Notes under the pieces: generated by a model
What the model was told of the DNA's origin: nothing
Databases searched by the model: none
The model's input: the letters and a program-made list of their open reading frames with translations, nothing else
Program-made: the position numbers and the translations under genes
Part shown: positions 1 through 41,667 of the stretch, piece by piece
Layout: every line of letters starts with the position of its first letter
Position numbering within the stretch: the stretch's first letter is position 1
NCBI GenBank assembly: GCA_007121385.1
Contig: SKLV01000011.1
Coordinates: forward strand, 1-41,667
DNA: 41,667 nucleotides
Direction of reading: 5' to 3'
From: Bdellovibrionales bacterium
GTDB lineage: Bacteria > Bdellovibrionota > Bdellovibrionia > Bdellovibrionales > UBA1609

Positions 1-162
1 AAAGACCTCCACTGAGTAGACCATTTGCGGGGCTTTGCCCCGGCGGGCGTCCACGGACTGGCGCAGGATATGAAAGCTGGAGTGGTTGGGTTCCAGCCAC
101 TGGAGGTGCTCTTTGAGCTCCTGATCCAGATCCAGTTTTAGGTTGTGCAGGGTCTTGGGCAT
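1..162 (-). CDS. N-terminal fragment of an FAD-dependent dehydrogenase (COG2509-like), cut by the window edge
   Basis: An open frame starts with ATG at 162 and runs off the left edge, giving 54 residues. The order is a short leader, an acidic and amphipathic stretch, then an S-V-D-A-R-R-G-K segment followed by M-V-Y-S-V-E-V. That pattern resembles the N-terminal domain of uncharacterised FAD-dependent dehydrogenases (COG2509), where a conserved S-x-D-A-R-x-K segment precedes a V-Y-x-V-x-V strand. The FAD-binding region lies outside the window, so the function is inferred from the N-terminus alone. A terminator for the neighbouring minus-strand gene lies just upstream, so this gene probably has its own promoter or is reached by read-through. 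Confidence 0.5.
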   Translation of the reverse strand, partial: MPKTLHNLKLDLDQELKEHLQWLEPNHSSFHILRQSVDARRGKAPQMVYSVEVF

Positions 163-186
163 AAGTGCCAGCTTATAGCAAAAAAA

Positions 187-208
187 AAGCCCCCTGGCGA
201 GGGGGCTT
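187..208 (-). terminator. Rho-independent terminator of the 280-1386 lipoprotein gene
   Basis: An 8-bp stem (aagccccc at 187-194, gggggctt at 201-208) has a 6-nt loop. On the minus strand it is followed directly by a run of T residues (the A-run at 180-188). It lies 72 nt past the stop of the minus-strand lipoprotein gene and before the next minus-strand start at 162. This is a textbook intrinsic terminator. Confidence 0.9.
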
Positions 209-279
209 GTAGGGTTGGGTTCAGCGGTTTCTGAGAACAGGCTTTTCTCAAGCTAGGGTCCGTTCCCTTGGTTTCTGGG

Positions 280-1386
280 TCAATGGTAATCAGCAGTCCA
301 GCTCATGTTGGCCCGGATTCTGAATTCCACTTGACTGTCGCCGCGGGACGCATTGGTTCTGACTCCATCGACCCACCAAACAGTGGTGTAAGGGGTAGTG
401 CCGAATTCATCCCGCCAAACCAGTGCTGTGTGTTTATTGAGATCGTAAAATGGGAAGAATCGCTGTGGGTCAAGGTTCAAAACCTGCCCAGATCGAGTCA
501 CTCCCTGCTGGGCAGTTCCATTCCAAATTCGATAGTCTCGAGTGCTGCTGTCTTGAATCCCGGATTCTTGATACCGGCAACCTGCGTGTCGACCAAAAAT
601 TACATTGGTTCTGAGGTTTATATCGCAGAGGATGGCCACTCGAACATCGGCTGTGTTGGCGAAAATGAAGTTTCCATGTAAGAAATTATAGCCAGTAGAT
701 ATCCAGCTATCTATGATCCTTGATCCGGCTCTGTTCCCGGCTGTAGTGTTTGGTATATCGGATGAGCAAAAGCCGCGTTCTCCTCGATTGACTCTTATAG
801 GCGTTCGGGACCCACCACAATAGACCAAGCAATGGCTTGGGGCATTGCAGGTGAATCGCCCAGTTCCGGCAAAAGTGGTTTGTTGGCAGGAGTTGTCAAT
901 AAGGCGAAAGTTGGTGTTACAGGATTGGGCCACGCAGGAATCGTAGCCGGTGCCGTCGATGCGGCAGACCTGCTGGCCTTGGCCGTTGGCGATGGAACAG
1001 GACCGAGTGGTGCCGGGCTCGCAGGCTCCGGGCATGCTGTTGGGCTCGCAACTGGGGTTGCGAAATTCTAAAGAGGCACGGGTATCGCCGGTTTCAACGA
1101 TGTTTCCTTGCTCACAGGTGAGTTCTTTCTCGACAAAGTGTTCGGCTGTGCCCTGGGAGCCGTTGGAGCAGAGCAGAGATTCAACTGTGATTTCAGGAAC
1201 TCGCTCAAACCAGTAATCGCCATGGGCGCGATCGCCGCAGTTTTGCAGTTGAATCTCTAGGGCTCCGGGACCATCTGGGCCCTGTGAGGCCAGTTGTTCC
1301 ACATTGCTGCCCGAGCAGCCGGCAAGGCCTAAAGCGGCCAAGCTACAACATAAAAGAGACCATAAATTGCGATATTGATTTTTCAT
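280..1386 (-). CDS. Cysteine-rich surface lipoprotein of unknown function
   Basis: The start is ATG at 1386, four codons inside the longest frame, because a GGGGGG ribosome-binding run sits just before it. The first 24 residues form a lipoprotein signal: basic start, hydrophobic core, lipobox L-A-G-C with Cys24. Around residues 115-160 there is a cysteine-patterned segment (C-E-P-G-T-T-R-S-C, later G-Q-G-Q-Q-V-C, then Y-D-S-C). Similar segments occur in surface proteins of myxobacteria and Bdellovibrio-like bacteria. The C-terminal 200 residues are rich in Thr, Asn, Arg and Trp with paired cysteines, suggesting an oxidised extracellular beta domain. No enzyme motif is recognised. It is a single gene followed by its own terminator. 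Confidence 0.75.
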   Translation of the reverse strand: MKNQYRNLWSLLCCSLAALGLAGCSGSNVEQLASQGPDGPGALEIQLQNCGDRAHGDYWFERVPEITVESLLCSNGSQGTAEHFVEKELTCEQGNIVETGDTRASLEFRNPSCEPNSMPGACEPGTTRSCSIANGQGQQVCRIDGTGYDSCVAQSCNTNFRLIDNSCQQTTFAGTGRFTCNAPSHCLVYCGGSRTPIRVNRGERGFCSSDIPNTTAGNRAGSRIIDSWISTGYNFLHGNFIFANTADVRVAILCDINLRTNVIFGRHAGCRYQESGIQDSSTRDYRIWNGTAQQGVTRSGQVLNLDPQRFFPFYDLNKHTALVWRDEFGTTPYTTVWWVDGVRTNASRGDSQVEFRIRANMSWTADYH

Positions 1387-1490
1387 ATTTCCCCCCATGA
1401 AAAATTGTATTCACAGGTTTACTGAGTAAGGCCTGGGCCAGGCTTAAGAACCTGAAATCCTTGGGGATCATCTGAAGGCCTCAATTTGAG

Positions 1491-1511
1491 GGCTGTCTAG
1501 CCTAGACAGCC
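1491..1511. promoter_or_regulatory. Perfect 10-bp inverted repeat upstream of psd
   Basis: GGCTGTCTAG at 1491-1500 and CTAGACAGCC at 1502-1511 are perfect reverse complements around a single central base. The site lies in the divergent gap between the lipoprotein gene (start 1386) and psd (start 1551). No T-run follows on either strand, so it does not look like a terminator. A dimeric repressor or activator site is more likely, but that is inference. Confidence 0.4.
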
Positions 1512-1550
1512 TCTGTCCAGGCCTTTGACAGCTGGGGCGGGTTAAAAGGC

Positions 1551-2480
1551 TTGACTGTCAAAAACTGTGCAACACATGATGGCGGGGTGGGAAAAACACT
1601 GTTTTTTTATCTATTTAAGGTCCTGCCTAAGAGGGGTTTAAGCCGCCTAGTCGGGCGACTGATGGCTTTGGAGAAGCCCAGATGGCTGGCTCGGCTGCTG
1701 CTGTGGAGCTTTGCCCGCTACTATAAGATTAATATGGATGAGGCCGAGCTGCCTTTGTCCAGCTACCCCAGTGTGGCCCGTCTCTTCACCCGCCGGTTGA
1801 GATCAGGGGTTCGGCCTTTAGGAGACCTTGAGCCTCTGCATCCTGCCGACGGGGCCCTCAATGAGTGGGGAAAGGTGGAAAAGGGGCAGGCCTATCAAAT
1901 TAAAGGCATGGCCTACTCTTTGGAAAAGCTCCTTCAGGATCCGTCCTGGGCTCAAGAGCTGGAGGGGGGAGTGTATGCGACCTATTACCTCTGTCCCACT
2001 GATTATCACCGGGTGCACTTTCCGGTATCGGGACAGGTGGCCCGGGCTCTCCATGTGGCCGGCCAGCTGTGGCCAGTGAATGCATTAAGTGTGCAGGCTG
2101 TGCAAGAGCTCTTTGCCATTAACGAGAGGGTGGTGGTGGAGATCTTGACCGACCGAGGCCGAGTGGCCCTGGTTATGGTGGGAGCCACCAATGTGGGCAA
2201 AATGACCATGAGTTTTGACCGCCGCCTAGTCACCAACCAGCCTCAGGATCAGCCAGGCCAGGTGGCCAAGCATAGTTACTGGCCCCCCATTCAGGTGAAG
2301 GCTGGAGACGAGTGTGGAACTTTCCATATGGGCAGCACGGTGGTGATGGTTTACCCCAAGAGCTTTTTCTCTCCAGAGGGGCAGCAGGTTCCCAGTGAGT
2401 CTCAGATTGTAGGTGGCCACCGCTGGCCCGGCTTTGTCTCGGGCCCGGTGCGCATGGGCGAAAGGGCCTTAAAGAGTTAA
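1551..2480 (+). CDS. psd: Phosphatidylserine decarboxylase proenzyme
   Basis: The enzyme decarboxylates phosphatidylserine to phosphatidylethanolamine at the inner membrane. The hallmark residues are present: P-A-D-G with Asp100, D-Y-H-R-V-H around 151-156 with the catalytic His, and the self-cleavage site M-G-S-T at 260-263. Ser262 there becomes the pyruvoyl group after cleavage into beta and alpha chains. Family members usually have L-G-S-T; the Met is a mild variant. The frame opens with TTG at 1551. A GTG at 1587 would give an N-terminus that lines up exactly with E. coli Psd, so the true start may be 36 nt downstream. The gene stands alone, divergent from the lipoprotein gene, with a palindrome just upstream. 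Confidence 0.93.
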   Translation: MTVKNCATHDGGVGKTLFFYLFKVLPKRGLSRLVGRLMALEKPRWLARLLLWSFARYYKINMDEAELPLSSYPSVARLFTRRLRSGVRPLGDLEPLHPADGALNEWGKVEKGQAYQIKGMAYSLEKLLQDPSWAQELEGGVYATYYLCPTDYHRVHFPVSGQVARALHVAGQLWPVNALSVQAVQELFAINERVVVEILTDRGRVALVMVGATNVGKMTMSFDRRLVTNQPQDQPGQVAKHSYWPPIQVKAGDECGTFHMGSTVVMVYPKSFFSPEGQQVPSESQIVGGHRWPGFVSGPVRMGERALKS

Positions 2481-2529
2481 GTCCTCAGCCCGATTTGAGC
2501 CCCACTTTTGTTCTGGGCTGAAGGGAGAC

Positions 2530-2769
2530 TCAGTCACTTTCCCCATCGTTGCCAATGGCTTCCACGGGGCATCCCTCCATGGCCTCACGGCACATATCCT
2601 CTTCCTCCTGGCTCTGAGGCTGCTTGACCACAAAGGCGTGGCCATCATTCTCGTCCATGCCAAAGTGGTCTGGAGCCGTCAGCACACAGGCATCGCAGGC
2701 AATGCACTCGCGGTCCACATAGTAGCGGCCCCTGACATTTTCATCGTATTTTTGGTTTTTGTCGGCCAT
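2530..2769 (-). CDS. Single-cluster [4Fe-4S] ferredoxin
   Basis: This 79-residue acidic protein is a small soluble electron carrier. Three cluster ligands lie in C-I-A-C-D-A-C (Cys22, Cys25, Cys28) and the fourth in G-C-P-V-E-A-I (Cys67). The long insert between the two halves replaces the second cluster of bacterial two-cluster ferredoxins, as in the monocluster ferredoxins of sulfate reducers and relatives. Cys60 could form a disulfide or be free. It is divergent from prfC, with an 89-nt gap that should hold both promoters. The redox partner is not evident from the neighbours. Confidence 0.9.
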   Translation of the reverse strand: MADKNQKYDENVRGRYYVDRECIACDACVLTAPDHFGMDENDGHAFVVKQPQSQEEEDMCREAMEGCPVEAIGNDGESD

Positions 2770-2858
2770 AGATAGAGAACACTATAGCTGCAATTTCTCT
2801 TTTTGGCTCGGATTTTTCCTCGCTATTTTCACTTAAAGCCGTTAAATCTTTAGGCGCT

Positions 2859-4463
2859 ATGTCAGATTCCAACCCCCTTCCCTTAAGTTTTTCTGAAGAG
2901 GTCTTAAGACGGCGAACCTTCGCCATTATCTCTCACCCGGATGCGGGGAAGACCACCATCACTGAGAAAATTTTATGGTATGCCGGAGTGGTCAGAGAGG
3001 CTGGAGAGGTTAAGGGGAAAAAGGGCAGCAAGAAGGCTATGTCGGACTGGATGGCTCTGGAGCAGGAGAGGGGGGTGTCCATCACCTCCTCCGTCATGCA
3101 GATGGACTTTCGGGGGCTCAGGATCAACCTATTGGATACCCCAGGACACAAGGACTTTGGCGAGGACACCTACCGCACCCTCATGGCTGCCGACTCGGCG
3201 GCCATGCTGATTGATGCGGCCAAGGGAGTGGAGGCCCAGACGCGAAAGCTCTATGAGGTCTGCCGCTTAAGAAAAACTCCCATCTTCACCTTTGCCAACA
3301 AAATGGACAGAGAGGGCAAAGAGCCCTTGGCCCTCATTGACGATGTGGAGAACACCTTAGGCATTAAGTGCTATCCTGTCACTTGGCCCATTGGCATGGG
3401 GGAGCGCTTTCGCGGGCTCTATCATCGTCTTAAGCAGTGTCTTTATCTCTATAGTCGCGACCAGGAGGAGCCGGAGGTGGTCCCTCTTCCCGGAGGTTGG
3501 CAGGACCCTGTTTTGCGAGAGAGAGTGGGGCAAGAGCTCTTTGATCAGTTGCAAGAGGAGATGGAGCTCCTAGAGGTGGCCCTGGGTGAGTTTTCTCAAG
3601 AGGAGTTTTTGGCCGGTTTAGTGAGTCCCATGAGTTTTGGCAGTGCCAAGTTCACATGGGGGGTGGATTTGTTTATGGAGCTCTTTGCCGAGAGATCTCC
3701 CCCGCCCAGGCCCCGTGTCTCCAGTGCTGGAGATGTAGACCCTTTGGATAAAAAGTTTTCGGGCTTTGTCTTTAAAATTCAGGCCAATATGGACCCTAAA
3801 CACAGGGACCGAGTGGCTTTTTTAAGAGTCTGTTCGGGAGTCTTTGAGCGGGGCATGAAAGTCTACCATCCTCGCTTGGACAGAGAGTTGAAGCTCAGCT
3901 ACGCCAATCAGTTTTTGGCCAGAGACAGAGAGACTGTGAACAGGGCCTATGCGGGAGATATTGTGGGCCTGATTGACACGGGAAATTTTCAGATTGGGGA
4001 CACTCTCACTGAGGGTAAGAAGTTCACCTTTGCTCCAATTCCCCGCTTCTCCCCGGAGATCTTTGGTCGACTGAGTATTAAAGACCCGCTGAAGCGTAAG
4101 CAATTGCAAAAAGCCCTGCGCCAATTGGCCGAGGAGGGGGCCATTCAGCTCTTTTATGAGCCTCATTTGGGTCAACAGGACCCCGTCTTAGGTGTGGTGG
4201 GAGAGCTTCAGTTTGAGGTTTTGCTCTATCGTCTAAACGATGAATATAAGCTCGATGTAAAGCTTGAGAGAATGCCTTACAGTGTGGCCCGTTGGCCAGT
4301 GGAAGAGGCTTCAGGTCAAAGTCCCAAGGAGGGGCTTAAAGGGGGGGCTCGGCATTTTCAAGATGTTGAGGAGAGGCCCGTCGTCTTGCTGGAGCGAGAG
4401 TGGGATCTTCGCTGGTTGGAGAGAGAAAATCCCGGCATCCAATTTAAAATGAGTGCGGGTTAA
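2859..4463 (+). CDS. prfC: Peptide chain release factor 3
   Basis: This translational GTPase recycles RF1 and RF2 from the ribosome after termination. The GTP-binding motifs are G1 S-H-P-D-A-G-K-T-T (residues 25-33), G3 D-T-P-G-H (93-97) and G4 N-K-M-D (147-150). The R-G-V-S-I-T-S-S-V-M switch segment (71-80) is typical of RF3. The length of 534 residues matches the family (about 530). The C-terminal domains include the Q-D-P-V-L-G-V-V-G-E-L-Q-F-E segment shared by RF3 proteins. The ATG at 2859 has no strong ribosome-binding site but is the only start that leaves the N-terminus intact. The next gene starts 3 nt after the stop, so the two form an operon. Confidence 0.97.
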   Translation: MSDSNPLPLSFSEEVLRRRTFAIISHPDAGKTTITEKILWYAGVVREAGEVKGKKGSKKAMSDWMALEQERGVSITSSVMQMDFRGLRINLLDTPGHKDFGEDTYRTLMAADSAAMLIDAAKGVEAQTRKLYEVCRLRKTPIFTFANKMDREGKEPLALIDDVENTLGIKCYPVTWPIGMGERFRGLYHRLKQCLYLYSRDQEEPEVVPLPGGWQDPVLRERVGQELFDQLQEEMELLEVALGEFSQEEFLAGLVSPMSFGSAKFTWGVDLFMELFAERSPPPRPRVSSAGDVDPLDKKFSGFVFKIQANMDPKHRDRVAFLRVCSGVFERGMKVYHPRLDRELKLSYANQFLARDRETVNRAYAGDIVGLIDTGNFQIGDTLTEGKKFTFAPIPRFSPEIFGRLSIKDPLKRKQLQKALRQLAEEGAIQLFYEPHLGQQDPVLGVVGELQFEVLLYRLNDEYKLDVKLERMPYSVARWPVEEASGQSPKEGLKGGARHFQDVEERPVVLLEREWDLRWLERENPGIQFKMSAG

Positions 4464-4466
4464 GCC

Positions 4467-5141
4467 ATGGAGAGATTTTCGGAGACGGTTTTGCGAGATT
4501 CTTTTGCTCAAGGAGGGCCGCTGATTTTAGGGATCAGCGGTGGCAGTGGGTCTGGCAAGACCACCTTGGCCAGATCCATAGAGGCCCACTTCGGCCCTCA
4601 ACTCTGTGAAGTTCTCTATCAAGACTCCTATTATTTGGATCAAAGCCATCGCTTTGATCAGGATGGGGGGCAGGTGAATTACGATCACCCAGAGGCTCTC
4701 GATTTTGACCTGATGAGTCATCATCTGGAGGCTTTGGCCAAGGGCCTCAGTGTGCAGATTCCCAAGTATGACTTTGTGACTCACTCTCGACGAGGGGATT
4801 TTAAAGATTTTTCACCAAAACCACTGGTGGTGGTGGATGGTATCCTGATTTTGAGTCAGCCTCAGCTGCGCCAACACTTTAACCGCAGTGTTTTTGTAGA
4901 CACCCCTGAAGAGCTGCGCTTTCAGCGTCGTTTAGAGCGAGATGTGAGAGAGAGGGGGCGAACCCCGGACGGGGTGAAGCGCCAGTTTTACTCTCAGGTC
5001 AAGCCTATGCACGACCTTTTTGTTGAACCCTCAAAGCTTCATGCGGACCTCTGTGTTTCAGGGCTCTCTGAACCCATTCATTCTTTGGAAAAAATATTTG
5101 GCTTAGGGTTTGAAAGTCACAAAAACCTTGTGTTTAAATAG
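4467..5141 (+). CDS. udk: Uridine kinase
   Basis: The protein phosphorylates uridine and cytidine to their monophosphates in pyrimidine salvage. The Walker A loop is G-G-S-G-S-G-K-T (25-32). It is followed by Y-Q-D-S-Y-Y, the nucleoside-site segment Y-D-H-P-E-A-L-D-F, and the lid region E-R-D-V-R-E-R-G-R-T. These are in the order and spacing of the Udk/PRK family, and the length of 224 residues is normal (about 210). It starts 3 nt after prfC and is presumably translationally coupled. The C-terminus is slightly extended and of no known role. Confidence 0.94.
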   Translation: MERFSETVLRDSFAQGGPLILGISGGSGSGKTTLARSIEAHFGPQLCEVLYQDSYYLDQSHRFDQDGGQVNYDHPEALDFDLMSHHLEALAKGLSVQIPKYDFVTHSRRGDFKDFSPKPLVVVDGILILSQPQLRQHFNRSVFVDTPEELRFQRRLERDVRERGRTPDGVKRQFYSQVKPMHDLFVEPSKLHADLCVSGLSEPIHSLEKIFGLGFESHKNLVFK

Positions 5142-5187
5142 AGCCTGGCGCGATTCAGCTTAGACTTGAACACAAGGAGAGTGGAAG

Positions 5188-6366
5188 ATGACTAAAAAAC
5201 TTTGGTTGTGGGTGACTTGCGGTCTAGTGGCCACATCCCTTTTGGCCTGTCAGGCCACCAATCGACAAAAAGTATCTCAAACCAAGGGAGGTCCGAGTTG
5301 GTCTGAGTCGATGAAAGGGCTGGGCGAGAGTGTGCGTCAGCTGGTTCCCTTTATTTATGTCCGAGATGGGTTTTCTGATCAGTCCCAGCATGGAAAAATT
5401 AGGTCAGCCCTTCAGCGCTTGCGCCAGGAGAGCCAGGAAATGCACCCAGAGCTAGGGGAGGCCTTTATGGGTAAAGACCCCATCTTGGCCCTTTCGGTGA
5501 ATCGCATGAATGGTGATTTGGAAAGAGCTCAGGAGGCCTTTGACATGGGTCTCTATGAGTATTCTCGCAGCACCATGAAGTCGGTAATGGGCACTTGCTT
5601 TGCCTGTCACACGGCCACTGAGAGAGGGGCGCGTCCTGGTTGGAAGTGGGAAGATGTGAGCATTCATGGCCTGCGTCCTTTGGAAAAATCAGATCTGATG
5701 GTGGCTATGAGAGACTTTGATGGAGCTTCTGCTTACCTGCGTCATCTCCTCAATGACCCTGAATTTGTTCAGAATCGGCCTTTTGATTTTGAGTCAGCCT
5801 TAAGGAAGTACCTCTCGGTAATGGTCAGGGTGAAAAAACAGCCCGATGAGGCCTTAACTGAAATCAACAAAGTTCTGGAAAGGGATGGAGTTCCCTTTTT
5901 CCTGCAGCAGCAGGCTGAGGGGTGGAGGCGCTCCTTGGAGCGTTGGAGTCGCGAGATGGCCAGAGGGCCCGTTCGAACCCCTCCTCTGACTCAAGTGGAT
6001 GAGAGGTTGAGGCAGGCTCGGCAAATTCAGCGCTATGCTCGGGATCATGCTGGAGATGTGGAGTACTTAAGGGCCACTCAGATTCTTCATGATTTTGTGA
6101 CATCAAACCCTCCCGCTCCTCAGCTGGCTCAGGCATTTTATGCTCTTGGGCAATCCTATGAAGCTCTAGATAATGTGGGTTTCTGGAACTTACATGAGAC
6201 ATATTATGAGGCCTGCGTAAGAGCTTTGCCTAAGTCGGATGTGGCCCGAAGCTGCTTTAATCGACTTCAGGCCTCTGTGTTTATGGGCTATTCTGGAAGT
6301 GGAGGTATTCTTGTGCCTCCTTCGGAGCGTCAGCGTCTCCAGGAGTTGAGTGAACTGGTTAAGTAA
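5188..6366 (+). CDS. Lipoprotein with one c-type heme motif and a helical repeat tail
   Basis: The ATG at 5188 follows an AAGGAG site. The lipoprotein signal ends at L-L-A-C with Cys21. A C-F-A-C-H motif (residues 137-141) is the only heme-attachment site. It closes a helical region of about 100 residues, reminiscent of helical-bundle cytochromes where the CxxCH sits in the last helix. Residues 160-390 are helical and TPR/SEL-like, including an R-Y-A-R-D-H-A-G-D segment and an A-L-G-Q-S-Y-E-A-L repeat. This suggests a periplasmic-facing electron carrier or a heme-binding assembly protein. No oxidase or c-type maturation genes are nearby. The family is not recognised beyond these motifs. Confidence 0.75.
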   Translation: MTKKLWLWVTCGLVATSLLACQATNRQKVSQTKGGPSWSESMKGLGESVRQLVPFIYVRDGFSDQSQHGKIRSALQRLRQESQEMHPELGEAFMGKDPILALSVNRMNGDLERAQEAFDMGLYEYSRSTMKSVMGTCFACHTATERGARPGWKWEDVSIHGLRPLEKSDLMVAMRDFDGASAYLRHLLNDPEFVQNRPFDFESALRKYLSVMVRVKKQPDEALTEINKVLERDGVPFFLQQQAEGWRRSLERWSREMARGPVRTPPLTQVDERLRQARQIQRYARDHAGDVEYLRATQILHDFVTSNPPAPQLAQAFYALGQSYEALDNVGFWNLHETYYEACVRALPKSDVARSCFNRLQASVFMGYSGSGGILVPPSERQRLQELSELVK

Positions 6367-6429
6367 CCAGAGCCTTTCGTCTCAGTTTGAGATGTTCCTA
6401 TCCTGATATCAAAAAAATATTTACCTCTT

Positions 6430-6455
6430 CCCAGGACCTTCCGATAGGTCCTGGG
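6430..6455 (+). promoter_or_regulatory. Perfect 9-bp hairpin ending one base before the start codon at 6457
   Basis: The arms are CCCAGGACC (6430-6438) and GGTCCTGGG (6447-6455), with an 8-nt loop. The start ATG follows after a single T, so the usual ribosome-binding position lies within the stem and no purine-rich Shine-Dalgarno lies outside it. It is not followed by a T-run, so it is a poor terminator for the upstream gene. It may control initiation of the 6457 gene. Confidence 0.5.
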
Positions 6456-6456
6456 T

Positions 6457-7074
6457 ATGAGCACCTCATTAAAGCCCATTCCCGATATTTATGACCTCAG
6501 TGATCAGTCTTCCAGTGCTGTGGACTATCAAGCCCTGGAGACAGAGAAAGCCCATGAAATTGAGCTTAAGATTCGCAGAGAACTCAGCCGACAGATAGGC
6601 CCCCATTTGGGGGAGCTTCGACAGGGAGTTCTACAGCTGGTGGCGGACAACCAGTATGATTCGGCTGTCGAAGAACTGAGTCTCTATGTGGAAGCCAAGA
6701 CCAGCTATCCTCTTTTTCAGAGTCGGGTGGAATCCTATGTCAGTCACTGCAACAACTTGATATTCGCCATTCAAGCTAAGAGGGACTTTCCCTCCTCTGT
6801 GGTGATGTCCTATGCCCGACAACAGGAGCTCAGTGAAAAAGTCCGAGAGCACTTTGAGGAGTTAAAGCAGTTCTTAAAAAAAATTGAGCGGGTGGAGAGA
6901 GAGGTCAAACTGGATGATATGAGATCCACGGTTTGGTTCCTCAAGACTTTTACTTATTGTGTATTCGCCCTTTTTGCTCTTGGTTTTATTTTAGATCTAT
7001 CTAGGGGAATGGCCCAATCCTTTTTTGTGGCCTTTGGAGCTTTGACCGAGGCCCTCGTCCAGCTGGTCCTGTAA
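6457..7074 (+). CDS. Tail-anchored helical membrane protein, function unknown
   Basis: Of 205 residues, the first 155 are hydrophilic, strongly helical and charged, with no signal peptide. A clear membrane segment lies at about 161-183. A second hydrophobic stretch runs to the C-terminus (about 186-205), so most of the protein should face the cytoplasm. The charged part contains heptad-like stretches around residues 110-150 that could form a coiled coil. No known family is recognised. It is convergent with the subtilase gene; its stop codon touches the left arm of the inverted-repeat element at 7074-7198. Confidence 0.7.
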   Translation: MSTSLKPIPDIYDLSDQSSSAVDYQALETEKAHEIELKIRRELSRQIGPHLGELRQGVLQLVADNQYDSAVEELSLYVEAKTSYPLFQSRVESYVSHCNNLIFAIQAKRDFPSSVVMSYARQQELSEKVREHFEELKQFLKKIERVEREVKLDDMRSTVWFLKTFTYCVFALFALGFILDLSRGMAQSFFVAFGALTEALVQLVL

Positions 7075-7198
7075 AAGGTGCCCGTCGTATTTTTGCGTAT
7101 CAAAGCGTCATTAAGTGTTCATCTTTTAAATGGCCTTGGGGAGCGTTCAAAATTTTGGCAATGATGCACTGATACGCAAAAATATGACGGGCACCTTT
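7074..7198. repeat. Long inverted-repeat element, copy 1
   Basis: Two 28-nt arms (7074-7101 and 7171-7198) are reverse complements at 27 of 28 positions. The single exception is a G-T pair (7087 with 7185). Beyond a 2-nt mismatch the pairing resumes for 8 bp (7105-7112 with 7160-7167). The loop is about 47-69 nt. The arm core, GTGCCCGTC then an A/T-rich stretch then GCGTATC, is shared with copy 2 at 9110-9232. It fills the gap between convergent genes and overlaps both stop codons. It carries no open frame. Confidence 0.9.
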
Positions 7199-8981
7199 AT
7201 GGGCAGGCTAGCGGACCCATGGTCACAAAGACATTGAATCTTTGGCTCTCTGTGGAGCGGCCAAAAGAGTCTGAAACCAGCAGTCGATACTCTCCAGAAT
7301 CAGCTTCACTCACTGAGCTGATGTTTAAGGTGTTGGAACGCGCTCCAGGAATGGCCTGGTCGTTACGATACCACTGGAAGTTGAAGGGGAACTGGGGATC
7401 GGCCATCACCACCTCTAGGCGAAGACCAGTTTCCGACTGCACCAAAAGATCTCCGGGCTGACTGGCAATTTGCAGGCCTAAGTTGGCACGGACAAATTCC
7501 GCTGTGCGGGCGAGGTTCAAGCGGTTGCCCTCGGAGGCAGTGGTTAGGAACTGAGGGTCCTTAATGGCTGAATCTTTAAGAATGGACTCCACCATAGCGG
7601 GAGTGACCACTTGTCCTTTGGAGCGCAGATAGCCAATCACCAAAGCCCCAGCTCCGGCGGCAATGGGGGCGGCCATAGAGGTGCCCTGAATGGGATTGTT
7701 GGAAATGCGATTGGCATAGCCGCTGGGAGACAGTCGGGTGGGGACGGTGGAGAGAACGCCTGTGTTGCCATTGGAGCCAGGGGCCATCAGCTGCACCTGT
7801 GTAGAGCTAAAGTTGGAGAAGAAGGAGCGCCTTGAGGTGGCGACATCCACTGAGCCCACGGTAATGACTCCATCAATATCACTGTAGGAGGCAGGATAAA
7901 CCGGGAAGTTGTCTAAAGAGCGACCATCATTTCCGGAGGCAGTAAAGACAGTAATGCCCGCATTGACGGCTTCTTGCAGGGCCTGTTGCAGATCCCGGCT
8001 GGGCAGAGCTGTTCCCAAGCTTAAATTGATGACATGAGCTCCCTGAGCTATGGCATAGCGGATGGCGTTAATCACGGGGCTAAGGCCTCCCTCCCCATTT
8101 TCATCCAGAACCTTTAGGGCCATGATTTTGATTTGGCTGGTGCCCACTCCAGAAATTCCAATGCCATTGTTGCTGGCGGCCGCCGCCAGGCCGGCCACAT
8201 GGGTGCCATGAAAGCCACTGTCCATAGGGTCATTGTTGTTGTTTAAGAAGTTGTAGCCCCGTCCGCTCCACATTTTAGGAGCCAAGTCGGGATGGTTGTA
8301 GTCCACCCCGGTGTCAATGATAGCGACAATCACCTCCCGGGTGATCTCCTGATCATTAAAGCCGACCTCTCGAGAGCGGGCCAAGTCGATGCTGGCCATC
8401 TCGGGCTGGCTTGAGAACAGAGGGTCATTGGGTGTAAATAGCAGTTGGACCTCGGCATCTGAACTTAGGCTGAGGAGGCAGGGGTCAGCTTCAGCCTGAG
8501 TAATAAGCTCTTCCAGTGGAGTTTCCGCTTCAACTTTTAAGGGGAAAGACTGGGTGCTGAGTTCTGAAATTTGAGGGTGGCTCTGCATCATTTGGATGGA
8601 TAAAAGATCCCTGAGGATTTCGGAGTCTCGGGGGTTAGCAGAGAGAGCCTCGACACAGTCCAAGTCCACCGTTACGACCAAATCGGAGCCTGGAGAAATT
8701 TGCAGTTGATCAGTAGGAGAAAGTTGGACTTCCATGGCCGAACTCAGCTTGACGCGACCCCCTGGGCTCCCTTGTCGCTCCAAGTGATGGCTGAGCAGGG
8801 AGACTTTGCCCTGAGTGTAGAGTTGGTCGTCTCCTTGAGTCTTCGCAGAGGGAGAGCAGGAGGAAAGGTCGAGAACGCCAGAGTTAGAAAAGTCGTTTTT
8901 CAGTTGGAAGCCGGGACCGCAGCCTGAGGCAAGAGCGGAAGTCAGAGAAAAAAGTAAAGCGAAAAACAATTTCTTGAACAA
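7197..8981 (-). CDS. Subtilisin-like serine protease lipoprotein with a C-terminal Ig-like domain
   Basis: This is a secreted peptidase S8. The catalytic triad is complete: Asp223 in I-I-D-T-G-V-D, His258 in G-F-H-G-T-H-V-A-G, and Ser435 in G-T-S-M-A-A-P. The start is TTG at 8981, chosen because GAGGGGG precedes it at good spacing. The signal ends at a lipobox (L-A-S-G-C, Cys21), so the mature protein should be lipid-anchored. Residues 22-210 form a long N-terminal region that may act as a propeptide. Residues 500-590 look like an immunoglobulin-type domain (F-Q-W-Y-R then D-S-G-E-Y), unusual in a bacterial protease. An inverted-repeat element lies on each side of the gene. Confidence 0.93.
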   Translation of the reverse strand: MFKKLFFALLFSLTSALASGCGPGFQLKNDFSNSGVLDLSSCSPSAKTQGDDQLYTQGKVSLLSHHLERQGSPGGRVKLSSAMEVQLSPTDQLQISPGSDLVVTVDLDCVEALSANPRDSEILRDLLSIQMMQSHPQISELSTQSFPLKVEAETPLEELITQAEADPCLLSLSSDAEVQLLFTPNDPLFSSQPEMASIDLARSREVGFNDQEITREVIVAIIDTGVDYNHPDLAPKMWSGRGYNFLNNNNDPMDSGFHGTHVAGLAAAASNNGIGISGVGTSQIKIMALKVLDENGEGGLSPVINAIRYAIAQGAHVINLSLGTALPSRDLQQALQEAVNAGITVFTASGNDGRSLDNFPVYPASYSDIDGVITVGSVDVATSRRSFFSNFSSTQVQLMAPGSNGNTGVLSTVPTRLSPSGYANRISNNPIQGTSMAAPIAAGAGALVIGYLRSKGQVVTPAMVESILKDSAIKDPQFLTTASEGNRLNLARTAEFVRANLGLQIASQPGDLLVQSETGLRLEVVMADPQFPFNFQWYRNDQAIPGARSNTLNISSVSEADSGEYRLLVSDSFGRSTESQRFNVFVTMGPLACP

Positions 8982-9025
8982 AAAATCCCCCTCTATTGTT
9001 CCTGAAGCTGTTCAGCTTTTATGCA

Positions 9026-9049
9026 AGTGTCTGAGTCTTGACAGACACT
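9026..9049. promoter_or_regulatory. 8-bp inverted repeat upstream of the subtilase gene
   Basis: AGTGTCTG (9026-9033) and CAGACACT (9042-9049) are perfect reverse complements with an 8-nt spacer. They lie 45-68 nt upstream of the subtilase start (minus strand, 8981). The position suits an operator or a leader hairpin. No other copy was noticed in the window. Confidence 0.3.
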
Positions 9050-9109
9050 CCTTATTAGCTGCGCGAGAAATCAACTTTCAGGAGACAGGCTTATGGGGAT
9101 GCAAGGGGA

Positions 9110-9232
9110 GTGCCCGTCATCTTTTTGCGTATCAGTGTGTCAAATTAGGACAGAGGCCCAAGGGAGAGGTCTCGTCGCCTCAAGGCCCACCACAAAAATT
9201 GGCGCGCTGATACGCAAAAAGATGACGGGCAC
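9110..9232. repeat. Long inverted-repeat element, copy 2
   Basis: The 26-nt arms (9110-9135 and 9207-9232) are perfect reverse complements. Pairing continues for 8 more bp (9136-9143 with 9199-9206) using three G-T pairs. The arm core matches copy 1 apart from two or three positions. Both loops also hold a GGCC followed a few bases later by GGGAG. It lies between the stop of the VKOR-DsbA gene, with which the right arm is flush, and the upstream region of the subtilase gene. No open frame lies in it. Confidence 0.9.
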
Positions 9233-10420
9233 CTAGCGGAGGTGGCGGCGCAGTCCCTGAAGGACAGCCAGGTTTTGGGCGGAGCCTGGGGCCAGGCGAC
9301 CATTGACAAAAATAGCTGGGGTGCCTCTGACTCGAGCTCGTTGTCCGGCGGAGGCTTGAGCCATAATGCTCTCGAGGGTCTCAGGATCCTCTATGCACTC
9401 AAACAGTTGGGGCCAATTGAGGCCAATATCCTCACTGATTCTTTCCAAGACCTCATCAGCCGCACTTATGGCGCGAGCGGAGGAGATCCGTTCAAAGCGA
9501 TCAAAGAGGGTGTCATGCATCTCCCAGCCCTTTTGGCCGATCTGCTCACTGCAGACTGTGGCCTTGGCGTAGCGGCAGGAGACCCCATCCCCTTCGGGGA
9601 GTCCTGGATTGCAGGTTCCATCGAGCGGAAAGGCATAAAAGTCGACCCTGACATCACGGTGCACCTGAGTCAGAGTCTTGAGAACAGGGGCCACCCGTTG
9701 ACAGTGAATGCAGCGAAAATCGGCAAATTCGGCCACCACCATGGCTGCATCTTGGGGGCCTTTGCTCAGGCTGGGTTCAGCCGCAAAACTCACCAGAGGG
9801 GATTGACTCCAGTCAAAGATAGCTTGCTGCAGGACTTTCTCTAAATGCTGAGCGTCGTACTGGCGAGTGAAGTTCACATGGATAAGTAAACTGAGCAGGG
9901 GCACAGCAGCCAGAGACCCAAGGCTTACGGGAGACTCCGCCCAAAGTCGTAGAGGGTTTTGGAAAAAGGTTGAAAAGAAGGGCTCGGTCTGCGCTCTCCG
10001 GAGAAGCTCAAAGTTCACCAGAGAAAGTCCATAAAGCACTATACAAAGAGGACAGTAGGCGGAGAGAAAAAAGGTGGAGATTGCTCCCATGACCACAGAA
10101 GCTCCTAGGGCCACTGTGCCCAACAAAAAGGCAAAAGACAAAAGGCGCCCTGGATGATCTGTAAAGCGCAGAAGAGCCCCTAATAGAAAGAGGGCCAAAA
10201 CGATATGGGTCACTGCTCCCCAAAGGGATACGGGAATGCCAAAGAGGTTGCCATAGGGGCTGGCCGCCGCCACATCGCAGTTGAATTGGGAGCCCAGATT
10301 GCAGATGGCGGACTCGACCGGGGCACCAAAGTGTAGGGGGTACCAATGTAGAGTTAAGTGGAAATGAACGCCAATAGAAGCCAAAGTGACTAAAAGAGCG
10401 AAAACAATTTTTTTATCCAT
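9233..10420 (-). CDS. VKOR-DsbA fusion, periplasmic disulfide-forming enzyme
   Basis: The N-terminal half (about 1-160) is a vitamin K epoxide reductase-type membrane domain with several membrane helices. It has a loop cysteine pair (C-N-L-G-S-Q-F-N-C-D) and the active-site C-P-L-C in S-A-Y-C-P-L-C. After another membrane segment (about 170-185) comes a DsbA-like thioredoxin domain (about 230-395), with active site C-I-H-C and a cis-proline loop R-G-T-P-A-I-F-V-N-G. One polypeptide thus oxidises substrate thiols and passes electrons to quinone, replacing separate DsbA and DsbB. Additional cysteine pairs in the DsbA part may be structural. The stop codon abuts the inverted-repeat element downstream. 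Confidence 0.93.
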   Translation of the reverse strand: MDKKIVFALLVTLASIGVHFHLTLHWYPLHFGAPVESAICNLGSQFNCDVAAASPYGNLFGIPVSLWGAVTHIVLALFLLGALLRFTDHPGRLLSFAFLLGTVALGASVVMGAISTFFLSAYCPLCIVLYGLSLVNFELLRRAQTEPFFSTFFQNPLRLWAESPVSLGSLAAVPLLSLLIHVNFTRQYDAQHLEKVLQQAIFDWSQSPLVSFAAEPSLSKGPQDAAMVVAEFADFRCIHCQRVAPVLKTLTQVHRDVRVDFYAFPLDGTCNPGLPEGDGVSCRYAKATVCSEQIGQKGWEMHDTLFDRFERISSARAISAADEVLERISEDIGLNWPQLFECIEDPETLESIMAQASAGQRARVRGTPAIFVNGRLAPGSAQNLAVLQGLRRHLR

Positions 10421-10555
10421 TTTGTAACCTCACAACTCCTTGGGATTACAACTAAATTTGCCTTGTGGGGCAAGAGATATATGCCAGGACCCCCGAGATT
10501 GAGAGCTTGATTTCGTTGACCCCCTTTGCCAAATTAGTAAGCAGGGCGGCAAAAA

Positions 10556-12181
10556 ATGAAAAGACACAATCACAAACAGTGGCTAGCAGCGAGACGGCGA
10601 CTGCTTCAGCAGACTCGGCTCCAGGTGGCCCATCTCCTAGGACCTCAAAGCCAAGATCTGACCCTCTATTCAGCCGCTTATAAAGAGGAGTTTAAGGGCC
10701 TCTGGCGAGAATCTTCCCGGGAAAAGCTTTTGCGGCGCATCCAGGCTGCAGACTTTGTGCTGGGGGCTGACTTTCATGCTTTTGCCCAGGCGCAGAGAAC
10801 CCATTTGCGTCTTTTGCGCAGCCTGGACTCTCGTCGGCCAGTGATCTTGGCTCTTGAATGTATTGAAAGTCGATATCAAAAGTCTTTAGATCGGTTTATG
10901 GCTGGTCAGCTCTCAGAGGCCGACTTTCTGAAAGAGGTCCGATGGAACGAACATTGGGGTTTTGCCTGGAGTCATTTTCAGCCACTGTTTCAATTGGCTC
11001 AGGATCGAGGTTTTCCTGTGGTGGCTCTCAATCGCTACGAGCCCTCGAGAACGGCTCAAGGCTTGGAGCGCCGAGATCGCCATGGAGCCAAGATCTTAGT
11101 CCAGGTGAAGAGGCGCCATCCCGACAGTTTGGTCTATGTGCTGTATGGGGATCTGCATTTGGCAGAGCCTCATTTGCCTCAAGCCATTCAGGAAGCGGCG
11201 GGTTTGAAAGAGCTTTCATTGGTTCGAGTTTTTCAAAATGTTGAGGAACTTTATTTTCGCTTAGCTCGAAGAGGCCTTGAAACTCAAGTGGAGGTCCTGG
11301 AGGCCTCTCGAGATCGGTTTTGTGTCCTGGGCTCGCCTCCTTGGGTGAAGTGGCAAAGTTATCTTATTTATCTTGAGCAGGCCTATGATCGTGACTTAGA
11401 AGAGGAAGAAGGAGTCGGCAGTGCTGTGGATTATACAGACCATATTCACTCATTAATTCAGTTTATGGCACAGGATCTGGGGGTTCAGGTGAAGAGCAAC
11501 GACTTGGCTGTGTACTTGCCTCAAGATGAACTCATTGACTCTCGCCTGGAGAAGGCAATGAGCGCCTCAGAGCTTCGCCAGGTCTATCACTTGATGGATA
11601 GTGATCGGAGTTTTTATCTGCCTCATCTGGGTCGTCTGTACTTGTCTCGGGAAACCGTTAATCATGCCTCGGGTTTAGCTGGCCAATACCTTCACTGCAA
11701 ACTTTCGGGTTGCCAATCTTGGTTTTGGCGTCAGCCTGAGCACTTTCTTCAGCGTATTTGGGTTGAGGCCGTGGGCTTCTTTCTGAGCAAGCTGGTCAAT
11801 CATAAGAGGAAGGCCGATTCCGTGCGAGACTTAAAGGCTCAGTTAGCTGCCACTCAGCCGAAAGATCAAGGGCGAGAGAGTTTACTATTAGCTCTGGATC
11901 AGCGTCTCAGCGAAGTGATTTATGTTTACAGTGGCAAGGATAGAGTTAGAAAGTTTGCTCCCCGTCATAAGAGCAGCTACTTAGAGGCGGCCCGAATCTT
12001 GGGGGCCATGATGGGTGAAAGGCTTTATTTGACCTACAGGGCTCAGCGAATGCCTCCAAAAACTCTTTTGCAAATACTCAGCTACAATCCTGAGAATAAA
12101 GACTTTTTGAAGTTCTATAGGGGGCTGGTGAAGCGCCTGGAATCCCAGTCTCTTTTGCCTCAATGGATTAAGGAGGTCTAG
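10556..12181 (+). CDS. ChaN-like (heme-binding/Tiki superfamily) cytoplasmic protein
   Basis: Residues 65-250 fit the ChaN/Tiki-like fold. They include L-G-A-D-F-H-A, then R-R-P-V-I-L-A-L-E, a W-N-E-H-W-G-F-A-W segment, F-P-V-V-A-L-N and L-Y-G-D-L-H-L-A-E-P-H. ChaN proteins are usually outer-membrane heme-binding lipoproteins of about 280 residues. This one has no signal peptide and carries about 290 further residues, mostly basic and helical, that are not recognised. The usual L-G-E motif is replaced by L-G-A-D, so the activity may differ. The ATG at 10556 has a weak ribosome-binding site. The GYF-domain gene follows after 3 nt and its Shine-Dalgarno lies within this gene's last codons, so the pair should be co-expressed. 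Confidence 0.65.
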   Translation: MKRHNHKQWLAARRRLLQQTRLQVAHLLGPQSQDLTLYSAAYKEEFKGLWRESSREKLLRRIQAADFVLGADFHAFAQAQRTHLRLLRSLDSRRPVILALECIESRYQKSLDRFMAGQLSEADFLKEVRWNEHWGFAWSHFQPLFQLAQDRGFPVVALNRYEPSRTAQGLERRDRHGAKILVQVKRRHPDSLVYVLYGDLHLAEPHLPQAIQEAAGLKELSLVRVFQNVEELYFRLARRGLETQVEVLEASRDRFCVLGSPPWVKWQSYLIYLEQAYDRDLEEEEGVGSAVDYTDHIHSLIQFMAQDLGVQVKSNDLAVYLPQDELIDSRLEKAMSASELRQVYHLMDSDRSFYLPHLGRLYLSRETVNHASGLAGQYLHCKLSGCQSWFWRQPEHFLQRIWVEAVGFFLSKLVNHKRKADSVRDLKAQLAATQPKDQGRESLLLALDQRLSEVIYVYSGKDRVRKFAPRHKSSYLEAARILGAMMGERLYLTYRAQRMPPKTLLQILSYNPENKDFLKFYRGLVKRLESQSLLPQWIKEV

Positions 12182-12184
12182 ACT

Positions 12185-13840
12185 TTGGCGGCCTGGTACT
12201 TTTATCTCAAAGAGGATCTTACTCAAGGCCCAGTTCCTGCTTCTGAGATTTTGGAAAAGCTTCATCAGGGGGATTTGACGGTTCTAGATCCTGTCTGTCG
12301 GGAGGGGGAATCAGAGTGGAAGCCCATTAGCGAGCAGGAGGATCTGCGAGAGGCTTTAAGCTCTAAGCCTTCAGAGGCCTCGGTGTCGAGTGATTTATGG
12401 GTGGCTCTTGTCCCAAAGCCCCTGCATCGCGGTAAGGGTTATCTGCAAATTGGCCCCATGACTACGGATCAAGTTCGTCGGCAGCTGGATCAGGGGAAAT
12501 TGCGCTATTCGGATCACCTTTGGCGACAAGGTCTGAGTGAATGGAGGCAGATTTCTGAAATTGAGGAGTTTTCCCCTCTGACTCAACGACCTGTTGAGGG
12601 GGGGGCATTGAATCAGGAATTAACTCTTCCGCCAGCCCCCAATTGGAGCTCCAGAGAGCTTCTGGAGTCTGTTCTTAAGGCCTCCGATCTTAAGCCGACC
12701 TCCATTCGCCGCTCATCCAAGCGGCAAGAGCCTGAAGTTTTGCCGCATGAGGTGGATCCAGGTCAGGAGTTAGTGAGTGAGTTCTTAGAATCAGGAAAGC
12801 CGCCGAGTCGACCCAAGACAAAGCCGCGGAGAGCTCCCGACAAAGGAGTGAATTCGAAAAAAACAATCAAGCAGAAGCCCAAGCCCTCTCGTGCGGGTCA
12901 TTTTGTTGATCGCATTCGGCGGCATCAGATTTTTATTCACCCACCCCTGTGGTTGAAGGTTTTACCCCTGATGCTATTAATTGGGGGATTCGTCGCCCAC
13001 CTTCTGTGGACATCATCGCCCCGCTGGTCAGTTCCCGAGCCGTGGTGGCCAGGGGCCCATTTGGAAGGAGAGGAAGTTATTCCTTCCGCTCCTTCCGCGC
13101 CGACTCCATCGAAGCAAGAAGCACAGGCTTCGGCTTCTCGCAAGAAAAAGGCTGCAGCCCCTCAAAAAAAGGCCTCGCCGCCACCTCCCGCTGAGGAAAG
13201 GCGTCGGGCGAGTTACCTACGAGTCCGAGTTGAGGGGGCTGCTGCGGGTCGGCCAGTGCTTCACTTTCGCTCCGACGCCAGTTCTCACTTTCTCATCCGT
13301 ATTTTAGTTCAGGCTCGCGCTGGGCATGTGGAGGACCGATCCCATGTTTGGCAATGGCATCGCTTCACTCGTCCAGCAGGTCAGGAGTTTAGGTTTTCCT
13401 TCTCCGAACACAAGTTGCCGAGGGGGAAGTATAAAGTGAGGGCTCAGGTGAATGATCAAATTGTGGAGCTGGATGTGGTTTCTGGTCCTAACAATCAAGC
13501 GCACCGTCAAAAGCTGGCTCAGACTTTTAAAAAAAATAAATGGGTGTATCAGCAGGAAAAGCGTCGATTGTGGAGGTTAAGTCAGCAGTTGGTTCGGGCG
13601 GAGACCAGAGGAGTGGCTCCCCGTGGGGCGAGCTGGACTCAGGTCCGGCAACTGAACTCCAACAATATGGGAAATTACGTTTTTCCGGATCTTTGGCTTA
13701 GAATGAAGGATTTAGACGAGCAGTTCCAGTCGGCCCTTAGGGCTCCTCCGACGGAAAGAGAAGGGCTGCGAGCGCAAGTTCGGCAAAATTTGCAGGCTTA
13801 CCACAGAGAGCTGGCTCGCTTTAGTCCCCTGGGGCCCTAG
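12185..13840 (+). CDS. Membrane protein with two cytoplasmic GYF_2 domains
   Basis: The start is TTG at 12185, supported by AAGGAGG 8 nt upstream; the first GYF domain begins immediately after it. GYF_2-type domains lie at about 3-50 (W-Y-F-Y-L, Q-G-P-V, S-E-W-K-P-I-S) and about 83-127 (Q-I-G-P-M, S-E-W-R-Q-I-S). A basic linker leads to one membrane helix at about 252-272. Then come a Pro/Ala/Lys-rich stretch (290-340), a beta-rich periplasmic domain (about 345-440) and a helical tail. GYF domains bind proline-rich peptides, and in Myxococcus the gliding protein AgmX/GltJ also has one. A link to the motor operon at 26561-35719 is therefore possible but unproven. Confidence 0.8.
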   Translation: MAAWYFYLKEDLTQGPVPASEILEKLHQGDLTVLDPVCREGESEWKPISEQEDLREALSSKPSEASVSSDLWVALVPKPLHRGKGYLQIGPMTTDQVRRQLDQGKLRYSDHLWRQGLSEWRQISEIEEFSPLTQRPVEGGALNQELTLPPAPNWSSRELLESVLKASDLKPTSIRRSSKRQEPEVLPHEVDPGQELVSEFLESGKPPSRPKTKPRRAPDKGVNSKKTIKQKPKPSRAGHFVDRIRRHQIFIHPPLWLKVLPLMLLIGGFVAHLLWTSSPRWSVPEPWWPGAHLEGEEVIPSAPSAPTPSKQEAQASASRKKKAAAPQKKASPPPPAEERRRASYLRVRVEGAAAGRPVLHFRSDASSHFLIRILVQARAGHVEDRSHVWQWHRFTRPAGQEFRFSFSEHKLPRGKYKVRAQVNDQIVELDVVSGPNNQAHRQKLAQTFKKNKWVYQQEKRRLWRLSQQLVRAETRGVAPRGASWTQVRQLNSNNMGNYVFPDLWLRMKDLDEQFQSALRAPPTEREGLRAQVRQNLQAYHRELARFSPLGP

Positions 13841-14115
13841 GAAGGATCTACCCTTAATTTAAACTCTTTTCCCGGTCTAAAACGAGGGACTTTGCACTCG
13901 GGAATAATCAGGCTGGTTCCCGTTTTTGGATTGCGCCCAGTTCGAGCTTTACGCCGACTACGATCAAAAGTGCCGAAGCCAACCAGTTTGACTTCGTCCC
14001 CTCGAGAGACAGCCTGGGTAATGATCTCCAAAGTGGCGTTGAGCACTTCCTCGCTTTGAGATTTCGGCATTCGAGTTTTTTGCGAGAGCTGTTCAATCAA
14101 TTGCGCTTTATTCAC
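13837..14115 (-). CDS. HU/IHF-family DNA-binding protein
   Basis: This 92-residue nucleoid protein starts with GTG at 14115, preceded by AAGGGG at good spacing. The family pattern is clear: M-N-K-A-Q-L-I-E-Q-L start, G-D-E-V-K-L-V-G-F-G-T-F-D in the body, then the DNA-clamping arm with R-K-A-R-T-G-R-N-P-K-T-G. It bends and compacts DNA as a dimer. Its stop codon overlaps that of the convergent GYF gene within a CTAG at 13837-13840, leaving no room for a terminator between them. Confidence 0.96.
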   Translation of the reverse strand: MNKAQLIEQLSQKTRMPKSQSEEVLNATLEIITQAVSRGDEVKLVGFGTFDRSRRKARTGRNPKTGTSLIIPECKVPRFRPGKEFKLRVDPS

Positions 14116-14220
14116 ATCTCACCCCTTGGGTTCGGAAAGGTGGGAAGGCTAAGGTTGAGGGGGGCTTGGGTCAAGAAAATTGAGCTGGCAACCCGCATGA
14201 AGTTTTGATAGGTTGGCTCC

Positions 14221-15933
14221 ATGTTGGCTCAGATTAAAAATAAAACAGCCCAATTGTTAGAAAAAATTATTGACAGAGAAGAGGGGGGCATCGTCGCCCT
14301 TCTCGAGAGGCCTCGAGACCCATCCCATGGGCAGCTGGCGTTTCCAGTTTTCTCTTTAGCTAAAAAGATGAGAAAGGCGCCGCCGCAAATCGCGGCGGAT
14401 GTGGCGTCTCAGATAGAGTCTTTGAATGACCCCCATTTGGCCAAGGTTCAAGCGGTCAGTGGCTTCGTCAACTTTCATTTTAGGCCGGAGTTTTTGCAGT
14501 CCACTGTGAGCCAGGGAGTGTTGAAGCAAGACCCGGCTCGGGTGGGCTGGTCTAAGCAGGGGCAAGGGAAGAGGGTGGTGATTGATTACTCCTCTCCTAA
14601 TGTGGCCAAGCCCATGAGTATTGGTCACCTTCGGGCGACCGTGATTGGGCAAGCTATTTGTAACTTGGCGCGCACTCAAGGCTTTGAAGTCACGGGCCTC
14701 AATCATTTGGGAGACTGGGGGGTGCAGTTTGGAAAGTTGGCTTGGGCCTTTGAGAACTGGGGTCAGGACTACGACTTTCAGGCTAAGCCTTTTGAGTCTT
14801 TGTACGCTCTGTATGTAAGATTTCACGCAGAAGCGGAAGCCCGCCCTGAGTTGGATCAGTTAGGAGCTGAGACCTTTAAGCGCTTAGAGGAGGGGGATAA
14901 AAAAATCACAGATCTATGGCGCTGGTTCGTGGATATTTCTCTTAAAGAATATCAAAGGCTTTGGGATCTTTTAGGAGTTCATCATGACCTGGTTCGGGGC
15001 GAGTCCTTTTACAATGACCGGTTAAAGCCCACTGAGCAGATTTTGGAAAAGAAGGGGCTCTTGGAAGAGAGTGAGGGAGCTATGGTCGTCCGCTTAGACG
15101 AGGAAGAAATGCCCCCTTGTCTTATTCGCAAGTCGGACGGGGCCTCTCTCTATGCGACCCGAGATATAGCCAGCGCCATCTATCGTATGGAGGAGCTCAA
15201 AGCCGATCTCAATTTGTATGTGGTGGGAGTTGATCAGAGCCTTCACTTTAAGCAGGTTTTCGAGGTTCTTGAGAAGATGGACTATCCCTGGGCCAAAGAC
15301 TGTCATCACATTGCCTTTGGAATGTATCGATTTAAAGATCAGGGTAAGATGTCCACCCGTCGAGGCAATGTAATTTTTTTGGAAGATGTGCTGGAAAAGT
15401 CCATTGATCTGGTGAGAAAAATCATTGCCAAAAAGAATCCAGACCTGCCCGATTCAGAAAAGGTGGCTCAGCAGGTTGGGGTGGGAGCCATTATTTTCAA
15501 TGATCTCCTCTATGACCGAGTTAAAAACGTGGATTTTGACTGGGAAAAGGTGGTGGATTTTGAAGGGGATAGTGGGCCCTATGTTCAATACTGCCATGTT
15601 CGCTGCTGGAGTTTGATGCAAAAGTATGGAGCCCCCATTGGGGATGAGTTTGTTGCACCTCTGGATTCTCCAGAGGAAATAGAATTGCTTAGGATTTTAA
15701 TGAGTTACGATGAAGTTTTAAGGATGGCTTTTGCCAGCTTTAAGCCCCATTTGGTGGCTAATTTTTTGTTGGATCTCTGTCGGGCTTTTGGTCACTTTTA
15801 CCATCAACACAGGATTTTAAATGCTTCACAGCCAGAGATCGTGGCCTCTCGCATGACTTTAGTCCGTGCCACTCAGGTGGTCCTAAAGTCGGGTCTTGGG
15901 GTGTTGAATATTGAAGCTCCCACAGCCATGTAA
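14221..15933 (+). CDS. argS: Arginyl-tRNA synthetase
   Basis: This class I enzyme charges tRNA-Arg. The HIGH signature is S-I-G-H-L-R-A-T (133-140) and the KMSKS loop is K-M-S-T-R-R-G (about 376-382). The N-terminal Add1-type domain (1-100) recognises the tRNA elbow. The S-S-P-N-V-A-K-P-M segment before HIGH and the C-terminal helical DALR domain, ending in E-A-P-T-A-M, are typical of bacterial ArgS. The length of 570 is normal. The ATG at 14221 lies 105 nt from the divergent HU start. It probably heads a run of plus-strand genes that reaches pyk. Confidence 0.97.
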   Translation: MLAQIKNKTAQLLEKIIDREEGGIVALLERPRDPSHGQLAFPVFSLAKKMRKAPPQIAADVASQIESLNDPHLAKVQAVSGFVNFHFRPEFLQSTVSQGVLKQDPARVGWSKQGQGKRVVIDYSSPNVAKPMSIGHLRATVIGQAICNLARTQGFEVTGLNHLGDWGVQFGKLAWAFENWGQDYDFQAKPFESLYALYVRFHAEAEARPELDQLGAETFKRLEEGDKKITDLWRWFVDISLKEYQRLWDLLGVHHDLVRGESFYNDRLKPTEQILEKKGLLEESEGAMVVRLDEEEMPPCLIRKSDGASLYATRDIASAIYRMEELKADLNLYVVGVDQSLHFKQVFEVLEKMDYPWAKDCHHIAFGMYRFKDQGKMSTRRGNVIFLEDVLEKSIDLVRKIIAKKNPDLPDSEKVAQQVGVGAIIFNDLLYDRVKNVDFDWEKVVDFEGDSGPYVQYCHVRCWSLMQKYGAPIGDEFVAPLDSPEEIELLRILMSYDEVLRMAFASFKPHLVANFLLDLCRAFGHFYHQHRILNASQPEIVASRMTLVRATQVVLKSGLGVLNIEAPTAM

Positions 15934-15965
15934 AGCCTGAAAGCCATTCTGCCGATAAAGAGTCC

Positions 15966-16655
15966 ATGACAGTTCAGCAAAGTGCCTTAATGGCTTTGAC
16001 GATGGCTTTGATTTGGCTCGGTGCTTACTTTTCTTTTCAGCAGCACTTTTCTGCAGAGCCCGTCTATATACAGCAACTGGAACGCCTGAGTTCAGAGCTT
16101 GAACGAGAGCGAATGCGAACTCTCTTAGCTGAGATGCGAATGCGGGATTTTCAGCAGGAAGTGGCCGCCTTAGTTCCTCAGTGGTTGGATTCTTTGACCC
16201 CAGGTCAAGAATCTTATCCATTGCGGAATTTAGCCAGTGTGACAGCGGCCCCCCCGAGCCCCTCGGCTCACCGCAATAGTGCGGCGGAGATTCTGCTTGA
16301 AGAGGGAAAGCGGGAGTTTCGGCAGGGGCAGTTTGCCCGAGCCATTCGCTCTTTTGAGTTCTTAATTGAACAGCAGGGCTATTCGCGGCACGCTGTGGAA
16401 GCCTACTTTTTGCTGGTGGAGAGTCACTATCAGCTTCAGCAGCATGAGCAGGTTCTGGCTCGCGTGGAGCAAATGATTCAATTGTTTCCCGGTCACGAGT
16501 TAACGGGGACAGCGATGATCCGCATGGGGCATGTTTTTGAGTACCGCCGGCGAACTCATGAGGCCCAGGCCGTATATCGTTCTCTGATTCAACTTTTTCC
16601 CGGGCGGGCCGTGGCCTCCCAGGCCCAAGAGGCCCTGAGTGAGTTGGAGTTTTGA
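15966..16655 (+). CDS. Membrane-anchored TPR protein
   Basis: The N-terminus has a single hydrophobic helix (about 6-24) without a clear cleavage or lipobox site. A charged coiled-coil segment (35-70) and a Pro/Ser linker follow. Residues 105-229 contain TPR-like repeats in the manner of YbgF/CpoB or BamD proteins (E-G-K-R-E-F-R-Q-G-Q-F-A-R-A-I, then three more helical pairs). The bulk should be periplasmic and act as a protein-binding scaffold. The gene begins 32 nt after argS. Its TGA overlaps the next start codon in TGATG, so the two products are probably made in step. Confidence 0.75.
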   Translation: MTVQQSALMALTMALIWLGAYFSFQQHFSAEPVYIQQLERLSSELERERMRTLLAEMRMRDFQQEVAALVPQWLDSLTPGQESYPLRNLASVTAAPPSPSAHRNSAAEILLEEGKREFRQGQFARAIRSFEFLIEQQGYSRHAVEAYFLLVESHYQLQQHEQVLARVEQMIQLFPGHELTGTAMIRMGHVFEYRRRTHEAQAVYRSLIQLFPGRAVASQAQEALSELEF

Positions 16656-17467
16656 TGGGCTTTAGGTACTGGCCCCAGATCTTAGTTTTTATTTTGGCCT
16701 ATGGATTAGAAGTGGAAGTTCAGGCCGCTCTGGAGCAAGGATCTTGGTTCAGTGAGCCGGAGGGTTGCGAAATGAATTTGGAGAATTCACCGGAGGAGTC
16801 CGGCTGTCTGCTTAGAGCTCTTCCTGCGCAAGGGGCCAGTCAGCTGTCTTGGAAGGGGGCTCAAGTTTACGCCTTCCCAGGGACTGTCATTTTTGTTCAA
16901 GGGGAAGGCTTGCGTTTGCTCAAGGGGGAGTTAATTTTGAAGGACTCCGACTTAGAGCTTCAAGACCGAGAGGACGCCTCGACCATTGTTCTCGGCACTG
17001 AGTACGGCCGGATGATTTCTCAGGCTGGAGTTTGGCTTATGTTGAAACGAGAGGCCGATCACTGGATGGAAGTGGATGTTTTAAGGGGTTCTGTAGATTT
17101 AAAGCTTTTAGGGCACCAGGAGAAGTTAAGTGTTGGTCAGGGGTTTTCCCTGCGTTTTGGTCCGGTGAACGAAAAGGGTTTATCTCAGGTGGAGCTGCCT
17201 CAACCTGTGAGGGTTCAGTCCGTCCTGATGAGGTGGCTGAGGGGGACTCAAAAAGACCCAGAGGTTTGGCGAACCAAAGTCCAGTTGGTACTTCCTTCCT
17301 GGCAGACTGCCGCTGAGGAGATAGCCCTGTGGCAGTCTCAAACTGTGCTCAGGCACTTGGCTTCAGTCCAGGAGGAAGAGCGAAAAAGGGCCCAGAGGGC
17401 CTTGCAGAGACAGCGTGAGGACGAGGAGCTTCGCCGGCTATTTCGTCAAAAAAATTATCTAGAGTAA
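16655..17467 (+). CDS. Exported FecR-like domain protein
   Basis: The start is taken as ATG at 16655, which overlaps the upstream TGA by one base (TGATG), rather than the TTG one codon earlier. A signal peptide covers about 1-24 (V-Q-A-A-L cleavage region). Residues 60-180 show the beta-strand pattern of FecR-type domains: G-A-Q-V-Y, I-V-L-G-T-E-Y-G, V-D-V-L-R-G-S-V and L-S-V-G-Q-G. The last 60 residues are highly charged and helical. No sigma factor or TonB receptor gene is near, so this is not a classical FecR anti-sigma regulator. A structural envelope role with the preceding TPR protein is more likely. Confidence 0.7.
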   Translation: MGFRYWPQILVFILAYGLEVEVQAALEQGSWFSEPEGCEMNLENSPEESGCLLRALPAQGASQLSWKGAQVYAFPGTVIFVQGEGLRLLKGELILKDSDLELQDREDASTIVLGTEYGRMISQAGVWLMLKREADHWMEVDVLRGSVDLKLLGHQEKLSVGQGFSLRFGPVNEKGLSQVELPQPVRVQSVLMRWLRGTQKDPEVWRTKVQLVLPSWQTAAEEIALWQSQTVLRHLASVQEEERKRAQRALQRQREDEELRRLFRQKNYLE

Positions 17468-17501
17468 GCTTGCAACTCTATGATATTCTTTGAATTGAAT
17501 C

Positions 17502-17507
17502 TATAAC
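17502..17507 (+). promoter_or_regulatory. Possible -10 box before the coiled-coil gene
   Basis: TATAAC lies 20 nt upstream of the ATG at 17527 in an AT-rich 59-nt gap that follows the FecR-like gene. No good -35 element is visible at the usual spacing, so this is weak. A strong AGGAGGAG ribosome-binding site follows at 17514-17521. Confidence 0.25.
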
Positions 17508-17526
17508 TTTCTCAGGAGGAGAAAGA

Positions 17527-19197
17527 ATGTCAACTGTCAACAGCAGCTCATCGGGTGGCTCCCGTGACACAGAGGCGGTTCGCCGAAATCGCGAAGAGTA
17601 TCAAAAAAAAGAGAGCGAGTTGGTTAAGAAGCATCACAGAGATATTCGTCGTCTTAATGAACAACATGCTCAGGAGATAGAGAGGCTTCAGAACTTACAC
17701 GCCAATCAAGTCAGTGACTTAAAAGGCAAGTCTCAGAAAAACCTATCCCGAAGAGATATGCACTATCAAAAGCAAATCGATGATTTAAGGCAAATGCAAA
17801 GAGCTCAGCTGCAGAAACTGTCTGCAGAGCACGAAATGGAAAGACAGAGGTTGCGTGAGACCACTCAGCAGGACAGTCAACGCCTTAACCAAAGCCATGA
17901 GGAACGAGTCACTCGCCTCAAAGACCATTATGAAACCCTAGTTTCTCGACAGGGGGAGCAGTTTCGCGAGGGGTTGGAAAACCTAAGAGAGAACCAGAGC
18001 CGCACGATTCAGGAGAATAGGCAAAAATTAGAGGCTCGGCACAAGGAAGATGTTCAGAGGATTCAGCAGGACCGAGATCAGCGACTCAGTCAACTGCAAA
18101 GGGAGTATCGGAATTATCGTCGTGAAACCACGGATCAAAGGCAGAATCAAGACCTCAAACATATGTCGGACACTCAGAGGATGAGTGATCGGCATATGGA
18201 TTCGGTGATACAAGAGCGCAGGGTTTTTCAGCAAAATGAAGCTCATCTTCGCGAGGGTTTTCGGGAAGGAATGGAAAGGCAGAGGGAGAGGTTGGAAGAG
18301 GCCCGGCTGAGGGAGGAAGAAGCCACTCGTCAGGCTCAGCGCAACACTCGAGCTGATGTGACGGCGCGGATAGACTCTCAGGTTCGGCGACTGGAGAGTG
18401 AAGTGGCGGCTCTGAAGGATGCCAAGACAAGACAAGAGGTCGAATTGAAGAGATCCAAAGAAAGGGAGTTGGACAATCTACGTCGTGCCTATTCTGCCAA
18501 TATTTCGGATTTAGAAAGACAGCGTCAGGAGATGGTTCATCAGAATAACGACAGACGCTCCGAAGCCATCGATCAGCTGCGGCGTGAAAACAGCGAGATT
18601 ATGAAGCAGAGTTCACGCTATTACCAAGGTAAGTTGCAAATGGAAAGAAGTCAGAGTAGTCAGGCTTTGAGTTCCACGCGCAGTCAGTTGGAGGCGGAAA
18701 AAGCTCAGCTCAGAGATCGTTCAGATCTACGAATTCAAAGAGTGACGGCTGAAACTGAAAGGAATCTGCAGAGACAGAGAGAGACCCAGCAATTAGCTCT
18801 GGAGGCTCAGCGAGATCACTATGAGAAAAAGATGCAGGAGCTGAGAGAGTCACTTAAGACTGAGAAATTTGAGTCGGAGGAGAGGTTGAGGGAGCAGATG
18901 CGCAGCAGAGAGGCAAGACACAGTCAGCACTTGGCCAGCGTGACAGACACCTATGAGCGTCAGTTGGCTGAGTTGAATGATCGTTTGATGCGAGAGTCTC
19001 GCTCTTCAGAGGAGAGGATTCGCACCACTGTGGAAGGCCTGCAGAAAGCTCATCACAAGGAGCTGGAGACGCAGAAAATTCAGTACGAAACTCGTATGGC
19101 AAAGAGTCAAGAGGATCATCGAGAAAACCTCAATCGTCTTGAGAGAAGGCATCAGGCTCAGATGCAGGAGCTCTCGGCCAACATTAAGAGAAGCTGA
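17527..19197 (+). CDS. Long coiled-coil protein, function unknown
   Basis: After a Ser/Gly-rich leader (about 1-14) nearly all of the 556 residues are charged heptad-like helix, rich in Glu, Gln, Arg, Lys and His. There are almost no Pro or Cys residues and no hydrophobic segment or signal peptide. An unbroken coiled coil of about 530 residues would be roughly 75-80 nm long. The pattern of repeated R-x-x-x-L-E/Q units resembles filament-forming or scaffold proteins of bacterial cytoskeletons, but no family is recognised. Four aromatic positions and many His residues are interspersed. A strong ribosome-binding site (AGGAGGAG) precedes the ATG. The pyk start follows its stop by one nucleotide, so the two proteins should be made at related levels. 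Confidence 0.85.
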   Translation: MSTVNSSSSGGSRDTEAVRRNREEYQKKESELVKKHHRDIRRLNEQHAQEIERLQNLHANQVSDLKGKSQKNLSRRDMHYQKQIDDLRQMQRAQLQKLSAEHEMERQRLRETTQQDSQRLNQSHEERVTRLKDHYETLVSRQGEQFREGLENLRENQSRTIQENRQKLEARHKEDVQRIQQDRDQRLSQLQREYRNYRRETTDQRQNQDLKHMSDTQRMSDRHMDSVIQERRVFQQNEAHLREGFREGMERQRERLEEARLREEEATRQAQRNTRADVTARIDSQVRRLESEVAALKDAKTRQEVELKRSKERELDNLRRAYSANISDLERQRQEMVHQNNDRRSEAIDQLRRENSEIMKQSSRYYQGKLQMERSQSSQALSSTRSQLEAEKAQLRDRSDLRIQRVTAETERNLQRQRETQQLALEAQRDHYEKKMQELRESLKTEKFESEERLREQMRSREARHSQHLASVTDTYERQLAELNDRLMRESRSSEERIRTTVEGLQKAHHKELETQKIQYETRMAKSQEDHRENLNRLERRHQAQMQELSANIKRS

Positions 19198-19198
19198 T

Positions 19199-20674
19199 AT
19201 GTTAGCAGATCGAAGAGTAAAAATTGTGGCCACAGCGGGGCCCTCTCTCAACAGTTATGAAGATGTCTGTCGGGCTCTGAGGGCGGGCATGAATGTGACC
19301 CGTTTGAACTTCTCTCATGGAAGCTCTGAGCAGCATGCTGAAGTGATTAAGAACTTGCGCCAAGCCTCTAGGGACCTCAAAGCCCCGCTGGGTGTTTTGC
19401 AGGATCTTCAGGGCCCTAAAATCAGGGTGGGCCGCTTTGCAGGAGGTGGGATTGAACTGCAGTCTGGAGAAGTTGTGACACTCTCTCCTGAATTTGCCCT
19501 AGGAGAAAGTGGGAAGATTCCCACCGACTTTAGCTTACTTCCCAGTTGCTGCCAGCCCGGCACCCGCATTCTCCTGGACGATGGTTTGATGGAGTTGAGA
19601 GTCAGATCTGTCAAGGGCTCTCAGGTTGAGGCCGAGGTGGTCTATGGGGGCTTCCTGAAGGACCGCAAGGGAATGAATTTACCGGGGGCCAACTTGCCCG
19701 TAGACCCATTGACTGAGAAAGACTTGGTGGATCTTGAGTTTGGCCTCAGGCAGTCTGTGGACTATGTGGCTTTGAGTTTTGTGCGCCAAGGTCAGGACAT
19801 TCGTGACCTGAGGAAGCTTGTTGAGGACCGTCGACCGGGGACCAAAATTATTGCCAAGATCGAAATGTTGGAGGCCTTGGATCACTTGGAAGAGATTATC
19901 GACTTGAGTGATGCTGTGATGGTGGCTCGAGGAGATCTGGCTGTGGAGGTGGGGCATAGCCAACTGCCCATTTTGCAGAAGAGCATCATTCGCCTCTGTA
20001 ACAGTGCCGCCCGTCCGGTGATCACAGCCACCCAGATGTTGGACAGTATGGTGGAGAATCCCCGCCCCACAAGGGCGGAGGTGACGGATGTGGCCAATGC
20101 CGTTTTAGATGGCTCGGACGCTCTGATGCTTTCAGCAGAGAGTGCCAGTGGTAAACACCCCTTTCGCTGCATTCAGACCATGCATGAGATCATTCAGGAG
20201 GTGGAAAAGAGCAGTGGGTTTTTCAATGCCATAGAGGTTGACTCTGAACCAGTGGAGGTGGCCCAAGCTATAGCCGCCAGTGCCTGTTTAACGGCTCTCA
20301 AGATACAGGCTTCAGCCATTGTCTGCCTGACGACCACAGGAAAGACGGCCACCCTGATCTCCAGCTATCGGCCTTCCGCCAAAATTATTGCTGTCACCAC
20401 TCAACTGGAGACACTCAACCGCTTGGAGTTGGCCTGGGGGATTCAGACGTTCACCATTCAACCCTACAACTCGGCGGATGAAGCTATGGCTGAGATTGAA
20501 ACCACATTGATTCGCTATGGTCTGGTTCAACCTGGTGAGTTTGTGGTTCTGACACTGGGGACACCTGTTATGCAAAAGGCCAAAACCAACTCTTTAAGAG
20601 TGTATCAGCTCAAAGGCTCTGAGGGGCTCAAGCCCTTAACCACTGATGAGATGCCCCTGCGCTGTCGCCCCTAG
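19199..20674 (+). CDS. pyk: Pyruvate kinase
   Basis: The enzyme converts phosphoenolpyruvate and ADP to pyruvate and ATP. The ATG at 19199 gives 491 residues starting M-L-A-D-R-R-V-K-I-V-A-T-A-G-P-S, the usual family start. The longer frame from 19139 only reads the preceding gene in another phase. Active-site landmarks are N-F-S-H-G, D-L-Q-G-P-K-I-R, the I-I-A-K-I-E segment with the catalytic Lys, M-V-A-R-G-D-L-A-V-E and I-T-A-T-Q-M-L. The usual G-E-T/A-A-x-G-K-Y-P segment reads S-A-E-S-A-S-G-K-H-P. The start lies one base after the coiled-coil gene. Its stop overlaps that of the convergent regulator gene in a CTAG (20671-20674). Confidence 0.96.
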   Translation: MLADRRVKIVATAGPSLNSYEDVCRALRAGMNVTRLNFSHGSSEQHAEVIKNLRQASRDLKAPLGVLQDLQGPKIRVGRFAGGGIELQSGEVVTLSPEFALGESGKIPTDFSLLPSCCQPGTRILLDDGLMELRVRSVKGSQVEAEVVYGGFLKDRKGMNLPGANLPVDPLTEKDLVDLEFGLRQSVDYVALSFVRQGQDIRDLRKLVEDRRPGTKIIAKIEMLEALDHLEEIIDLSDAVMVARGDLAVEVGHSQLPILQKSIIRLCNSAARPVITATQMLDSMVENPRPTRAEVTDVANAVLDGSDALMLSAESASGKHPFRCIQTMHEIIQEVEKSSGFFNAIEVDSEPVEVAQAIAASACLTALKIQASAIVCLTTTGKTATLISSYRPSAKIIAVTTQLETLNRLELAWGIQTFTIQPYNSADEAMAEIETTLIRYGLVQPGEFVVLTLGTPVMQKAKTNSLRVYQLKGSEGLKPLTTDEMPLRCRP

Positions 20675-21666
20675 CCTCGTCCAGGAATTTTTTTAAGAGC
20701 GTAGACAATTTCCCAGAAGGGGATAATCTTTTCGAGATCGGCCAAATTAAACCTCACAAGTACAGCACCGCCCTCAGCAGACTGCTTGTCTTCAGTGAGC
20801 CCCTTCTCGGTTAGGGAGTCAGCGTCATTCACACCAATAAGTTGGTTGAGGTCACGCATGGAGTTGTTCTGCATTTCAGTCAGAGAAATCTTGACCATCC
20901 CCTTGTCGTCGGGATCGACCTTCCGGCCGTAAAAGGCTAAGGCCCGCAAGACTGGAAGCTCTTTTTCTGTGACAGTGATGCGCTTGGCCTCTTCGGTAAA
21001 AAGGTAGTTATTATACCAGTCCACAAAGTCAGTGAGCAGCTGGTGCTTGAGGATGGTGATGCGTTGCTTGCCCTCCCCCAACTCCTCCACCTTCATAATG
21101 CCTAGGCCACAGAGAACATCCATCAATTTCTGCATCTTGTGAGTGGGCTGCTGAAAAATTTGAATAGTGTAGTTGCGAAGAGTCCAAGAGGGGACAACAA
21201 GTGTGCCGTCTTCCGCTTTTTCTCCCGACTTGAAGCCGATAAGGCTGATGATGGCGCAGAGCCGGGTGATGGTATGAGGAGGGAACATCTCCTCCGCCTC
21301 ATTTTGTGCCGTCTCTAAATTCTTGATTCGCTGATTGGCCTGGCGCAGATGAGAGTTAACGGTTTTGACCATGGCTTTGAGCCATTCGGGAAAAGTTTTA
21401 AACTGGGCATTGAGGGCGGCAAAGGGGAGGATAATGACTTCGGTGTCGGTGATGGCCTTGGCTCCGGCGCTGCGAGGCTTAGCGTCAAAAAAGGCCATTT
21501 CCCCTAGCATTTCCCCAGTTTTCAGTTCGGCTAAAATAATTTCCGAATTGCCTTTGGCCTTGGTGATAGCAATGCGCCCCGATTTAATGACATACATGGC
21601 GTCAGGGTCATCACCTTCGCGAAAGAGGACATCCCCCTTTTTAAGTTTTGTGGCTCCCCCTGGCAT
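20671..21666 (-). CDS. Cyclic-nucleotide-binding regulator-like protein
   Basis: Residues 5-115 are a CRP-type cyclic-nucleotide-binding domain. The phosphate-binding cassette is intact: G-E-M at 55-57 and P-R-S-A-G with Arg65 and Ser66. After a linking helix (about 95-125), residues 130-215 look like a winged-helix region but lack an obvious CRP helix-turn-helix signature. The last 100 residues are not recognised. It may bind DNA or another protein. It is the last gene of the thiolase-scoA-scoB operon, beginning 5 nt after scoB. Cyclic nucleotide sensing may therefore be tied to acetoacetate metabolism. Confidence 0.75.
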   Translation of the reverse strand: MPGGATKLKKGDVLFREGDDPDAMYVIKSGRIAITKAKGNSEIILAELKTGEMLGEMAFFDAKPRSAGAKAITDTEVIILPFAALNAQFKTFPEWLKAMVKTVNSHLRQANQRIKNLETAQNEAEEMFPPHTITRLCAIISLIGFKSGEKAEDGTLVVPSWTLRNYTIQIFQQPTHKMQKLMDVLCGLGIMKVEELGEGKQRITILKHQLLTDFVDWYNNYLFTEEAKRITVTEKELPVLRALAFYGRKVDPDDKGMVKISLTEMQNNSMRDLNQLIGVNDADSLTEKGLTEDKQSAEGGAVLVRFNLADLEKIIPFWEIVYALKKIPGRG

Positions 21667-21671
21667 AGCCT

Positions 21672-22361
21672 CTAACTCCCTTTTCCGCTCACTGGAATGT
21701 CTACACTCATAACTTTTAAGTTTGGAGATATTCTTAGAGGGGCATCTGTGATTTTTTGAATCTCTTCAGGGGTGAAGCCCGGGGCCACCTCTTGAAGTAC
21801 AAAGCCCTCGGGATCTATGTCAACGACAGCATGGTCAGTGACCACGCGGTGAACACAGTGGATGCCAGTTAAAGGGAGATTGCAGCTTCGCAGGAGCTTA
21901 GATTGTCCGCTCTTGTCTATATGTTGCATGGCTACAATCACTCGGCGTGCCCCTGCCACTAGATCCATAGCTCCTCCCATCCCTTTCACCATCTTGCCTG
22001 GAATCATCCAGTTCGCCAAGCAAGCTTTTTCATCCACTTGCATGGCTCCCAGAACAGTGAGATCCACATGGCCGCCGCGAATCATGGCAAAGCTATCTGC
22101 AGAGGAAAAATAACTGGCTCCAGGCGCTGCAGTGACTGTCTGTTTGCCCGCATTGATCAAGTCTGGGTCAACTTCATCTCTGCGAGGAAAGGGGCCCATG
22201 CCCAAGAGCCCATTTTCACTCTGTAACATAACCTTTTTTTCGAGAGGAATAAAGTTGGCCACTAAAGTGGGAATGCCAATTCCCAAATTCACAACAAAGC
22301 CCTCTTCCACCTCCTGAGCGATCCGGTAAGCAATCTGCTCTCGGCTGAGAATTTGGCTCAT
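21672..22361 (-). CDS. scoB: 3-oxoacid CoA-transferase, subunit B
   Basis: This is the beta chain of succinyl-CoA:acetoacetate CoA-transferase, which activates acetoacetate with CoA from succinyl-CoA (or acetyl-CoA in the Ato type). The catalytic glutamate is Glu49 in Q-S-E-N-G, followed by the conserved G-L-L-G-M-G-P. The start is ATG at 22361, which overlaps the TGA of scoA in TGATG. The longer frame would begin with TTG one codon earlier. The G-I-G-I-P-T segment near residue 27 and G-A-M-Q-V-D are family features. The length (229) is normal. Substrate choice between the Sco and Ato types cannot be settled from the sequence alone. Confidence 0.94.
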   Translation of the reverse strand: MSQILSREQIAYRIAQEVEEGFVVNLGIGIPTLVANFIPLEKKVMLQSENGLLGMGPFPRRDEVDPDLINAGKQTVTAAPGASYFSSADSFAMIRGGHVDLTVLGAMQVDEKACLANWMIPGKMVKGMGGAMDLVAGARRVIVAMQHIDKSGQSKLLRSCNLPLTGIHCVHRVVTDHAVVDIDPEGFVLQEVAPGFTPEEIQKITDAPLRISPNLKVMSVDIPVSGKGS

Positions 22362-23068
22362 CAAAGCCCTCCTTCATTTAAAGTCAGCTTTTCGATGCGC
22401 TTTTGATAGTTCTGACCTTGAAAAATTCTTTGGACAAAAACGCCGGGGGTGTGAATTTGGTCTGGGTCCAGCTCTCCCACTTCCACCAATTCTTCCACCT
22501 CGGCCACAGTGATCTTTCCGGCTGTGGCCACCATGGGGTTGAAGTTGCGAGCCGTTTTGCGAAACACTAGGTTGCCAAAAGTATCTCCCTTGTAGGCCTT
22601 CACCAAGGCAAAGTCGCCAGTGATGGCCCGTTCTAAAATATAAGGACGCCCTTCAAATTCTCGAGTCTCTTTGCCCTCAGCCACCAGTGTTCCTGCCCCA
22701 GTGGGTGTGTAAAAGGCGGGTATGCCAGCTCCTCCGGCGCGAAGGCGCTCAGCCAAAGTCCCTTGGGGCACGAGCTCCACATCCAGTTCACCATCGAGGA
22801 ACTGCCGCTCAAAAGTGGCATTTTCTCCCACATAAGAGGAGACCATTTTGCGAATTTGACGAGTTTGTAAAAGAAGGCCTAAGCCAAAATCATCCACCCC
22901 TGCATTATTGGAAACACAGGTGAGGTTCTTAGCTCCCATTTTTACCAAGGCCTCAATGCAGTTCTCAGGGATTCCGCAGAGGCCAAAGCCTCCCACCAAA
23001 AGGGTCATATTGTCTTGGACGCCCTCAAGGGCTGCTTGAGCATTGGGGAAAACCTTACTGTGGTTCAT
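22361..23068 (-). CDS. scoA: 3-oxoacid CoA-transferase, subunit A
   Basis: This is the alpha chain of the same CoA-transferase. The CoA-binding loop [11 protein letters not shown] is at about 26-36, followed by the V-S-N-N-A-G segment. The start is ATG at 23068, giving 235 residues. The 15 extra codons upstream read through the thiolase gene in another frame and do not match the family. The ATG overlaps the thiolase TGA (ATGA) and the stop overlaps the scoB start, so the three enzymes are tightly coupled. Confidence 0.94.
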
Positions 23069-24249
23069 TGGTTTTCCACCACCATGGCCACAGCTTCTCC
23101 TCCGCCAATGCACAGGGTGGCTAGACCATAGCGGCCGCCCCGGCGTTTAAGAGCGTAGATCAAAGTGGTCAGGATTCGTGCTCCGCTCGCTCCAATGGGA
23201 TGGCCCAGAGCCACAGCTCCCCCATGGACATTGACCTTTTCATGAGGAATTCCCAGATCCTTCATGGCCACCAAAGTCACCATGCTAAAGGCCTCATTGA
23301 TCTCATAGAGGTCGATATCTTCAGGTTTCAAGGAAGCCAAGGCGAGGGCTTTTTTCACGGCCCCCACAGGAGCAGTTGTAAACCATTTAGGATCTTGGGA
23401 AAAAGTGGCTGAACTCACGACTCGGGCCAAAGGTTTAAGGCCGTGGCTCTGCAAAGCCGTTTCGCTGGCCAAAACCACTGCCGCCGCCCCATCGTTGATT
23501 TTGCTGGCGTTGGCGGCGGTAATACTTCCCTCTTTGTCAAAGGCGGGTCGCAGTTGACCCATTTTATCAAAGCGAGCCCGGGCGGGCTCCTCATCCACTT
23601 CAAATTGGCTTGTCTCTCTCCCCATCTTGACTTGAACAGGGGTGATCTCCTCTTTAAACCAGCCCTCTTTTTGGGCCTGCTGGGCTCTTTCATAGCTGGC
23701 CTTGGCAAACTGATCTTGTTCTTCCCGGGAGAGCTTATATTCTTTCACGCAGATCTCTCCCGCATTGCCCATATGAAAGTTGTTATAGGGGTCCCATAGC
23801 CCATCTTTAATCATGGAGTCAGTGAGCTGCTGATGTCCCATCCGGTAGCCGCCTCGCACATTCTCCAGCAGGTGAGGAGCCAAAGTCATATTCTCCTGGC
23901 CCCCGGCAACGGCCAGTTCACTATGTCCCAACCGTAGGGAATCGCTGGCCAGCATAATGGCTTTGAGGCCTGAGCCGCAGACTTTATTGATCGTCATGCA
24001 GGCCACCGAGGGGGGGATGTCGGCATAGAGAGCCGCCTGGCGGGCTGGAGCCTGCCCCGCTCCGGCTGTGAGCACTTGACCCATAATGCACTCCTGGATG
24101 TCTTTGCCTGAGACCCCGGCCTGAGACATGGCGGCGCGGATGGCCTGGGCCCCCAGTTGGGGGGCTGGGGTACTTTGAAAGGCTCCCTGAAAACTGCCAA
24201 GGGCCGTGCGCTGAGCTCCAACAATGTAAACAGAGGGGATATGGGCCAT
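23065..24249 (-). CDS. atoB: Acetyl-CoA C-acetyltransferase (thiolase)
   Basis: The enzyme cleaves acetoacetyl-CoA to two acetyl-CoA, or runs in reverse for polyhydroxybutyrate-type synthesis. With the ATG at 24249 (AAAGGAG at good spacing) it has 394 residues, the family norm. Catalytic residues are Cys91 (N-K-V-C-G-S-G), His350 (G-H-P-I-G) and Cys380 (C-I-G-G-G). The longer frame from 24312 adds 21 unrelated residues and is rejected. It leads the operon thiolase-scoA-scoB-regulator, which together can turn acetoacetate into acetyl-CoA. Confidence 0.95.
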
Positions 24250-24283
24250 GAGCAACTCCTTTGTGAAGTTTGTGAGATCCCAG

Positions 24284-24312
24284 ATCTTTGGTTTTTGAGC
24301 AGTGCTTGTCAA
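24284..24312 (-). promoter_or_regulatory. Candidate promoter of the thiolase-sco operon
   Basis: On the minus strand a perfect TTGACA (-35, 24307-24312) is followed after 17 nt by AAAGAT (24284-24289, three of six consensus bases). Transcription would begin near 24277, about 28 nt before the thiolase ATG. The -10 is poor, so it may need an activator such as the operon's own cyclic-nucleotide-binding protein. That link is inference. Confidence 0.35.
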
Positions 24313-24415
24313 GTGGAGTCAAAATCTCTCTCTTCAGCCCTTGAGGCTTGACGGAGCGCGGTAAAAGGGGGAACACTGAGGCTCTTAGATATAAAGATCC
24401 AGAAGGAGGGGAGCT

Positions 24416-25495
24416 GTGGCTGGTTTAGTGACTCTGTATAGACTTTCTATTTTGGCAATTGGTTTGACCCTGGCTCTGCCAAATTCTGCTTTGGGGGCTG
24501 AGAATCAGGTAAAGGTCTCGGGGCAGGGTGAACAAATCCCCCTGAGTTTGGATGTCTTGCCAGAGGACTCCTATGTTTTGCAAGGGTTCCAGGGTCGGGT
24601 TCGAGTGATTCCTGACGAGGGAGCCCAAAGTTTGAGAGTCTTTGTGCGACCCCGGCAGGCTGAGAGCTCTTCGGCCCTTATGCAGCGCCACCAAGAGGAA
24701 TGGGGAGTGAGCTTGGAGCGCAAGTCCAATGTGATTCAAATTGAGGTTCAAACCCCCCAGTCCAAGGATCTGTGGCATGAAATCTTGGCTAAGGAGTCGG
24801 CCGCACCTCATTTTGACTTGGAGATTCGCGCCCCATTGAGACCTCTTGATGTTCATTGGCGACGGGGGGAAATTGAAGTGAGGTCCTGGTCCGCAGCTTT
24901 AAGTGTTTTCAGTCATGAGGCTCAAACTTTGATTGTGGGGGGTCAAGGGGTCTTAAATATTCATCAACAGTTGGGCGAGGTTCGGGTGATTCAACGAGAG
25001 GGCCCCCTTGACCTAAACACTTTTTCTGCTCGAGTTCGGCTGGAGAAGTTGTCAGGTGATATAAGGGTCGATAACTTTGCAGGGCAGACAGAAATCTTCG
25101 AGAATGAGGGAGAGATCTTTTTGGCCGGCTTTGAGGCGACGCAAAAAGTTGTGGGTGGACGGGGGCGTATAGAGTTCAAGCATCAGCGCAGCCCCCTCAG
25201 GGTAGAAAATTTTGCTGGGGACCTGCGGGGTGAGTCAGAGCAGGGGGAAGTAGTGGCCAGCTTAAGAGGAGAGGCCAATGTGAGAGTGATCACCAAAGAA
25301 GCCGCTGTAAACTTGAGCTTGCCGGGTTCCGGGGCCTCAGTGAACTTAGGCAGCCAAGAGGGGGCCATAGACAGTCCGGGCTTTTTGCGGGTGGATCAAA
25401 TGCCCCACCTGAGGACGGCTCGAGGGCGTCTCAGAGGGGGGGAGAGGGGCAGCGTCTATGTGCGCACTGAATCAGGAGAAATTCGCTTGCGCTAA
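24416..25495 (+). CDS. Secreted beta-solenoid-like protein (DUF4097-like)
   Basis: The start is GTG at 24416, supported by AAGGAGG 6 nt upstream. A signal peptide covers about 1-28 (S-A-L-G-A cleavage region). The mature part is made of short beta-strand repeats with alternating hydrophobic residues and G-E-I, G-E-V, G-D-I turns (for example D-I-R-V-D-N-F-A-G, E-I-F-L-A-G-F, L-R-V-E-N-F-A-G-D-L). This is the pattern of DUF4097/adhesin-like solenoids that many bacteria place on the cell surface or in the periplasm. No catalytic motif is seen. It is divergent from the thiolase operon and not obviously linked to it. Confidence 0.7.
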   Translation: MAGLVTLYRLSILAIGLTLALPNSALGAENQVKVSGQGEQIPLSLDVLPEDSYVLQGFQGRVRVIPDEGAQSLRVFVRPRQAESSSALMQRHQEEWGVSLERKSNVIQIEVQTPQSKDLWHEILAKESAAPHFDLEIRAPLRPLDVHWRRGEIEVRSWSAALSVFSHEAQTLIVGGQGVLNIHQQLGEVRVIQREGPLDLNTFSARVRLEKLSGDIRVDNFAGQTEIFENEGEIFLAGFEATQKVVGGRGRIEFKHQRSPLRVENFAGDLRGESEQGEVVASLRGEANVRVITKEAAVNLSLPGSGASVNLGSQEGAIDSPGFLRVDQMPHLRTARGRLRGGERGSVYVRTESGEIRLR

Positions 25496-25547
25496 GCCAT
25501 TGTATTTGTTGTTGACCTCTTGGTGAAAATCCCTCAGGTTTGTGCTC

Positions 25548-26567
25548 ATGGCAAAAAAGAAAAAAGTGGTCAAAAAAGCGGCAAAAAAATCCACTGCAAA
25601 AAAAGTGGCAAAAAAGTCCAGCCCTAAAAAGCTAACAAAGAAAGCCTCATCCAAGCCGGCGAAAAAGAGCTCGGCCAAGGCTAAGACAGTGGCTAAGGGC
25701 AAGAAGAAAGCTCAGGCCAAGGTGGGGGCGAAAAAAACTGTGGCCTCAGCCAAGTCAGCGAAAAAATCCACCTCGGCAAAAGCAAAAGCAAAAGCAAAAG
25801 CCAAGGTTCCAGAGCTTAAAAAGCCAGCTAAGGCCTCAAAAGGCACTGCAGCAAAGAAAACAGAGGGCTTAGCAGGACTGGCCAAAAAAATTGTTGCCCA
25901 AGCCAAAGACAAGCTGATGGCCTCCACCAAGAAGGAGGCCGAGGGCAAGAAGGCATCCAAAGCAACAAAAGACAAAAAAACGAGATCTGCTCAGGCGAGA
26001 GAGTTAGAAAGGGCTAAGGTTACAGAGGCCGCCAAGCCTGTCAAGTCCTCCAAAAAGCCGATAGCCGATGAGGAGGATTTTGATGCTGGCGATGACTTTT
26101 TTGATATGGATTATGAGTCCGAGGAGGCCGAAGGATCTGTAGATCAAGAGGGCCCTCGGGAGCGTCGTCTCTCTGATGGAGATGAACAGGAAGAAGAGGT
26201 GATCCTCACCGATGCTGAGGGTCGAAGATACTGTCGCGTTCGGGACTGTGACCAGGTGGCTGTGGTGGAAGGCTATTGCCGCTATCACTATCTTATGTTT
26301 TGGAAGCGTATCCAAGTCCGTAAGAAAATTCTGACTGAGGGAAAGCTGGCGCGCTACATTGAAGACCTAACGGCGCGCTACCCTGACAAGTATTTGGAAA
26401 TGCTAAAAAAAGATCTGCGCAACGAAAAAGATTTTTTGGCGGCTATTCAAGAGTTGGAGATTGATGAGTCTTCGGAGGACTCTGACTACGAAGATGAAGC
26501 TCAGAACTACATTGAAGAAGTTCGGGGTATGTCCGAGTCCTCTAGTCGAGAGGATGAGGACTACTGA
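25548..26567 (+). CDS. Histone-H1-like Lys/Ala-rich protein with acidic middle and zinc-type C-terminal motif
   Basis: The start is ATG at 25548, two codons inside the longest frame. Residues 1-165 are almost only Lys, Ala, Ser and Thr with K-K-A-A-K-K and A-K-A-K repeats, like eukaryotic H1 tails and bacterial AlgP/Hc1-type proteins. This part should bind DNA or RNA non-specifically. Residues about 170-220 are very acidic (D-E-E-D-F-D-A-G-D-D). Residues about 225-310 form a compact domain with C-x4-C-x9-C-x2-H (Y-C-R-V-R-D-C to G-Y-C-R-Y-H-Y), a likely zinc site, then helices. The tail is acidic again. The stop overlaps the convergent TPR gene by 7 nt. No close functional relative is recognised. 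Confidence 0.8.
   Translation: MAKKKKVVKKAAKKSTAKKVAKKSSPKKLTKKASSKPAKKSSAKAKTVAKGKKKAQAKVGAKKTVASAKSAKKSTSAKAKAKAKAKVPELKKPAKASKGTAAKKTEGLAGLAKKIVAQAKDKLMASTKKEAEGKKASKATKDKKTRSAQARELERAKVTEAAKPVKSSKKPIADEEDFDAGDDFFDMDYESEEAEGSVDQEGPRERRLSDGDEQEEEVILTDAEGRRYCRVRDCDQVAVVEGYCRYHYLMFWKRIQVRKKILTEGKLARYIEDLTARYPDKYLEMLKKDLRNEKDFLAAIQELEIDESSEDSDYEDEAQNYIEEVRGMSESSSREDEDY
25776..25799 (+). repeat. In-frame hexanucleotide tandem repeat (GCAAAA)4
   Basis: Four perfect copies of GCAAAA encode Ala-Lys repeats inside the H1-like gene. Gain or loss of a unit would keep the reading frame and change tail length by two residues. Confidence 0.85.
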
Positions 26568-27970
26568 GCTCTCTGCGAAAGGGACATTTCAAGTCTCGGG
26601 CACTCTCTCACATCCACAACAAAGTTGCCAATCTCATCTCGCCAGACCTCTCGGCTGGCGGGAAAGCTTAAAACCTCACCCCGATGGGGGGATCCACTGG
26701 AGCGGAGGCGGCTGCTGTTGTTGGCTTTGCGGCTCTCAATATGCATGCGCTGAATAACTTCCGCCTCGACCAGGTGGAGGCGCTGGGTCATGTTGCGGAT
26801 TTCAATGAGCTCCTTTTGAGCCAGTTGGCGAACTTGATTGAGAGCCTGTTCTTGGGCTCGACGGATTCGACCCTCAAGGCCTTGGTTTAAAGGGTTCATC
26901 TGGAGCCTTGCCAGGAGTTGACTCTCTCTGGTGAGCTGGGCGGTGAGTCCAGTGAGGTGAAGAATATGAGTGTCAGTGAACATCCTTCTCGGCATCAGGG
27001 CTGCAAGTTCTCCCATCTTCTCTCGGCTCTTGCCTTGAGCCATTTGATTTAAGGCGCTTTGAATCAGCGCCAGGCGCTCCGAGCTCTCCAGTTGGGCCAG
27101 AGCTTGAACTCGAGGGCCAAAGCGTCGCTTAAACTCCGTTGAGGCCCGAAAAATAGCTGGATAGTCGCAGACCGAAAGGTGGGCCAGGTTCAAAAGGACA
27201 AATGGCTCAGGGCCAAGGGCGTGGCGGAAAAAAACTGTGACCAGAGACTTCATTTCAGCCAGGGCCTTTTCGGGCTGGTCCAGGCGCAGATAGGTCCAGG
27301 CCAGCTCCTCTCGGGCCTCCAACCATAAATCTGAGCTTTTGGGAATGGATCGGTAAAGACTTGGGGTCTCATTGAGTCGGTTCATCTGAAACAAAATACG
27401 GGCCTCAGTCAGGTTCAAGAGATCTGCATCAAAGATCTTTTGTGAAGACCGGCGCAGGCGGTTTAAGTCCCTCAAGCTGGACTGGGGCCGATCATTGGCC
27501 GCAGCCAACAGGAGGCGATTCCACTGGTCTCGCTGCTCTTGGGCCTGCAAAACTTCTGTGGGAATAATTCCTCTAAAGCGAGGGCTCCAGCTTAAGTTCA
27601 GGTGCTTCAGGACGGGATCATCGACTTTTAGGTTCTCCAGCCAAAGTTTTTTCAAGGTGGGGTGCATTTGTTGGGGCTGTGAAATCCGGTTTAAGCTCTC
27701 AATCCCAGTGATCTTAAGTCCGGATCGATACATTAAGTAAGCTTTAAAGGCCTGTCCATCAACGGAGCGAGCAAAGCGGCTTTGTCCAAAAGCCTGATCA
27801 AACTGGCTGAGGGCCGCAAGGTGGTCCTGGGCTTTAAAGTGTGTGGCAAGGGCCTTTTGCTGTTCAGTGCTCTGGGGAGCAAAGTCCAGAGCTTCTGCAA
27901 TAGCTAGAGCCCCTGGGGAGAGGTGAAGGGCGCCGAGCAAAATGAGGTAAAAATAGGCCTTGCGCAACAT
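26561..27970 (-). CDS. Periplasmic TPR-type protein, last gene of the motor operon
   Basis: The ATG at 27970 is preceded by TAGGAGTG, which overlaps the stop of the upstream barrel gene. A signal peptide spans about 1-23 (G-A-L-A cleavage region). Residues 25-430 are helical with TPR-like pairs, most clearly around 215-245 (A-R-E-E-L-A-W-T-Y-L-R-L-D-Q-P-E-K-A-L-A). The final 60 residues contain a short beta segment (V-W-R-D-E-I-G-N-F-V-V-D-V) and one Cys. A role as periplasmic scaffold comparable to GltE/GltC-type TPR proteins of the Myxococcus gliding apparatus is plausible by context, but the sequence alone does not prove it. Confidence 0.75.
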   Translation of the reverse strand: MLRKAYFYLILLGALHLSPGALAIAEALDFAPQSTEQQKALATHFKAQDHLAALSQFDQAFGQSRFARSVDGQAFKAYLMYRSGLKITGIESLNRISQPQQMHPTLKKLWLENLKVDDPVLKHLNLSWSPRFRGIIPTEVLQAQEQRDQWNRLLLAAANDRPQSSLRDLNRLRRSSQKIFDADLLNLTEARILFQMNRLNETPSLYRSIPKSSDLWLEAREELAWTYLRLDQPEKALAEMKSLVTVFFRHALGPEPFVLLNLAHLSVCDYPAIFRASTEFKRRFGPRVQALAQLESSERLALIQSALNQMAQGKSREKMGELAALMPRRMFTDTHILHLTGLTAQLTRESQLLARLQMNPLNQGLEGRIRRAQEQALNQVRQLAQKELIEIRNMTQRLHLVEAEVIQRMHIESRKANNSSRLRSSGSPHRGEVLSFPASREVWRDEIGNFVVDVRECPRLEMSLSQRAQ

Positions 27971-27979
27971 GGTTCACTC

Positions 27980-28708
27980 CTAGAGTAAAAATCCAAAAGA
28001 AAGAGACAGCACGGTCACATCCAGGGGACGGGGGCCGGACTGAGGTTGATCTGTGTAAGATTGCCAGCGCGCCTCAAGGCGAGTGGAAAAGGATTGAGTC
28101 AGCCAAATGCCCACTCCCCCACCGGCGGTCATGGTTGAGGCAGAGCCGGAATTCAGTCTCACCTGACCATAACCTAGAAGAGTGTAGAGATCGAACTGAG
28201 CCACTCGTAGATCAAATAGGTTGAGCTTTCCATAGACGGGGTACCAGCTGAGAGTGGCAAAGGCCGTGTCTTTTAAGTAGTCAGTGGCATCAAAAAAAGT
28301 GCTTTCCGGTCGCAGCACAGCGTTTTGGGCCACCCGTGCCCCCTCGCGACTCAGACTGTTGGAGGCCTGGTAGTAGCGAGCCCCCAAAGACCATCTGGGG
28401 TTGATGTGAAAATCCATCTGTAGGCCTAAATTGTCCGTGAGGGTGTAGGGGTCGCCACCGGCAAAATAACCATAGCCAGCAGCCACCTCTAGGCGAAGGG
28501 TTCGTGAGACCTCTCGCTCTTGAACAATGCGGGCTCGGTTGCGGGGGGCCATTTGGCGGGCCTTGCGCAAAATGGCCTCATTGCCACCCAGGGAGTTCAG
28601 GTCGGACTGAAGGTTCTGGGGGTTGGGGGTTGAGTTTCGGGCTTGGGCATGAGCCTGAGCAGTGCCGAGTCCAACTAGGGCAATCATAAGAGTGATTATG
28701 GGTTTCAT
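27980..28708 (-). CDS. Outer-membrane beta-barrel protein (OMP_myx_plus-like)
   Basis: A signal peptide (about 1-20, A-Q-A-H-A-Q-A region) precedes a basic, Arg-rich periplasmic segment (30-70). From about residue 70 the sequence alternates polar and hydrophobic residues in eight or so strands with aromatic girdles (L-E-V-A-A-G-Y-G-Y-F, W-S-L-G-A-R-Y-Y, T-R-L-E-A-R-W-Q-S-Y). It ends with a hydrophobic terminal residue as barrels do (S-L-S-F-G-F-L-L). This matches the small outer-membrane barrels found in myxobacteria and Bdellovibrio-like bacteria. It starts 2 nt after the lipoprotein gene, with AGGAGG inside that gene's end. Confidence 0.85.
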   Translation of the reverse strand: MKPIITLMIALVGLGTAQAHAQARNSTPNPQNLQSDLNSLGGNEAILRKARQMAPRNRARIVQEREVSRTLRLEVAAGYGYFAGGDPYTLTDNLGLQMDFHINPRWSLGARYYQASNSLSREGARVAQNAVLRPESTFFDATDYLKDTAFATLSWYPVYGKLNLFDLRVAQFDLYTLLGYGQVRLNSGSASTMTAGGGVGIWLTQSFSTRLEARWQSYTDQPQSGPRPLDVTVLSLSFGFLL

Positions 28709-28710
28709 GG

Positions 28711-29640
28711 CTATTGGCCTCCTGTTGAACTCTGGCTCTCAGAGCTCAATTCAAAATTAAAAATCTTTTTTAAGGGCAAGCTGGAGAGCTCGCCATCTGA
28801 ACTCTGGGCTTGAAGTCTTAATTGAGCTTGAATGCGGCTGTCTTCAGTTTCAACTCCACGAGCAAGGGCTCCTAAAGTCGGTCCATCCAAAACAAAGTGG
28901 TACTCCCAGTGTCCATTCTTCATTCTCCGGGGTTTTGGCTGTTGGGGGTCGAGGAATGTGGCAAAATCAGCTCCAAAACCAGCTTCTCCCGGGAAAAAGT
29001 AGACCAGAGGTGGAAACTGTAGGCCTCTTTCTGCGGGGTCTATCACCTCAACCACAAAGTGAAATGTCTCACTCTCCTTGAGGTTAGTGGGAAAGGGGGA
29101 GAGCCTTTCAACTCGCGGGCGATCTGAGTCTCTTTGCAGGATCAGGGGCAGAGTCAGGCTTTGAAGGGTGGCCTCTTCGGACTCTCTCTTGATAAGAATT
29201 TCTATGAAAAAGACCATATAATCCTGCTCTTCATCCAGCAGGTCCTCTGGTGGAGTTCCGCTGAGTTGCCACAGGGCCTCAGTGGCATTGGAGGCCTCGA
29301 CCTTTTCCCAGGTGACCCAGCCGGGGAGTCCTTGGGCCTCCATTTGAACCTCTGCTGAGTCGGGCTTTAACCCTTCCGCACTCACAAGGTGAGAGGAGGT
29401 CTTTCCGGGAAAGAAGTTGAAAATCCGCCCTGGGAGGCTCAGGTTTTCATTGATGAGGGCGTAAACCTTTTTTTCCAATCGGTTGATTTGGGCCAATTGC
29501 TCGGGGGTCTGATAGTTTTTAAGCTCTGGGTGGGAGTTCAAGGGGTCAGAGGCTCGATCCGCTGGGTTGATTCCACAAGCCGCCAGAGCCAGGCTCAGCC
29601 CTCCGACTAAAAATGTTTTTTTCAATGTTTTCACACTCAT
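28711..29640 (-). CDS. Lipoprotein of the motor operon
   Basis: The ATG at 29640 is preceded by AAGGAG. The signal ends in A-L-A-A-C (Cys22). Residues 40-70 form an amphipathic helix. The rest is beta-rich and acidic, with two similar-looking modules (about 85-185 and 190-300) that may be beta-sandwich domains (for example W-V-T-W-E-K-V, W-E-Y-H-F-V-L-D-G-P). The family is not recognised. Its position between the TonB-like and barrel genes suggests an outer-membrane-attached component, like the lipoproteins of gliding clusters. That role is contextual. Confidence 0.8.
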   Translation of the reverse strand: MSVKTLKKTFLVGGLSLALAACGINPADRASDPLNSHPELKNYQTPEQLAQINRLEKKVYALINENLSLPGRIFNFFPGKTSSHLVSAEGLKPDSAEVQMEAQGLPGWVTWEKVEASNATEALWQLSGTPPEDLLDEEQDYMVFFIEILIKRESEEATLQSLTLPLILQRDSDRPRVERLSPFPTNLKESETFHFVVEVIDPAERGLQFPPLVYFFPGEAGFGADFATFLDPQQPKPRRMKNGHWEYHFVLDGPTLGALARGVETEDSRIQAQLRLQAQSSDGELSSLPLKKIFNFELSSESQSSTGGQ

Positions 29641-29657
29641 CGTCGATTCTCCTTAAA

Positions 29658-30884
29658 TTATCCTTGGCCTACACGGCGCAGAACAAAGGGGTAAGAGACT
29701 TTGACATCCACCTGCCCTTTCGGCTGGGGGAAGGTCCAATTGCGAAGTCGGCCGGCAATGCAGTTCTCCACAGCTTGAGATCGAAGACTGGTGTTCGCCA
29801 CTTGAGCTGTTCGCACTCGACCATTTCCTCCAATAACAAAGTCCATAGTGACTCGACCGGAGAGAGAGGGGCTGGTTTGCAGCCCCTGCTCGTAGCAGTA
29901 GATGATCTGACCAATGTTGCGCTGAATGACCGCTGCAATTTGATCCCGGTCTAGGCCTCCTTGAATGAGAGCCTCCTCTTCCAGAGGAAGAGTATAGCCT
30001 CCAGAAACACCGGCAAACTGAGTGGCTCCGTAGCCAGGGCGCCCTCCACCCTTGCCTCTGGTCCCATAGCCTCCAGCTCCTTGAGCTTTGGCATTGTTGC
30101 CCACTTTGGAAGCCACAATGCCTCGACCTGGCTGAGTGGCATTCACCCCGCCCACTCCACCCCAGCCGGAGGAGCCCGAACCTGCCGAGTTGTTGCGGGC
30201 TTGAGGGTTGAGTCCTCCCTGGGTTCGAGACCCAGACTGAGTGCCGCCAAGAGCACCAAGGGCCCCCATCTTGGAAACATCTCGAGGTCTTTGAGTGACC
30301 GCCTTTTTGGGAGTGGGTCGCTGAGTGGTCTTGTGTTGGGTTTGTTTAGGTCGAGTGGTTCGGTCGGCCACTCTGGCCTGATTGTTTTTCGGGATGGGGC
30401 GAACTCGGGTTTCACTCATTTTGACAGTCTGACGAGGGCGGGGTTCGACCCGCTTTTGTTCAGTGATATAGATAATTTGGTCTTCAATATTGGGAGTGGG
30501 TTTAAAGAAGAAAGCGACCAGCATAATGGCCAAAACTGTGCCCACATGGGCCAGAGTAGTCCATTTGGTCAAAGCCATGAGGTCAAGGTTCTCCTCCTCA
30601 CTCCAGGTCTGAGAGGGGCTCAAAGTCAGGTCCTCTCCTGTCTGAGCCTGGCGCAGTCGGCCCAGCTTTCCCATTTTAAGTGGCTTTCGGATCAAATCCT
30701 CAGGGGTCACTTGGGCAATTTTTTTAAAGGGTCGATTCAGTCGCTCAAGTTCAGAGGTGTTGGCCACGAGTTCAAGGCGCCGATTATCAAGGCAAAAGAC
30801 AACTTCAATCGGTTGATCGCCCCAAGGCATCACTCGGGCCACCTGACCGAATTGATTTTCAAGAATTAATTGAGTCTGTTTCAT
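29658..30884 (-). CDS. TonB-like energy transducer with AgmX/PglI-type C-terminal domain
   Basis: The cytoplasmic N-terminus (1-105) is beta-rich and not identified. One membrane helix lies at about 108-127. A basic Pro/Thr/Arg region (130-200) and a Gly-rich flexible region (205-300) span the periplasm. The C-terminal domain (about 311-408) has the AgmX/PglI pattern: I-Q-R-N-I-G-Q-I-I-Y-C-Y-E, V-T-M-D-F-V-I, N-G-R-V and N-W-T-F-P-Q-P. In Myxococcus, AgmX (GltJ) and PglI (GltG) couple the AglRQS motor to the envelope. The ATG at 30884 has AAAGGA upstream. The long open frame on the opposite strand is a by-product of the Gly/Pro-rich composition. Confidence 0.9.
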   Translation of the reverse strand: MKQTQLILENQFGQVARVMPWGDQPIEVVFCLDNRRLELVANTSELERLNRPFKKIAQVTPEDLIRKPLKMGKLGRLRQAQTGEDLTLSPSQTWSEEENLDLMALTKWTTLAHVGTVLAIMLVAFFFKPTPNIEDQIIYITEQKRVEPRPRQTVKMSETRVRPIPKNNQARVADRTTRPKQTQHKTTQRPTPKKAVTQRPRDVSKMGALGALGGTQSGSRTQGGLNPQARNNSAGSGSSGWGGVGGVNATQPGRGIVASKVGNNAKAQGAGGYGTRGKGGGRPGYGATQFAGVSGGYTLPLEEEALIQGGLDRDQIAAVIQRNIGQIIYCYEQGLQTSPSLSGRVTMDFVIGGNGRVRTAQVANTSLRSQAVENCIAGRLRNWTFPQPKGQVDVKVSYPFVLRRVGQG

Positions 30885-30895
30885 GGCTCAGTCCT

Positions 30896-31216
30896 TTACC
30901 TTTGCTCAACCTGCTTTTGCAGGCGATCCTTAAAGTGCATTCTTAAACCCAAAAGTGGCCCCATCAATTTATCGTCCTCTACGGTGGCCACCGCTTCGCC
31001 GGCTGAGTTGTATCGGCCGTAGACATTAGAGGGATCAAAGCGAATGTCCGTACTGAGCTCGGCCCCGGGAGGAAGACTTCGCGCGGGCACCTTTCCGGAT
31101 GCCTGATTGGGGCGAGTCGAATTTTGAGCTGAAGCATGTGCGGAGAATATACTGATAAGGAATAAGTTGACCGATAAAATAACAGCTAATTTTTGAGAAA
31201 ATACGAGATGTTTCAT
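30896..31216 (-). CDS. Small exported protein of the motor operon
   Basis: This 106-residue protein has a signal peptide of about 30 residues (A-H-A-S-A-Q cleavage region). The mature part has a Pro/Ser-rich stretch and an R-F-D-P-S-N-V-Y-G-R-Y-N segment, and ends in a short charged helix. No family is recognised. It starts 3 nt after the giant TPR gene and ends 11 nt before the TonB-like gene, so it is clearly part of the same transcript. It may be a periplasmic linker or accessory subunit. Confidence 0.75.
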   Translation of the reverse strand: MKHLVFSQKLAVILSVNLFLISIFSAHASAQNSTRPNQASGKVPARSLPPGAELSTDIRFDPSNVYGRYNSAGEAVATVEDDKLMGPLLGLRMHFKDRLQKQVEQR

Positions 31217-31219
31217 AGT

Positions 31220-34102
31220 TCAATTCTCCCTTGTGTTTCTTGGGCGTCGCACTTGGGCTTCAAGGCGAGAGGGCTGTTGTGACGGTTGAGCGAGGATTTG
31301 ATCAATTCGATTTTGAGTGGCTTCAGGGGCCAACCTCTTAAGCAAATTCAACTCAGTTCTAATCAGTCGGCGGATGTTCGGGTTGGCTCCTCGAAATTCC
31401 TGGGCCAGTCGATCCAAGTTTTGCCTTTGAGCCCAAAGGCCATCAAGAACTTCTTTTGAACTCTGGGCTTGGTCTCTGTAAACTTGTGCCTGATCGCGGA
31501 GAAGTTGGCGATACTGAGCTCGCTCCGTCGGGTTTAGGCCTCTGGGCGTGGGTAAATTGATCAGCTCTCTATAGAAGCGGTCAAATTCGTAGTTCAGAAG
31601 ATTGACTAAGACCACCTGCTCAGTCCAGTCAGATCTATCTAGAGCTTGCTGAGCCCTTTGCTCCAGCCCTTGAATCAAGTCAAGCCGCCGTTGAATCGAG
31701 CGCTGCAGTTGCTGATCAGAGCTAGTGGTCAGTTTATGATTGATCAGTGGGCGAAAATCGGCTCGCCAGTCTTCATGAAAAAGAGTTCTTTGCAGAGCTT
31801 TACCGGCCTCTGAGTTTCTTAGAGCCCTATTTTTTAAAAGGGTCTCAGCCTCTTGGCGATTGGCTCTGATTCCATAAGACTCCAGAACCAAGTTGGAGAA
31901 GAGAATGGGGCTGCGCTGAAGTTGACCGCGGTTCTGACGAATCATGGGCCAGGGGTTTCTTTCCAGTAAAATCAGCTGAGCCAAGGCTTCATTTTTCTTC
32001 CGTATATTAGAAGTAGAATCAACAGCTTTTTGGTAGTGACTTCGGGGTGACCGCGAGCTCAAAACAGCCAGATGGGCGAGTTTCATTTGGTGATCGTACA
32101 TTTGCGCTCGAGTCACATTCATTTGAGAGAGCCAGCGGTAGGCGCTGGAGTAGTTCTCTTGCTCCTCTTGGGAGTCAGCCATAGCGGCCAGGGCCAGGTT
32201 TTTATCAGCTTGGGAAACTTCCCTTATCTTTATGAGCTCTTGACCAGCACTCAGGATCTCCTGGTGGTCCTTTAGCTCTATTCCTAACAGTAGACGATTT
32301 TTGAAAAAAGCTTGGCGGTCTTTGTTCGTAGAATTGTTAGGCGGCGAGCTGGTCTTCATGCGGCGGAGCAGTTCGGATTGGCGGCGAGCCGGTTGTTTTT
32401 CGTTGATCACTTGTTCAGACTCATTGATGAGGGCGCGAAAGCCGATGAGGTTAAACTCTTGAGCTTTGGCGGGGAGAGCCTTAGCCAACTCTTGTGACCA
32501 AAGCTGTAGGTTTCTGTTGTCTTTAAGGAGAGCTAGTGCATCCAGGGCCAAATCGGCGGCTAAGCTCTGGTAGGAGCCAGACTGAGAATTGAGAGCCACC
32601 TCTCGGAACTGATCAGCGGCCACTCGATATTGAGCCATGGAGTAATTGAGTTGGGCGCGCTGGTAACGCACTTTATGGCTGTGTTTGCCATTGGAGTTAA
32701 GATTGAGGTAGTGATCATAAGCTGCTGATTTAAAGGACTTATTTTTACTGGCCTCAGCGGCTTCAATCTCTCCAAGTAAAGCTCCCTCAAAAATGGTCTG
32801 AATCTGCTGAAGGTCTATGTCAGCTGGCCTTGAACGTCGACTTCTTAGCTGGCGGTGAGCTAAGACTGAGGCCTGACGATAGGTTTTGACAGCCAAGTCA
32901 TGGTTCTTGAGGTGGTGGGCAAGCTGAGCTGAGCGGTAGATCATATCCGCATCCTGGGGAAAAGTGGCTGTGTAGATCTCATAAGCTTGGGAGAGGTGAG
33001 CGGGGGGACGGGTCTTAGCCACTCGGTGCCAGGTCAAGATAAAGCTGCGGAACCGGGACTGGATCTCATTGCACTCCTCAGCTCGTCGACGACAGTTGAG
33101 CTGGCCCCAAAGACGGGCGGCCTCAGCATAATTTTGCAATGCCTCAGAGGGCTTGCCCAGGTCGAGCTGGAGTTGAGTGCTGCGAATTTGCACATCCAGC
33201 TCTTCGTGAGCCGTAAGTCTAAACTTTTGCCGATAGAGTTGGAGGGCCGCAACCGCAGCGGACTTCTGACCTAGGCGATCAGCTTCGGTGGCTAAGTAAA
33301 AGAGGTTTGATTTTTGGCTTTCTTGAGGCGAGAGGTCCAGAAGCATTTGCAAGCTGGCCGAGGTCACAGGAGCTCGGGCCAGAAAGGTGGCCAAGTCACG
33401 GGCGGCATCTTCATAAAAACTTTGCGGAACTCCTGAGGCAGGTTGGCGAAGGAGGCGCACCAGACGATCCGTAGCGGCCCTCTGCTCTCCGAGATTGAGT
33501 AGACTCCATGCCAGTCTGTACTCCACAAAATGTCGCCCGGGAGTGTCAGCAATCTGGAGGGCGGCCTCAAAGTGGCGACGGGCCTGTTGAAACTGGCTAT
33601 TGCGAAAATCCATTTCTCCCAAACCAGTTAAAGCCTGACCTCTTAAGCTCGGACTGTACCTTCTGGGGTTATCTAAAATGGACTGGTAGACCCGGCGAGC
33701 CTGCCTGGCCTGACCATTGAGTTGATGCAGATGGGCTTGCTGTAAAAGAATCCTCTCCTGCGCTTCAGGTTGGGCTTGGGGGAAAATTTCTCGATAGACT
33801 CTCAGGGCTTTTTCTCTGTCTTGGCGGCTTCCGAGGCAGGAGTCGCAGTTTTTTTCCTGCTCAGCCATAAACTTGAGGCGAGCTCGATCCGCGTAGAGAT
33901 CGGCAAGCCGGGAGGAGATGGCCCACTTTTCATCCAGCTCTCCGTGGTAGGACTTGAGCACATTTTCCAGCTTTTCAATCACCAAGTCGTGGGTGCTCAA
34001 ATCCATGGCCGTAGACCAGCCAAAGAGGGGGATGAGCCCCATGAGCGCAGTGCTCCAGGTCCATTTTTTTAGCTCAAAAGATAAAGGTCGAAACCCAAAC
34101 AT
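31220..34102 (-). CDS. Giant periplasmic TPR protein of the motor operon
   Basis: The protein has 960 residues. An N-terminal hydrophobic segment (about 12-32) is a signal peptide or anchor. The rest is almost all helical repeats of TPR type, best seen at about 115-230 (Q-A-H-L-H-Q-L-N-G-Q-A-R-Q-A-R-R-V-Y, then F-R-N-S-Q-F-Q-Q-A-R-R-H-F-E-A-A-L) and 385-480. Two Cys pairs (N-C-D-S-C near 84 and N-C-R-R-R-A-E-E-C near 345) could be oxidised in the periplasm. The last 150 residues contain a long Gln/Arg-rich helix. Large TPR proteins of this layout are found in Agl/Glt clusters, where they form the periplasmic scaffold. Strong ribosome-binding site AGGGAG. Confidence 0.85.
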   Translation of the reverse strand: MFGFRPLSFELKKWTWSTALMGLIPLFGWSTAMDLSTHDLVIEKLENVLKSYHGELDEKWAISSRLADLYADRARLKFMAEQEKNCDSCLGSRQDREKALRVYREIFPQAQPEAQERILLQQAHLHQLNGQARQARRVYQSILDNPRRYSPSLRGQALTGLGEMDFRNSQFQQARRHFEAALQIADTPGRHFVEYRLAWSLLNLGEQRAATDRLVRLLRQPASGVPQSFYEDAARDLATFLARAPVTSASLQMLLDLSPQESQKSNLFYLATEADRLGQKSAAVAALQLYRQKFRLTAHEELDVQIRSTQLQLDLGKPSEALQNYAEAARLWGQLNCRRRAEECNEIQSRFRSFILTWHRVAKTRPPAHLSQAYEIYTATFPQDADMIYRSAQLAHHLKNHDLAVKTYRQASVLAHRQLRSRRSRPADIDLQQIQTIFEGALLGEIEAAEASKNKSFKSAAYDHYLNLNSNGKHSHKVRYQRAQLNYSMAQYRVAADQFREVALNSQSGSYQSLAADLALDALALLKDNRNLQLWSQELAKALPAKAQEFNLIGFRALINESEQVINEKQPARRQSELLRRMKTSSPPNNSTNKDRQAFFKNRLLLGIELKDHQEILSAGQELIKIREVSQADKNLALAAMADSQEEQENYSSAYRWLSQMNVTRAQMYDHQMKLAHLAVLSSRSPRSHYQKAVDSTSNIRKKNEALAQLILLERNPWPMIRQNRGQLQRSPILFSNLVLESYGIRANRQEAETLLKNRALRNSEAGKALQRTLFHEDWRADFRPLINHKLTTSSDQQLQRSIQRRLDLIQGLEQRAQQALDRSDWTEQVVLVNLLNYEFDRFYRELINLPTPRGLNPTERAQYRQLLRDQAQVYRDQAQSSKEVLDGLWAQRQNLDRLAQEFRGANPNIRRLIRTELNLLKRLAPEATQNRIDQILAQPSQQPSRLEAQVRRPRNTREN

Positions 34103-34104
34103 TC

Positions 34105-34581
34105 TTAACTCCCTGCCTTAATCACGGCAAAGCGCACACGATGAAAACCAGTGCGAGCTGCAGACAAAAGGACGGGGCTCATTTCGGCAAACTGGGAGCG
34201 TCGATCAGCTTGGATAATTAAAGTGCGCAACTCAGAGGTGTCCTGGGCCGCATACTCTTCAAGAGTTTTGAGCAGTTCATTGGCCGGGATCAGTTGATCG
34301 TTCAAAAAGATTCCATCTTGTTGAAGTCGTAAGACCAGGCCCGCCTCGATGACCGAAGTGTTGACGGCTGTGGGGAGTTCGATCTCTCCCTGAAGAGTCA
34401 CTTCTTGGGAGGCTGAGGTGTTAACTAATAGATAGATCACCAAAATTGAGAAGACATCCACAAGAGAAGTGAGAATCAAAGTGCTCACCAGGGCCATTTT
34501 CCCCAATCCCGCCTTGGGTTTTAAGGCGGACTGCTGAGCGAGAGCCGATTTCATGCTGGTGTTGGCGAGAACTGTTTTCAT
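34105..34581 (-). CDS. ExbD/TolR-like motor subunit with the membrane aspartate
   Basis: The start is ATG at 34581, chosen because AAAAGGAG lies 6 nt before it. The longer frame from 34668 adds residues that overlap the upstream gene. A short cytoplasmic part is followed by one membrane helix (about 29-50) with L-T-S-L-V-D-V-F-S-I-L-V. Asp42 is in the place of the proton-carrying Asp of ExbD (usual motif T-P-L-x-D-V). A periplasmic ExbD-type domain follows (I-F-L-N-D-Q-L-I-P, L-I-I-Q-A-D-R-R, G-F-H-R-V-R-F-A-V). It is expected to sit inside the ExbB-like pentamer. Confidence 0.9.
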   Translation of the reverse strand: MKTVLANTSMKSALAQQSALKPKAGLGKMALVSTLILTSLVDVFSILVIYLLVNTSASQEVTLQGEIELPTAVNTSVIEAGLVLRLQQDGIFLNDQLIPANELLKTLEEYAAQDTSELRTLIIQADRRSQFAEMSPVLLSAARTGFHRVRFAVIKAGS

Positions 34582-34609
34582 CTTCTTCTCCTTTTCAACC
34601 AAGCTCTCC

Positions 34610-35038
34610 TTAAAGGGGAGCCACTCCAATCTCTTGGATAGCCTGCTTCCTGGCCTGATCCATAACAATGATCAGGTTTTCATAGGCTGTGGATGCGTGA
34701 GGCCGAACAATGGCTGAGTTGAGTTGCTCCACAGAAGCCAAAGCTTCTTTAAGGGAAGCTTCGGCTTGGTTCAGCTGAGTGGCCCGCCGGTTAAAGTGAG
34801 ACTTTCCCTGAGAGTCTTTGACTTCCAAGTTCAGTCGGCCCGATTCCTCAAATGTGATAAACAGAGTCTTTTTGTTCTGTTCCTCAGAAGAGGACTCCGT
34901 TCCGTGAGCCTGAGTGATATCCAGGCTAGCCAGGTGGATCCAGACGGTGCTCAGTAAGAGAAAGGCAATGCATACCGCAAGCATGGAGATCACTGGCAGA
35001 AGGTTGATTTCAAAATCGAGCTTTTCCTTGCGCTTCAT
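34610..35038 (-). CDS. ExbD/TolR-like motor subunit lacking the conserved aspartate
   Basis: This 142-residue protein has one membrane helix (about 15-35). The motif before it, E-I-N-L-L-P-V-I-S-M-L, lines up with the I-N-V-T-P-F-I-D-V of ExbD, so the proton-binding Asp is replaced by Ser18. A periplasmic domain of ExbD type follows (L-F-I-T-F-E-E-S-G-R-L-N-L, L-I-I-V-M-D-Q-A-R). It starts 3 nt after the ExbB-like gene. If it pairs with the downstream ExbD-like protein, the motor would have one active and one inactive proton path. Confidence 0.88.
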   Translation of the reverse strand: MKRKEKLDFEINLLPVISMLAVCIAFLLLSTVWIHLASLDITQAHGTESSSEEQNKKTLFITFEESGRLNLEVKDSQGKSHFNRRATQLNQAEASLKEALASVEQLNSAIVRPHASTAYENLIIVMDQARKQAIQEIGVAPL

Positions 35039-35041
35039 GGC

Positions 35042-35719
35042 TTAACCCTTTTTCGTCCTTACGGCCCGTTTAGGGATGCTGTCATAGCTGTAGCTCAACC
35101 AGTTGAAGGCTCTTAAGGCGGCTTGGTTCAAGTCATCGGCCAACAAATTGGCGCGATTTTGTAATATGGCATAGGCGACGAGGGCAGGAATAGCCGCAAT
35201 CAAGCCGTAGGCGGTGGTGTTCATAGCCAGGGCAATTCCCTGGGTCAGGAGAGCCGCTTTTTCTACGGGATTTGTGTTGGCCACTGAGGCAAAGGCTTGA
35301 ATGAGTCCAACGATGGTGCCCAAAAGGCCCAAGAGGGTTCCCACATTGCCCAGCATGGCCAAAAAGCCTGTCCGCTTTTCCAATTGGGAGTTTTCGTGGA
35401 GGAGGATTTCGTCCATCCGTGACTGAATTTCGTCTCTTCCACCCATGTCAGCTGCGGCTTGGGCCCCGGCCTTAACGGCCTTAGCCACGGAGTAGCTCCC
35501 GAGCTCTTGCGCCCGGCCAATGGCAGTGGCCAGTTGCCCTTGTTTGATGTCGCTTTCAAAGACCGACACCAGGCGCTTCTGGTTGGGCCGACGACGCAGG
35601 TAGAGGGCATAGCTGCGCTCAATAATAATCACAATTGAGGCCACTTGTATGGCCAAAATGGCCCACATCCAAAGGCCTCCGGCCTGGAATGCAGTTGATA
35701 TGGTTTGAAGAGTTGTCAT
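35042..35719 (-). CDS. ExbB/TolQ/MotA-like motor subunit
   Basis: The protein has 225 residues with three membrane helices: about 15-33, about 118-140 and about 160-185. The conserved core G-F-L-A-M-L-G-N-V-G-T-L-L-G-L-L-G-T and the A-L-A-M-N-T-T-A-Y-G-L segment place it in the MotA/TolQ/ExbB family. It forms a pentameric proton channel with the ExbD-like proteins encoded directly downstream. This is the first gene of the nine-gene operon. Its closest functional counterpart by context is AglR of the Myxococcus gliding motor, though Tol or Exb function cannot be excluded from this gene alone. Confidence 0.93.
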   Translation of the reverse strand: MTTLQTISTAFQAGGLWMWAILAIQVASIVIIIERSYALYLRRRPNQKRLVSVFESDIKQGQLATAIGRAQELGSYSVAKAVKAGAQAAADMGGRDEIQSRMDEILLHENSQLEKRTGFLAMLGNVGTLLGLLGTIVGLIQAFASVANTNPVEKAALLTQGIALAMNTTAYGLIAAIPALVAYAILQNRANLLADDLNQAALRAFNWLSYSYDSIPKRAVRTKKG

Positions 35720-35814
35720 GGGTACGCTCCATTCTCATGCCAGCCCTCAGTGGGCCGGGGTTAAACATCGAATGGAGGTAGAGCAAAGGCGGTGCCAGGA
35801 AATAGAGGGACTCA

Positions 35815-35832
35815 AGGGGGGCTGAACCCCCT
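35815..35832. other. GC-rich hairpin between two minus-strand genes
   Basis: AGGGGG (35815-35820) and CCCCCT (35827-35832) form a 6-bp stem with a 6-nt loop, downstream of the 35885-36409 gene and upstream of the motor operon. No T-run follows on the minus strand, so it is at best a weak terminator; it could also be a leader structure of the motor transcript. Confidence 0.35.
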
Positions 35833-35884
35833 AAAAGAGGATAAAAATGATCAGTGGGTGACAATTATCGGCCTCTTGGGCCCC

Positions 35885-36409
35885 TTATTGGTCCTCGTCG
35901 CCGTCCAGGCCCAGCTGGGCTTTGATGGCCTGGAGCTCCTCTTCGTCCTTGGGGTCAACTCCTTGGATCAAGCGGTCATCCTTTTCGCTTAAAAGACGGC
36001 TGGCCTGGTCTTCCAGCTGGCTGTTGTCGGTGGAGTACTGAATATGGAGCTTTTTGTTCTCCACCTCAAACTCCATCCAAATCCGTGGCAGGTCCTGGTC
36101 CTCGCCACTTTGAAAGAGATCTTCCAAAAGGGTGGCCGCCACATCCACTCCCAAGTGAATGAGCTGAAGAACATCATCCTTCCCCTTTTTGTAGGCCAAA
36201 GAAACTTCAAAATTGTTCTGTTTGAGCTGGTTATTGGGTAGATAGCCGGCCCGTAAAAGAATTTCCTCAGAATAGAGGCGGCCCTCGACAAGAAACTGAC
36301 CTTGCTGGGCCTGAACGGGAAAGGATTCTGCAAAGGCCTCGCAGACCTGCTGTAGATAGTCCTTGGGAATAGAGGTCCACTTTTTTGAGCTGGGCAGGCG
36401 AGGTTCCAT
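35885..36409 (-). CDS. Conserved acidic protein of unknown function
   Basis: The start is taken as ATG at 36409, with AAAGGAAG just upstream, rather than a TTG at 36436. The 174-residue product is soluble, with no signal or membrane segment. It has a beta-rich middle (F-L-V-E-G-R-L-Y-S, F-E-V-S-L-A-Y, I-W-M-E-F-E-V-E-N-K-K-L-H-I-Q-Y) and a highly acidic helical tail (D-P-K-D-E-E-E-L). The composition suggests a cytoplasmic chaperone-like or PilZ-like partner, but no family is recognised. It is divergent from miaB and upstream of the motor operon, separated from it by 165 nt. Confidence 0.7.
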   Translation of the reverse strand: MEPRLPSSKKWTSIPKDYLQQVCEAFAESFPVQAQQGQFLVEGRLYSEEILLRAGYLPNNQLKQNNFEVSLAYKKGKDDVLQLIHLGVDVAATLLEDLFQSGEDQDLPRIWMEFEVENKKLHIQYSTDNSQLEDQASRLLSEKDDRLIQGVDPKDEEELQAIKAQLGLDGDEDQ

Positions 36410-36496
36410 AAAACTTCCTTTGTAGGGATCCGGCAAAGTTTGACCTTTACCCGAGGCCCAACTATATGTCTAAGCGAAAAGGAAGTTTAGACCACT

Positions 36497-37828
36497 ATGG
36501 AAATGAAAGAAATTCAAAAAACGCAGGGTGTCTATATCTCCACCTATGGCTGTCAGATGAATGTCAACGACAGCGAGAGGATGTACTCTCTTTTGGAGAT
36601 GCTCAACTATCAGCCCGTCAGCTCTCCCGATCAGGCCTCTCTAATCATCATTAACTCCTGCAGCGTGAGGGAAAAGCCAGTTCATAAGGTCCACTCGGAA
36701 GTGGGACGCTATCGTGAGCTTAAAAAGGCCAATCCCGAGTTGCGCATTGGGGTGGGTGGCTGCGTGGCTCAGCAGGAGAAAGATCGACTGCTTAAAGATG
36801 TACCTTTGTTGGACTTTGTCTTTGGCACCGACTCTATTGATAAACTTCCTGAAATTGTCGCTAAGGTGAAGTCGGAAGGGCAGCCGGTTGTATCAGCTCG
36901 TTTTGAACATCAGCAGCCTTATCACATTGAGACCCTCATTAAGAATCCAGGGGTTTCCACCTTTGTGAATATCACCAAGGGCTGTGATAACTTTTGTACT
37001 TTTTGTGTGGTTCCCTTTACTCGGGGGCGAGAGCGCAGTCGCCCCCTGAAGCACCTTTTAGAGGACGTGCGCCGTCTTGTGGATCGAGGGGTGAAAGAAG
37101 TGACCTTGCTGGGGCAGAATGTGAACTCCTACACATCAGACTGCGGTACAAACTTTGCGGGCCTTCTTAAGGCTCTGGCAGAGCAGACTCCCATTCAGCG
37201 CATTCGTTACACCACATCCCACCCCAAGGACTTCAATCAGGAGTTGGTGGAAGTGATGCAGGCCTGTCGTGATAAGCTCTGTGAGTATATTCACCTACCT
37301 GTTCAGTCCGGCAACACTCAGGTGCTGGAGCGTATGAATCGGGGGTATAGTCGTGAGGAGTACATCGAGAAGGCCCAGATGATCTTCAACACCATTCCAG
37401 GAGTGGTTCTCTCCACAGACATCATTGTCGGCTTTCCAGGAGAGACCGACGAGCAGTTTGCCGAGACTTTATCCTTACTGGACGAAGTACCCTATGAAAG
37501 CCTTTTTGCCTTTAAGTACTCTCCACGGCCCTTCACAAAGGCAGCGCGCTTTGAAGGTCAGTTGCCGGAAGAGGTGAAGTCAGAAAGGCTGAATCGTCTT
37601 TTTGAGCGACATCGGGAATTGGCTTTTCCTATGGCCAAGAAATATGAAGGGCAAAACCTAGCTGTCCTCGTTGAGGAGTATGACTCTGAGACAGGGCGGG
37701 TGAGTGGCCGGTCAACGCAGAACAAATTGGTGCATTTTACGGGCTCCCAGGAGCTGATTGGACAGACAGTATGGGTGAAAATCAAAGAGGCCTTTCCGCA
37801 AACTCTGCGGGGAGTGCTGGTTCAGTAA
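36497..37828 (+). CDS. miaB: tRNA-2-methylthio-N6-dimethylallyladenosine synthase
   Basis: This radical SAM enzyme adds the methylthio group at A37 of tRNAs that read UNN codons. The N-terminal UPF0004 cysteines are Cys19 (Y-G-C-Q-M-N), Cys55 (N-S-C-S-V-R-E) and Cys89 (G-G-C-V-A-Q-Q-E). They hold the auxiliary cluster. The radical SAM cluster is C-D-N-F-C-T-F-C (163-170). The C-terminal TRAM domain is at about 375-440. The length of 443 is normal. The last 58 nt overlap the next gene in another frame. Confidence 0.97.
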   Translation: MEMKEIQKTQGVYISTYGCQMNVNDSERMYSLLEMLNYQPVSSPDQASLIIINSCSVREKPVHKVHSEVGRYRELKKANPELRIGVGGCVAQQEKDRLLKDVPLLDFVFGTDSIDKLPEIVAKVKSEGQPVVSARFEHQQPYHIETLIKNPGVSTFVNITKGCDNFCTFCVVPFTRGRERSRPLKHLLEDVRRLVDRGVKEVTLLGQNVNSYTSDCGTNFAGLLKALAEQTPIQRIRYTTSHPKDFNQELVEVMQACRDKLCEYIHLPVQSGNTQVLERMNRGYSREEYIEKAQMIFNTIPGVVLSTDIIVGFPGETDEQFAETLSLLDEVPYESLFAFKYSPRPFTKAARFEGQLPEEVKSERLNRLFERHRELAFPMAKKYEGQNLAVLVEEYDSETGRVSGRSTQNKLVHFTGSQELIGQTVWVKIKEAFPQTLRGVLVQ

Positions 37829-38340
37829 AAGCCGAAAATGAGCGAGGGGCTGCTTCTCCAAAAACGGCTGGCTCTGAGCAGGAGTGGATTGAGCTTCTCC
37901 CCTATGGGGTGACTGTGAGCTTGGACCGCTCAAGGCCGATTATGCTTTTTAAGAGCGAAGACGGGGAAGAGGTTCTGCCGGTTTGGCTTTCTCCCCTTGA
38001 AGTGGGAATAGCTTTGACTCAGAACCAAAGACTGACATCCAATGTGAGCCCCCATGATGTGACAGCTATGGTCCTTCAGAATCAGGGGTTGAAGTTGGAA
38101 CGCTGTGACTTTGTTGAAGTGCGAGGTCATCATCAGTTTGTCGACCTTCATTTTAGTGGTTCTCCTGGCCTTACTCATCTTCGGGTTCGCGCCGATCAAG
38201 CGGTGTCGCTCTGTCTTCATCAGAAGGTCCGCTTTTATAGCCTGGCTGAGGTGATACAGGATTCTCGCGTCCAGCACTTGGAGACTTTTCAGCTGATGGG
38301 GGATGATGTCGGGGGAGATGAGCCTCCCTATTTTCAATGA
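37771..38340 (+). CDS. Bifunctional nuclease family protein (DUF151)
   Basis: Residues 40-175 match the BFN/DUF151 fold: D-R-S-R-P-I-M-L-F-K-S-E-D-G-E-E-V-L-P-V-W-L in pieces, then L-T-S-N-V-S-P-H-D and F-V-D-L-H-F. Members have weak nuclease activity in plants, and in bacteria often sit beside miaB. The first 38 residues are low-complexity (Ser, Ala, Gly, Glu). No other in-frame start lies before residue 40, so the ATG at 37771 inside miaB appears real. It overlaps miaB by 58 nt. Function here is unknown beyond family. Confidence 0.85.
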   Translation: MGENQRGLSANSAGSAGSVKAENERGAASPKTAGSEQEWIELLPYGVTVSLDRSRPIMLFKSEDGEEVLPVWLSPLEVGIALTQNQRLTSNVSPHDVTAMVLQNQGLKLERCDFVEVRGHHQFVDLHFSGSPGLTHLRVRADQAVSLCLHQKVRFYSLAEVIQDSRVQHLETFQLMGDDVGGDEPPYFQ

Positions 38341-38352
38341 GATCGAGGGGCA

Positions 38353-38859
38353 ATGATGATTTTAAAGGCGAGAGGTCAAGAGCCAAAAATTTCAGAGGGA
38401 TGCTTTATCGCCCCTTCTGCTGACCTGATTGGGGATGTGGAATTAGGGGAAAACTGCTCTATTTGGTTTAACACCACCTTGCGGGGAGATGTGATGCCCA
38501 TCCGCATTGGCGATGAGAGCAATATTCAGGACAACACTGTGATCCATGGGACTTATAATAAAGCGGCTGCGGTGGTGGGTCGGCGAGTCACTGTGGGTCA
38601 CAGTGTCATTCTCCATGGCTGTGAGGTTGGGGATCACTCCCTCATTGGTATGGGCAGTGTGATTATGGACCTGGCGCAAATTCCTAAAAACTGCGTGGTG
38701 GGGGCGGGTTCCTTGGTGACAGAGGGGGCTCGCTTTGAAGAGGGAATGTTGATTCTGGGTCGTCCAGCTAAGGCGTTAAGGCCGCTGCGCCCAGAGGAGC
38801 TGGCCTTTTTGCAGCAGTCCGCAGATAACTATTTGCACTATAAAACTTGGTACGAGTGA
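38353..38859 (+). CDS. Gamma-carbonic-anhydrase-like hexapeptide protein
   Basis: This 168-residue protein is a left-handed beta-helix built of hexapeptide repeats (I-G-D-V-E-L-G, C-S-I-W, V-T-V-G-H-S-V-I-L, L-I-G-M-G). The three zinc-ligand histidines of the CamH/YrdA/PaaY family are at His65 (V-I-H-G-T), His83 (V-G-H-S) and His88 (L-H-G-C). R-G-D at 44-46 and N-I-Q-D at 57-60 are also conserved. It forms trimers and may be a carbonic anhydrase or related hydrolase. The ATG at 38353 follows GAGGGG. It lies between the DUF151 gene and guaB in a same-strand run. Confidence 0.88.
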   Translation: MMILKARGQEPKISEGCFIAPSADLIGDVELGENCSIWFNTTLRGDVMPIRIGDESNIQDNTVIHGTYNKAAAVVGRRVTVGHSVILHGCEVGDHSLIGMGSVIMDLAQIPKNCVVGAGSLVTEGARFEEGMLILGRPAKALRPLRPEELAFLQQSADNYLHYKTWYE

Positions 38860-38866
38860 GGTGGGT

Positions 38867-40336
38867 ATGAGTTTAACTTTTAAAGGCGAGTACGCACTGA
38901 CTTTCGACGACATTTTATTGGTGCCGCAATACTCAGAGATTGTCCCCTCGCAAATTGCTACGGAGACATTCTTCGCTCGGGATTTGCATCTAAAAATGCC
39001 TATTCTGTCCGCAGCCATGGACACCGTGACGGAAAATAAGGTGGCTCGAGTGATGGCCCAACATGGAGGCTTGGGAGTGATCCATAAGAATATGGATATT
39101 GAAGCTCAAGTCCTCGAGGTGGAGAGAGTCAAGAAATATGAGAGCGGGATGATTATGGACCCCATCACACTGGGGCCGGACCATCTGGTTTCGGAGGCTC
39201 TTGAGTTGATGAAAAAGTATTCTATTAGTGGAGTGCCTATTACCGTTGATGGAGAGTTGGTGGGAATTCTCACCAACCGGGATTTGCGCTTTGAGACTCA
39301 GGTCCATCAGCCCATTCGTAACATAATGACTGGCAAGGACAAGTTGGTCACAGCTCCCGTGGGGACTGATCTTGAGCAGGCCAAACAAATTTTGCACCGC
39401 TATCGTATTGAGAAGTTACCAGTGGTGGATGACCACAATCGTCTTAAGGGTCTTATCACTATTAAGGACATTGAAAAGGCCAAAAGCTTTCCGCAGGCCA
39501 CTAAAGATAAACATGGTCGACTTTTTGTTGGCGCAGCTGTGGGGGTGGACGAGACCTCACGAGAAAGAGCCGAGGCCTTGGTGGCAGGAGGGGTGGACTT
39601 GCTCTGTGTGGACACAGCTCATGGTCACTCGAAGAATGTGGTTTCCATGGTGTCTGAACTGCACCGGCGTTATCCTGACGTGATGGTTGTCGCTGGAAAT
39701 GTGGTGACTCCTGATGCCACTGAAGCTCTTTTTTCAGCAGGAGCTGATGTGGTGAAGGTGGGTGTGGGACCAGGAAGTATTTGCACCACTCGAGTGGTCT
39801 CGGGCGTGGGAATGCCTCAAATCAGTGCGGTGATTGAGTGTGCCGAAGTGGCTAAAAGGTGGGGGCGGAGTATTATTGCAGACGGGGGAATTAAGTTTTC
39901 TGGAGATTTGACTAAGGCTTTAGCTCTAGGAGCCAACTCGGTGATGATAGGCAATTTGTTGGCTGGTTCTGATGAAAGCCCAGGCGAGACTATTTTGTAT
40001 CAGGGGCGGACTTATAAAGTGTATCGGGGTATGGGTTCTTTAGGTGCCATGCAAAAAGGCAGCAAGGATCGCTATGCTCAAATGGATGTCACTGAAGTGG
40101 ATAAACTGGTGCCCGAAGGCATTGAGGGCAAGGTGCCCTATCGGGGTTCCGCCAGTGGAATTCTTCACCAGCTTGTAGGGGGATTGCGCTCAGGAATGGG
40201 CTATTTGGGGGCTTCAAACGTTCAGGATCTGCAGGAGAAGGCCCGCTTTGTTCGGGTGACTCCTCAGGGCTTGAGGGAGAGTCATGTTCATGATGTGAGT
40301 ATCACTAAAGAGGCTCCCAACTATCGTTTAGAGTAG
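38867..40336 (+). CDS. guaB: Inosine-5'-monophosphate dehydrogenase
   Basis: The enzyme oxidises IMP to XMP, the committed step of GMP synthesis. The start is ATG at 38867, with GAGGTGGG just before it, two codons inside the longest frame. The catalytic Cys306 sits in [10 protein letters not shown] pair of CBS domains interrupts the barrel (about 95-205), which regulates the enzyme by ATP/GTP binding in many bacteria. The G-G-I-K-F-S-G-D and M-G-S-L-G-A-M segments and the C-terminal flap are normal. The length of 489 is normal. guaA follows after 19 nt. Confidence 0.97.
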
Positions 40337-40355
40337 AAGGCTTAATGAGGGGTTT

Positions 40356-41667
40356 ATGGACGGCGGATTTTTAATTCTGGATTTTGGCTCCCAATTCAGT
40401 CAGTTGATCGCTCGCAGACTCAGGGAGTTTGGGGTTTATTCTGAGCTTTTGCCCTATGATGTGCCCATAGCTGAACTCAAAAAGAGATCGCCCCAGGGCC
40501 TGATTCTCAGTGGGGGTCCCAGTTCAGTGAATGATTCCGACAGCCCCTCTCGTGGCGATCTGCCAGAGCTTCTGGAGCTCGCGCCCACTCTGGCGGTCTG
40601 CTATGGCATGCAATGGGTGGCAGATCAAAGGGGAGGGAAGGTGGTTCGGGCTCAACATCGAGAGTACGGCCTGAGTGAAATCCACTGGCTGGAGTCGATG
40701 GGACCCTTTCAGCAGGGGGAGAGCCAAAAGGTCTGGATGAGCCATGGGGATGTGGTGGAAAGCCCCCCTGAAGGCTTTGTGGTGGCGGCCCGTTCCGAGC
40801 AAGGTTATGCGGCGGCCCTGAAGTCAGACCGAGTGTGGTGCCTGCAGTTTCACCCTGAAGTGACCCACACCCAAGGGGGGAGTGAGTTCCTCAAGAGCTT
40901 TGTCTTTGACTTGTGTGGGGCTCAGCCCAGTTGGCAGGCCCCTAAGATTGTTGAACACCTGATAGAGGAAATCCGCTCTCAAGTGCCAGAGGGTGAAAAG
41001 GTTCTCTGCGCCTTAAGCGGGGGAGTGGATTCCACTGTGGTAGGCACTCTTTTAACCCGGGCTTTGGGAGCTGAGAGGGTCCACTGTGTTTTCGTAGACA
41101 CAGGCCTTTTGCGTCAGGGCGAGTTTGATCAGGTCCTTGGGACCTATAAGGAGCTGGGGCTCAATGTTCACGGAGTAGATGCCTCAAGTCTCTTCCTGCA
41201 AAGGTTAAAAGATATTGCTGATCCTGAGCAAAAGCGAAAAATTATTGGTCACAGTTTTATTGATGTCTTTAAGGATGCGGTCAGCCATATGGAGCCCATT
41301 CAGTGGTTGGCTCAGGGGACTCTTTATCCAGATGTTATTGAGAGTGTGTCCCTGCGAGGGTCCTCGGTTACCATTAAGTCCCATCACAATGTGGGTGGCT
41401 TGCCGAAAGACCTAGGGCTCAAGCTGGTCGAGCCCCTGAGGGAGTTGTTTAAAGATGAGGTCAGGGCCATTGGTGAAGAAATGGGCATTCCTCATCCTGC
41501 TCTTTGGCGTCACCCCTTTCCTGGCCCGGGCTTAGCCATTCGGATTATGGGGCCAGTGAATGAGTTGGACCTTAAAATGCTGCGTCAAGCCGATGCCATT
41601 TATGTTGAGGAGCTTAAAAAAAGTGGTCTCTACGATCAAATCTGGCAAGCTTTCTGCGTTCTTCTTC
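40356..41667 (+). CDS. guaA: GMP synthase, cut by the window edge
   Basis: The enzyme converts XMP to GMP with glutamine as nitrogen donor, the step after GuaB. The ATG at 40356 has GAGGGG upstream. The first 437 of about 515 residues are present. The glutaminase domain has D-F-G-S-Q, S-G-G-P-S-S-V, Cys82 (V-C-Y-G-M-Q) and F-H-P-E-V. The ATP-pyrophosphatase domain has the P-loop L-S-G-G-V-D-S-T. The XMP-binding part starts with K-S-H-H-N-V-G-G. The frame is open to the right edge and nothing in it looks damaged. Confidence 0.96.
   Translation, partial: MDGGFLILDFGSQFSQLIARRLREFGVYSELLPYDVPIAELKKRSPQGLILSGGPSSVNDSDSPSRGDLPELLELAPTLAVCYGMQWVADQRGGKVVRAQHREYGLSEIHWLESMGPFQQGESQKVWMSHGDVVESPPEGFVVAARSEQGYAAALKSDRVWCLQFHPEVTHTQGGSEFLKSFVFDLCGAQPSWQAPKIVEHLIEEIRSQVPEGEKVLCALSGGVDSTVVGTLLTRALGAERVHCVFVDTGLLRQGEFDQVLGTYKELGLNVHGVDASSLFLQRLKDIADPEQKRKIIGHSFIDVFKDAVSHMEPIQWLAQGTLYPDVIESVSLRGSSVTIKSHHNVGGLPKDLGLKLVEPLRELFKDEVRAIGEEMGIPHPALWRHPFPGPGLAIRIMGPVNELDLKMLRQADAIYVEELKKSGLYDQIWQAFCVLL

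Follow-up and report, generated by a model that had tools for sequence, protein, structure and literature searches.

Paired inverted repeats at gene ends in a Bdellovibrionales genome, very probably non-autonomous elements of a RAYT transposase carried between the same arms

The window analysed here, by which we mean the whole stretch of 41,667 nt from the Bdellovibrionales contig SKLV01000011.1, contains two inverted repeats of ~120 nt each (7078-7194 and 9110-9232), the first lying beside a subtilase gene and the second beside a VKOR/DsbA-like gene, whose protein falls a few codons short of its ortholog in a congener (G001). The features are listed in Table 1. In copy 1, inverted arms of 39 nt (7074-7112/7160-7198) are 90% complementary and spaced by 47 nt, and in copy 2, inverted arms of 37 nt (9110-9146/9196-9232) are 89% complementary and spaced by 49 nt. 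DNA folding of both copies on both strands gave z-scores from -7.7 to -10.2 relative to shuffled sequences, with none of 200 shuffles folding as well. Arm complementarity and folding against shuffles thus confirm the inverted repeats that a sequence-only reading of this window had placed at 7074-7198 and 9110-9232. Within the window, the arm pattern matches at these four arms and nowhere else, against an expectation of 0 matches (100 shuffles). However, the 'GGCC ... GGGAG' that the same reading saw as common to the two loops does not reflect any detectable homology, as blastn of the two interiors returned no match.

Table 1. Features at and around the two repeat copies in the window
Feature	Position	Strand
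Copy 1 left edge: TAA stop of upstream gene (6457-7074), then AAG	7072..7077	+
Copy 1 left arm, 34 nt, GTGCCCGTCGTATTTTTGCGTATCAAAGCGTCAT	7078..7111	+
Copy 1 interior/loop, unconserved, non-coding	7112..7160	.
Copy 1 right arm, inverted	7161..7194	-
TAAAG: TAA stop of convergent subtilase gene (7197-8981, -) meets copy 1 right edge	7195..7199	-
Copy 2 left arm	9110..9143	+
Copy 2 interior/loop, unconserved, non-coding	9144..9198	.
Copy 2 right arm, inverted	9199..9232	-
TAG stop of VKOR/DsbA-like gene (9233-10420, -), directly abutting copy 2	9233..9235	-

Copies in the host genome (2.40 Mb in 178 contigs) were found by pattern search and in fetched stretches. The arm, with the consensus GTGCCCGTCATCTTTTTGCGTATCAGCGCGTCA preceded by WAG, occurs 38 times genome-wide: the pattern with at most three mismatches gave 37 matches (18 + 19) and its reversed control none, and the 38th arm, at L063:1206, carries an indel. 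These arms form 16 inverted pairs and six single arms at 22 places, so the supposed two-copy family is considerably larger, and its arms were not found to be the end of a known insertion sequence. Pair lengths range from 65 to 299 nt, plus one pair of 864 nt; the longest non-coding pair (L067:8-306, 299 nt) has a strong internal hairpin, AATGGGAGTTC...GAACTCCCATT, inside it. As would be expected of repeats in a draft assembly, several copies come to within a few hundred bases of the end of their contig (contigs C2, C47, C90, C108 and C156), so the true copy number may be higher. Neighbouring copies are clustered: five gaps between the 22 loci are below 2.5 kb (p 5e-5 for loci placed at random). 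As to the interiors, two small groups are related, one consisting of C47a, C47b, C146a and C146b and the other of the three C156 copies, and blastn detected no significant mutual relation among the remaining interiors, including those of both window copies.

Alignment of the 38 arms shows that, counted from the outside inward, base 1 to about base 33 are near-invariant and the sequence is random beyond, which puts the conserved arm at about 34 nt instead of the 25-28 nt first proposed. The outer boundary is sharp, as only the WAG is common on that side, with G at -1 in 32/38, A at -2 in 32/38, and T or A at -3 in 35/38. A GTAG/GTGG tetranucleotide at the hairpin foot is absent from the arm and flank columns of this alignment, and the GGGGWSAS motif is absent from the arm consensus. 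As a single strand, the arm can fold two small hairpins, AGGTG-CCCGT-CATCT and TGCG-TATCAG-CGCR, and these were no more stable than shuffles in the two isolated arms that we folded. Pairing in the second hairpin is kept through G-T wobbles in 129/136 cells on the arm strand, compared with 98/136 on the opposite strand; this excess is only a hint. No pair in the arm hairpins is altered on both sides, and because all variation is one-sided, there is no true covariation.

Five Y1-transposase genes are present in the host genome, and one of them (C2:648-1331) sits between arms of the family, at odds with the earlier remarks that no transposase is involved and that the arms match no repeat class. 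Neither remark holds once the whole genome is considered. The arms enclosing this gene (pair at C2:464-1327) are 38 nt long with one position different, and its reading frame is intact and continues through its right arm. The C2 protein scores over the cut-off of the Pfam model Y1_Tnp (PF01797), matches NCBIfam REP_Tyr_transpos with an E-value of 6e-21 and 74.9 bits, just under the curated cut-off of 80, and matches the E. coli TnpAREP structure (PDB 4ER8) with an E-value of 5e-8. It contains the motifs NHFH and Y-x3-NP (YIYRNP). A C-terminal HTH/DnaA-like domain is a trait of TnpAY1 subclass 2.1 (PMC6006769); Pfam gives only Y1_Tnp for the C2 protein, these profiles being general and not subclass-specific. 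A search of plasmids with the C2 RAYT gave distant homologues only (26-31% identity). A second RAYT of the host (L141, G000:C114:19030-19629) has the imperfect ends GTGCCAGGCCGTGATTGG and GTGCCAGGCCCTGTTTGG. As the congener also has a RAYT (L103) with GGTGCCAGGCCGTGTTTGG ends, the C114 RAYT appears to be old and common to the genus.

The host arm pattern is absent, except for stray matches with two mismatches, from 58 relatives, the congener included. A scan of GTDB r220, a collection that may lack the host's own species, returned a single arm match on a Caulobacterales contig, which we rejected as a chance match, there being no second arm nearby and the flanks being unrelated. Of the 59 genomes searched, on the other hand, the host's own included, 38 contain RAYTs, and a scan of 15 order-level RAYTs against the RAYT model gave 15 matches. 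Most of the RAYT loci fetched are flanked by inverted arms that share one layout, (A)AAGGTRCC-n-CTTTT and then a G+C-rich stretch, and RAYT divergence correlates with arm divergence (Mantel r 0.42, p 0.0002, n 14). Cognate arm copies number 39 in G040, 43 in G037 and 18 in G052, the three genomes counted, and in the first two they often form compact inverted pairs. At L204:1501-1560 in G037 are compact ~60-nt inverted pairs (AAAGGTGCCTACCACCTTTTGTGGATGC...) that resemble bidirectional terminators, each arm being itself palindromic. As RAYTs with cognate inverted arms recur across the relatives, the window copies represent a single branch within a broader class of RAYT-plus-ends systems.

The congener also provides a view of the sites themselves. 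Its flanking genes are present at about 20 of the insertion points and the element at none; likewise, orthologs exist for 22 arm-facing gene ends, and in none of the 22 does the element accompany them. Since the corresponding sites are free of the element, the copies look like lineage-specific insertions, a comparison drawn with one congener in which spacer lengths differ and some gene ends differ by a few codons. Loss from the congener instead of insertion in the host is excluded by parsimony alone. Taken together, the common arms, the C2 RAYT, the empty congener sites and the RAYT/arm systems of the relatives indicate that each copy is very probably a mobile element of the non-autonomous type, in which two inverted 34-nt ends enclose an arbitrary stuffer, the ends being the putative recognition sequences of the C2 Y1 (HuH, single-tyrosine) RAYT. 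Therefore, the suggestion of a MITE-like element was close to right, in the sense of a non-autonomous repeat pair with a transposase between the same arms on C2. Counting against this reading are the NCBIfam score below the cut-off, the one-sided hairpin variation, and the single arms, which we take to be decayed or split pairs.

We infer that the copies are mobile and are transposed by the C2 RAYT. The enzyme would bind the single-stranded arms as small hairpins, cut at the arm edge and re-insert the pair, often nearby; such single-stranded end recognition and edge cutting would be expected from work on RAYTs and IS200/IS605 elements (PMC8266576). Insertion would take place next to a dinucleotide ending in A, either TA or AA, and in many cases at a stop codon or within one. 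Where the TA belongs to a stop codon, or is otherwise in frame, the first G of the element would then complete it to TAG, and the gene would still terminate. As the element begins with G, so that insertion after TA yields TAG, tight convergent 3' junctions would be harmless landing sites.

By gene calls that are simple open reading frames, 13/24 arm-facing gene ends stop in a TAG that directly adjoins the arm edge, and a further 7/24 stop within 1-5 nt. Stop-codon sites are expected to make up 9% of the TA/AA sites between the stop and the next gene, and the observed 13/24 corresponds to a p of about 3e-8 assuming independent arms, an assumption that fails for arms belonging to the same pair. 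Of the 13 gene ends with TAG at the edge, 12 were compared with the congener; six end at the same codon, where the congener's stop is TAA, TGA or TAG, and six are a few codons longer in the congener, so the element seems to supply the stop in some cases. For GTAG REPs, it is already reported that their termini often give a TAG stop to flanking genes (PMC3733652). Exact abutment of stops is not general in G040, G037 and G052. At L075:4068-4089, a single arm lies within the 3' end of an ORF and is read through, and the C-terminus is altered relative to the congener's ortholog. Convergent genes are tightly packed in this genome: at window positions 26561-26567, at L071:2514-2517 and at L073:1355-1358, the stops of two converging frames share 4-7 nt. 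Such packing leaves fewer harmless insertion sites. The stop-codon position may reflect target preference or the survival of harmless insertions, and the sequence data fit both. That the RAYT actually prefers to insert at stop codons (the TA of TAA/TAG) of packed, often convergent genes, with the leading G regenerating TAG on both sides as a safe-site strategy, instead of harmless insertions merely surviving, is a tentative idea that we consider rather unlikely.

The same positions could be taken as the mark of bidirectional transcription terminators, or of mRNA 3'-end hairpins, that selection keeps at convergent gene ends, an account compatible with a mobile origin. Most arm-facing gene ends do stop 0-5 nt away, on both sides in several convergent pairs, and each pair forms a very stable hairpin. 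However, a terminator scan gave one weak site, fewer than in shuffles, the same gene ends exist in the congener without copies, and the genome's other convergent pairs lack such an element. Moreover, the copies are confined to one species among those searched, and their ends are shared with a transposase element. We therefore regard selected terminators as distinctly improbable; of the 'bidirectional end signal' offered by the sequence-only reading, the position at gene ends, often between convergent genes, holds, but the arms are not standard intrinsic terminators. A host function is not needed to account for the pattern; a long hairpin behind the stop could, as a side effect, influence mRNA ends.

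Structured RNAs, a family of which was also raised at the outset, or a riboregulator would explain long stable hairpins between genes, but either is very unlikely, because no Rfam family scores over threshold, most loops are unrelated, the arm hairpin shows one-sided variation and no compensatory changes, and a transposase lies between the same arms. The sole low-E Rfam match, a plant miRNA model, was discarded as a generic long hairpin (49 bits vs a gathering score of 81). Finally, an IS630-type MITE with TA duplication, bearing the ends of an ordinary DDE insertion sequence, would suit the small size, the inverted repeats at the termini and the TA often present on either edge, but this is hardly credible, since the only transposase found between the arms is Y1/HuH, related Y1 genes lie between like arms, and the edge is TA or AA, not always TA.

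Among published elements, those closest to the RAYT-associated pairs described here are TIRYT/TIR and REPIN. TIRYTs are RAYT-like enzymes with other terminal inverted repeats, and their TIRs are moderately multiplied, as described in the text of Di Nocera et al. 2013 (PMC3733652). As in the TIRYT/TIRtron arrangement given there, a RAYT-like Y1 transposase lies here between long terminal inverted repeats that are not GTAG REPs, and the moderately repeated ends occur as singles and dimers (here six singles and 16 pairs). However, GGGGWSAS, found in some but not all of the TIRs described in that text, is missing here, and the arm architecture is AAAGGTRCC-n-CTTTT. The host lineage is not among the TIRYT lineages named in the passages of PMC3733652 compared here. 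In the REP literature, RAYTs are flanked by GTAG REPs, and REPIN doublets are the replicating unit (Bertels and Rainey 2011, PMC3116915; Nunvar et al. 2010, PMC2817692). Our family resembles REPINs/REP-BIMEs in that most copies are inverted doublets and only a few are singles, the genome has one cognate RAYT with the same repeat on either side, the doublet forms a hairpin, positions are at gene ends and intergenic, and arm and RAYT diverge together. It differs in that it has no GTAG/GTGG head at the foot of the long hairpin, the arms pair mainly with each other, the stuffer is variable, and there are 38 arms as opposed to hundreds. In addition, a single canonical GTAG REP is a stable palindrome, whereas the two isolated arms folded here do no better than shuffles. 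The C2 RAYT is a distant relative of the IS200/IS605 transposases (IS608, ISDra2), with which Y1/HuH chemistry is expected to be shared, but its protein is a much closer fit to the RAYT model than to the IS200 one, and IS200/IS605 elements lack terminal inverted repeats (PMC2817692), whereas the ends here are near-perfect inverted repeats. As both the GTAG head and GGGGWSAS are absent, we place the family under the broad RAYT/TIR kind and not with the canonical REPs.

A literature search for RAYT and Bdellovibrio found no paper, and the family adds an apparently undescribed RAYT/TIR lineage that is present across one order. In this order each RAYT comes with inverted ends of its own, built on a common architecture, and in the genomes checked also with its own multiplied miniature copies, and the stop-codon position of the copies offers a concrete, testable case of how repeats may spread in a compact genome while leaving its genes unbroken.
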